Source of the DNA: a virus
Reading direction: 5' to 3' (one strand)
Length of the DNA: 39,494 nucleotides
IMG/VR virus record: IMGVR_UViG_3300006352_000006
Span: 1 to 39,494 of that record
The first letter of the stretch is position 1; each line of letters starts with the position of its first letter. Both the position numbers and the translations under genes were made by a program. Below, piece after piece: positions 1 to 39,494 of the stretch. The notes beneath the pieces are model-generated. The model did no database searches and was not told the DNA's origin. It saw only the letters and a list, made by a program, of their open reading frames with translations.

Positions 1-882
1 GTCACCGGGGAGCGGTCCGGTTGCGCGCGACGCGCCAAAGCCAACGGGAGCGCCGCTCGCATCGAGCATTTTGACCACGATCAGGTAGAGCTTGGTGGCG
101 TCGGGAACAAAGCTCCGCAGAAACGTGACGGGCACCCGGTTGATTGTCCCGTCGCGCGCGAAGTTCGCCACCAGATCGCAAATTTGCAGCCGCTCACTGG
201 CGATCAGAACGTCACCGCTGTGGCCGCCGCCATCATCAACCGCGCCCGTTGCGGAGCGACTGTACAGATCGACGGTAAGCGCGACGGCAGCTGCAGATGT
301 CGAAAGCCACGTCTCAAAACCATCTACGCGGGCTCCAAGCGCGGAACCGAGCGCGGCGAAGGTCAGGCCGCCAAAGGTGTGGCTGGAAAAGTCATCATTG
401 ACGCGCGGCAGGCCGAACAGGTCGCTGCGCGCAAGGGCGGTCGCCTGCGACACCGGGTTGATTGCCGATGCGAGATTTGTTGTCGCGGCCTGTGCGACTT
501 CAGCGCTCGTTTGCGCCGCATCGACGAGCGGCTGAACTACCGCTGCAACAGCATTAAAATACCAGGGCGCTGGAACCCACGATGTGGTGTATTGGTATAC
601 ACCGTTGGCCGCATCGGTTGCGCTGCCATTGTTGGAATAGACATATGCGAGGGTGCCTGCGGGCCTGCTGGTGTCGGCGTTCATCTCGGCGACACTCGCG
701 TACCGAACAAGGCCCGCGCCAGACGCAGAAATTGCTGTTTCCAAAACGGACACACCTCCCGGTGTTACGCCGTTCCCAAAGAAAACGTCTAAATCTCCTT
801 CGGCTACAACGACCTCGCCTATGTTGAGCACTGTAGATGAAAAGGCCGCGCGCGGGGCATGCGGAAGAATACGCCTTGGCAT
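1..882 (-). CDS. Tail fibre / adhesin-like structural protein, 3' end cut by window
   Basis: This frame is open for 294 codons from an ATG at 882 to the left edge with no stop, so the gene is partial. The ATG shares one base with the TAA of the upstream gene (TAATG), and GGAG motifs lie just before it. The N-terminus has a short block ending in the motif NGVTPGG, at about residues 37-43. That block resembles the beta-rich N-terminal domain of phage tropism and fibre proteins, which usually reads DGVTPGG. An Ala/Gln-rich stretch (about 115-155) suggests a helical shaft, followed by beta-rich sequence. As the last visible gene of the tail operon, after two other fibre-like genes, it is most likely a distal adhesin or fibre. 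The receptor-binding role is inferred from position and composition. Confidence 0.6.
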   Translation of the reverse strand, partial: MPRRILPHAPRAAFSSTVLNIGEVVVAEGDLDVFFGNGVTPGGVSVLETAISASGAGLVRYASVAEMNADTSRPAGTLAYVYSNNGSATDAANGVYQYTTSWVPAPWYFNAVAAVVQPLVDAAQTSAEVAQAATTNLASAINPVSQATALARSDLFGLPRVNDDFSSHTFGGLTFAALGSALGARVDGFETWLSTSAAAVALTVDLYSRSATGAVDDGGGHSGDVLIASERLQICDLVANFARDGTINRVPVTFLRSFVPDATKLYLIVVKMLDASGAPVGFGASRATGPLPGD

Positions 883-1730
883 TAGCTCCAAGCTCCATCG
901 TCATAGGTGAAAGAAAAATCCCACGTCCCGTCGTCGCGGTAGTTCACACCGTCGACTGCGTTCTGAAGGCTGGATACGGCGGCGCTTGCTCTCGCGGCTT
1001 CGGTCGCGGCGCTCTGCGCCTCAGTTGCCGCGTGTTGCGCTTCGGTGCTTGCTTGGTTGATGCTCGAGTCGAGAGATTCATGGGCCTGTGCGAGGCGATC
1101 ATCGACAATCGCGTAGACATCGGACGGCGAAAACCCGCCGATAGGAATGCCGAAGTTCAATGTTTGCGACGGCGCTGCACCCGTAATGCTGACTGTCGGC
1201 GTCCCCCCTGGCGGGAGCGCTGATACAGTGCCGATCGTCAATGAATTTACGGGCGCATCAGCTCCTGGGCGGCCTGGGGCCCCAATCGCCAAAAACAGCG
1301 ATTGGTTTGACGCTTCCACGAAGACGATTTGGACAACCGGACCGGTGTCGGTCGGCTGATTGTTGCCGGGTACGAGGCTGCGCGATGCCGCGACGACGTT
1401 CAATCCGCCATCGGATAGTGTTGAAAACCCTCCGTCGAAAAGCTCCACCACCATGATGCGGAGCGGAACGCCTTGATATTGGTCGCGCCAGCCACGAGTG
1501 GTATCGCCGTCGGCTGACAAAATGGCGCTCGTACCAACGCCAACGGCTGAGGTGCTATAGATCTCACCCTCGTCCAATCCGCGGTAGATGCTTAGGGCAA
1601 AGGTGCGTCCCGTGACGTCCAGGTCAGCGCCGTCTCGCGATTCCCGAATGGTGACTTTGACGTTCAGGATTTCGCCCGCTGCAATACGGCAATCGCCACT
1701 CGGTCCAAAGTAAGGCGCGCGACCACTCAT
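882..1730 (-). CDS. Tail-fibre-associated protein with collagen-like and coiled-coil segments
   Basis: The gene encodes 282 aa, with GGAG upstream of the ATG. The N-terminal half is beta-rich and resembles the N-terminal attachment domains of fibre or baseplate proteins. Around residues 150-160 a short Gly-X-Y stretch (GAPGRPGAD) occurs, and the phrase around GTPTVSITGAAPSQTLNFGIP is typical of phage collagen-like fibre linkers. Residues about 210-255 form an Ala/Glu/Ser heptad-type coiled coil. The C-terminus, with a DDGTWDF motif, is short and aromatic. It is coupled to the gene downstream by a TAATG overlap. No close family is recognised; a trimeric fibre or linker is the best guess from sequence and neighbours. 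Confidence 0.6.
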   Translation of the reverse strand: MSGRAPYFGPSGDCRIAAGEILNVKVTIRESRDGADLDVTGRTFALSIYRGLDEGEIYSTSAVGVGTSAILSADGDTTRGWRDQYQGVPLRIMVVELFDGGFSTLSDGGLNVVAASRSLVPGNNQPTDTGPVVQIVFVEASNQSLFLAIGAPGRPGADAPVNSLTIGTVSALPPGGTPTVSITGAAPSQTLNFGIPIGGFSPSDVYAIVDDRLAQAHESLDSSINQASTEAQHAATEAQSAATEAARASAAVSSLQNAVDGVNYRDDGTWDFSFTYDDGAWS

Positions 1731-1767
1731 GCCGATACTCCTGTGATTTCGTGATTACGCCGGGGCA

Positions 1768-3120
1768 TCAATTGCCCTTTGCCCGCCACATGATGGTCGC
1801 GATGCCACCGCTCGCATTTCCCCCGGCCGAAAGCTGCGTCTGGAAATACAGCCCTGATAGGGAAACCGACGATTTGACCGGCTGCACGAACAAATCGGCG
1901 TAGATCGTGGGGTTGTAGACCGTACCGTTGCCGATCACGTTCCAGACCGAGTTGGCGAATGAAGTTGGAAACGAGACCGGATAGGTGTTTTCCGAGGTCG
2001 AATTGACCGTCGTTTCGCCCCATTGCTCGATCACGCCGTGCGACCAAACTTCGTACCCGTTGACACCAAGCGAATAGGACACGATCCCCTGAAGCGTGGG
2101 CGACTGGAGTTGCCAGGACGACCCGTCATAGATGAACGCGTAGATCTGCCCGGCGCGCAGTGCGCCCGCTGGCAGCGCCGTTCCGCCAGCAATGATCGCC
2201 TTGGCACCCAAAGCGTTGACGTTGAGGGTCGCTGATCCGGTGTTGGTAGCCGCGATATTGACCAGCACCTCCATACCGGCGACGAGGGCGGCTGGGGATG
2301 GGGTCAGGGCAACGGTGAGGGCATTCGCAGTGCCGCCTGCTGGCGCGTAAAGAAATCCGCCCGATTGCACCGCTTGGGCCATAACATCGGGCGAAACTGC
2401 CTTGCCGGTAGCCGTCCCGGCATAACCTTCCGCGCGCGAAGCATATGCCGTTGCGCTGATCGAACCGACGATGCCGCCGGTCGGCACGAAGGGCGCACCA
2501 GCCAGGACCGCGATATTGCCGGACGTAATGGTCGACGCCCCGTTGGCGACGGTGACGACCCAGAGTCCGGTATACCCCGCGTCGGCCGCCGGGGTCGTTT
2601 GCGAACCGGTCGATGCAGCGACGCCCGCCTTGGCCAAGACGGAAATCGCGCCTTTGCGCGCGGTCGGCTGTGACGCGCCGCTATTGGCCGGGCCGCTATA
2701 GGCGGTGCTCGGGTTGCTGGCGTTGTAATAGGGCAGGGTGACCGCGTCGGTGTCGGTTTCGACGAACTTCGCCTCGATTAGATAATTGATGCTGTAGCCG
2801 CTCGTGCTTGGGGCCGGGCAGGACAGATTGACCGGATCAAGCGCAATGCCTTGCTTCATGATCTGGTGGACGGTGTCGGGGGAAAGCGAGCTGAACGCGG
2901 TGTCATCGAGATTGGCTTGCGAATAGATTTCGCCCGGACCGACCGCGACTTGCATCGAAGCTGGCGACGTCGGCGTACAGGACAATCCGTTGACGATCGT
3001 CGATGACCCGAACAGCGCCTTCGCCATGCCCGACAACGCGACCATCATGTTGCGCTCCGAGCGCAACAGATCGGTTTCGAGCGGAATCGCACCGGGATAG
3101 ACGATAATCCGGTCGGCCAT
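1768..3120 (-). CDS. Tail fibre protein with gp53-like C-terminal domain
   Basis: The 450-aa protein starts with a hydrophilic N-terminal region (MADRIIVYPGAIPLETDLL) typical of fibre proteins that attach to the baseplate. A long Ala/Gly/Thr/Ser-rich middle follows. The C-terminal ~90 residues start near GYEVWSHGVIEQWG; the IEQWG pattern followed by a V/I-rich beta domain is the signature of the gp53-like putative tail-fibre C-terminal domain. A GGAG Shine-Dalgarno sits 7 nt before the ATG. An intrinsic terminator separates this gene from the baseplate genes upstream, so it may have its own expression level or rely on read-through. It is likely the main host-recognition fibre. Confidence 0.75.
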   Translation of the reverse strand: MADRIIVYPGAIPLETDLLRSERNMMVALSGMAKALFGSSTIVNGLSCTPTSPASMQVAVGPGEIYSQANLDDTAFSSLSPDTVHQIMKQGIALDPVNLSCPAPSTSGYSINYLIEAKFVETDTDAVTLPYYNASNPSTAYSGPANSGASQPTARKGAISVLAKAGVAASTGSQTTPAADAGYTGLWVVTVANGASTITSGNIAVLAGAPFVPTGGIVGSISATAYASRAEGYAGTATGKAVSPDVMAQAVQSGGFLYAPAGGTANALTVALTPSPAALVAGMEVLVNIAATNTGSATLNVNALGAKAIIAGGTALPAGALRAGQIYAFIYDGSSWQLQSPTLQGIVSYSLGVNGYEVWSHGVIEQWGETTVNSTSENTYPVSFPTSFANSVWNVIGNGTVYNPTIYADLFVQPVKSSVSLSGLYFQTQLSAGGNASGGIATIMWRAKGN

Positions 3121-3134
3121 GATATTCTCCGGTC

Positions 3135-3160
3135 AAGAAAAAGCCCGCACGAGGCGGGCG
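3135..3160 (-). terminator. Intrinsic terminator between baseplate and fibre genes
   Basis: On the minus strand there is a perfect 6-bp stem GCCCGC/GCGGGC (3143-3148 with 3154-3159) with a 5-nt loop, followed by the run TTTTTCTT. It lies between the stop of the gpI-like gene (3187) and the fibre start (3120). Confidence 0.8.
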
Positions 3161-3186
3161 GGGTATTCGGTTCGGGGCAGTGTTGA

Positions 3187-3849
3187 TCAGTTGACGATGC
3201 GCGTCCATGCGACGGTGCCAGCGACTTTGACGCTGTCGATTGCGGCATAGATGTCGGCGTCGCTGATTCCGTCGAGCGCATCCCCAAGGGAGGCGTATGC
3301 GGACCGCGATGGCGTGCTATAGGCACCCGTCGGTATGCCGTAACCGGCAACATACGGGATGCCGCTTCCAAGCGGGCGATAGGCGATCACGAAGCCTTGG
3401 TAGGGCAACAGCGCCGAACCATAGCGGGCCGCCACGCCGTAACCCGAGGTCGGGATCGCATAGGCCCCCGTGTCGGCCACGCGAAGCGGTTCGAAAATGG
3501 TCGGGGTTCGCCCGGTCAGATCCTCCAGCACAGCGACGACCGCCGCTCTGGTGCCGCGTTTGCGAAACAGGTTGATGATGATCCGCGTTCGAAAGGACGA
3601 GTCGCTTTGTCCGGCAAGGCGGGGCAGGGCATTGCCGAAAAAGTCGGACGAGATCAGATCCAGCCAGCCGCCGGTCGCGGTCCGTACCCGCGTTTGCAGC
3701 TTGGCATAGGCGGTCAAGTCAAAGAGGAACGCCTGGACATAAGCGAAGCCGCTCAGCAGCGCGTCCAGCGTCGCGGAACGATCGCCGAACCAGCGCGGCA
3801 GAAGCGCCTTGAGGCGTCGTAGCTGATCGGAACGGTCGCCGGTCGCCAT
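3187..3849 (-). CDS. Baseplate/tail protein, gpI-like (P2 gpI / Mu gp48 position)
   Basis: The 220-aa protein directly follows baseplate J and shares one base with its stop, the place where P2 gpI or Mu gp48 is found. The N-terminus (residues 1-110) is helical and charged, with LLPRWFGDRS near the start and an Arg-rich stretch (FRTRIIINLFRKRGTR, about 86-101), as in the wedge proteins of this class. The C-terminal half is Gly/Tyr-rich and ends with ISDADIYAAIDSVKVAGT. Direct similarity cannot be confirmed by eye, so the assignment rests on gene order plus general architecture. A terminator follows it. Confidence 0.6.
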   Translation of the reverse strand: MATGDRSDQLRRLKALLPRWFGDRSATLDALLSGFAYVQAFLFDLTAYAKLQTRVRTATGGWLDLISSDFFGNALPRLAGQSDSSFRTRIIINLFRKRGTRAAVVAVLEDLTGRTPTIFEPLRVADTGAYAIPTSGYGVAARYGSALLPYQGFVIAYRPLGSGIPYVAGYGIPTGAYSTPSRSAYASLGDALDGISDADIYAAIDSVKVAGTVAWTRIVN

Positions 3850-4982
3850 TATACGGTCGCCGTGATCGAACCGGGTTTTACGACTTGCTTGGCGGTCGCG
3901 GTGATATCGGCCGTCGTGCCGTTGAGCAACAGCGACGAGACATTGGCCACCCCCGGCGTTGCATCATACGCGACCTGAATCAGCCGCGACCAGATCAGCG
4001 CGCCGCCCAGCGGAAGGCCGCGAATATAGGCGGTGATCGCCGCATCAACCGCTGCGATGACGGGCCCGCTTAGAAAGCCCGGTGCGAGCGTTAGATGCAG
4101 GGCGACATTGGCGACAACGACCGTAGGCCCGAACACCCCGAAATTGATCGTGAAGCCTCGCGCGTCGTCGACCGCATTGGCGATTGACGCGATCAGATCG
4201 GATGATGGGGTGCCGCTTCCATCATCGACGACCGCGTAGAAATAGCCGAGGTGCGGCGTGCCGTCATAATTCTCGTTTTCGACGACCGCGCACGTGATGC
4301 CACTTTGCACCGAATCAGCCGCGTAGCGGATCGCGCCACGGGTCGCTTTGGCGAGGCTGGCGAGAAAGTCGACGAACCGCGCGCGCGCCGCGATATCGGT
4401 TTCGGCATCTTCGCCATTCACGACCGCTGCCGCGTTTGACACTGTATCCACGCCGGGAATCGCCTGCCCAAGCGTGTTGATGCCGCCGACGGCTGCGTTT
4501 CCGACTGTGCCGGTTGCGAGGGCCGCGATCGGCACCGTGACTGCGGACACGCCTGCGCCAATGACATAGCCGTTGAACCCGGCGTTATAGGCGGTGTTCG
4601 TGGTGTCGATCGTGACTGCGTATTGCTGCGTCCCGTCGGATGTTTGAACGATGGCCCCGATCGGGACAACAGCCTGTGCCGTTGGGGTGAACCGGGAAAA
4701 GGACGCCTGCCCTGTGGCGCGCGTGGCAGACAAGCGCTCCAGGCCGTAATCTGCGAGAAACGTGTCCAGATCGGTCCCGGTTGAGGTCGATGCCCGCGTG
4801 ACGGCCAGCAGCTTGAGGATGAGCCCCTGAAGCCACAAAGCGATCGCCGCATAGGCTTCGACGACCGCGCGCAGGATTGACCCGACCGTGAGGTCGATCA
4901 GAGTTCGACTGGAGCCGCCCTGAATCGCCGCGACTTGCTCGCGCACGAGGGTCTCGAAATCCTTGGTCTGGAGATCAGCCAT
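3849..4982 (-). CDS. J: Baseplate assembly protein J (gpJ / Mu gp47 family)
   Basis: The 377-aa length is normal for the family. The N-terminus (FETLVREQVAAIQG, then LTVGSILRAVVEAYA at about 29-43) is the classic gpJ opening. The mid-region has the FSRFTPTAQAVVPIGAIVQT segment and a NGEDAETDIAARARF segment followed by LAKATRGAIRYAADSV, all hallmarks of the Baseplate_J domain. In contractile tails this protein forms the baseplate wedge with the gp25-like protein and gpI. It overlaps the gp25-like gene at one base upstream and the gpI-like gene downstream, giving the conserved order gp25-J-I. Confidence 0.93.
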   Translation of the reverse strand: MADLQTKDFETLVREQVAAIQGGSSRTLIDLTVGSILRAVVEAYAAIALWLQGLILKLLAVTRASTSTGTDLDTFLADYGLERLSATRATGQASFSRFTPTAQAVVPIGAIVQTSDGTQQYAVTIDTTNTAYNAGFNGYVIGAGVSAVTVPIAALATGTVGNAAVGGINTLGQAIPGVDTVSNAAAVVNGEDAETDIAARARFVDFLASLAKATRGAIRYAADSVQSGITCAVVENENYDGTPHLGYFYAVVDDGSGTPSSDLIASIANAVDDARGFTINFGVFGPTVVVANVALHLTLAPGFLSGPVIAAVDAAITAYIRGLPLGGALIWSRLIQVAYDATPGVANVSSLLLNGTTADITATAKQVVKPGSITATV

Positions 4983-5365
4983 TATTTCCCCACTTCAAAG
5001 GATAGCGTGACCGGCTGGCCCGAGGCGGCGTCGGTGTAGCGAATGGCGATTGCAAACCCGCCGCCCGCCGCGCTGGGGATGGCGGTCACATCGATTTCCG
5101 GCGCGGGCGACCGCGCGACCGCTTCCTCGAGCAGGACTTGCCCGCGCACGAGTGCACGGATCTGCGCCGTGTCGGCGATCTGGCCGACATATCGCGGGAG
5201 CCCAGCGCCGTAATCGGGATGGAAGATGTATTCGCCGGGATTGGTCAGCAGCCGCCGCAGGATGCGTTGCTGCCCGCGCAGCGTGTCCGTCGCGCCTTGG
5301 AGGTCGCCGGTGCCGGAAACGGAAAGGTCAGAACCGATGTAGTGGTCGAGATCGGTGAGGTTCAC
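4982..5365 (-). CDS. gp25/gpW-like baseplate wedge protein
   Basis: The 127-aa protein has the typical size and pattern of the gp25-like family: an N-terminal DLDHYIGSDLSV, a central RRLLTNPGEYIFHPDYGAGLPRYVG-type block and a DIA-linked beta segment. The block around NPGEYIFHPDYGAGL (about 41-55) is the conserved core found in Mu gp46, P2 gpW and T4 gp25 relatives. It links the spike/hub to the wedge and the sheath. Its start overlaps the stop of the spike gene (ATGA) and its stop touches the J start. Confidence 0.9.
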   Translation of the reverse strand: MNLTDLDHYIGSDLSVSGTGDLQGATDTLRGQQRILRRLLTNPGEYIFHPDYGAGLPRYVGQIADTAQIRALVRGQVLLEEAVARSPAPEIDVTAIPSAAGGGFAIAIRYTDAASGQPVTLSFEVGK

Positions 5366-5910
5366 TGCGGACCTCCCGATAGCGCCGACCCGGCTTGAAC
5401 GTTCTTGTGGACGTGCGTCGTCAGTTCGATGTCATTGGCCTTGAAGGTGCCGCTATGCGTCCAGTTACCCGCGCTGCTGATCGTGCCGTCGCCTTTCAGC
5501 TTGATCTGCGCGCCCTGCGCGTCGTCGAGCGTTACCGCGCCGTCGGTGGTGAGCTTGATGCTCTGGCCGTGCTTGTGGACGATCCAGAGTTCGCCGGTCG
5601 GCACCGACAGGGGCCGCTCGCTGTCGTTGAAAAAACGCCAGCCAACGCTTCCAACGCCCCCGTCGGCTTCCTGAAACTCGACCTCCACCGCATCACCGAT
5701 TGATGGGGCCGCAAAGAAGCCCCAACCATTGCCGATCCAGACGGCTTTGAGCGGTAGCCAGCCGGTGACCACACCCTCGGGCTGGATCAACACCTTCACC
5801 GCATAGTTGTCGGGGTCATAGCTCGACACCGTCCCGTGGCGGGTTGTCGCGTTCGCCTGTCCCGCCTCGGTCGCAGCACGGCGCACCTGGTTAAGCAGGC
5901 CTTCCATCAT
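5362..5910 (-). CDS. V: Baseplate spike protein, gpV / Mu gp45-like
   Basis: The chosen ATG at 5910 gives 182 aa and an ATGA overlap with the hub gene. A second ATG follows immediately (MMEGLL), so 5907 is equally possible. The N-terminal OB-like domain contains TRHGTVSSYDPDNYAVKV and VTGWLPLKAVWIGNGWGF (about 22-68), a typical gpV core, then PSIGDAVEVEFQE. The C-terminus carries repeated beta strands (IKLTTDGAVTL, IKLKGDGTISS) and ends in a TTHVHKN motif, consistent with the beta-helix tip that carries a metal-binding His-X-His in spike proteins. A much longer open frame upstream overlaps the hub gene completely and is not used. Confidence 0.88.
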   Translation of the reverse strand: MMEGLLNQVRRAATEAGQANATTRHGTVSSYDPDNYAVKVLIQPEGVVTGWLPLKAVWIGNGWGFFAAPSIGDAVEVEFQEADGGVGSVGWRFFNDSERPLSVPTGELWIVHKHGQSIKLTTDGAVTLDDAQGAQIKLKGDGTISSAGNWTHSGTFKANDIELTTHVHKNVQAGSALSGGPQ

Positions 5911-7031
5911 GCGCCGGCCTCCACGTCGGGGGTCGTGTTCTTCGCCGACACCGACATGCGATAGCCCTCGTCCATGCTCATTGACCGTTTGATACTGTCC
6001 GGAAAGTAAATCTGATCGAACGAAGTGCCGGTCCCGCGAACCGCGATCGTGCGGCTGCAATCGAGCAAGCCGTCGCCTGGCAGGTCGGCGTCCAGCTTGA
6101 CGGTGTGCTGCACGATTTGATCGTAGAGCTGCTTGGCCCGCTGCGTCGCCTGATCCTGCGTGAGGCCCGGGATCGTACGATGCCATATGGTTGTTTGCGC
6201 CGCAGACTGCCCCGGCTTCACCGCTTTTGCCGATTTGGGATAGCTGGCGACAAATGCCTTTTTCTGTTTCGCGTTCCAGCTCCGCACCTGCACCGTGATG
6301 CCTTTGGCAATCGTCAGGCTGCGTGAGAGCGAAAGCGTGGTGGTATTGAGGTTCGGGTGGGCGAAATCCGCAGAAGGCGGCGTCCACACGATCGCGTAAT
6401 GATCGCTGGAAGGCGTTGCGCGGGGTTGGAAATGCAGCACTTTGCCGACCACGAACACGTCGAACTGTTCATAATCAGCAAGTTTCGTCAGCAGCTCCCA
6501 TTCGCTCTGTTCCTGGCTCAGGTCGACATGGTCCTGCGTGTAATAATTTCCCACCTTGGTCGTCGTGGCCGTGACCGCAGCCGTCAAACCGTGGCGGCCA
6601 GCGAGGGTGATCGCGATTTGGCTGGCGGTTTGGTTGCTGAAATTCTCGCTCGTTTTCGTGTCGATCAGCCGGGCGGTGAGATCGCGGCCCGAGAGTTCAA
6701 TCTTGCCAAGCGCCGGGTGGTAATCGATGTCGTCGACCTGGCCGAAAATCAGCAGATCAGCAGCCACCGGGACATATGCCGCAGGATCGGTCGGCGATTC
6801 TTTTGCGAAAATTTCAACATCGATGCTGGTCTGGCTGGCGACCCATGCCGCGTCGCGCGCGGCGGGCAGGTCCGCAACCGCCAGAACGACCCGAAAGGTG
6901 TCGGCGGATCGAAACACGTTGTTCTCGACCTCCCACGACACCCACCCGGTCACGAGGGTGCCGCCAAGTTTCACTGCGCCACGCGGCTGGCGAGCGATGC
7001 CGGTGATTGGCTGGGGATTGATGTCAGCCAC
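5907..7031 (-). CDS. D: Tail hub protein, gpD / Mu gp44-like (T4 gp27 class)
   Basis: The protein is 374 aa from a GTG at 7031. A G-rich Shine-Dalgarno (GGGGGG) lies about 9 nt upstream, and residue 2 onward (ADINPQPITGIARQ) reads as a natural start. An upstream ATG in the same frame would overlap the previous gene by 120 nt and adds low-complexity Arg/Ser sequence. The domain pattern (WVSWEVENNVFRSADTFRV, then GQVDDIDYH, then LSGRDLTARLIDTK) is characteristic of the late-control/hub family. It sits between the LysM-type tail protein and the spike, which it should hold at the tip of the tube. It overlaps its neighbours by 8 and 4 nt. Confidence 0.87.
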   Translation of the reverse strand: MADINPQPITGIARQPRGAVKLGGTLVTGWVSWEVENNVFRSADTFRVVLAVADLPAARDAAWVASQTSIDVEIFAKESPTDPAAYVPVAADLLIFGQVDDIDYHPALGKIELSGRDLTARLIDTKTSENFSNQTASQIAITLAGRHGLTAAVTATTTKVGNYYTQDHVDLSQEQSEWELLTKLADYEQFDVFVVGKVLHFQPRATPSSDHYAIVWTPPSADFAHPNLNTTTLSLSRSLTIAKGITVQVRSWNAKQKKAFVASYPKSAKAVKPGQSAAQTTIWHRTIPGLTQDQATQRAKQLYDQIVQHTVKLDADLPGDGLLDCSRTIAVRGTGTSFDQIYFPDSIKRSMSMDEGYRMSVSAKNTTPDVEAGA

Positions 7032-7980
7032 CGAGCACGCCCCCCGTGTTGTTCGTAAACTGCGGCACGACCAGCGTCGCGACACCGGTGATCTCCGGGT
7101 CGGAAAGTTTGTTGGCCGCCGCGATTGCGGTCCACCCCATCGCGTCGCCATATTCGTTCGCGGCGAGTGTGAAGAGGTTGCCGCCGCCGGTCGTCAGCGT
7201 CCGGACGCCGCTGTTGATCTGCCCGAGATTGGTCGACATCCTCCCGAGTGTGCGATCCAGCAGTAGCAAGCGCGGCTGATCGGCAATTGCTCCAATTTGG
7301 CCGGTCAAGTTGGCGATTTGACCTGCGATCGGGCTTCCCGGAACGAGTCCGCCCAGCGTACCGACGCTTTGCAGCGTAGCGCCGGTCTGTTGCAGCAGGA
7401 TCGCGACCTGTGCCCGAGCGTCGGCGATCGGTTGCAGCACCTTGGCGATCTCGCTCTGCGCCGCGGCGGCCAGCTTGTTGATTTTGCCCAGCGCCGTGGT
7501 GATCGCGCTGACCGCCTTGGTCAGGCCGCTATGCCCGACCTGTGCCGCCAGCGCGCTCGCCGCAGCGGCATCGTCTGCAACGGCTTGCTCATAGCTGGAG
7601 GTCGTAATCGTGGTGACCGGTGCCGTCTCGTCGGTCACGACCTCGCAGGTGATCTGGTACGGGATGCGATAGCCGAGATGATAATTCGGGCGGAACGACT
7701 TCACCAAGACGGTGTAGGATAGTTCGCTCCAGCGCAGCGCCAACGGCTTGCCTGCCTTGCGCAGACCATCGAGATAGAGCGCGCGCGGCAGGGCAGAGGC
7801 ACCGACGAGATAGCCGGACCATTCCAGCGCAAGTGGCGCGTCGCCCATGGCATCAATGACGCGCCGCCCGCCCACCAGCTCGTGCACGATCAGCTTTTGG
7901 TCGCCGCCGAACGGGATGCTTTCAGGGATCTCGAACCGGACGAAGCGGAAGTCGCCAAGCGTCAGAACGGTATCGGTCAA
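7024..7980 (-). CDS. Mu gp43-like tail protein with C-terminal LysM-like segment
   Basis: The protein is 318 aa. The N-terminal ~110 residues contain PESIPFGGDQKLIVHELVGG and IDAMGDAPLALEWSGYL, the pattern of tail/DNA-circularisation-like N-terminal domains next to the tape measure. A long Ala/Leu/Gln helical region follows (about 140-250). The last ~50 residues (GGNLFTLAANEYGDAMGWTA, then IAAANKLSDPEI) match a tail-X/LysM-like domain, which in P2 is a separate gene (gpX). The two roles appear fused here. It probably connects the tape-measure end to the hub. It overlaps the tape-measure gene by 4 nt. Confidence 0.72.
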   Translation of the reverse strand: MTDTVLTLGDFRFVRFEIPESIPFGGDQKLIVHELVGGRRVIDAMGDAPLALEWSGYLVGASALPRALYLDGLRKAGKPLALRWSELSYTVLVKSFRPNYHLGYRIPYQITCEVVTDETAPVTTITTSSYEQAVADDAAAASALAAQVGHSGLTKAVSAITTALGKINKLAAAAQSEIAKVLQPIADARAQVAILLQQTGATLQSVGTLGGLVPGSPIAGQIANLTGQIGAIADQPRLLLLDRTLGRMSTNLGQINSGVRTLTTGGGNLFTLAANEYGDAMGWTAIAAANKLSDPEITGVATLVVPQFTNNTGGVLGG

Positions 7981-9944
7981 CGGATCGCACCCAGTGCGTG
8001 TGACGGGCGCGCGCGCTGCCCATCGAAGCCGGTTGATCCAGCGTTCGGGCGAGCCGCTTCTTTGGCTTGATGCTTTGTGACCGCCATCGCGATCCGATAT
8101 CCGTCGAGGTAGACGTTGTTTGTGGCCTGAAAGACTTTGTCTGCCGCCGGGGCGACGAATTTGCTACCGGCGGGCTGTTCGGGATCGGCGAAAGTAAACT
8201 TCGCAATGCCGAGTCCCGTCATCGAGTTAAGACCGGCGATGACCGTGTTGAGGACGGTCTGAAAACTACGCAGCAACGCCCGGCCAAATAACCCGATCGC
8301 GCCCATGATGTCGCCATTGAAGAGTTTTCGAACCGCGTCGCCGATGTCTTTGAAATTGGCGAACAATGCCGAATTAATTTCCTTCCAATTATTATAGACA
8401 AGCCACCCGACCGTGGCGATGGCGGCGATGGCGAGGCCGACTGGACCCAGCGCGGCGACGACGTAACGGAACAGCATCGGCAGATAGCCGAGACCGCCAC
8501 GCAGGATTGAGAGACCAACACCGACCGCGCGGAACGCTGGGACAAGGTTGCGGATCAGCAGCAAGCCCCGCAGGCCCGCGGTTAGCAACGTCAGCGATCC
8601 CCCGACGACGGCCGCTACGGATACGAGCGCGAACCCACCGACAGCGATTTTTGTAAACGTCGGATTGGCCGTGATAAACGCGTTTAGGCGGTTCATTACG
8701 GCAAGGGCCATTTCGAGCCCTTTTACATAATAGGGCAAGATGACCTGCCCGATTTTCAGCTTAAGGTCAGCTTCGCGCTTTTCGAGGTCAAATTCTTTGC
8801 CGGAAGCGCGACCGCCAGCAGCCCGGTAGCTCTGATCGATGCCGCGGGACCGATTGAATGCCTCTCGCGACCGAAGGATTGTCGGCAGTTGCTTGTCGAT
8901 AAGATTGAACATCGCGCCGCCGGTACGCCCGAAAATCTTCGCGTTTTCGATGACGCGCTGTTGCGGATCGATGCCCATACGAGCGTACATCGGGAGCACT
9001 TGATTGCGGTAATAATCGACGGGATCGGAGCCGAATTGCTGGGCATTTACCATTGGATTGCCAGTGAACTGCTTGATGCCACCCTGGTTGTTCCAGATGA
9101 TCTTGGAACCGTCCCACAATCCATTTTTAACCAGCTCGTGCGCGATCTGATTTGGTACGCGAACAATGCCGTTCATACGGTTGAAGGCGGTCATCAGGGC
9201 GTTGCCCGCCGTACTCCCCTTCATTTCGCCGATGATCGGCTCCAAGTCGGCGAAAAGCGAAAGGTTGCTCAGCGAGAGCGCGGATGATCCGCCCCGCGCC
9301 ATAAACTGCCGATACTGCGTGAAATCGACGTTGCCGCCAGACGATTGCACCGCGCGAAATCCTGCGTCAAGCAGCTCGCCGAAACGTCGGGGGCTGCGCA
9401 GCCCTCCCGCCTGTTCGACAAACCGTAGCATGTCCATCGTCTTGGTTTCCGTCGCCTCGCGCGACCGTTCGTCAAGCCCGCGCGAAGCAAAGGTCATGCG
9501 CGCCATCATCGGCGCTGCCATTTTCGCGGCCGAAAGCTGTTCCGGTACGGTCTTGGCACCGGATTCGCGGAACACGCCCTGCGCTTCGATGAAATAGCGC
9601 AGCATATCGCGCTGCGACGCGCCCATGATGTGTTGCGCTTCGACGAACTTTTGCGCGTCGCGCATGGCGACATCGCCCATGCCAAACTGTTGCAGGCGAC
9701 CGAGCAAGATTTCGTACTTTTTGGCTTCTTCGAGCGGCCCCTTGAACAACGCCAGCCCGCCAAGGCCAGCGCCGGTCATGATACCGCCGATCGCCGCCAT
9801 CTTGCCGATCGACTTCAATCGTGCTTCAAGGGCTTTCGCATCGGCGTCGGTCGACTTGAAATGGCGGGCCATCATCTGGAGACCGCGCGTTACGTTCTCG
9901 ACCAGCGAGACTTTCACCGCAATCTTGTAGGCTTCGATCGACAT
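7977..9944 (-). CDS. Tail tape measure protein
   Basis: At 655 aa this is the longest tail gene. It has the expected mix: an N-terminal charged helical region (residues 1-75), a Gly/Ala-rich hydrophobic stretch near 50-65, and a strongly hydrophobic block of several potential membrane segments at about 425-515 (KIAVGGFALVSVAAVVGGSL, then a Leu-rich run, then AALGPVGLAIAAIATVGWL). Tape measures set tail length and enter the host envelope at injection. GGAGG lies just upstream of the ATG. The gene lies before the gp43-like protein and the hub, the standard myophage order. The CATG at its start also gives an ATG on the plus strand. Confidence 0.87.
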   Translation of the reverse strand: MSIEAYKIAVKVSLVENVTRGLQMMARHFKSTDADAKALEARLKSIGKMAAIGGIMTGAGLGGLALFKGPLEEAKKYEILLGRLQQFGMGDVAMRDAQKFVEAQHIMGASQRDMLRYFIEAQGVFRESGAKTVPEQLSAAKMAAPMMARMTFASRGLDERSREATETKTMDMLRFVEQAGGLRSPRRFGELLDAGFRAVQSSGGNVDFTQYRQFMARGGSSALSLSNLSLFADLEPIIGEMKGSTAGNALMTAFNRMNGIVRVPNQIAHELVKNGLWDGSKIIWNNQGGIKQFTGNPMVNAQQFGSDPVDYYRNQVLPMYARMGIDPQQRVIENAKIFGRTGGAMFNLIDKQLPTILRSREAFNRSRGIDQSYRAAGGRASGKEFDLEKREADLKLKIGQVILPYYVKGLEMALAVMNRLNAFITANPTFTKIAVGGFALVSVAAVVGGSLTLLTAGLRGLLLIRNLVPAFRAVGVGLSILRGGLGYLPMLFRYVVAALGPVGLAIAAIATVGWLVYNNWKEINSALFANFKDIGDAVRKLFNGDIMGAIGLFGRALLRSFQTVLNTVIAGLNSMTGLGIAKFTFADPEQPAGSKFVAPAADKVFQATNNVYLDGYRIAMAVTKHQAKEAARPNAGSTGFDGQRARPSHALGAIR

Positions 9945-10167
9945 GAAAACCTCCCGTAAATTGCAGTTGTGGTTGGCGGATCAGAGCCCAGCGTTTGACC
10001 GCCCCAGCCTTTATCGGCGGACGGTCCGCGCAGAGCCCAAGGGCGTCACCGGATGGGACGCCGTCCTGCTGGCGATGGTGTCGATGTTTCTGTGCTTCGT
10101 CGGTCTGGCCGGGTTGCTCGTCGGCTTGTTCGTGCTTGGCGTGATGATCTCGGTGTTTGCTGGCTAA
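9943..10167 (+). CDS. Small membrane protein on the opposite strand within the tail cluster
   Basis: The 74-aa frame fills the gap between the tape measure and the next minus-strand gene. Residues about 40-72 form a strongly hydrophobic helix (LLAMVSMFLCFVGLAGLLVG), preceded by a basic segment, so an inner-membrane anchor with a cytoplasmic N-terminus is likely. Third codon positions are strongly G/C in this frame, and the minus strand has no usable start in the gap. The ATG shares its CATG with the tape-measure start, but no good Shine-Dalgarno is visible and a later TTG start is possible. The stop overlaps the stop of the convergent gene by 4 bp. Function unknown; a moron-type or lysis-related role is only a guess. 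Confidence 0.5.
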   Translation: MKTSRKLQLWLADQSPAFDRPSLYRRTVRAEPKGVTGWDAVLLAMVSMFLCFVGLAGLLVGLFVLGVMISVFAG

Positions 10168-10658
10168 CTGGTCACCACACGGTCGTAACCGAGGCTTGGA
10201 TGCACCAAGTCGCCGCCGATGATGCCGGCGACCACCGCGCCGCCCAGCTCTGCCAGGATTACATCGTGATTGCGTTCGGCTGCGGGGCCTAGCACCGGTC
10301 GCGGCGGAATGTGTTCGGTGCCGAATTCCTGATAAACCATCACGTCGTCATCCGAACCGATTTCCGCCTCCAGATCGGCTACGCGGTGCGATATGCCATC
10401 CCTCAAACCGCCGGTCCGCAGAAGCGGATCGTCCGGCGTGAAACCAAGCCGCTCGCGTTCTTCTTTCGTCGATTCTGCCAGTTCCGGCCATGCGCCGAAT
10501 GGGCCAACACCGGGCTGATATACCCCGAACTCGCTTTTTGCGGTGGCCTCAATGCGCTTTGCGACGCGCTCCAGCGCTGCGGTTCCCGCCTTGTGGATAG
10601 CGACCTCGCGGCTGGCGAAGTGCAGGGCGGCTTCCAGCAGAGAAAGGTCCACGGTCAA
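10164..10658 (-). CDS. HK97 gp10-like tail completion/virion morphogenesis protein
   Basis: The 164-aa protein has the layout of HK97-gp10-like or Mu gpG-like tail-completion proteins: an N-terminal helix, then WPELAESTKEERERLGF, a LLRTGGLRDGISHRV block (about 80-94), then VYQEFGTEHIPPRPVLGPA (about 108-126). The PPRP motif is typical of the C-terminal conserved part. Such proteins normally sit with the neck genes upstream of the sheath. Here the gene stands alone next to the tape measure, downstream of the accessory island, so the local order looks rearranged. Its stop overlaps the convergent small membrane gene. Confidence 0.7.
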   Translation of the reverse strand: MTVDLSLLEAALHFASREVAIHKAGTAALERVAKRIEATAKSEFGVYQPGVGPFGAWPELAESTKEERERLGFTPDDPLLRTGGLRDGISHRVADLEAEIGSDDDVMVYQEFGTEHIPPRPVLGPAAERNHDVILAELGGAVVAGIIGGDLVHPSLGYDRVVTS

Positions 10659-10705
10659 ATCGCCAATTTAGATGGTTTAACACGATCTCGCGTCCGGCGT
10701 ATATG

Positions 10706-10736
10706 CAAAAACGGCGGCCCGAGAGGACCGCCGTTT
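10706..10736 (-). terminator. Strong (possibly bidirectional) intrinsic terminator after the antirepressor gene
   Basis: A perfect 9-bp stem AAACGGCGG/CCGCCGTTT (10709-10717 with 10728-10736) surrounds a 10-nt loop. On the minus strand it ends in TTTTTGC. It lies 20 nt past the antirepressor stop, so it closes the minus-strand part of the accessory island. Confidence 0.82.
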
Positions 10737-10755
10737 CATTTCCAGCCCAAAGGTG

Positions 10756-11475
10756 TCAGGCGTTCGGCATCGCCGACGGGCTGATAATGCGGTGCAGCCG
10801 CGCCAACCCCTTGCCGGTGACCAACGGAGTAACGCTGCGCTGCAAGCCCTTTTGCGGGTGCTCCCAGCTTCCGATTTTGACGTCGAGCAACCCGGCTGTG
10901 ATTTTGTCCTGATAGGGCTCGCCGACACGGGTTACCCAGCCCATCTCGCGCAGCCGTTGTAAAAGCCGGTTGCGCCCCGTTCCCAGCAGCTTCGCAGCCT
11001 GGCTGATGCTGATCGCGTCCGGCGCGACCTCGACTTGTTCGGCAAATGCGACTTTTGGGGCATCCGCCTGCACCTTTGCTTCGAGCGCGGCCGATTTCTC
11101 GCTTTCGTCGGCCAGCGCGCGCAACGCGGAGGCGAAGTCCTTTGGCAGGACGAACGCGGGCACCGCCGCTTCAAGTTCCTGCCAGCGATCGATGATCCTG
11201 GCGCGGAGTTCGAGCTTGTACCCAGATACGAGGATCAGGGTTTCGCGTTTGGGGAGATTGAAGCAGGGACGGCTTTCTCCGTTCCCTCCACGATAGACGC
11301 CCTCAAATTTGAGGAGGCCCCCTTCGCCATGGAGTTGCACCAACATTTCGCGAATGTCGCGCATGACGTTGTCGTGCCGCTTGTCGCAAAGATCTGCGAT
11401 TTCGCGGCTCGACATGGTGTGCGTTTCAGCGCCCCCGCCAAAGGCGCTGAGCGACGTTTGCGATGCGGCGGCCAT
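10756..11475 (-). CDS. Rha-family / KilAC-domain phage antirepressor
   Basis: The start at 11475 gives 239 aa; it follows GAGGA and shares a base with the previous stop (TAATG). The longer in-frame ATG upstream would overlap the neighbour by about 100 nt. The N-terminus (THTMSSREIADLCDKRHDNVMRDI, about 19-42) with GGNGESRPCFNLPKRETL and LVSGY matches the Rha domain of phage regulators. The C-terminal half, with SISQAAKLLGTGRNRLLQRLREMGW (about 160-184) and a final ITPLVTGKGLARL-like stretch, matches the KilA-C antirepressor domain. Such two-domain proteins lift repression by C1-type repressors. Here it lies far from the immunity region, in an island inside the tail module and followed by a strong terminator. 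Confidence 0.88.
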   Translation of the reverse strand: MAAASQTSLSAFGGGAETHTMSSREIADLCDKRHDNVMRDIREMLVQLHGEGGLLKFEGVYRGGNGESRPCFNLPKRETLILVSGYKLELRARIIDRWQELEAAVPAFVLPKDFASALRALADESEKSAALEAKVQADAPKVAFAEQVEVAPDAISISQAAKLLGTGRNRLLQRLREMGWVTRVGEPYQDKITAGLLDVKIGSWEHPQKGLQRSVTPLVTGKGLARLHRIISPSAMPNA

Positions 11476-11783
11476 TATGCGGTCCTCAACGCGAAGGAGA
11501 GGACAACCACGTTCGAGGCCTCGGCGAGGACTTGATAGCGAAGCTCCTTTGACCACCACCGGTGCCTCAACGCGCATCGTTCGTAGGCGGCGGTCCCCGG
11601 CTCTAGCGTTGCCAGCTCGGCAGCACTCCCGCGACAGTGCAAAATGGCCTCATCAACGTCCGACATTCCCGCGTGATATTCTGTGCCGATGTCGCGGCCA
11701 TCATCCCAGCACCGGAAGTCGATCAGGTGCTCGACGTTAGGGTTGGCGGCGCGTGCCGGGAACTGTAGTAGATTCGAAGCCAT
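11475..11783 (-). CDS. Hypothetical protein upstream of the antirepressor
   Basis: The 102-aa frame has AGGAGA about 6 nt before its ATG, and its TAA overlaps the antirepressor ATG, so the two are probably one transcript. No family is recognised. The protein is soluble-looking, with a Trp/Arg-rich stretch (CALRHRWWSKELRY, about 71-84) and a hydrophobic C-terminal strand (VVVLSFALRTA). It is the first minus-strand gene of the accessory island, divergent from the ribbon-helix-helix gene. Confidence 0.65.
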   Translation of the reverse strand: MASNLLQFPARAANPNVEHLIDFRCWDDGRDIGTEYHAGMSDVDEAILHCRGSAAELATLEPGTAAYERCALRHRWWSKELRYQVLAEASNVVVLSFALRTA

Positions 11784-11854
11784 GACGATCTCCTAGAGGG
11801 TCGTTGCGGTTAGGAGCGGCGCGGGGAGTGCAAGTCCCTTGCGCCGTTCTGCAT

Positions 11855-11905
11855 TTGGGGTTAAACCCAATTTATGAGCGGGTCAACAAAAAACGTTAAA
11901 CCTAA
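11855..11905. promoter_or_regulatory. Candidate operator/promoter region between divergent island genes
   Basis: The arms TTGGG and CCCAA (11855-11859, 11866-11870) flank a 6-nt spacer just before the ribbon-helix-helix start. The 11-mer GTTAAACCYAA occurs at 11860 and again at 11895, 35 bp apart, the second copy inside the gene. TTGCGC (11839-11844) with TTAAAC (11861-11866) at 16-nt spacing could be a sigma70-type promoter whose transcript would begin at or next to the ATG. Autoregulation by the ribbon-helix-helix protein is inference. Confidence 0.35.
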
Positions 11906-12065
11906 AAGAGGCCGCCCGGCGACGGGAAAAGACCCTCTAATTGGTGTTCGATTCCCGCCTGCACTGACGGCCGAGCTTGACGCTGCCGCAGAGCGGGACG
12001 GTATCAGTCGATCTGAAGCCGTTCGCCGCCTTGTGGAGGCTGGACTTTCCGCTGAGACGAAGTAG
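11874..12065 (+). CDS. Ribbon-helix-helix (Arc/CopG-type) DNA-binding protein
   Basis: The 63-aa protein has a basic N-terminal tail (KPKRGRPATGKDP, about 9-21), a beta strand IGVRFPP and two helices (LTAELDAAAERDG, SRSEAVRRLVEAGL). This is the standard ribbon-helix-helix fold used by small phage and plasmid repressors. No clear Shine-Dalgarno precedes the ATG, so leaderless translation is possible. It is followed 27 nt later by the lipoprotein gene on the same strand, and repeated GTTAAACC elements flank its start. It probably regulates its own operon or the divergent antirepressor genes (inference). Confidence 0.8.
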   Translation: MSGSTKNVKPKRGRPATGKDPLIGVRFPPALTAELDAAAERDGISRSEAVRRLVEAGLSAETK

Positions 12066-12092
12066 CGTCGCGCCCCGATCGGGGAGAGAATT

Positions 12093-12779
12093 ATGCGGCC
12101 GTGGCTCTTAGTCGGCGTTTTATTGCTCGGTGCTTGCGACCTTGTTGCAGAAACCGAAACGAACGAAGCACTCTTCAACCCCGTAAACGAGCTTAGCCCC
12201 GCGCACCGCCGAGAGTTCACCGGGAGTGAGAACGGAGATTTAAGCGGCGATTTGGCCCGTATCGAAATACCCGTGTCAAAAATCGAAGCGGACCATCTTG
12301 CGGATCGCTCGTGTCCAGAAACCGCGCAAGAATGTGATGAAAATGCTGCGTTTCTACAAAAGATTTTTGCCGCCTACCCTGACGTCCGAAAAGTGCGCTT
12401 TAATCCACCTTCAGATATTCGTGATGACCCCGAGTCAATGACGCTCTACCGCACTGATTTTTATTCAGGTCTCTTTTTCGCCAAACAGATTAAGCTGGCT
12501 AATGGACAAACCTTGTTCGATTTTCTCACCCGCTGCTCTAAATCGGTAGATCCTGTCACATCGGCTGAAGTTTCTACGCGTTCCACCTTGAGAACGGATT
12601 GGGAACTTCAATTCTTCCCGGTTCTTCGATCCAAGGCAAATCGGTCTAGCACAGAACTCAATCTGCTGTACGAGCGAAAGGGAAGCGCGCTCATCGCCCG
12701 TAGTCAACTTTTCTCCGCACATGCTTTGACGCAGCCGACATTCATGGATGACCATGGAGTCGAGTGCTGGAAAAATTAG
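12093..12779 (+). CDS. Predicted outer-envelope lipoprotein (moron candidate)
   Basis: The 228-aa protein starts MRPWLLVGVLLLGACDL: a short signal peptide with a lipobox LGAC and Cys15 as the acylation site. Asp at +2 would favour inner-membrane retention under the Escherichia coli rule, but that rule is not certain in this host. The mature part is soluble, with three further Cys residues near SCPETAQECDE (about 73-83) and LTRCSKS, plus one close to the C-terminus. No family is recognised. The DNA is visibly AT-richer than its surroundings, and it is the opposite strand to the tail genes, which suggests independent acquisition. It ends in a 4-bp stop overlap with the chaperone extension. Superinfection exclusion by a lipoprotein, as known for T5 Llp, is a possible analogy only. 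Confidence 0.75.
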   Translation: MRPWLLVGVLLLGACDLVAETETNEALFNPVNELSPAHRREFTGSENGDLSGDLARIEIPVSKIEADHLADRSCPETAQECDENAAFLQKIFAAYPDVRKVRFNPPSDIRDDPESMTLYRTDFYSGLFFAKQIKLANGQTLFDFLTRCSKSVDPVTSAEVSTRSTLRTDWELQFFPVLRSKANRSSTELNLLYERKGSALIARSQLFSAHALTQPTFMDDHGVECWKN

Positions 12780-13326
12780 CCTTCTTCCTCAAATTGCATT
12801 GTTTTTAGATTGAATTTTCGACCTTCGAAAATCGAAAATTGCACAGCCATAGCTGCCCGCAACTCTGGATCAATCTGAAACGCGACATCGAAAGGGATAC
12901 CGTTTCGAACGAGCCACAGGCACTCGCTCAAATCGGCATCCCTCAGGAGTTTTTTACGGTGCCATCCTTGGCGGGGCCATCGACCATGAAGTTTTCATAG
13001 ACCCCACGCTGCGCAGCCTCGTTGCCTTCATCGCCGAGCTGCGCATACAGCGCACGAAGCTCACCTTCCGAGCCTGGCGTAACGACGGGATTGCCATCGA
13101 TCGCAGCGACGAATTTGAGATGATACACCTCAGCCAGATAGACTTGATTGGCTTCGCCGCCGTTGCCGCTGCCCGCCGCCTTGGCAAAGTCCAGATTGGC
13201 GAGCGGCGATGGCTTGCGCAGCGAGATTACTCGCCCGAGCGCGTCGGTGACATCGACACTCTTGGCGGCCGCGCGCACGATCAGCGCGCTCGGGCTCGGC
13301 GCATTCTGCATTTCTTCGGTGGTCAT
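12776..13326 (-). CDS. Tail assembly chaperone, full-length product of -1 frameshift (gpE+E' type)
   Basis: Zero-frame reading from 13326 reaches the heptamer A-AAA-AAC (12955-12949), then a TGA three codons on. A -1 slip there continues in an open frame for 57 more residues (LLRDADLSEC..., with NGIPFDVAFQIDPELRAAMA in the middle, ending MQFEEEG) to a TAA at 12776. This is the conserved arrangement of tail-assembly chaperones between the tube/tube-like gene and the tape measure (P2 gpE/E', lambda gpG/GT). The extension is AT-richer than the zero-frame part. The slip site fits the X-XXY-YYZ rule exactly. The frameshift itself is predicted, not shown. Confidence 0.82.
12943..13326 (-). CDS. Tail assembly chaperone, short zero-frame product
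   Basis: The 127-aa protein starts at MTTEEMQNAP, 2 nt after the tube stop; an upstream in-frame ATG would run through the tube gene. The middle (DVTDALGRVISLRKPSPLANLDFAKAAG, about 26-53) and the YLAEVYHL segment resemble short chaperone proteins that coat the tape measure during tail assembly. The slippery heptamer lies three codons before the stop, so both this form and the longer fusion should be made. Confidence 0.8.
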   Translation of the reverse strand: MTTEEMQNAPSPSALIVRAAAKSVDVTDALGRVISLRKPSPLANLDFAKAAGSGNGGEANQVYLAEVYHLKFVAAIDGNPVVTPGSEGELRALYAQLGDEGNEAAQRGVYENFMVDGPAKDGTVKNS

Positions 13327-13328
13327 GA

Positions 13329-13763
13329 TCACGCCTGCTTGATGCGGCGGCCAGCCATGAAGCTGACGGCCTGGTTGACGGACTTGTCGGCGCTCCATTC
13401 ACCTGGATCGTCGAACTTGAGCAGCACCCGCTCGTAACGGAACTGCGACACGCCGCCGCCGGGTTCAACGATGGTCTGCTGCATCGTCGCCTGCGGCTCA
13501 TCGGCACCGGCGTAATAGTTGCGCTCCAGCTGCTCGAAATAGTTGTCGAGTTCGGGCCCGCGGCGCTCCAGCTTGAAGTTGCCGGACCAGCCATCATAGA
13601 AACGCAGATTGTCGGTCGTGCCGTCGAGCGGCTTGATGCGCTGGTCGGTCGTGTCCTGCTTCGCCATGAAGCCGGTCACCTTACCAAGGCGCAGCGGGGT
13701 GCCGTCGGGGAGGATGACCGCGATGGTGACGTCGCGGCCGATCGAATAGCCGTTCTGGGGCAT
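13329..13763 (-). CDS. Tail tube protein
   Basis: The 144-aa protein directly follows the sheath gene, the normal tube position in contractile phages. The sequence opens with GYSIGRDVTIAVILPDGTPLRL, has a GFMAKQDTTDQRIKPLDG segment and a NFKLERRGPELDNYFEQLE stretch, all strand-loop-helix patterns usual for tube subunits. It forms the inner conduit through which DNA passes. Its stop is 2 nt from the chaperone start, so the two are translationally linked. Confidence 0.85.
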   Translation of the reverse strand: MPQNGYSIGRDVTIAVILPDGTPLRLGKVTGFMAKQDTTDQRIKPLDGTTDNLRFYDGWSGNFKLERRGPELDNYFEQLERNYYAGADEPQATMQQTIVEPGGGVSQFRYERVLLKFDDPGEWSADKSVNQAVSFMAGRRIKQA

Positions 13764-13804
13764 GACTTAGGACTCCTGAAACTAGGGACGGGCGCGGCGC
13801 GGCG

Positions 13805-15337
13805 TCAGATCAGCGACGCGGTGACGCGGACCGATTGACCGCCTTCTACGTTCAACAGCAGCTTGGTGATGACCGAAAGATAGGTCACCCGAACGTCGGC
13901 CTGGAGATAGCCCAGAGCAACGCGCGACTGCGGGTTGTTGGCATTGTTCATCTGCACCGAGAACGGCGGTTTGGTCGGATCGGAGACGTCGCCGATCATG
14001 CCCTGCTGCCAAAGGTTGCCGAGGAAGGCATTGAGCGTCGCCATCGCTTGGTTGCGCGCGGTGGGGCTTTGCAGGCGACCGATGTAGATGCCCATTCCCG
14101 CGTTGAGCGTGTAGGCGAGATAGTTGGTCAGGCGCGGGTAATTGTCGCCGTTGATGACCGCGTTGGACGACGTGTTGCAGCCCAGCCGGACGCCAAACTG
14201 CGCGCCTGCGGGGATCGGATTCGCGATGACATCGATCCCGGCTTGCGCCAGCGTTTGGAGATCGGCGGTGCTATACGTCGCGTTCTGGTAGCTCTTTTGC
14301 GTGCCCAGAATGCCGTAAAGCGGTTTGTTGAGGCTCGACTGTTCCGGCGAAAGCGCAGACAGGCGACCCGCGACGAAGCCCTGCGGCGAAATCAGGCGAA
14401 CCTGATTGTTGACCGTGTCCTGAAAATAGCACCAATCCCCGAACATCAGCTTCATGGTGTAGCTGTCGATCGCGGCAGTGGATTTGGCGGTGACGGCACC
14501 GGCGATCGTATCGCCCGACGGCCCCGTCGCGACCATATAGACACCTTCGGACAAGCCGAACGCGACCTGCGTGGTCCACGTCGTGCTGTCATCGGCATCG
14601 GCGAGCATCGCGACTGACGCGCCAGTCGAGCGCAGCGCGTACATGCCCTTGCGCGGCGTCGTGTCCTGGCCGATCAGAACCGTGCTGGTGATCGTGGTCG
14701 CACCGTCTGTGCCGCCGGCGAGCGGGGTCGTTGCCGCAGTCGGCGCAGTGGTGCTGGCACCGGCGGTGGCAACAACAAGCTGCGACGGGCCGCGCAGGCC
14801 CGACGACCCGGCGTTGATCGCAGCGGTGATCGCAACCCAAACCGCATTGCCGGTGAGGCCAGCCGCGATATTGTCGAACACCTCGGGCACGAGGCCGGGA
14901 AGCGTGACGGTCGCTTTCCAGCTATTCGCCTGGCTGCCCGGTGCGAGCGTGACCTGAATCGCGTTGCCGAGCGTGCCGGTATATTTCGCGGTGATCGTCA
15001 CGCCGCTCGTACCGATCGCAGCGGTCGCTGCGGCGTCGGTGCCGTCGGTCACGCGAACGCACCGCATATTGTTCGCGCCGTTGAGAACTGCGGCCCAAAC
15101 GGCGGTGCCCAGATCGTATTTCCGGGCTTGCACGTTGCCGAATTTCTGGACGAAGTCGGCCAGGCTACCGACGATCGTCGGCGCGTTGACGGGCCCCCAT
15201 TGCGCCGTGCCGACGATGCCGAGGATGTTGGTCGGCTGCCCGTTGATGAAATTCTCGGACGGCGGGACGATCTGGGTGTAAACGTCAGGGACGTAGAGCG
15301 CGCTGGTATTGATCGCGCCTTGCTGGAAAACGGGCAT
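13805..15337 (-). CDS. Tail sheath protein
   Basis: The 510-aa protein is typical in size and sequence for sheath subunits (Mu gpL/P2 gpFI class). The N-terminus has VYTQIVPPSENFINGQPTNI and LGIVGTAQWGPVNAP, the early conserved region. The centre contains a Ser/Thr/Ala-rich insertion, and the C-terminal part has GMGIYIGRLQSPTARNQAMA and NFL-like helices before VRVTYLSVITKLLLNVEGGQ at the end. It contracts at infection and defines the virus as a myovirus. A 55-aa gene lies immediately upstream and the tube gene 41 nt downstream. Confidence 0.93.
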   Translation of the reverse strand: MPVFQQGAINTSALYVPDVYTQIVPPSENFINGQPTNILGIVGTAQWGPVNAPTIVGSLADFVQKFGNVQARKYDLGTAVWAAVLNGANNMRCVRVTDGTDAAATAAIGTSGVTITAKYTGTLGNAIQVTLAPGSQANSWKATVTLPGLVPEVFDNIAAGLTGNAVWVAITAAINAGSSGLRGPSQLVVATAGASTTAPTAATTPLAGGTDGATTITSTVLIGQDTTPRKGMYALRSTGASVAMLADADDSTTWTTQVAFGLSEGVYMVATGPSGDTIAGAVTAKSTAAIDSYTMKLMFGDWCYFQDTVNNQVRLISPQGFVAGRLSALSPEQSSLNKPLYGILGTQKSYQNATYSTADLQTLAQAGIDVIANPIPAGAQFGVRLGCNTSSNAVINGDNYPRLTNYLAYTLNAGMGIYIGRLQSPTARNQAMATLNAFLGNLWQQGMIGDVSDPTKPPFSVQMNNANNPQSRVALGYLQADVRVTYLSVITKLLLNVEGGQSVRVTASLI

Positions 15338-15349
15338 TGCGGGGCTCCT

Positions 15350-15517
15350 TTACGAGGCGCTGGCGGTGTCGGGCTTGGGCTTTGCAGGCGGGGCAGGATC
15401 ATCGACGGTGACCACGAAGGCAGCCTGTTCGGATTCGAGGATCTCAGCGATGGTGGAGGGTTCAGTGATGCTGTCGCCGACGACACGGTCGCCGAACGCC
15501 TGGATGACGCGGAGCAT
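15350..15517 (-). CDS. Small hypothetical protein before the sheath gene
   Basis: The 55-aa frame from the ATG at 15517 follows AAGGA and ends 12 nt before the sheath ATG; AAAGGAG, at the stop codon, doubles as the sheath ribosome site. The first 30 residues (MLRVIQAFGDRV, then TIAEILESEQA) look folded, and the tail is Pro/Lys-rich. A short gene in this place is common in Mu-like tail modules, but no specific family is recognised. Confidence 0.65.
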   Translation of the reverse strand: MLRVIQAFGDRVVGDSITEPSTIAEILESEQAAFVVTVDDPAPPAKPKPDTASAS

Positions 15518-15529
15518 GAGACGTTCCTT

Positions 15530-16132
15530 TTAAGGGCGGGTGATCGTGGGACCGGTCGCGATCAGCGTCGGGCCAGCGGTGAGCGTCAGCACGGGGTGTG
15601 CCACCGTCGTCTGCGGCTCGCTGTAAGTCGTGGCGTAATTGATCGAATAAAGCAGGTCGCGGCGGTAGACGCCGGACTTCTGTTGCGCATCGATCTGAAT
15701 TTCGTCGATCGAGGTCAGGATCGCTTGAGAACCGTCGTCGAGGTCCAATCGCGTGATCCGGGCAAGCCCGGCGTCGAGCCGCTTGGCGACCAGATCGCGT
15801 AGCTTCGGCGTCCCGGCCCAGATCGTAATCTGCAAGGTCCGGGCCTGTCGCCTTACCTCCAGCACGCCCGTGCCAGCGGTGCCGTTATTGTCGATCTCCG
15901 CCCACTCGGTATCGCCCAGCATGACGGTCGTGACCTTGCCACCGGGTCGCGGGAACACCGAGACGTGGACCTTGCCCGCGCGCGCATCATCGGATAGCGA
16001 GTTCGGGTCGGGCCAGCCCTGATAGACCATGATCGGGCAGTTTCCGATTGAAGCCTGCGCCGTGCCGTTGGGGTACGCGAGACCTGCAATAGCCTGCACC
16101 ACCGCGTCGGCGGCCTCCGTCATGTCGGCCAT
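15530..16132 (-). CDS. Neck/tail-terminator-type protein (position-based)
   Basis: The 200-aa protein lies between the head-closure gene and the sheath, where tail terminators (Mu gp37 position) occur. It opens with a helix (MADMTEAADAVVQAIAGLAYP), has a VHVSVFPRPGGKVTTV strand pair and a LQITIWAGTPKLRDLVAKRLDAGL helix (about 97-120), a layout shared with minor tail and terminator proteins. The C-terminus has a long beta stretch. It is separated from the head-closure gene by one base. Role inferred from order. Confidence 0.55.
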   Translation of the reverse strand: MADMTEAADAVVQAIAGLAYPNGTAQASIGNCPIMVYQGWPDPNSLSDDARAGKVHVSVFPRPGGKVTTVMLGDTEWAEIDNNGTAGTGVLEVRRQARTLQITIWAGTPKLRDLVAKRLDAGLARITRLDLDDGSQAILTSIDEIQIDAQQKSGVYRRDLLYSINYATTYSEPQTTVAHPVLTLTAGPTLIATGPTITRP

Positions 16133-16133
16133 T

Positions 16134-16481
16134 TCAGGTGTCCAGCGTTATGACGGTAAGGCGGTAACCGAGGCTGTCCCAATAGGGCTGGATCACCTGA
16201 TACCGGTGCCCGAGGTCGTCGATCATGACATCGCGGTTTTCGACAGCCCCGAGTGCGAGCGCGCGCTTAGGGATGAACACATACCAAGTCGGAGTCTTGG
16301 CATCGCCAGGCAGGCCGACGGGGTTGTTCGTGCCCTCGCGCCGCCCCTGGATGCTGGCCGGAATACTGCAGACAATCTCGTCTTCGGCATCCGGCGTCTG
16401 GCCGCCATAACCGACCGCACCGATCCCATGCTGCGCGCCGGGCCGTCGAAACGCGACCTTTCGGGGATAGATGAAGCTCAT
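16134..16481 (-). CDS. Head closure / head-tail joining protein
   Basis: The 115-aa, beta-rich protein sits between the connector gene and the terminator-like gene. The C-terminal pattern RDVMIDDLGHRYQVIQPYWDSLGYRL is like that of small head-closure proteins that contain a D-x-G-H/R-x-Y-x-V motif. It overlaps the connector stop by one base. The class is likely; the precise family is uncertain. Confidence 0.6.
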   Translation of the reverse strand: MSFIYPRKVAFRRPGAQHGIGAVGYGGQTPDAEDEIVCSIPASIQGRREGTNNPVGLPGDAKTPTWYVFIPKRALALGAVENRDVMIDDLGHRYQVIQPYWDSLGYRLTVITLDT

Positions 16482-17398
16482 CAGAAAAACAGCTTTAGCT
16501 TGTAAGGCTCGAGCCGCGCCTTGGTGTCAGCGTCGAGCACGCTGTCGCTGAAACGCTCGATTTTCGTGCCGCCAGCGGTGAACGTCCGGAAGCTGCCGGG
16601 GATGTCATCGAAATTGTTGTTGATGCGGATCAGGGACGCGGTCGCCTGTTTCACGCCTTCCGGAACGCCGTTCACCGGAAAGCCCGCGACGTAGCGCAAG
16701 CGCACCTCGGAATAATAGGCGATCAATTGACCCGCCGGCACCCAGATTTCTCCCGTAGCGGCGCTGATCGAGGCGGTGGCCGGATCGAACGGGATCCACG
16801 CAGGCGGCCCGCCGAAGGTTTGAACTGCGGCGAGCAGGCTGGCATCATTCATCAAGCCTGAGACCTGATCTGAGCGCCTGCCATAGCTGTAGCGGCCCAA
16901 CCCGGACAAAAGCCTGACGATCGGCGAGCGTGATGCCCGCGTGATCGAGCGCTTCGCCGGTAGCTCGCGCTCTTCCACAATCTGCAACCCGGCCTCCATC
17001 GTTGCGCCCTGCGCGTGCGGACGAGCGACCCGGAAAAATGTAAGGGTGCCGTGTTCGCGGTCGACGGCGGAGACGGTCACCGCTTCGCATTTTGCCGGGT
17101 CATTCCGGTCGATGACGAACACTTCGCCAAGCAGGTCGGCCATGCCAGCGGATGCCGCCGGAAAGCTGATCGTGACGTTGACCCCGGCGCTGATCGCGGA
17201 GGGTAAGGCGAGCGCATACGTTGCGCTCATACCCGCCATATAGACGGGCAGGCCCGACGCGTCGGCATGCCATGTCAGGCCTTCGGGGCGCTGGAGATAG
17301 CCATCCACCAGCGTGCTGGCGTTTTCCACGTCGGACACAGTCGCATCGGGCACGCCGTAGCGGTCGTATTCGCTGGGAATGAGATAGGCGGAGGGCAT
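16481..17398 (-). CDS. Head-tail connector (gp6/gp7-like) protein
   Basis: The start at 17398 (MPSAYLIPSEYDRYG) gives 305 aa and a TGATG overlap with the gene before it. The N-terminal ~40 residues are of the head-tail connector type (ATVSDVENASTLVDGYLQR). A beta-rich middle follows. The C-terminal third (EVRLRYVAGFPV, then EGVKQATASLIRINNNFDDIPG, then VLDADTKARLEPYK) is characteristic of gp6-like connector adaptors. It likely joins the portal ring to the neck. It is longer than most adaptors, so it may carry an extra domain. Confidence 0.7.
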   Translation of the reverse strand: MPSAYLIPSEYDRYGVPDATVSDVENASTLVDGYLQRPEGLTWHADASGLPVYMAGMSATYALALPSAISAGVNVTISFPAASAGMADLLGEVFVIDRNDPAKCEAVTVSAVDREHGTLTFFRVARPHAQGATMEAGLQIVEERELPAKRSITRASRSPIVRLLSGLGRYSYGRRSDQVSGLMNDASLLAAVQTFGGPPAWIPFDPATASISAATGEIWVPAGQLIAYYSEVRLRYVAGFPVNGVPEGVKQATASLIRINNNFDDIPGSFRTFTAGGTKIERFSDSVLDADTKARLEPYKLKLFF

Positions 17399-17640
17399 CA
17401 GGCGGCGAGCAGGAAGCGGGGCAGCCACAGGCCCGTCGCCTGTCCAGTGGCGATCAAATAGCGGCCAAGCGGGTCAGGGACATAGGCCTTGCCCTCTGCA
17501 TCGAAGTTAACCGTGATCGACTTTGGCGAACCGTCGCCATTGAGCCAATCGGCGTCGATGCTGCCCGACTGCGCGCGCGGATCGGCCGCAGGCGCAACGA
17601 ACAGCGAGTGCCCTTTGCGGGTCGGATGAAAGACACGCAT
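17398..17640 (-). CDS. Small hypothetical head protein
   Basis: The 80-aa frame from the ATG at 17640 has GGGAG about 8 nt before it. The N-terminus reads MRVFHPTRKGHSLFVAPA, with a charged loop and a short beta C-terminus ending LPRFLLAA. It lies between the major capsid gene and the connector and is coupled to the connector. No family recognised. Confidence 0.6.
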   Translation of the reverse strand: MRVFHPTRKGHSLFVAPAADPRAQSGSIDADWLNGDGSPKSITVNFDAEGKAYVPDPLGRYLIATGQATGLWLPRFLLAA

Positions 17641-17654
17641 TGGCTTGCTCCCGG

Positions 17655-17684
17655 AAAAGGGTGGGGCGACCCGCAGGCCGCCCC
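17655..17684 (-). terminator. Weak intrinsic terminator/attenuator after the capsid gene
   Basis: A stem GGGGCG/CGCCCC (17663-17668 with 17679-17684) with partial inner pairing is followed on the minus strand by ACCCTTTT. The T-run is short and interrupted, so it may only reduce read-through from the highly expressed capsid gene into the neck genes. Confidence 0.45.
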
Positions 17685-17692
17685 TGAGGCAA

Positions 17693-18724
17693 TTAGCCCG
17701 CCGAAACGGTCGGGCGGACGATAGCGACCACAGCATGGGCCGCGTCGGCGCGCTTCGCGACGATGGTCGAGAAGTGGACACCGACATACTGGCCCTGGAG
17801 CCCGGACAGCAGGCCGAGCTGGAAAATGCGCGGCTTCAGATTGCCGTCACCGCCATGCACGACGGGACGCTCGATCATCTTCTCGGTCACGATGACCGCG
17901 AAATAGTTCGAATTGCCCGAACCCGGCGACGCGAAGCCATAGCTGGTATCGGTCGTTGCCGGGATGAACGGCTCCGGAATCAGCGGGATAACGCCTGCCT
18001 GCGTGTTGATGCAGGTGACGGTGACGCCTGCCGCGACCTCGACCGTGCGCAGATCGATGTGCGCGGCTTTGGCCTCGCGGTCGATCAGATCGGCGAGGAT
18101 CGGGTTGAGGTAGATGGCGGTCGGGCGCGGTGCCTGGGTCGGGTTGGCAAACATTGCCGCCACCTTGGCCTTGAGGCCGTCGATGATCGAAGCCCCGAGC
18201 GCAATCGTCGCCTGGTTGCTGATCTGCGTCAGCAATCCGCAGAACGAATTGGTTGCGCTGTCCGAGATCGCGGTTGCGGTCCCAGCCCAAACCGCCGACG
18301 CTTCCGCAATGACGATACCCGAAGTGATATCCTCAATGTCCTTGGCTTCGACATAGCCGAACTGACCCTGCATGCGGGTGACATCGACATCGAACAGGCC
18401 GAAGTTGGTCTGTGCCGTGACCGCCTTGATGTAGACCGAGCGCTCGGCCCGGGTTGGGCCGGTCGCACTTACGGTCAGCGTGCGGACGTCGCTGAACGAT
18501 CCGGTTGCGATGGCCGTCTGGTCGAAGAACCGGTGGGGATGCCCAGTCGCGGGCATTTCGGGCACGCGATTGAGGAAAACCGATTCACGGCGAACGATGT
18601 CGGCGATTTCGGTTTCGTAGCGATTGACTTCAATCGCGCCGTTTCCAAGATAATCAGCAGCGGCGCTCATCGAGCCGCTGAACGAGGCCGTCACGCGGCC
18701 ATCGGGCGAGGTATATTTTTCCAT
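17693..18724 (-). CDS. Major capsid protein
   Basis: The 343-aa protein has an N-terminal scaffold-like segment followed by an HK97-type capsid pattern: VNRYETEIADIVRRESVFLNRVP (about 33-55), GSFSDVRTLTVSATGPTRAERS, AIYLNPILADLIDREAKAAH and ENPYF-like strands at the end. It follows the protease/scaffold gene and precedes small head genes, which is the usual place. A separate, weak terminator follows. Fold assignment is by pattern and position. Confidence 0.82.
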   Translation of the reverse strand: MEKYTSPDGRVTASFSGSMSAAADYLGNGAIEVNRYETEIADIVRRESVFLNRVPEMPATGHPHRFFDQTAIATGSFSDVRTLTVSATGPTRAERSVYIKAVTAQTNFGLFDVDVTRMQGQFGYVEAKDIEDITSGIVIAEASAVWAGTATAISDSATNSFCGLLTQISNQATIALGASIIDGLKAKVAAMFANPTQAPRPTAIYLNPILADLIDREAKAAHIDLRTVEVAAGVTVTCINTQAGVIPLIPEPFIPATTDTSYGFASPGSGNSNYFAVIVTEKMIERPVVHGGDGNLKPRIFQLGLLSGLQGQYVGVHFSTIVAKRADAAHAVVAIVRPTVSAG

Positions 18725-18755
18725 TGCTTGTCGCTCCTTTAGAGGCGTGTCGGGG

Positions 18756-19394
18756 TCAGGCGTCGATCGAACCGGCGCGATAAAGCTCTTGCTTCACCCG
18801 GATGCGTTCGGAGACGCCGAGGCTGGAGGCTGCGAGGATCTGGTCGAGCTTCTGGACCGACATCTTCTCACCCCCGTCTGGCGCGTCGATTCCCGCCTTG
18901 GCGAGCAGCGACGTGATGGCGGGTGCGAGCGTCTTGCGTTCCGGGGCCGGGGCATCGGCGCGGCCGGCGGCGATGGCATCGGTCAGCTTCGTACCGAGGT
19001 TTGCGACCTCGTCCTTGAGCGCGGCGATGGCAGGGTCGGCGGGTTTCTCGACCTTCTTTTCGTCGGACGAGGCCATATACGAACCACCGGCATAGTCGTG
19101 GTCGCGGAAGATGTGCGGCATCGAACCGCCCATTGCTTCGGCTTCCATGCCGTCGGCCATGCGATTGAGCAGCGCGACATGGCCGCGCGTCGCGTGGAGG
19201 CCAACGCCCGCTGCCTGCATGCCAGTGGCGCAGGCGCGCAATTTGTCGGCGTGTGGGGCAACCTTGGCGTGCAAATCCTTGCCCGCTTCGATCTTGCCAG
19301 CCATCTCGGTCTGGCTCGCTTCGATGGTTGCGATCTTGTCCGTCACCGGCTTGAGCGCAGCGGCGAGGATCGCTTCGAGTTCTTCCTTGGTCAT
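18756..19394 (-). CDS. Nested scaffold protein from internal start (candidate)
   Basis: Inside the protease gene, in frame, an ATG at 19394 is preceded by GGAG at 8 nt (CTCC on the plus strand at 19403-19406). The 212-aa product would be the helical C-terminal region alone (MTKEELEAILAAALKPVTDK...). Such internal starts make scaffolds from protease genes in lambda (C/Nu3). The Shine-Dalgarno is stronger than that of the full-length start, but expression is only predicted. Confidence 0.5.
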   Translation of the reverse strand: MTKEELEAILAAALKPVTDKIATIEASQTEMAGKIEAGKDLHAKVAPHADKLRACATGMQAAGVGLHATRGHVALLNRMADGMEAEAMGGSMPHIFRDHDYAGGSYMASSDEKKVEKPADPAIAALKDEVANLGTKLTDAIAAGRADAPAPERKTLAPAITSLLAKAGIDAPDGGEKMSVQKLDQILAASSLGVSERIRVKQELYRAGSIDA

Positions 19395-20135
19395 GTCGAT
19401 TTCTCCGGCATTCGCCGATGCGGCGAGGGATGTGGTTGTGAAGGCGGCCTTTTTCTTCTTGAGAATGGCAGCGCCGGTGAACACGCAGGCGGTGATGACC
19501 AAGGGGTCCGTATCAAGGCTCTCGACGTGAATTTGTTGGGCCTCGAAACTGAAGCCCAGGTTGCTCTTGTCGGCCTTGATCGTGGCGGCTTCCGTGGGGA
19601 AATCGCTTGCGTAGAGAAAGCCTTCGATCCGCAGATCGCTGCCTTCGATGGTAGCGCCAGTGATGACGCCAATCTTCCGTTGGGCGTCGTGCCCATCGAA
19701 ATCGGGTGTGAAGTCGACCGCCATGCCGATCAGGCTGGCAAGCCCAGCTTGGGCGGCGCTGGCCGACATGATGATGCGCTTGCCCTTGGAACCGTGCGGT
19801 GCCGCGTCGCTGGGCTGATCAAGATGGACCAGAACGCCGCTGAACGGCATGCGGTTGGGGTGATCGACGACGTCCGGCAGGGTGAGGGCCATCGCCTCAA
19901 GTTTCAGGGATCGGATCGTATCCCAACCCGACGTGTCGATGCCGAGTTCGGCGGCGCGCGCCTGAATCGCTGCCCGGCCGTCTGCGCGCTCGTCGTCCGT
20001 AAGCCCCGTGGCGTTTCCAAACTGCGCGCGCGCCATCATGACGTGGCGCTCGTCAACCAGCGGAAACGAGCGCTTGCCCGGAACGGCGAAAGCCGAGTCC
20101 GGGAGTGCTTCCCGCTGTGCCTTGGTGAGCGCCAT
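18756..20135 (-). CDS. Prohead protease with scaffold-like C-terminal half
   Basis: The start at 20135 (MALTKAQREALPDSAFAVPG) gives 459 aa. No strong Shine-Dalgarno is visible, and a GTG two codons upstream is an alternative. Residues 1-75 carry a conserved phage extension (LVDERHVMMARAQFG, then DDERADGRAAIQARAAELGID). Residues about 95-235 hold the protease-like part with FDGHDAQRKIGVITGA and a SNLGFSFEA segment, which provide a His and a Ser in the order seen in HK97-type prohead proteases; catalytic assignment is unproven. From about residue 245 the sequence becomes a long helical, Ala/Glu/Lys-rich region as in scaffolds. It precedes the capsid gene. Confidence 0.78.
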   Translation of the reverse strand: MALTKAQREALPDSAFAVPGKRSFPLVDERHVMMARAQFGNATGLTDDERADGRAAIQARAAELGIDTSGWDTIRSLKLEAMALTLPDVVDHPNRMPFSGVLVHLDQPSDAAPHGSKGKRIIMSASAAQAGLASLIGMAVDFTPDFDGHDAQRKIGVITGATIEGSDLRIEGFLYASDFPTEAATIKADKSNLGFSFEAQQIHVESLDTDPLVITACVFTGAAILKKKKAAFTTTSLAASANAGEIDMTKEELEAILAAALKPVTDKIATIEASQTEMAGKIEAGKDLHAKVAPHADKLRACATGMQAAGVGLHATRGHVALLNRMADGMEAEAMGGSMPHIFRDHDYAGGSYMASSDEKKVEKPADPAIAALKDEVANLGTKLTDAIAAGRADAPAPERKTLAPAITSLLAKAGIDAPDGGEKMSVQKLDQILAASSLGVSERIRVKQELYRAGSIDA

Positions 20136-20145
20136 CGTCACGGCG

Positions 20146-20748
20146 TCAGAGCTTCGAACGCACGAAAGCGAGCAACTCGCCGAGTTCATGCTCGACGTCG
20201 CCTTCGAGGTGCCGGACGAATTCCTTCATCTCGGTCCACCGCATGTCGAGCTGGTCGACCAGACTTTGATGCGGACGCGGCGGGGGGCTGCTGACCGCAT
20301 CGGGATCGGCGGGCATGTCTTGGAGGGGCTCATCGGCGGTGGTGGTGACCGTCGTGTCAAGCTGTGGGTCGGTCGGCACCGGCACCATGATGGGTTCGCC
20401 GATCGGTGCGCCGTCGGCGGTCATCTGGATGGAAAGCGGAGACTCGCCAACTTTTGCGCCGAGCGTGAGCGAAACGGTGCCGGGCTCCGTCGGCTCGGCG
20501 TTATCGGCGGCCTGTGCCGACAATTCGGGATGACCGTCGATCGCGGACTGGAGCGCTGCGATAGCCCCTTTGCGCGCCGCTTCGCCCTTGGCCTGTTCGG
20601 CCTCAAGCGCAAAGCGAAGCGTCAACAAATCAACCCCTTCGATCAACACCACCAGATCAGCGACGCTGGACGCGACCAGTGCGTCGGCAGAGGAGCGCGC
20701 TGCGGCGATTTGTTCATCGGTCGGGGCGCCGCTGGTTTCGTCGGTCAT
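20146..20748 (-). CDS. Hypothetical head-region protein
   Basis: The 200-aa protein has GGAG about 6 nt before its ATG. The N-terminal half is helical with an Ala/Glu-rich segment (RFALEAEQAKGEAARKGAIAALQ, about 45-67). The middle is a Pro/Thr/Asp-rich linker (about 85-160), and the C-terminal ~40 residues form an amphipathic helix (MRWTEMKEFVRHLEGDVEHELGELLAFV). A minor scaffold or decoration role is possible but unsupported. A strong terminator lies just upstream of it. Confidence 0.6.
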   Translation of the reverse strand: MTDETSGAPTDEQIAAARSSADALVASSVADLVVLIEGVDLLTLRFALEAEQAKGEAARKGAIAALQSAIDGHPELSAQAADNAEPTEPGTVSLTLGAKVGESPLSIQMTADGAPIGEPIMVPVPTDPQLDTTVTTTADEPLQDMPADPDAVSSPPPRPHQSLVDQLDMRWTEMKEFVRHLEGDVEHELGELLAFVRSKL

Positions 20749-20762
20749 GTGGTGCTCCGGTA

Positions 20763-20797
20763 CAAAAATGGCCCCGCCGGTCGCGCCAGCGGGGCCA
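20763..20797 (-). terminator. Strong intrinsic terminator
   Basis: A perfect 9-bp stem TGGCCCCGC/GCGGGGCCA (20769-20777 with 20789-20797) is followed on the minus strand by TTTTTGT. It separates the terminase-portal block from the protease-capsid block. Confidence 0.85.
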
Positions 20798-20836
20798 GTT
20801 GGCCTCGGGGAAAGGGGAGGAACCCCGAGAGAGGGA

Positions 20837-21145
20837 TCAGGCGAGGACGAGGATATCCAGCGTGCCAGCCGCGAGCGTGGAACCGGCGAGGCGGGGCGAC
20901 AGGTTCACCGTGAAACCCGTCGCGCTGCGCCCGGTGATCCAGTGCGTCGCGTCTTGGTCAGGCGTCACGAAAACGGTGTATTTTGCAGGAAGGCGCAACC
21001 CGGTCAGCGCGACGGTAACCGACGCTCCGGCACCACTGCCAGCCGCATTGGCGACGCCCTTCTTGAGCACCAACACCAGGCGGTCGGCTTGCGCCAGCGG
21101 GTCGGAAAGATCGGAGACGGAAACGGTGTGCAGATCTTGGGCCAT
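20837..21145 (-). CDS. Small beta-rich hypothetical protein after the portal
   Basis: The 102-aa frame begins 2 nt after the portal stop, with AAGGA overlapping the end of the portal gene. It is mostly beta strand (VSVSDLSDPL, VTVALTGLRLPAKYTVFV) with Gly/Ala turns (SGAGASVTVALTG). Size, position and fold type would suit a decoration or head-fibre protein, but no family is recognised. A strong terminator follows. Confidence 0.6.
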   Translation of the reverse strand: MAQDLHTVSVSDLSDPLAQADRLVLVLKKGVANAAGSGAGASVTVALTGLRLPAKYTVFVTPDQDATHWITGRSATGFTVNLSPRLAGSTLAAGTLDILVLA

Positions 21146-21147
21146 CG

Positions 21148-22476
21148 TTATTCCTTTTCGGGGTTCACCGGTTGCGGCGGGTTGTCGTGGCGTTCGGGCA
21201 GATCGGGATCGAACACCTGCTTCGATCCGGCTGCGGCGGCTTTCGCCATCGCCAAATCGACGCCGGTAAGGCTGGACCATTTCGATTTGAGCGGCGGCCG
21301 GCCTCTGGTTTCGCGGTATTCGTCTGGCGTGATGCCGCCGGATTCAAATTCCAGCTTGAACACCTCCGCCGCACGCTTTTCGTCTTCGCGGTCAAGGCCG
21401 ATGAACCGCATCTGCAACTGATAAAACCCGAGCCGCCGGTGCAGCGCGTGCCGCGTGATGTAAGATGCAAGCTCCATCGCGCGCGGCTTGATCGCTTGCT
21501 CCCAATCACGGTCGGAGCCGACTTCTGCGGTCGACCGATTGACGTCTCGCTCCACCCCGAGATTCATCGGTGAAAGGTCGAATGCGATCGCGATCTCGGT
21601 CTTGAGAAATTCCTGCCAAGCGAGGAATAGGCCGGTGTCACCTTCGGGATAGAGCCGGTCGATCGATCCTCCTTTGGAGGCCATAATCGGGGTCTTGCCT
21701 TGCCCCTCGATCTCGTTGGTCCAATACGCGCGAAACGCGGTCAGTGCCGTGGCGTCCGCACCTTCGCCCAGGTTGATGATGACTGACGGCTTGGCGTTGG
21801 TGGTGACGTTGCCAGCAAATTCCGACACGCCGATTTGTCGACTGATCGAGTTGAACGCGACCTCAAGCGGCCCGAGCCCGAACGGCGAGGCCGTGGTCGG
21901 GTTGGGCCGGATGTAGATCAGTTCGTCGTCGCGAAGCTGGATCGCCGGGCCACCGCCAGAATAGGTGCCCGTCCCGACCGTCTGGGCATAACGGGCCTCG
22001 TTTTTGCCGCCAGCCCAAGCCGGGTAAACCTGGATTGAGAGGCCATCGACGGGCCAGAACCAAACCGGGCGCGTCGGGTCGCCAGAAACCTGCGTCTCGA
22101 TCGCCCCGGCACCGATCAATGTATCCTCGAGCACCTGTTCGGCGAGGGTGCGCCAACTGTCGTCCCGGTTGGGATTGGCGAGGCAATAGGTCGCGACTTC
22201 GATCTGGCGTTTCAGCTCCGGCGTTTCCTTGACGCCGGGCGCTGGCACAATCTCCCATTCCAGCATCGCGATCGGGTTCTTAATCGCGTTGATGGCGCGG
22301 CGAGCATAGGGCGTTCGGGAGAAAAACCGAAGGTTGCGCGGGGTTGGCTTCCAGACGAGTTGCTTGGCCTGCCGCGTCCGCCCGAACCCGAACAGCGCAG
22401 GATTAACTTCGGTTGCGCGCGCGGGTTCGTGACGCCTGCGGCCGATGCCGATGCGCTTGAGGAATCCTTCGGCCAT
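21148..22476 (-). CDS. Portal protein
   Basis: The 442-aa protein is a normal length for phage portals of the HK97/SPP1-type family. The pattern PRNLRFFSRTPYARRAINAIKN (about 46-67) followed by a conserved W-x-I-V-P, then LRDDELIYIRPNPTTASPFGLGPLE (about 182-206), then LGEGADATALTAFRAYW and ENRSTAEV-like helices near the C-terminus, is typical. The ring at the capsid vertex docks the terminase. It starts 1 nt after the terminase large-subunit stop. Confidence 0.9.
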   Translation of the reverse strand: MAEGFLKRIGIGRRRHEPARATEVNPALFGFGRTRQAKQLVWKPTPRNLRFFSRTPYARRAINAIKNPIAMLEWEIVPAPGVKETPELKRQIEVATYCLANPNRDDSWRTLAEQVLEDTLIGAGAIETQVSGDPTRPVWFWPVDGLSIQVYPAWAGGKNEARYAQTVGTGTYSGGGPAIQLRDDELIYIRPNPTTASPFGLGPLEVAFNSISRQIGVSEFAGNVTTNAKPSVIINLGEGADATALTAFRAYWTNEIEGQGKTPIMASKGGSIDRLYPEGDTGLFLAWQEFLKTEIAIAFDLSPMNLGVERDVNRSTAEVGSDRDWEQAIKPRAMELASYITRHALHRRLGFYQLQMRFIGLDREDEKRAAEVFKLEFESGGITPDEYRETRGRPPLKSKWSSLTGVDLAMAKAAAAGSKQVFDPDLPERHDNPPQPVNPEKE

Positions 22477-22477
22477 G

Positions 22478-23923
22478 TCATCCCCACCTAAATTGATGAC
22501 CCGTTTCAGGTTCGGCAGGCCAGAACGATATTACGACTGCGTCAGCGAGGTTGTGCGAGGGGATGCCCCGCTTTTTCAGCAGCCGCTTACTCTCGACTTT
22601 CATGCGCCCGTTGATCGTTTCGCGGCGCGGCTGCGCTAATTCGGCCTGCAACTTCTCGCGAAGCGGGAGGCCGGACGGGATAGAAATCAGCTTGTCGCGG
22701 TCGAAGGGGAGGCCATTACGTGCTTGCCAGGTATTGCGGAACCGGTCGCCAAGCGTGCCCCAGCCCTGGGCCTTCAGATTGGAAAACATATCCTCGTGCG
22801 TCTTGCCGGGCTGATATTCTTCCTTCGGGCGGGTAGGCGAGCGGGAGGCGGTCCAGCCGCCAAACTCGACTAGCCGCAGGTTCGGCGATCTCGCCACCGC
22901 CTCGTTTTGCAGCCGCTTGAACTCACCCGGAACTGACGCCCCCACGCCGATATCGTCGGCCTGCAACGCGTCGATGCGCTCGCGCGTGACGATCGCGTAG
23001 GCGTGCGCAGCGGCGGCGTTAGGGTTCTCGTCCTGCCACTCTTCCAATCCAACGAGGATGCTACCGTAGCGCCACGCGAGTGCGTTTGGATCGTTGGCCT
23101 TCGGAGCCGCGACGTCACCCTCAACCCCGCCCGACACGTCCATGCCTGCGATGGTGCCGCCGCCAAATGGGAAGTCCGGAATGTGGAGGTGTGCGTCTAC
23201 CGAGGCGTCGATCCAGGCTGGTTTGATGATCGCAAGCGCGTTGTTGGAAACAGGCTCGCCTAGATAGATGTGGCGATACAGTTCGGGATCCGTGAGCCGC
23301 ATCAACTCGGCGTCGTCAGCCAATTCCTTGGGGAACCGCGGGTTCTCGGTGAAATTGATCTTGCGGACGATGCAATAGGGTTTGCCGTCTTTTTCAGCCG
23401 GGTATTTCGGGTTTGCGACGAAACGCTGATAGGTCTCTTCGAGCGGGTTTTCCGGGTTAAACGATACCCAGATTTCCGACCCGTCCTTGCGCATCGTCGG
23501 GATCAGGGCGTTCCAGCTTTCCGCAGAAATCGGGTTCGCTTCCTCCAGCCACGCCGCGTCGAAATTCGAAAAGCCCTTGAGCTTCTGTGTGTTCAGCCTG
23601 GTCGCGTTCGATTTAATGCCCGAGAATTTGATAGTGCCGCCAGAGATTTGGCATTTTATCTCGGTCTTGAGAATATTGAAAAAGCGTCCAAGATTGCGCC
23701 GCTCGATCTCGGCAACGAACTCCTGATAGACGCTGTCCTCGATCGAATTCATGATTTCGCGGAAGCCGACGACCCGCCAACCGTGGTAGAGGACGTTCGA
23801 CACCAGGATTGCAACGAACGTGCGCGTCTTGGCGCTGCCTCGCCCACCATAAGCGACCTTGAAGCGAGCTGGCTGGAGATAATCCCGATAGGCCGGGAAT
23901 ATGTCCAAGACCTCCCGTGTCAC
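22478..23923 (-). CDS. terL: Terminase large subunit (PBSX/Terminase_3 type)
   Basis: The 481-aa protein has a Walker A GGRGSAKT at residues 26-33 and a Walker B-type AAWLEEA at about 123-129, as in the ATPase domain. The C-terminal nuclease part shows GMDVSGG near residue 260, DDIGVG further on and the final HNLADAV, matching the RNase H-like acidic positions. The start is a GTG that forms GTGA with the small-subunit stop. It packages DNA into the prohead together with the small subunit just upstream and the portal just downstream. Confidence 0.95.
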   Translation of the reverse strand: MTREVLDIFPAYRDYLQPARFKVAYGGRGSAKTRTFVAILVSNVLYHGWRVVGFREIMNSIEDSVYQEFVAEIERRNLGRFFNILKTEIKCQISGGTIKFSGIKSNATRLNTQKLKGFSNFDAAWLEEANPISAESWNALIPTMRKDGSEIWVSFNPENPLEETYQRFVANPKYPAEKDGKPYCIVRKINFTENPRFPKELADDAELMRLTDPELYRHIYLGEPVSNNALAIIKPAWIDASVDAHLHIPDFPFGGGTIAGMDVSGGVEGDVAAPKANDPNALAWRYGSILVGLEEWQDENPNAAAAHAYAIVTRERIDALQADDIGVGASVPGEFKRLQNEAVARSPNLRLVEFGGWTASRSPTRPKEEYQPGKTHEDMFSNLKAQGWGTLGDRFRNTWQARNGLPFDRDKLISIPSGLPLREKLQAELAQPRRETINGRMKVESKRLLKKRGIPSHNLADAVVISFWPAEPETGHQFRWG

Positions 23924-24630
23924 GTCCCGGTGATGTTGTAGACCGGCGGCAGCGGCGTCATCGATCCGTCTGGGCTGGTATGCTCAACCTTGTCGACAAA
24001 CATGCCGAGGTGGCGCGCGACGTTCTCAAATGCCTTCATGCGGTCGAGCGTTTTAATCTCAACGCCGTCCCGCGTCTCTTTAACCCCGTCGAACAGCAAG
24101 GACGCAGAAGCGCTCAAGTGCCGTGTGTCCTTACCATGCGCCCGACCGATACCCTCGCCATTGCAACGCGGACATTGCGGATGGGCATCGGCGATCTCGA
24201 CATACCCGAAACCGCCTGCTTTGCGCGGCGCGGGCTTTTTGCGCTCAACTGCGTCAGCGACCGCTGCCTGAAATTCAACCTCGTCGATCCACTGGAAGTC
24301 GTGGCCTTCGCCATAGCAGTACCGACAGGCAGTCCGGCGATATTGCGTCAGTTCGCGCGGATCGGCTGTGGCGATTTTCCACCACCGCTCGAGCACCATG
24401 TCAGCGGTGACGGCGACGCGCTTGCTACGGACCTCCATCGCTTCCGCGACCGCAGCAGCAACATGCGGGGCGCGCAGCAGCTCGTGCGCATGATGGTCCG
24501 CGCCCTTCGCCGAAAAACCGGCGCGGATATAGGCGGCCATCGCGTTCAGGTCGGTAAGGTATTCCTCGACAAACGCGCGCTGTCGCGGGGTGAGCTTGCG
24601 GGGCTCAACAGCCTTGGGCTTCACAGCCAT
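23920..24630 (-). CDS. terS: Terminase small subunit with CxxCxGxG-type zinc motifs
   Basis: The start at 24630 (MAVKPKAVEPRKLTPRQRAF) gives 236 aa with GGAG at 6 nt; longer in-frame starts lie in the terminator region. The opening LTPRQRAFVEEYLTDLNAMAAYIRAGF is the terminase small-subunit helix-turn-helix. Residues about 95-175 carry two cysteine pairs in DnaJ-like order (CRYCYGEG and CPRCNGEG) around a FQWIDEVEFQAAV segment, suggesting one zinc-binding insertion. The remainder is helical. It recognises phage DNA and regulates the large subunit, to which it is coupled by a 4-nt overlap. Confidence 0.87.
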   Translation of the reverse strand: MAVKPKAVEPRKLTPRQRAFVEEYLTDLNAMAAYIRAGFSAKGADHHAHELLRAPHVAAAVAEAMEVRSKRVAVTADMVLERWWKIATADPRELTQYRRTACRYCYGEGHDFQWIDEVEFQAAVADAVERKKPAPRKAGGFGYVEIADAHPQCPRCNGEGIGRAHGKDTRHLSASASLLFDGVKETRDGVEIKTLDRMKAFENVARHLGMFVDKVEHTSPDGSMTPLPPVYNITGT

Positions 24631-24738
24631 CGGAATCTCCATGGGAAAGGCGCTGGTCACCCGCGCCACAGGCCGCAGATCACCCCCTTCCGACGATGCT
24701 GGAGCGGCCCGTGCGCGGTCGCGACAAAGCCAAGGCAC

Positions 24739-24771
24739 AAAAAAGCCCGACGAGCCGTTGAGCTGCCGGGC
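24739..24771 (-). terminator. Intrinsic terminator before terminase genes
   Basis: A stem GCCCG/CGGGC (24745-24749 with 24767-24771), with an inner AGC/GCT pairing, is followed on the minus strand by TTTTTTG. It lies between the 81-aa gene and the terminase small subunit. Confidence 0.75.
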
Positions 24772-24777
24772 GGATTT

Positions 24778-25023
24778 CTACCAGTGATGCTGCGTGTACC
24801 GTTGTGGCGTCCCGAAAGTCAAGGGGCATTCGATCAAGGCTTGGACCCGGTAGCGTTTCCACCAGGCCGCGACGCCAGCCTCAAGCGCACGTTGTGCCGT
24901 CCACCGGTCCAGCCGGGCGCGGACCGCTGAGGTCTCCAACCTCGGTTGAGAGATTTCGAACCAACCTCCGTCGCCCATGATTTCGAGACGCGCGTCGGTT
25001 CCAATGATCGTTTCTGCCATCAC
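24778..25023 (-). CDS. Hypothetical protein
   Basis: The 81-aa frame starts MMAETIIG, with ATGA overlap to the gene before; either Met may be used. The sequence contains an Arg/Trp-rich C-terminal helix (AWWKRYRVQALI, about 53-64). No family recognised. It ends just before a terminator. Confidence 0.6.
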   Translation of the reverse strand: MMAETIIGTDARLEIMGDGGWFEISQPRLETSAVRARLDRWTAQRALEAGVAAWWKRYRVQALIECPLTFGTPQRYTQHHW

Positions 25024-25376
25024 GCGCCCACCTTCGGCCGCACCGGCGCACGCTTGCCAACCACGCGATCAGCCCCGGTGTCGCGCAACACCACCTTGCG
25101 GAAATTGTCGCAGGGCCAACCAAGGTGGGACGGCATCCCAATCAGGCGCAAAGCGAACGTTGTCCCCCGCGCCCCGGCTGAATCGCGCCCGTAGAACACC
25201 TCAATGACCATGGCCTGAGAACCAAGCGCTGGCCCAGAGATGGGGCCCGTCTTGCCGTACCATTCGCCACCGTGGATGCACTCGGCGATGTCCCCCGGCA
25301 CCCAGTCGACCGATGTCGGGCCGAAATGCTTCGGCTCGGGCTCCGGTGTGCGCTTTCGGCGGAAGGGCCAGGTCAT
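25020..25376 (-). CDS. Small beta-rich phage hypothetical
   Basis: The 118-aa protein has an N-terminal basic stretch (PFRRKRTPEPEPK) followed by a domain with a GDIAECIHGGEWYG block, an IEVFYGRD strand and an LRLIGMP...WPCDNFRKV end. This pattern occurs in many prophage hypotheticals of unknown function in alphaproteobacteria. It overlaps both neighbours by 4 nt. Confidence 0.6.
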   Translation of the reverse strand: MTWPFRRKRTPEPEPKHFGPTSVDWVPGDIAECIHGGEWYGKTGPISGPALGSQAMVIEVFYGRDSAGARGTTFALRLIGMPSHLGWPCDNFRKVVLRDTGADRVVGKRAPVRPKVGA

Positions 25377-25591
25377 GGCTGGCGCTCCTCATACCCAGCC
25401 ATGACCCGACTTGCGAACCGGCCAAACATCTCCGGATGCGCCAGCACGTAAATGCTGCCGACAAGCATGGTCGCCATCAACACAATGGTAAACGCCGTGG
25501 CGAACCACGCCATCAACCGGATGCGGTTGCCTTGCGTTTCGATGGATTTCCAACGTTTGTCGAAATCACTTCGCCGATCCATATCCATCAC
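25373..25591 (-). CDS. Small single-span membrane protein
   Basis: The 72-aa protein has a charged N-terminus (MDRRSDFDKRWKSIE), one clear transmembrane helix (RLMAWFATAFTIVLMATMLV, about 25-44 plus GSIYVL) and a short tail. It overlaps its neighbours by 4 nt. A holin-like role is possible from size, but one span and a position far from any lysin give no support. Confidence 0.6.
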   Translation of the reverse strand: MMDMDRRSDFDKRWKSIETQGNRIRLMAWFATAFTIVLMATMLVGSIYVLAHPEMFGRFASRVMAGYEERQP

Positions 25592-26523
25592 GCGTCCTCC
25601 TCATTGAGTGCAGTTCGAAGAATTTCCGCGACCTCCGCCCAGGGCCGGAAATAGCCCCGATCGTCCAAGAGGGCGGGATTGGTATCCGGAAGGGCCTCAC
25701 GGGCCTCTGGCGAGCTTCCAGCGGGCTTACCGGGGGCATTCGCCTCGCCACCCAACGCGCCGATCTCGCGCGACGGTAGCAAATGCCCGATTCCGCCGCG
25801 CAGCCGCCACGCGACCAGCTGAAGCCGCAGCGTCGCTGTGGACCGCCTGCACTGGTGCTCGAGCGCCACCTCGTCGATCGTCAGCTCGTCCAGCACGACC
25901 CGGTCGAACAGCGCCAGCAACCGCACGTCGGCGAGGACGGACGTGTCCGGCACCAGCACGTCGCGGGCATGGCGGAAGTTGTGCCGCGCCTCGACCTGCG
26001 CCGGCGTCTTGGGCCCAAAGCCATAGGACCGCTCACCGGGGATTTGTTCGCCCCATGCCGCCGCCGAAGCGGAGAGATCGAAGCCGCAATTTTCCCAAGC
26101 CTTGCGATACCACAGGCACGCCGGGAATGTGTCGTCGTCCAGCACGCCGCGCGAATGCAGCGCGATGATCCGGCTGTGCTGGACCCGGCGCAGCGTGGTG
26201 AGCGACCGCACCGTGCCGTCGGTCTTGTCCGGCGTGTGAGGCGCGAACTCCCCGGTGCGCATCAACTCGGGCGTCGGGCCAAGAATCGTGTCCTCGATAT
26301 TCCCGAATTTCCCGGCCTTCACCTCGCGTTCCGCGTCCTTCCGCCGCCGCTCCGCCTTGAAATCGGCACGGTCGCGTTTGAGCAGCGCAGCCACCCGTTC
26401 AGCCTCGAAAGCACGCATTTCCGCCACTGTCATGCGACGTTCCCCATTTTCCCCCGGCCCCGAAACCATAGCAACTTCTCCAAAATCCGATTGATGCGCC
26501 CGCTCAAACATCAATTTTCTCAT
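25588..26523 (-). CDS. HTH-containing protein, possible late-gene regulator
   Basis: The 311-aa protein has an N-terminal charged coiled region (about 28-75), a central block with DKTDGTVRSLTTLRRVQHSRI (about 99-119) and an ACLWYRKAWE stretch. Near residues 215-245, DELTIDEVALEHQCRRSTATLRLQLV fits a helix-turn-helix. The place just upstream of terminase resembles RinA/ArpU-type late activators, but similarity is not certain. It overlaps the previous gene by ATGA. Regulator is inference. Confidence 0.5.
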   Translation of the reverse strand: MRKLMFERAHQSDFGEVAMVSGPGENGERRMTVAEMRAFEAERVAALLKRDRADFKAERRRKDAEREVKAGKFGNIEDTILGPTPELMRTGEFAPHTPDKTDGTVRSLTTLRRVQHSRIIALHSRGVLDDDTFPACLWYRKAWENCGFDLSASAAAWGEQIPGERSYGFGPKTPAQVEARHNFRHARDVLVPDTSVLADVRLLALFDRVVLDELTIDEVALEHQCRRSTATLRLQLVAWRLRGGIGHLLPSREIGALGGEANAPGKPAGSSPEAREALPDTNPALLDDRGYFRPWAEVAEILRTALNEEDA

Positions 26524-26720
26524 CCCGATCTGCGTCGGCCGTGGACCCGTTCCGCGATCCGGATCAGGTCGCGCCGGTCCGCAGCGTTCAGCCAGGCGAG
26601 CCGGATCAGCACGATGTCGCTGGCGTGGAATGCGTCTCGCGCTGCCTTGCGGGCTGCGACGGCATCGGGGTCGCCCGTCGAACCGGCGTGCGGGGTTAGG
26701 GAGGATCGCAGGCCGCTCAT
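26520..26720 (-). CDS. Small hypothetical protein
   Basis: The 66-aa frame is coupled by ATGA overlaps to both neighbours. It is helical (AVAARKAARDAFHASDIVLIRLAW) with a basic C-terminus (RIAERVHGRRRSG). No family recognised. Confidence 0.55.
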   Translation of the reverse strand: MSGLRSSLTPHAGSTGDPDAVAARKAARDAFHASDIVLIRLAWLNAADRRDLIRIAERVHGRRRSG

Positions 26721-27436
26721 GCCGCCGCTCCGTTCAGGCGGTTACGCTCCGCCAGCCATTCGGCGCGGTAATCGCGGATCCCGCCGTCGAGATATTTGAA
26801 AGACCGGACCGAACCGCCTTTCGCCTCCTCCCGCGCAACGACGGCTTTCGCGCCTTCGATGACGTGGTATTCGAAATGGAACCCCTCCCTGATCCAAGCC
26901 TGCAATTGGGCTCGATCCGATGCAGCAATCGGTCGGGTGAGGTTGATGATTTGGGCCAGCGCACGGCATCGCTGATCAAATTCCCCGATCGGAACGGCAT
27001 CGCGTTCGGGAATAGCTTTCTTTAATTCTTCTCTTCTTTGTTCTGTGTCTTGCGTCTGTCTTGCGTGCGTCTCGCGCAATGTCTCTCTAGGTGTCTCGCG
27101 CGGTTCCGCTTCTGCCTGATATTCATCGTATTTGCAGATAGTTACGACCATCACACCTGTCTCGGTGTGTGTCTCGATCATTGTCTCGGTTTTGAGACGC
27201 CTCAAAAGGCGTTCGACCCAGCCTTTGTCGCGATCCATGGCGTCTGCAAAGTCTCGAACCGAGATGGCAACTTGGCCGCGATTGAGGGTAAGAGCATGTC
27301 CTTTGTAGCGGACACGCGAGGGCTTCCACGCGGCCCGCGCGATCATCCATGCGAACGCCATCGCTTCCGCGTCGTTGCGAAATGCCGCGTGCCCGATGAG
27401 GCTGCGGTAGAGGCGAACGTAGCCCGCGTCGCTCAT
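26717..27436 (-). CDS. Phage replication-organiser-like protein (O-like)
   Basis: The 239-aa protein has an N-terminal winged-helix pattern found in phage replisome organisers: YVRLYRSLIGHAAFRN, then MAFAWMIARAAW, then LNRGQVAISVRDFADAMDRDKGWVERLLRRL (about 51-81). A Glu/Arg/Thr-rich linker follows, then a C-terminal helix-rich region (IREGFHFEYHVIEGAKAVVAR, about 182-202). It lies immediately downstream of DnaB with a 4-nt overlap, as O/DnaT-like partners do. It may bind the origin and recruit helicase. Confidence 0.75.
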   Translation of the reverse strand: MSDAGYVRLYRSLIGHAAFRNDAEAMAFAWMIARAAWKPSRVRYKGHALTLNRGQVAISVRDFADAMDRDKGWVERLLRRLKTETMIETHTETGVMVVTICKYDEYQAEAEPRETPRETLRETHARQTQDTEQRREELKKAIPERDAVPIGEFDQRCRALAQIINLTRPIAASDRAQLQAWIREGFHFEYHVIEGAKAVVAREEAKGGSVRSFKYLDGGIRDYRAEWLAERNRLNGAAA

Positions 27437-28869
27437 ATACGACCCCAGTCAAGGCTGCGCACAGCCTGATAAGGGGTCAGATACTGGACCGTAGCGCGCC
27501 CTGTGCGCCCATTGCGGCGCTTGGCGAGGATTAGCTCCAGCTTGCCCGCTGCGGACGCCCTGGCGCGCTCATGGGCCTCCTCATTGCCCGCCTTGGCCTT
27601 GCCGCTGAGATAATATTCCTCGCGGAACAGAAACAGCACCGCATCGGCGTCCTGCTCGATCTGGCCGCTGTCCCGCAAATCGGCGAGTTGGGGTCGCTTG
27701 TCGTCCCGCTGCTCGACCGCGCGGCTAAGCTGCGCCAGCGCGATCACCGTCACTTCCAGGTCTTTCGCGAGGATCTTGAGACCCTTGGAAATCGCCGAAA
27801 CGGTCTCGTATGCTGACTGGCCCTTTTGCTCGGATGTCATCAACTGGAGATAATCGATAATGACGACCTTGAGCGTTTGGCCCTTGGCCGCCATGCGGCG
27901 CTTGGTGCGGCGGACGGCGAGCGATAACCGAGCGACCGACATAGCGCTGCGGTCGTCGATTTCGAGCGGCCATTCGCGGCTTGCGGCGCGCAGGCGCGAA
28001 AGGCGCTCGTCCTGATTCGGCGTTGTCCGTCCCTCAATAAGGGCGTCGAATGGGATCCAGTCGCCAAGCGCTCGGCAGGCCAAGTCAGCCATCATGCGCG
28101 TTGCAAGTTCGCTGCTGCTCATTTCCATGCTGGCAAAGTGGACGCCATGCCCATTGCGCGCGAGGCCAAGCGCAACCCCGCACGCCACCGCAGTCTTGCC
28201 CATTCCAGGGCGTCCACCGACAATGATCAACTGTCCCGGCTCAAAACCGCCAACGAGTTGATCTAGCTCCAGCAGGCCGGTAGATGCGCCGATCTTTCCG
28301 TCATTTTCCTTGATCAGTTTGATCCGGTCGAGCGCCATGCGAATGCCTTGGTCCAACGTGGCCTGACGCGACGGTTCGCGGCGCTCGATGGCGGCGACCA
28401 GCGCGGCATCGGCTTCGTCGACGAGCGTCGCGAGGGTCAGTTCGCGGTCTGCGGTGCGCTCGAGCAACGCGTTGGAGGCATCAATGAGGCGGCGGCGCGC
28501 AGCGCATTCGGCAATCGTCTCTGCCTGGTCGCGCGCGCGGATCAGCAACGCCATGTTCGCCGCGCCGCCGGTCAAGTCGGCGAGGAACGCCATGCCGTTC
28601 ATTTCGATGTAGCCGGGGTCGGCCGCGAAAAGCGGATGCAGCGTGATCGGGTTCGCCTGCTGCCCAGCCGATACTATTTGCACGATGCGATCGTACAATC
28701 GCCCGAACAGCGGCTCCGCGAAATCCTCGCCGCGTAGCAGATCGGCCACGGTGTCCACGCGGCGGTTGTCGTTCAGCAGCATCGCCAGCATGGCGATCTC
28801 ACCCTCGAGAGGTGTGACGCTTTCGGGGTAGGCGGGAGCGACCGCCGTTTCGTAGCGCCGCATCAGCAT
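27433..28869 (-). CDS. dnaB: Replicative DNA helicase (DnaB-like)
   Basis: The start used (ATG at 28869) gives 478 aa; an ATG two codons on, at 28863, is equally plausible because of the TGATG overlap, and neither has a strong Shine-Dalgarno. The N-terminal DnaB domain has TPLEGEIAMLAMLLNDN (about 19-35). The RecA-like core has Walker A GRPGMGKT (about 219-226), a Walker B with VVIIDYLQLM, and the later LAQLSRAVEQR and SGQIEQDADAVLFLFREEYY motifs. It unwinds DNA at the phage fork. It overlaps the organiser gene by 4 nt. Confidence 0.93.
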   Translation of the reverse strand: MLMRRYETAVAPAYPESVTPLEGEIAMLAMLLNDNRRVDTVADLLRGEDFAEPLFGRLYDRIVQIVSAGQQANPITLHPLFAADPGYIEMNGMAFLADLTGGAANMALLIRARDQAETIAECAARRRLIDASNALLERTADRELTLATLVDEADAALVAAIERREPSRQATLDQGIRMALDRIKLIKENDGKIGASTGLLELDQLVGGFEPGQLIIVGGRPGMGKTAVACGVALGLARNGHGVHFASMEMSSSELATRMMADLACRALGDWIPFDALIEGRTTPNQDERLSRLRAASREWPLEIDDRSAMSVARLSLAVRRTKRRMAAKGQTLKVVIIDYLQLMTSEQKGQSAYETVSAISKGLKILAKDLEVTVIALAQLSRAVEQRDDKRPQLADLRDSGQIEQDADAVLFLFREEYYLSGKAKAGNEEAHERARASAAGKLELILAKRRNGRTGRATVQYLTPYQAVRSLDWGRI

Positions 28870-29048
28870 CGATTGTCCAATGCGAGGAAAAGGTCGCGCC
28901 ATTCCTGCCAGGCGCGGGCAAGCCGCTTATTGGCTTCGAGATCGACGCGAATGTCACCGCTTTCGGCCCAGTCGCGCGCGAGCGCGGCGTAGCGCTCCCA
29001 TGCGGCCTCGGCATTTCCGGGTACGGGCAGGAGGGCGACGACGCTCAT
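28863..29048 (-). CDS. Small hypothetical protein
   Basis: The 61-aa frame has a Trp-rich helical sequence (WERYAALARDWAESG, LARAWQEWRDLFLAL). It is coupled to the resolvase gene (4-nt overlap) and to DnaB. No family recognised. Confidence 0.6.
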   Translation of the reverse strand: MSVVALLPVPGNAEAAWERYAALARDWAESGDIRVDLEANKRLARAWQEWRDLFLALDNRC

Positions 29049-29389
29049 CCGACCCGCACCTCAACCCGACCGGGCTTCTCTGGCGCGGCATAGGCGTACG
29101 ACGGCACGAACCGCTTGTCGTTGACGCGCAAAACGTCGGCGATACCATCGATCGCGGGCTTCATGCGGTTCGCAAAATTGGTCCGGTCGCTGCGTCCGTC
29201 TGGCGGCACGAACGTTATCAGCACCGGAATATCGCCGGTTTCGGGCACAACGATCGCTCCAGCCTCAAGCGTCGCGATGCGCGCCCAGGCACGGTGCTTT
29301 TTCACCACGGCGGACTTGCCCCAGCGGTTGCCGTTCGCGTGACCGGACAGGGACGACGGCGGCCACACGAGGGTGATCACAGCAGACAT
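29045..29389 (-). CDS. rusA: RusA-like Holliday junction resolvase
   Basis: The 114-aa protein has the RusA layout: a strand-rich N-terminus with PSSLSGHANGNRWGKSAVVKKHR, then DRTNFANRMKPAIDGIADVLRVNDKRF (about 69-95). This last block contains the conserved Asp-rich metal-site and K/R positions of the family. It resolves four-way junctions made in replication or recombination. It lies in the replication block, next to DnaB. Confidence 0.85.
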   Translation of the reverse strand: MSAVITLVWPPSSLSGHANGNRWGKSAVVKKHRAWARIATLEAGAIVVPETGDIPVLITFVPPDGRSDRTNFANRMKPAIDGIADVLRVNDKRFVPSYAYAAPEKPGRVEVRVG

Positions 29390-29598
29390 TAGCGGGCCTT
29401 GGCATTGATGAGCGGATCTCGTGTCAGTGCAAGGTGCACCTTCGTGGCCGCGCCGCGCCGCGCGCTTTCCTGGCGCGCGGCGCGGTCGGCCTTCCTCGAT
29501 GCAAGGTTGCGTTCGAGCTGCTCGTCAAAGGCGCGCAGCTGCTCTTGCGTCGATGTTGGTCGGCGCGACGAGCGTGTGAGGAAGGCCGGCCAGCGCAT
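29389..29598 (-). CDS. Small hypothetical, charged helical protein
   Basis: The 69-aa frame overlaps both neighbours by one base. The sequence is rich in Arg, Glu, Ala and Gln (TSTQEQLRAFDEQLERNLAS, ADRAARQESARRG), consistent with a coiled coil or DNA-binding helical peptide. No family recognised. Confidence 0.55.
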   Translation of the reverse strand: MRWPAFLTRSSRRPTSTQEQLRAFDEQLERNLASRKADRAARQESARRGAATKVHLALTRDPLINAKAR

Positions 29599-30530
29599 TA
29601 TGCGGCTTCCGGCTTGCCGATCAAGACCGGGAGTTCGGTCTCGATCTTGACGCGCTGGACCGCTTCCGTGAACGCGTGATCAAACGTCCGATCGGTGCGC
29701 CACAGATCGTACCAGAATACGATCTTGCCCGCGTTCTTGCGGTAGCGCAGCCGTGCGGCGAGCCGATATAGCGGCCCGTTGTTGAACACGGGAATGCCGA
29801 TCAGGAAAATTGATGGAACCTTGAGCGGCGCGCCGTTCTGATCGGTGTGCTCGGCCTGAAAACGGATCGTCGCTTCGCCGCTCTGCAGATTGACCGCTTC
29901 CTGGACGACCGCCGATTCGTTGATCTGAAGACCGCGTGCGAGTTCCATCAACTTGTTTGGGGATGCGACCGCGCCACTGCCGAGCGCATCGAGCATACGC
30001 TGAACGTCTTCCGGCAAATCTTCGCCCGGTTCGACGAACAGCACGTCGATGATCCGCTCTTCGAGGAATGCGGCGAAGTCGGCCATGCTCATAACTTCGG
30101 CGTTGGCCTTGCTCCATGCTTTCCACTCGTCCGAAAGCGGGAATGCGTAGAGCGACCGATGTTTGCCGAACCGCGGATCGCCGCTTGCGCCTGCGCGGTG
30201 ATAGTCGAGCACGGCAGTCATCGATGGTGCAGACCGGCTGTCGTCCGCGAAGACGACCGTATCGGCATCCTTGAAGCGATTGACGTGGTCGATGAGGCTG
30301 TCGAGCGACAACATGGTCGCAGTGCCAGCGCGCCGCAGTGGGTTGGTGCGGTATTGATCGAACACGCTTGCGGCCATCGGCGTCACGGTATTGCCCGAGC
30401 GGACGGCGAGCGCTTTCACGCCACTGCCCGGCTCGGTGACCTCGATCACTTCGGCGGTCACGTAGGTTTCGACGAGATCGCGAACTTCGGCGACGAAGCC
30501 GTCGCTATTGATCAGTGTTGGGTCGTTCAT
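29598..30530 (-). CDS. DUF2303-family phage protein
   Basis: The start at 30530 (MNDPTLINSDGFVAEVRDL) gives 310 aa with AAGGA 8 nt upstream; the longer in-frame extension is Arg/Pro-rich and runs into the previous gene. The sequence (PMAASVFDQYRTNPLRRAGTATM, LIDHVNRFKDADTVVFADD, PFLSDEWKAW-like and DVLFVEPGEDLPEDVQRMLDALG) matches the DUF2303 family often found near recombination or replication genes in phages. Function unknown. It overlaps the small gene downstream by one base. Confidence 0.8.
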   Translation of the reverse strand: MNDPTLINSDGFVAEVRDLVETYVTAEVIEVTEPGSGVKALAVRSGNTVTPMAASVFDQYRTNPLRRAGTATMLSLDSLIDHVNRFKDADTVVFADDSRSAPSMTAVLDYHRAGASGDPRFGKHRSLYAFPLSDEWKAWSKANAEVMSMADFAAFLEERIIDVLFVEPGEDLPEDVQRMLDALGSGAVASPNKLMELARGLQINESAVVQEAVNLQSGEATIRFQAEHTDQNGAPLKVPSIFLIGIPVFNNGPLYRLAARLRYRKNAGKIVFWYDLWRTDRTFDHAFTEAVQRVKIETELPVLIGKPEAA

Positions 30531-30571
30531 TGTTCGGTCCTTCCCTTGTGATGGTGCGATGTTGGCGACGA

Positions 30572-30991
30572 TCAGCCGACGTCGCGGAAGCCCGGACTGC
30601 GGACCTCGCGGACGCCGAACAGGTTGCCCTGGTGCGGATTGCTCGGCGTGAAGCGACCGTCCTCGGTCGACCACATGACGCTGTTGGGGCGCTTGGCCTC
30701 GGGCACGTCGACCTTGTGCTTCGCCTTGATGGTAAAGACGCGGCCATCGAGGCCGAAGTCGAGCGTCAGCGTCAGCTTGCCGCGTGCCTTGCCGCCGCTC
30801 TCGATCGCATTGTTCGCCATGTCGCTCGACAGGCGTCGCAGGACCTCCGACATTTCGGCGTCGAGCTGACCGTCTTCGAGGAATCGGATGAAGTCCCCAA
30901 AGCTATTGGCGGCTGGCGGAAGGCGATTCCCGTCCGCAGCTCGGGAAGAGAAAATCTCTCCCGAAGTTTTGTCATATGGTTCGTCGCTCAT
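30572..30991 (-). CDS. Hypothetical protein paired with DUF2303 gene
   Basis: The start at 30991 (second Met) has AAGGAG at 7 nt; the first ATG is only 1 nt from it. The 139-aa protein has a helical part (DFIRFLEDGQLDAEMSEVLRRL, about 33-54), a beta stretch LTLTLDFGLDGRVFTIKAKHKVDVP and a C-terminal NPHQGNLFGVRE motif. The pair with DUF2303 recurs in phages, but the function is unknown. Confidence 0.65.
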   Translation of the reverse strand: MSDEPYDKTSGEIFSSRAADGNRLPPAANSFGDFIRFLEDGQLDAEMSEVLRRLSSDMANNAIESGGKARGKLTLTLDFGLDGRVFTIKAKHKVDVPEAKRPNSVMWSTEDGRFTPSNPHQGNLFGVREVRSPGFRDVG

Positions 30992-31066
30992 GCTCATGCT
31001 CCTTCGTGGTTGATGGGGTTGCGACCGCGCGTCAGATCTCCCGCAGTCGGTCGGTTCGACGCCAGA

Positions 31067-31231
31067 TCATCGCGCCACCGCGCGCTTGGCCTTCGCCTTG
31101 GCGAGTGCCGCCAGGCGGGCGCGACCGACGCGGGCGTAAGCCCTGAGCGGTGCGTTGCAGCGATAGAGGTAGACGATGACCGGCAGCATCGACGCCGCGC
31201 CGATCGCGATTCCGGTGACGAGTTCGGTCAT
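31067..31231 (-). CDS. Small membrane protein
   Basis: The 54-aa protein from the ATG at 31231 (TGATG overlap) has one hydrophobic helix (LVTGIAIGAASMLPVIVYLY, about 4-23) and a very basic tail (RARLAALAKAKAKRAVAR). This is a type I/II single-span protein with positive inside charge. No family recognised; the longer ATG at 31273 is less likely as it lies inside the previous gene. Confidence 0.6.
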   Translation of the reverse strand: MTELVTGIAIGAASMLPVIVYLYRCNAPLRAYARVGRARLAALAKAKAKRAVAR

Positions 31232-31758
31232 CACGATGCCATCACGACGCATGCGGCTTGTGCTTTGATGCACCCGGTCGGGACATACCCTCCGAAACTA
31301 CCTTGTGCGTCTTGACCGAAGCACCCCGCGACCGTGCCATCCTGCTGAACCACGCCTTGACATGTTGAGCAAACAGCACGCGGGGGCTCGTCCAATGCGG
31401 TCAGCTTCGCGGTGGTGACCTTGGCGTATAGTGACTCGTTTTGGATGAAGTCGCGTGCCGATGTTTCGCAATCACTGGTCACGTCATCGACCAAGATCTG
31501 AAACTTTGTTCCGCGCTCCGCGACGACTGTGGCAGGCCACGTCTCCGCACCCCATTCTGGATACTCGGGATCGCAACTACTGTTGACGGACCATGTCACG
31601 GCAACACGCTGTCCGATGGCATAGAGAGGTTGCCGCTCAGCGCAGCGGAATGCGACCGAGGTTAGGCCAGCGCCCTTGATTAAGGCACGAACGCCTTCCC
31701 GCCGACCACAAGCCAATTTCTCGCGGACGCAGTTTTTGCATGGGCGGAAATACGTCAT
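31231..31758 (-). CDS. Cys-rich hypothetical protein
   Basis: The 175-aa frame has a CKNCVREKLACGRR start (Cys7, Cys10, Cys17) and later Cys residues including CSTCQG (about 129-134), so it may bind zinc. A central segment (GQRVAVTWSVNSSCDPEYPEW, about 49-69, then WPATVVAERGTKFQILVDD) looks like a beta domain. Coupled to the wHTH/RHH gene before it by a 4-nt overlap. No family recognised. Confidence 0.55.
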   Translation of the reverse strand: MTYFRPCKNCVREKLACGRREGVRALIKGAGLTSVAFRCAERQPLYAIGQRVAVTWSVNSSCDPEYPEWGAETWPATVVAERGTKFQILVDDVTSDCETSARDFIQNESLYAKVTTAKLTALDEPPRAVCSTCQGVVQQDGTVAGCFGQDAQGSFGGYVPTGCIKAQAACVVMAS

Positions 31759-32645
31759 GCCATCACCATTTCATGCGAGTAAGCGGCGAGCCCGAGCGCC
31801 ATCATGCGCTGAGCGAACTCGACCACCGGGAAACCGTCGCGGATCGCGGCGGCGGCGAGAGAGGCGGGGATGATCGTGCGGCTGGTCGGCGAAGGCAGTC
31901 GGTCGTCGAGATGCGCGATCATGACGTCGCGGGCATGGCGCGTCGGCGAAACACCCGCCACCGCCGCCCGGTCCTCCAGCTTGGCAAACGCGTCGCTTGG
32001 GAAATGAATGTTGAGCTGCCGCCGTTCACTGCGCGGCGCAATCGGTGCCGCGCGCGATTCGGCATCGCGACCTCGCGTCTTGCCCGGCTGTTTCGGCGGT
32101 GTCGCATCGGCCACCGGTGCGGTCACTGGCCGCCGTGGCATCTCCATGCCGATGATAGGGTGGGGCGCAGCAACACGGGCCAGGGAGGAACCCTGCTGCG
32201 CCCCTTCGCCGACCGCATCACAAGGCTTCGGGCCCGGCGACGTCTTCGGCGAAACTGAGATCGGTTTGCGCGGCGCGGCGCGCTTGGTGTCTGGCGCGAC
32301 GGCGGAGCGACCGCGCGCGAGGATCTGGCTGATTTTCGCGAGGCCAGCATCGATACTGCCGTCGCGGGCACCGGCGGTGCGCTTCACCACTGCGGGGATC
32401 GGGCGCGGCGCGGGCTTGGGCTGGACGGTATTGCGGCCCAGCGTGATCCTGCGCGTCGGGCCAAAGCCACTGATCGTGATCGCGCCTTGGTCGGCCAGAT
32501 CGGCCAGCAGCGAACGTGCCGTCTCAATGCCGCGCAGGTTGAAGCGCGCCGCGATGGCGTCATCGCTCGGTGCCTCGCGGCCCCCGTCAATGCTGATGCG
32601 GATCAGGTCGAGCAACTGCTGTTGCAGGATGCGGGGGGTTACCAT
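31755..32645 (-). CDS. Two-domain DNA-binding regulator (winged helix plus ribbon-helix-helix-like)
   Basis: The 296-aa protein has an N-terminal winged-helix pattern (LLDLIRISIDGG, then DDAIAARFNL, then ARSLLADLADQGAITIS, about 10-58). A long Pro/Lys/Arg linker (about 70-205) follows. Near residues 209-250 a RRQLNIHFPSDAFAKLEDRAAVAG...HARDVMIAHL block resembles ribbon-helix-helix repressors. The final ~45 residues are hydrophobic helices. This combination suggests a transcription factor acting on the early or leftward operon, but the fusion is unusual and unproven. Confidence 0.55.
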   Translation of the reverse strand: MVTPRILQQQLLDLIRISIDGGREAPSDDAIAARFNLRGIETARSLLADLADQGAITISGFGPTRRITLGRNTVQPKPAPRPIPAVVKRTAGARDGSIDAGLAKISQILARGRSAVAPDTKRAAPRKPISVSPKTSPGPKPCDAVGEGAQQGSSLARVAAPHPIIGMEMPRRPVTAPVADATPPKQPGKTRGRDAESRAAPIAPRSERRQLNIHFPSDAFAKLEDRAAVAGVSPTRHARDVMIAHLDDRLPSPTSRTIIPASLAAAAIRDGFPVVEFAQRMMALGLAAYSHEMVMA

Positions 32646-33106
32646 TATGCCGCACCTCGCAAAGCATCGGCCTCATTGAGGAACGCGATCAGCGCGGGCA
32701 TATGCGGGCGGAGCTTGTCGGCGATGTGCAGTGTTTCGTTGTGATCGCGCACGCCGTCCCGCAGCGCCTCGGAAAGTTCGGCCGCGACTTCGCAAACGCC
32801 GTGGAGTGTCACGAAATCGTTGGCCGCTTTCGGTGTGGCGCGGGACAGCTCGTAACCATAATGCGCCATCACCTCGCGCAGCGCCGTCTCATCGGCACAG
32901 ATCGAATTGAACACGGTATGCGCCTCGGGGAGGTTCTCGCATGCCACGGCACGGCTGAGCGTCTTTGGATCCTTGAGCGCCATGCGCGACGCCATCTTGA
33001 CGAAGGTCATCGTCGGACCGACCCGGCCCCAGGCGATTGCGAGAAGCTGCTGAAACTTGTCCTTCGTCAGCGGTTCTGGCGGACAGACATTGCTGCGGCG
33101 CGGCAT
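32645..33106 (-). CDS. Hypothetical protein
   Basis: The 153-aa frame from the ATG at 33106 has GGGAG about 10 nt upstream and shares the A of ATG with the stop of the gene before. It is helical (FQQLLAIAWGRVGPTMTFVKMASRMALKDPKTLSRAV, about 18-54) and ends with a MPALIAFLNEADALRGAA helix. No family recognised. It lies in the same leftward operon as the regulator. Confidence 0.6.
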   Translation of the reverse strand: MPRRSNVCPPEPLTKDKFQQLLAIAWGRVGPTMTFVKMASRMALKDPKTLSRAVACENLPEAHTVFNSICADETALREVMAHYGYELSRATPKAANDFVTLHGVCEVAAELSEALRDGVRDHNETLHIADKLRPHMPALIAFLNEADALRGAA

Positions 33107-33273
33107 TATTGCGTGCTCCCATGATGTTGAGTCCCGCCATCCACTTCGCTTTCGCCGGAATGACTGCGGTCGTCCCGATGGCGGGCGTCTGCGGCGGCGA
33201 CGACGCGACCGATCGCGACGCCGACCGGAAACGAGGCGACAAGCCATGCGAGGATGGCGAGGCCGGGCGTCAT
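33106..33273 (-). CDS. Small membrane protein
   Basis: The 55-aa frame from the ATG at 33273 follows GGAAGG and ends in a TAATG overlap with the next gene. Residues 3-27 (PGLAILAWLVASFPVGVAIG and RVVAA) form a transmembrane helix; the rest is hydrophilic, with many His and Ser. No family recognised. It is the first gene of the leftward operon, downstream of a long inverted repeat. Confidence 0.6.
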   Translation of the reverse strand: MTPGLAILAWLVASFPVGVAIGRVVAAADARHRDDRSHSGESEVDGGTQHHGSTQ

Positions 33274-33288
33274 GCTGCAGGCCTTCCA

Positions 33289-33313
33289 GCCGGAGTGATG
33301 GACTCACTCCGGC
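33289..33313. promoter_or_regulatory. Perfect inverted repeat in divergent intergenic region (operator candidate)
   Basis: The 10-bp arms GCCGGAGTGA (33289-33298) and TCACTCCGGC (33304-33313) are perfect, with a 5-nt centre. It lies between the leftward gene starting at 33273 and the rightward gene starting at 33359. No T-run follows on either strand, so an operator for a dimeric regulator or an mRNA hairpin is more likely than a terminator. Confidence 0.5.
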
Positions 33314-33358
33314 CTTCAGCTATCGTCGCGTTGGAACAGGCCGACGAAGGGCGAAAAT

Positions 33359-33658
33359 ATGACCCAAAAGCTGAGCGAAGCCGATATGGTCGCGTGGGAA
33401 CTCGATCTACTGCGACGGGAAAAGGCTGTTCGGGAGCAAGAGGCAACTCTGCTGGACGCAGCAACGCATCAATCGCTCCTCCTGGTGCTGTTTCGAAAAG
33501 CCCGCGAAAAGAATTGGCTGAAAGCCGCAGACCTGAACGAAATCGAAAATGCGACACGAATGCACTCGACCGGCGATTACCGACCAACCGAGCAATTGCG
33601 CGGAATTGTGCGGAGAACCCAATTAGAATTGGAGGAAAAGCGAAACCGCCCGCGCTAA
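33359..33658 (+). CDS. Hypothetical rightward orphan gene
   Basis: The 99-aa protein has AAGGG about 9 nt before its ATG. It is helical and charged (DMVAWELDLLRREKAVREQEATLLDAATHQ, about 9-38), with a KAREKNWLKAADLNEIENATRM segment and a basic tail. No family recognised. It is AT-richer than its neighbours and ends in a 4-bp stop overlap with the leftward regulatory genes. Confidence 0.6.
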   Translation: MTQKLSEADMVAWELDLLRREKAVREQEATLLDAATHQSLLLVLFRKAREKNWLKAADLNEIENATRMHSTGDYRPTEQLRGIVRRTQLELEEKRNRPR

Positions 33659-33825
33659 CCATTTTGCACACGCTCCCCATTTGCGTACCGGTAAGAGATG
33701 TCGGCAGCTTCACTCGCGACCATTGCGGCACGTTCGTGCGCCTCCTGTCGGATGCTTGCGCAAATCACTTCGCTGACGATTTCAGCGATGCGCGCCTCCT
33801 GCTCGGGAGTGAACGGAGCGCTCAT
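33655..33825 (-). CDS. Small hypothetical downstream of the HTH gene
   Basis: The 56-aa frame from the ATG at 33825 overlaps the HTH gene by ATGA, so the two are cotranscribed. The sequence is helical (PFTPEQEARIAEIVSEVICASIRQEAHERA) with no recognised family. Its stop overlaps the convergent orphan gene by 4 bp. Confidence 0.6.
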   Translation of the reverse strand: MSAPFTPEQEARIAEIVSEVICASIRQEAHERAAMVASEAADISYRYANGERVQNG

Positions 33826-34034
33826 GCCGACTGCGGCTCGGTCGCGTGGTACGCCGCCATAAAGTCGAGCACTTTGTTCACGTTCGTGAGCGAGAGCGAC
33901 CGTCCAGCGCGCATGTGCTGTACAAGCGCCCCGTCAGCCATAACCTCTCGCCCAAATCGGGTTTGGGCCATGCCGGTTTTCACGAGGAAATCCTCGACGT
34001 GTTCCAGCAGCTCAGCGTCGGTCATGATGCTCAT
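33822..34034 (-). CDS. Small HTH regulator (Cro-like), leftward
   Basis: The 70-aa protein (start at 34034; MTDAELL at 34025 is an alternative) contains a HTH-type block: VEDFLVKTGMAQTRFGREVMADGALVQHMRAGRSLSLTNVNKVLDFM (about 13-59). Such short proteins are common Cro-type or accessory regulators in alphaproteobacterial phages. No Shine-Dalgarno is visible and the start is close to a probable -10, so the leader may be very short. It diverges from the larger HTH gene across two operator sites. Confidence 0.65.
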   Translation of the reverse strand: MSIMTDAELLEHVEDFLVKTGMAQTRFGREVMADGALVQHMRAGRSLSLTNVNKVLDFMAAYHATEPQSA

Positions 34035-34047
34035 AACGCCAACAAGT

Positions 34048-34070
34048 ATCATAAATTCCCAACAGTGCAA
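34048..34070 (-). promoter_or_regulatory. Candidate leftward promoter
   Basis: On the minus strand TATGAT (34053-34048) could be a -10, with no convincing -35 at the standard spacing (TTGCAC lies too close). It overlaps operator copy 1, so repressor binding there would block it. Weak evidence. Confidence 0.35.
34049..34063 (-). promoter_or_regulatory. Operator copy 1
   Basis: TCATAAATTCCCAAC on the plus strand, i.e. GTTGGGAATTTATGA on the minus strand. It is identical to copies 4 and 5 near 34.8 kb. It overlaps the probable leftward -10. Confidence 0.72.
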
Positions 34071-34078
34071 CCATCTAT

Positions 34079-34093
34079 GCTGGGAATAAATGA
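34079..34093 (+). promoter_or_regulatory. Operator copy 2 (variant)
   Basis: GCTGGGAATAAATGA matches GTTGGGAATTTATGA at 12 of 15 positions and has the opposite orientation to copy 1, 15 bp away. Confidence 0.6.
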
Positions 34094-34115
34094 AATAGCC
34101 GGTTTTAGCCGTGTG

Positions 34116-34128
34116 TGGGATATTCCCA
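34116..34128. promoter_or_regulatory. Operator copy 3, palindromic, at repressor start
   Basis: TGGGATATTCCCA is a perfect 5-bp palindrome around TAT. It shares the TGGGA core with the other copies and ends 2 bp before the ATG of the rightward HTH gene, where a Shine-Dalgarno would be expected. Confidence 0.6.
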
Positions 34129-34130
34129 AC

Positions 34131-34613
34131 ATGGCAACTACACCCGAAAAAAAGGAGCGCGCGCAAGCATCTGCGCTGGCTATCGCCAAAAAACTGGCGA
34201 ATTTTCCGCCCGGCCCAAGTGAACGTCAGTGGACAATCGACGCGGGCGTCAACAATTCATGGTTTTCGAATTTGCGCGGCACACCGACCAAGCCGCCGAG
34301 TGATCCAAGCATTGATAGCCTTCGCGCGATCCTGGACGCGCGCGGCGTTACGCTCGCAGAATTTTTTCTGGATGAGGCGCAAGGTCGGGTAGCGCGGATC
34401 CCGAATCGACAAGCCTTAGAACGGGCGATCCTCGATGCACTGCCGCAGCTTCCCGGGAAATCTTTGGCGCGCGCACAATATCTTGTTCAAGTTGTTGCAG
34501 GTGTCCTTGCGCTTCCGCCAGATCGCGAAGCCATTCCTGCCGCGCAGGACTCCGAAGACATGGCCGATCTCGAAGCAACCGCTCCTCTTCGCGCTGCCAC
34601 CAAGAGGAAATAA
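34131..34613 (+). CDS. Phage repressor-type HTH protein without visible peptidase domain
   Basis: The 160-aa protein from the ATG at 34131 begins MATTPEKKERAQASALAIAK. A HTH-like region lies at about 32-80 (RQWTIDAGVNNSWFSNLRGT, then PSIDSLRAILDARGVTLAEF). The rest is a helix-rich segment (QALERAILDALPQLPGKSLARAQYLVQVV) and an acidic tail; no Ser/Lys S24-peptidase pattern is present. No Shine-Dalgarno precedes it, so translation may be leaderless; an ATG at 34077 is a weaker alternative. It diverges from the Cro-like gene and is flanked by five operator copies, which supports a CI-like role. Confidence 0.7.
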   Translation: MATTPEKKERAQASALAIAKKLANFPPGPSERQWTIDAGVNNSWFSNLRGTPTKPPSDPSIDSLRAILDARGVTLAEFFLDEAQGRVARIPNRQALERAILDALPQLPGKSLARAQYLVQVVAGVLALPPDREAIPAAQDSEDMADLEATAPLRAATKRK

Positions 34614-34790
34614 CGCGAGCGACCGCGCAACGGCGAAGGCACGGGACGCATCCCAAATCACAGGCCGGGGCATCAAGCGTTACTTCAATCATCCGATTCG
34701 CGCGCTCCATGTTCCTTTTCTGTTCGCATGGTTCCTACATGTCCAGTGGGCCATGCGGAAAACAGGGGGATAACTCCGAAAATCGCGAAT

Positions 34791-34837
34791 GTTGGGAATT
34801 TATGATGATTTTGGTTGACGTGTCATAAATTCCCAAC
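34791..34837. promoter_or_regulatory. Operator pair (copies 4 and 5) around the rightward promoter
   Basis: GTTGGGAATTTATGA (34791-34805) and its exact reverse complement (34823-34837) are separated by 17 bp. One copy lies upstream of the -35 and the other fills the spacer between -35 and -10, so a bound repressor would block RNA polymerase. Confidence 0.85.
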
Positions 34838-34843
34838 GATAAG
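34815..34843 (+). promoter_or_regulatory. Rightward early promoter
   Basis: TTGACG (34815-34820) and GATAAG (34838-34843) are spaced by exactly 17 nt. The start would be near 34850, about 40 nt before the first early gene. Operator copy 5 lies inside the spacer. Confidence 0.78.
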
Positions 34844-34887
34844 GTATCTCAACGGCCCCACTGACCCGGTGGCCGGGGAGACAGCAG

Positions 34888-35226
34888 ATGGCCGAGGCCG
34901 ACCCAAAATTCAGCATTGACGCCGCGATCGCATCGCTTGCGCTGCCCTGGACCGAGCGCGCAGACGCCCGTGCAATTCTCGCCAGCTTCGCAACCGAGCC
35001 GACCTCGCGGGCTACGCACCGCCAGACTTTCGGTCGTGTCCGCGACGAGTGGCACAGCTATGACGACAGCCGCGCCGACCAGCTCGAGGCAATCCGCACC
35101 GATGCGCTGACCGCGATCCTCGAGACAGAGACGTTGATGACGCGGGAGCAGTTTCGCGGCGCGATCTCTGCGCAGCCGCACGTTACCGCTGCGATCGACG
35201 CCGCTCTGAACGGTGACGCGGCATGA
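34888..35226 (+). CDS. Hypothetical first early gene
   Basis: The 112-aa protein has GGGGAG about 9 nt before its ATG and is the first gene after the operator-controlled promoter. It is helical throughout (RADARAILASFATEPTSRAT, then DSRADQLEAIRTDALTAILE). No family recognised. It overlaps the next small gene by 4 nt. Confidence 0.65.
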   Translation: MAEADPKFSIDAAIASLALPWTERADARAILASFATEPTSRATHRQTFGRVRDEWHSYDDSRADQLEAIRTDALTAILETETLMTREQFRGAISAQPHVTAAIDAALNGDAA

Positions 35227-35354
35227 GCGCGCACGATCTCTACGGCTACGCGGTCGGCTGCCTGTTCGCGGTCGCGCTGGCAGCCGCTGGCACCGTCATC
35301 GGCACGTCTCTGGCAATGGCTTGGGATTGGTACAAGACCGGGGGGCGTTCGTGA
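35223..35354 (+). CDS. Very small membrane protein
   Basis: The 43-aa frame starts in an ATGA overlap and ends in TGATG with the next gene. Residues about 7-33 are a single hydrophobic helix (VGCLFAVALAAAGTVIGTSL), followed by AMAWDWYKTGGRS. No family recognised. Confidence 0.6.
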   Translation: MSAHDLYGYAVGCLFAVALAAAGTVIGTSLAMAWDWYKTGGRS

Positions 35355-35659
35355 TGGCCTCCCGCCCGCAGATTATGGTGCGCGAGACGTACCAGACGTT
35401 CCAGATCGCCGACAGCGGTGGCCGCACGTACGACAAGGGTGAGTTCGAAACGCTCGAACTCGCGATCCTTCACGGCGGCGTCCACAAGTCGAAGTTTTTC
35501 GTGCGGGTGACCGACACGCTTACCGGCGCGGTGATTCTGAAATTCTATCAGGTCCGGCAGAAGTCGAAGGGGGTCGCTCGGTACAGCGATTACCAAACGC
35601 GGATCGTGCGCGACACCTATGCCGAGCATCTGTTCGATCTTGACGGGAGTGCACTGTGA
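35354..35659 (+). CDS. Small hypothetical protein
   Basis: The 101-aa protein has a mixed alpha/beta sequence (ETYQTFQIADSGGRTYDKGEF, then HKSKFFVRVTDTLTGAVILKFY) with many Tyr and Lys residues. No family recognised. It is coupled on both sides by TGATG overlaps; the chosen ATG at 35354 is the coupled one. Confidence 0.6.
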   Translation: MASRPQIMVRETYQTFQIADSGGRTYDKGEFETLELAILHGGVHKSKFFVRVTDTLTGAVILKFYQVRQKSKGVARYSDYQTRIVRDTYAEHLFDLDGSAL

Positions 35660-35952
35660 TGGCGACTATTCACGCTCCCACAAGCCCGGTCGCGCGCTGT
35701 AGCGTCTGCGGTGTCCAGCGGCAATTCCACACGGCGAGCGACGTGCCACACAGCGCAGACCGCGACCACGCATTTGTTGCCGAGACTGCGGTTGATTTTG
35801 AGCCTGGCGATTTGTCGCCGCGCCAGTTGGTCGACGAGATTTTCGCGCACCGGAATACCCCACGCGCCGTGGCTTGCGGCACCGAACTGCGCGCCCGCGT
35901 CAAGAGCGTGATGGGCGTGGCGGCTGACGATCTAATGGAGGCCTTGGCATGA
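35659..35952 (+). CDS. Small hypothetical with Cys pair
   Basis: The 97-aa protein has a CSVCGVQRQFH motif near its N-terminus (residues about 14-24) and a C-terminal helical part (QLVDEIFAHRNTP, RVKSVMGVAADDLMEAL). One C-x-x-C pair may bind zinc. The GTG one codon upstream is an alternative start. It overlaps the next gene by 4 nt. Confidence 0.6.
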   Translation: MATIHAPTSPVARCSVCGVQRQFHTASDVPHSADRDHAFVAETAVDFEPGDLSPRQLVDEIFAHRNTPRAVACGTELRARVKSVMGVAADDLMEALA

Positions 35953-36254
35953 GCCACACCTTCAAAAGCACCGCCATGTGGCACGACAGCGTCGGCAACG
36001 AATGCGAGTGCGAGGTGATCGTCGAGTACGATCGGTACGTCGGGTACAACGGCGACAGCGTCAACCCGCCCGAGGAATCGCGCGTCGAAGTGATCGGCGT
36101 CACGCCGGTGATCGCGGATTACGACATCCCAGCCAGCGCGATCGATCTCGAAGCCTATGCCGAAGAGTGCGACCAGCATTGGGCCGACGAGATCGCGGCT
36201 GCCGCCGACGCGCGCGGTGAAGCGCAGCGCGACGCGCAGTGGGAGCGGTTCTAA
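35949..36254 (+). CDS. Small acidic hypothetical protein
   Basis: The 101-aa protein has a beta-rich part with ECECEVIVEYDRYVGYNG (about 18-35) and an acidic helix at the end (DLEAYAEECDQHWADEIAAA). No family recognised. Its stop shares one base with the next ATG (TAATG). Confidence 0.6.
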   Translation: MSHTFKSTAMWHDSVGNECECEVIVEYDRYVGYNGDSVNPPEESRVEVIGVTPVIADYDIPASAIDLEAYAEECDQHWADEIAAAADARGEAQRDAQWERF

Positions 36255-36412
36255 TGGGCACCCCAATCTCAACCCCGGACCAGATCCGCGGCGCGTTGCA
36301 ATTCCTCGCGTCCGACACCCGGTGCAGCGAGCGTGAGCGCGCGGCGCTGCGCGACCTGCGCGAACACTGCAGCGACCCAGTGCTGACCCGCTTGCGGGCG
36401 CTGCTGCGATGA
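36254..36412 (+). CDS. Very small hypothetical protein
   Basis: The 52-aa frame sits between two coupled genes (TAATG and ATGA junctions). The sequence is helical and Arg-rich (ERERAALRDLREHCSDPVLT). No family recognised. Confidence 0.55.
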   Translation: MGTPISTPDQIRGALQFLASDTRCSERERAALRDLREHCSDPVLTRLRALLR

Positions 36413-36801
36413 GCCGCGCGTATCTCGATTACACCGAGCGTCGCGCGCCAGTCGCCGCCAGTGCGCCGGGGTTCAGCCCCGACCTGCCAATCGCGGGGCT
36501 ATACCGGATGAAGCTGGTCAGCGGCGGCGTTTTCGTCGCGGTCCGGATATGGTTTGGCCCGCCGCTGGACCCGATCGACGGCACCGAGTTGGACCGATCC
36601 CCGCGCTGGCAAGCTCACGCCAACAGCAAGCCCGTTGCGCTTGATCGGGTGTGGCCGCGTTGCGCCGCCGATCCGATCGACGCGCAGGAATATGCCTACC
36701 TGCTCGCCCGCAAGGCGTGGGGCGAAGAGCACGCGCCCGGCAGTCCGCAAGCGCGTCCCGACCAACCTATCAATCTCCTCAACGCCCCATTCCCCATTTG
36801 A
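36409..36801 (+). CDS. Hypothetical protein
   Basis: The 130-aa protein is beta-rich in its middle (YRMKLVSGGVFVAVRIWFGPP, about 32-52) with a Trp-rich C-terminal half (ALDRVWPRCAADPIDAQEYAYLLARKAW). No family recognised. It precedes the coiled-coil gene. Confidence 0.6.
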   Translation: MSRAYLDYTERRAPVAASAPGFSPDLPIAGLYRMKLVSGGVFVAVRIWFGPPLDPIDGTELDRSPRWQAHANSKPVALDRVWPRCAADPIDAQEYAYLLARKAWGEEHAPGSPQARPDQPINLLNAPFPI

Positions 36802-36812
36802 AAGGCACCGAC

Positions 36813-37727
36813 ATGGCAACTGCATTTTCGGATAATCCCCGCGCTGTACTCGGTGGAAATAATCCTCCGATCGACGAGCGCATTTTGATCGATTTCGACG
36901 AGGCGCTCGGCGAGCATGACGGTTTGCTTGCTCGGCTCGATGAGATGGTGATCAAGGCCAACGGAGCCGGTCCGTGCCTAACTAAGGACACCGCCGGCCG
37001 GTACGGCGACTTCATCAAGATGACCAGCGCCGCCGCGAAGGTAATCGAGTCAGAACGCGAAACGCTCAATCGCCCGCTATTGACTGCACAGCGCGCACTT
37101 AAGGCCCGCGCCGATCACTATGCCAGCAAGGCGACCGGTGCTGGCGCAACGGTGCGGAAGCTACTTGACGCCTTCCTTGCCGAAGAAGAGCGCAAGCGCC
37201 GCGCCGAGGAAGCCCGCATCGCCGAGGAAGCGCGGCTGGCCGAGGCTGAGCGCCAGCGGATCATCGCCGAAGCCGAGCGCGCGGCGCGCGCGGCGGCAGA
37301 GGCGGAACGTCAGCGATTGCAAGCCATTGCCGATGAGGAAGCGCGGAAGGAACGCGCCCGGCTGCAAGCGATTGAGGACGAGCGTGCCGCTGCCGAAGCG
37401 CGCGACGCGGAAACCGTCGTCGTTGAAGTAAACGTGGTCGAGGTCGTACCTGAACCGGTGTTTGTACCGGAACTCGAGCCGGTGTTTATGTCCGCACCGA
37501 TCGCCAAGGCCCCGCTGCGCGGCGATTATGGGACCGTCGTTTCGGCGGTGGAGACATGGCACGTAGAGGTCGTCAACGTGCGCCAGGTGCCGGATGCTTA
37601 TCTCAAGCACCCGACTGTGGTCGAAGCGCTGCAAAAGGTCATTGGACCGCAGGTGCGCGGTAAGAACGGGCTGCGCGAAATCAAAGGGTGCCGGATCTAC
37701 TCGACCGTTGGGAGTTCGGTCCGGTGA
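36813..37727 (+). CDS. Coiled-coil protein of recombination operon
   Basis: The start at 36813 has AAAGG about 9 nt upstream and gives 304 aa. Residues about 115-200 are a long Arg/Glu/Ala coiled coil (LAEEERKRRAEEARIAEEAR, then AEAERQRIIAEAERAARAAA). The C-terminus (DYGTVVSAVETWHVEVVNVRQVPDAYL, then IGPQVRGKNGLREIKGCRIY) has the pattern of phage proteins encoded upstream of RecT. The start (NPPIDERILIDFDEAL) is also typical. It probably assists RecT or an exonuclease; the function is not known. Confidence 0.7.
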   Translation: MATAFSDNPRAVLGGNNPPIDERILIDFDEALGEHDGLLARLDEMVIKANGAGPCLTKDTAGRYGDFIKMTSAAAKVIESERETLNRPLLTAQRALKARADHYASKATGAGATVRKLLDAFLAEEERKRRAEEARIAEEARLAEAERQRIIAEAERAARAAAEAERQRLQAIADEEARKERARLQAIEDERAAAEARDAETVVVEVNVVEVVPEPVFVPELEPVFMSAPIAKAPLRGDYGTVVSAVETWHVEVVNVRQVPDAYLKHPTVVEALQKVIGPQVRGKNGLREIKGCRIYSTVGSSVR

Positions 37728-38104
37728 GCACGCTTCCACCCGGCGAATACGCCATTGTCGAAATTCTCGGTCACCGCACGATCATCGGTCGCGTCGAAGA
37801 GGTCGAGCGGTTCGGCGCGAAGCTGATGAGCATCGAAGCAGTGTTCAACGGCGGATTGCTTGAGCCCGTGATGATCGGCGGATCGTCGATTTATCAGTTC
37901 ACCCCATGCTCGGCGGAGGTCGCCGAAGCGCGGCAGCCGAAAGAGGATTGGCAGCTTCCCCCATCAATCCGCGCCGTGCTGCCGGTCGCTGCGCTGCCAC
38001 TTTTCGAGCCGCCAGCCTTCATGGGCGAGGCGGTGAAGGCACCGCCATGCGCCTCTTGCGGAGGGCCGAAGCCCTTCGGCGAGTGTGAATGCGCCCCCTT
38101 CTGA
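37724..38104 (+). CDS. Small protein with C-terminal zinc-ribbon-like motif
   Basis: The GTG at 37724 overlaps the previous stop (GTGA) and gives 126 aa; an ATG at 37688 would overlap more. The N-terminus (GEYAIVEILGHRTIIGRVEEV) is beta-rich and recurs in phage operons before RecT. The C-terminus has CASCGGPKPFGECEC (about 110-124), which could bind zinc. No clear function. Confidence 0.65.
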   Translation: MSTLPPGEYAIVEILGHRTIIGRVEEVERFGAKLMSIEAVFNGGLLEPVMIGGSSIYQFTPCSAEVAEARQPKEDWQLPPSIRAVLPVAALPLFEPPAFMGEAVKAPPCASCGGPKPFGECECAPF

Positions 38105-38134
38105 TCACCCTCATTTCGAACGGAGAAAATTATC

Positions 38135-39178
38135 ATGGCAAGCCAACCCGCCGCCGAAGTTCCTGAAGTCATCGCCCGCGAAATGGCGGCAGACCGCGCG
38201 CTGCGCCGCGAAGAGCGCCAAGCGCTCACCGCGATCCCGGCCGCCAATCTCGCGGAATCCCCGCAACGTACGCAGTTCATGCCGCAGAGCATGGGCGAAG
38301 CGATGCAACTGGCGACGATCATGTCGCGCAGCAATTTCGTGCCGCAACATTGCCGGGGCAACGAAGGCAACTGCCTCGCGATCATCATGCAAGCGTCGCG
38401 CTGGGGCATGGACCCGTTCGCCGTCGCCAATAAGGCGTATTTCACGAAGGACGGCGCACCTCCGGCGTTCGAGAGCCAGTTGGTCAACGCGGTCGTCAAC
38501 AGCAGCGGCGCATTATCGGGGCGGCTGCGCGTCCGGATGGAGGGCGAGGGCGAAAAGCTGCGTTGCACCGTAAGTGGCTATCTGCGCGCGGACCCGAACG
38601 ACGAGAAAATCAAGACGCAATCGATCGCGCGCATCACAGTGCGCAACTCGCCGTTGTGGAAATCGGACCCAGAGCAGCAACTGCTTTATTACACCACGCG
38701 CGCATGGGCCCGCGCGTGGTGTCCCGAAGTGCTGCTCGGCGTATTCACCCCTGACGAAGTTCAGGTCGACCCAGAGCGCGCCCGCGTCGTCTCCGCTCCA
38801 ATGCCGCGCCGCGACGCAATGCAGATCGCCGAGTATGATGAAGATACCGGCGAAGTGGACCGCGACCAAGAGGAAGCCATTGCCCGCCGCCTTGATGCCG
38901 AAACCCTGCGTCGAGGCGACGGCACGCTGGACGACGACAACCCTGGTGCCGGTGAAGGGCCCGCCGATAGCCAGCGGGGCGAGGCGCACACCGATACCGA
39001 TCCCCGCCGTGCGACGGTCGATCATATCTTGAGCGAGCTGGAGATTGCAGCGGTCCCCGCCGACCTGAAGGCGGTCGACACGATCTACATCAAGCACCGC
39101 GCGGCGCTCGACGACGATCAGATCGAAGAAATCGATGCAGCGATCAGGGCGGCCAAGGCGCGCATCGCGGCGAAATAA
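38135..39178 (+). CDS. recT: RecT-family single-strand annealing protein
   Basis: The 347-aa protein has GGAG 9 nt upstream. The RecT core (LATIMSRSNFVPQHCRGNEG, then AIIMQASRWGMDPFAVANKAY, then FESQLVNAVVNSSGALSGRLRV, about 59-137) is clear, as is WKSDPEQQLLYYTTRAWARAWCPEVLLGV (about 175-203), the second conserved region. The C-terminal ~60 residues (HILSELEIAAVPADLKAVD...) form an extra small helical domain often appended in such proteins. It anneals complementary single strands in phage recombination. Confidence 0.92.
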   Translation: MASQPAAEVPEVIAREMAADRALRREERQALTAIPAANLAESPQRTQFMPQSMGEAMQLATIMSRSNFVPQHCRGNEGNCLAIIMQASRWGMDPFAVANKAYFTKDGAPPAFESQLVNAVVNSSGALSGRLRVRMEGEGEKLRCTVSGYLRADPNDEKIKTQSIARITVRNSPLWKSDPEQQLLYYTTRAWARAWCPEVLLGVFTPDEVQVDPERARVVSAPMPRRDAMQIAEYDEDTGEVDRDQEEAIARRLDAETLRRGDGTLDDDNPGAGEGPADSQRGEAHTDTDPRRATVDHILSELEIAAVPADLKAVDTIYIKHRAALDDDQIEEIDAAIRAAKARIAAK

Positions 39179-39220
39179 CTGGGCCAGGCTCGGCGCAACG
39201 GCACAACGAAGGAACCCAAA

Positions 39221-39494
39221 ATGACCATTTATTCCGGCACTGTAAGCCACCGCGTATACATCACTGACCGAGACCGGATCGAGCCCGGCACCGCCTTCGC
39301 GTCGTGGGTCCGGGTCAGCGACTGCCCGGCGTTCACCGGCTTCCCCGAGGGCACCGCCTTCGCGTCGTCGGTCCAGGTCATCAACTGCCCGGCGTTCACC
39401 GGCTTCCCCGAGGGCACCGCCTTCGCGTCGTCGGTCGAGGTCATCAACTGCCCGGCGTTCACCGGCTTCCCCGAGGGCACCGCCTTCGCGTCGT
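39221..39494 (+). CDS. Leucine-rich-repeat-like repeat protein, 3' end cut by window
   Basis: The ATG has AAGGA 8 nt upstream. After a 22-residue lead (MTIYSGTVSHRVYITDRDRIE) the protein consists of 21-residue units, reading GTAFASSVQVINCPAFTGFPE in copy 2. The V-x-V-x-N-C-P-x-F-x-x-F-P pattern is that of Cys-containing bacterial leucine-rich repeats with Phe at sites normally held by Leu. The frame is still open at the right edge. It follows recT in the early operon. The total copy number and function are unknown. Confidence 0.75.
   Translation, partial: MTIYSGTVSHRVYITDRDRIEPGTAFASWVRVSDCPAFTGFPEGTAFASSVQVINCPAFTGFPEGTAFASSVEVINCPAFTGFPEGTAFAS
39287..39494 (+). repeat. 63-bp coding tandem repeat, at least 3.3 copies
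   Basis: Units start at 39287, 39350, 39413 and 39476 (cut). Copies 2 and 3 differ at one base; copy 1 differs from copy 2 at four bases, all in the middle of the unit. The repeats stay in frame with the LRR-like protein. Confidence 0.9.

Follow-up and report, generated by a model that had tools for sequence, protein, structure and literature searches.

The end of this viral contig carries, directly downstream of a recT-like gene, an open reading frame composed of almost identical 63-bp units. This arrangement raises the question of what kind of protein is encoded there, and why its units differ from each other by amino acid replacements only. The window, meaning the whole stretch of DNA analysed, is the complete IMG/VR record of 39494 bp, so that the gene is interrupted where the assembled contig stops.

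Organization of the repeat gene

The open reading frame (39221-39493, plus strand) starts with ATG 42 bp past recT and runs without a stop codon up to the contig end. It represents the 5' part of a gene for a predicted solenoid protein (39221-39494, plus strand), of which 91 codons lie within the window as compared with 254 in the relative described below. The N-terminal cap, MTIYSGTVSHRVYITDRDRIEP (39221-39286, plus strand), is not repeated, and its start, MTIYxG, resembles those of other LRR-type members of the family (MTIYKG, MTIYTG and MTTYTG). It is followed on the same strand by three complete units, GTAFASWVRVSDCPAFTGFPE (39287-39349), GTAFASSVQVINCPAFTGFPE (39350-39412) and GTAFASSVEVINCPAFTGFPE (39413-39475), and then by the first 19 bp of a fourth unit, beginning GTAFAS, before the contig ends (39476-39494). 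By Tandem Repeats Finder, the array was detected at 39287-39494 with a period of 63, 3.3 copies, 96% matches and a score of 381. A single further array was detected in the window, with a score of 65, and thus the 63-bp array is far beyond chance. The C-terminal part was looked for elsewhere in the window, as in a permuted contig, and was not found there.

Alignment of units 1-3 revealed five variable sites in four codons, all of them nonsynonymous, and the rest of the unit was invariant. The replacements are S/W at unit position 7, R/Q/E at position 9, S/I at position 11 and D/N at position 12. The nucleotide exchanges at these sites include C/G, G/T and G/A and are not confined to changes from A, the kind expected in the target of a diversity-generating retroelement, where variation is template-directed and adenine-specific. 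An earlier note on this DNA had described three full in-frame units plus a partial fourth, differing only by amino-acid-changing substitutions, and both points were confirmed by Tandem Repeats Finder and by the unit alignment. The span of 39221-39494 given there for the repeat protein is correct for the start of the gene and not for the repeat array, which begins at 39287.

Full-length homologue and its predicted structure

The Phe-type repeat was found in a single other viral contig, IMGVR_UViG_2912143899_000001 (49.6 kb; L002), and a scan at the DNA level for the Phe-type unit led to the same relative only. The encoded protein is 75% identical to the window gene product in the best segment and 77% identical in the alignment. 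In this phage, two genes lie side by side (L002:4651-5415 and 6001-6765); each codes for 254 aa, with six 21-aa units followed by a C-terminal part some 100 residues long. A break of the frame shortly after the window, which had been named as a finding that would speak against a repeat protein, was not observed in either of these full-length reading frames. The two paralogues are 86% identical as proteins, and the pair corresponds to a tandem duplication of about 915 bp with 94% identity, leader included. The two phages are collinear in part, sharing the DNA preceding recT, recT itself and the repeat gene; in the relative, the gene pair is located between recT and an integrase gene.

When 398 genomes belonging to the order of Sphingomonas sp. 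Leaf17 were searched, one contained the gene pair of this Sphingomonadales prophage and three others contained relatives that were weak or partial; the host is therefore most likely a sphingomonad. A first scan of genome contigs with the whole protein gave no match. With the Phe-type protein as query, nothing close was detected in curated phage records, and curated plasmid records gave distant LRR, pentapeptide or C-terminal matches only. One such plasmid, of Acetobacter persici, codes for an LRR-like protein (L007:4713-5483) and matches the L002 protein at 26 places, which suggests that it carries many such repeats or genes.

The structure of the full-length relative was predicted by AlphaFold2 using 65 aligned sequences, with a mean pLDDT of 90.8. 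In the model, each unit contributes a single strand of four residues (unit positions 8-11), which recurs every 21 residues (30-33, 51-54, and so on to 135-138; pLDDT about 90), and a separate helical domain begins at residue 159. When the model was structurally aligned, LRR structures took the lead, the top match being a polar flagellar motor chain (Z 16.1), followed by gonadotropin-family receptors, XopL, SspH1, IpaH and TpLRR (Z 9-13). With Foldseek, the full model had no match in PDB at E below 0.001; the LRR assignment rests on the second alignment step together with the sequence pattern. Sequence search of solved structures with the full protein gave matches at chance level only.

The unit pattern AxxVxVxxCxxF, 21 residues in length, follows the LRR pattern LxxLxLxx(N/C)xL in spacing and hydrophobicity, with Phe, Val and Ala replacing Leu. 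Neither the window fragment nor the relative was matched by the Pfam LRR models; a Leu-type relative (L013) matches Pfam LRR_1 (5.8e-10), and short degenerate repeats are often missed by curated profiles. With bacterial LRR proteins (XopL 4fcg, SspH1 4nkh, IpaH3 3cvr and TpLRR 6mlx) the predicted solenoid, aligning at Z of about 10-16, shares a unit of about 20 residues with one strand, the alternation of buried and exposed residues (V8-x-V10-x), and the order of a turn Cys and then a core aromatic residue. It differs from them in that the core Leu is mostly Phe or Val, that Pfam LRR matches are absent, that the units are nearly identical at the DNA level, and that the relative has a helical C-terminal domain of unknown function. 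A plain Leu version of the unit, 'LPEGLTVDGDLNLRGCTALT', was observed in a Sphingomonadales genome (L133).

The window protein is accordingly predicted, from the model of its 77%-identical relative and the LRR structural neighbours of that model, to be an LRR-type solenoid. The prediction, which had been proposed as a check of the solenoid reading, applies to the full-length relative, the window protein itself being a fragment. Since V8 and V10 alternate with positions 9 and 11, the variable residues at the latter two positions would, judging by the strand pattern, face outward from the core, and those at positions 7 and 12 would flank the strand.

Sequence variation between repeat units

The window array alone, with no synonymous and five nonsynonymous changes, does not deviate significantly from expectation (P 0.19). 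In the Phe-type arrays taken together, 26 nonsynonymous and three synonymous changes were counted, where about 28% synonymous changes are expected (P 0.02). Seventeen of the 26 fall on four of the 21 unit positions (P 3e-7), and with the window left out 12 of 21 do so (P 1e-4), it being noted that the four positions had been named earlier from part of the same data. For 50 near-identical arrays of the wider family, the counts were 307 nonsynonymous against 45 synonymous (29% synonymous expected; P 2e-13), with no synonymous change at all in 30 of the 50, but here as above the P values assume independent changes and unrelated arrays, neither of which wholly holds, and the case is overstated to that extent. 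The statistics can also be inflated by ancestral variants held in common, by unit shuffling and by codon bias; codon bias and the shuffling of old variants among units offer explanations other than selection. A pooled count over the units from both phages gave seven synonymous and 19 nonsynonymous differences, without any deficit; silent differences thus lie between the phages and not within the array, as fits homogenization inside each array. These observations support the recent amplification of the units and the concentration of variation at solenoid positions predicted to be exposed, both suggested in the earlier note: the four favoured positions are located in or beside the strand, as in LRR binding proteins.

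The main rival to a selected binding face is neutral repeat expansion, in which slippage and unequal crossing-over would act on a dispensable accessory gene and the amino acid differences would be tolerated drift. Short tandem units amplify easily, and accessory genes rich in repeats are often seen in mobile elements. Single arrays agree with drift as well, since neither the window nor the P1 array alone (3:13, P 0.29) is significant. Against it stand the pooled synonymous deficit over the 50 arrays, the concentration of changes at strand-face positions, and the near invariance of the C-terminal motif described below, from which the whole protein is apparently kept. We consider neutral expansion unlikely on balance, while taking it more seriously than any other alternative.

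One C-terminal domain behind different repeat arrays

The C-terminal domain of the relative includes the motif WH-(x)-C-x-T-x-H-C-x-A-G-W. The corresponding domain of the window gene would, judging from the relative, lie beyond the end of the window. A search for this domain detected 488 encoding stretches in viral contigs, of which 80 were fetched, and 36 in genome contigs, the sources being Proteobacteria, Bacteroidetes, cyanobacteria and others. An LRR-like protein behind recT in a phage early operon had been regarded as uncommon; this holds for the Phe-type repeat, for which one relative was found, and not for solenoid proteins of the family in phages.

In 77 aligned sequences, H38, C39, T41, H43, C44, A46, G47 and W48 were invariant, although the invariance of C39 and of THCxAGW is partly built in, as the scans and a later motif filter used them. 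L32, M34, W37, E61, A70 and F83 were nearly invariant, and among these W37, M34 and E61 were required neither by the scans nor by the filter. The Cys/His motif is perhaps a metal site. When predicted alone, the domain (pLDDT 88.3) is helical except for two short bridges. Fold search of PDB gave no credible match (best Z 2.8), which in itself does not make the fold new, and two nameless viral models were matched at probability 0.98-0.99. Solved structures searched by sequence included no relative of the domain, and neither Pfam nor NCBIfam models matched it. As the domain thus has no model in these collections and no clear PDB fold, naming it would give a handle on hundreds of hypothetical proteins. 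Seven family members were compared with the PADLOC models of anti-phage defence proteins, matches up to an E of 1 being admitted; none was convincing, and the best (0.0023) was to the repeat stretch in L062; this comparison covers described systems. In the literature searched, which consisted of papers outside subscription, no family member was described or characterized.

The nearest classified group is PHROG 31265, which is unannotated and of unknown function. Besides the C-terminal domain of the L002 protein (4e-8), whose LRR part it does not match, it recognizes this domain in members with pentapeptide, Cys-tripeptide or helical repeats (down to 4e-41). A related core, C-G-T-x-x-C-x-A-G-W, is found in PHROG 889 / 30739 proteins of Gordonia phage Yvonnetastic (gp90-gp92) and in g262/g263 of cyanophage S-CRM01, which are small proteins encoded by adjacent copies. 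They differ in having no repeat array, and the Gordonia copies have C, M or L in place of the motif His 43. Three such repeat-free proteins lie side by side at L011:2136-3309, which corresponds to Yvonnetastic gp90-gp92, and two at L004 (cyanophage S-CRM01). E-values link them weakly to the domain found with the repeat arrays, and Yvonnetastic gp90-gp92 are possible stand-alone relatives of it.

The N-terminal parts were then classified by simple pattern counts for the 67 non-redundant proteins in which this part is at least 60 aa long; twelve proteins in which it is short or missing, and a further twelve that were cut or uncertain, stand outside this number. Pentapeptide repeats (PF00805, as in Qnr, MfpA and HetL; e.g. 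L008 and L030) are the commonest, with 39 of the 67. Cys-tripeptide arrays (CSDCSGC) account for ten, LRR-like arrays for nine and other sequences for nine, most of the last being repetitive; among them are units of 27-30 residues that look helical, a unit of 12 residues and a stretch rich in Ala and Trp. The five-residue pentapeptide repeat is absent from the window gene.

The Cys-tripeptide class is represented by Cys-Ser-X arrays of about 35-45 units (X = D, G, Y, R or H) at L097:1325-2212, L112:5470-6246 and L091:4494-5315, which all precede the same C-terminal domain; for one member of this class, the L097 protein, no Pfam model matched. Among LRR-like proteins, that of L014:2730-5348 has 873 aa with 37 clean units of a 20-residue repeat at 98% mean identity, and its eight distinct within-array changes are all nonsynonymous.

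The occurrence of one C-terminal domain on LRR-like and on other short-period solenoids supports, at the level of sequence, the view that the repeat class is exchangeable, the array being the putative targeting part and the domain the constant part. LRR itself is a known kind of repeat, and it is the combination of a constant domain with different arrays that could be new. These findings suggest that phages have a family of binding proteins that change fast. The fullest form of this idea is a tentative one, to which we give appreciable but clearly less than even weight: a so far unnamed phage family of interchangeable receptors, in which a conserved Cys/His helical effector or adaptor would be joined to unrelated recombination-amplified solenoids (LRR, pentapeptide, Cys-tripeptide or helical), with exposed residues diversifying under selection while the unit DNA stays nearly identical.

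Gene neighbourhood and possible role

The direct upstream neighbour of the solenoid gene codes for a recT-like single-strand annealing protein (38135-39178, plus strand; Pfam RecT 6.6e-15, PHROG 561 RecT-like 3.4e-68), and any functional link between the two would be putative. Among the loci searched, three (L003, L107 and L063) had a RecT of the window type no more than about 5 kb away, and therefore a special tie of RecT to the arrays is not apparent. Arrays lacking a RecT hit nearby were equally homogeneous, and the proposal that RecT helps the copy number to change thus gained no support. More generally, the neighbours of the relatives include DNA methylases, helicases, RecT, SSB, PD-(D/E)XK nucleases, HTH proteins, sigma factors and a few lysozymes, indicating that the family loci lie mainly in the early DNA-metabolism part of phages.

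For the window gene, we propose a two-part accessory phage protein carrying a variable binding solenoid on a constant C-terminal domain, a reading that we hold with about even confidence. The N-terminal part would be a solenoid of the LRR type, consisting of 21-residue units that were amplified recently, with Phe or Val in place of most core Leu. Its exposed strand face would bind a partner macromolecule and vary between units, and the helical domain of about 95 residues, expected from the relative, would execute or recruit a common function. Recombination, by gain, loss and homogenization of units, may act together with selection on the exposed positions to keep the binding face changing. Because of the early DNA-metabolism location, we infer that the target is most likely a protein or nucleic acid of the host or of a competing phage. 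If this is true, phages carry widespread fast-changing binding proteins with a constant domain, in a logic similar to that of variable receptors, and conflicts between phage and host, or between phages, would commonly converge on the target of this constant domain. The reading can be tested directly in the single prophage, which carries two intact copies.

Alternatively, the solenoid could be a nucleic-acid mimic or a ligand of DNA enzymes, as Qnr and MfpA are for gyrase, acting through rod geometry and charge and not through a specific face. The predominance of pentapeptide arrays (39/67) and the methylases, helicases, RecT, SSB and nucleases in the neighbourhood agree with such a role. Phe-type LRR, Cys-tripeptide and helical repeats, however, have no obvious surface in common with the pentapeptide rod, and the variable residues of the Phe type include W, R, G, E and I, not acidic residues alone, which makes mimicry improbable. 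Even more doubtful is a virion adhesin or fibre with the repeats as shaft and the copy number setting its length. Repeat arrays do occur in fibres, and the relative has one weak match, at 22.6% identity and E 0.06, to the long tail fibre of a cyanophage, but the window gene adjoins recT and an exonuclease-like gene instead of structural genes, and the genes of the relative are placed between recT and the integrase gene. Mis-assembled or chimeric units might be suspected because the repeat coincides exactly with the end of the contig, a place at which assemblies often break off, but they are very improbable: apart from the unit number in the window's phage, this reading is largely refuted by a second contig with the same gene start, similar leader and 63-bp units and by the same gene pair in a genome assembly. 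The two-part binding protein thus stays our preferred reading of this gene.

A minor observation concerns the exonuclease-like gene itself, located upstream of recT at 36801-37727 of the window (PHROG 10477, 1.5e-13). It contains a long Ala/Glu/Arg-rich stretch, and a gene with a similar Ala/Glu/Arg-rich stretch follows a pentapeptide member of the family in L134.
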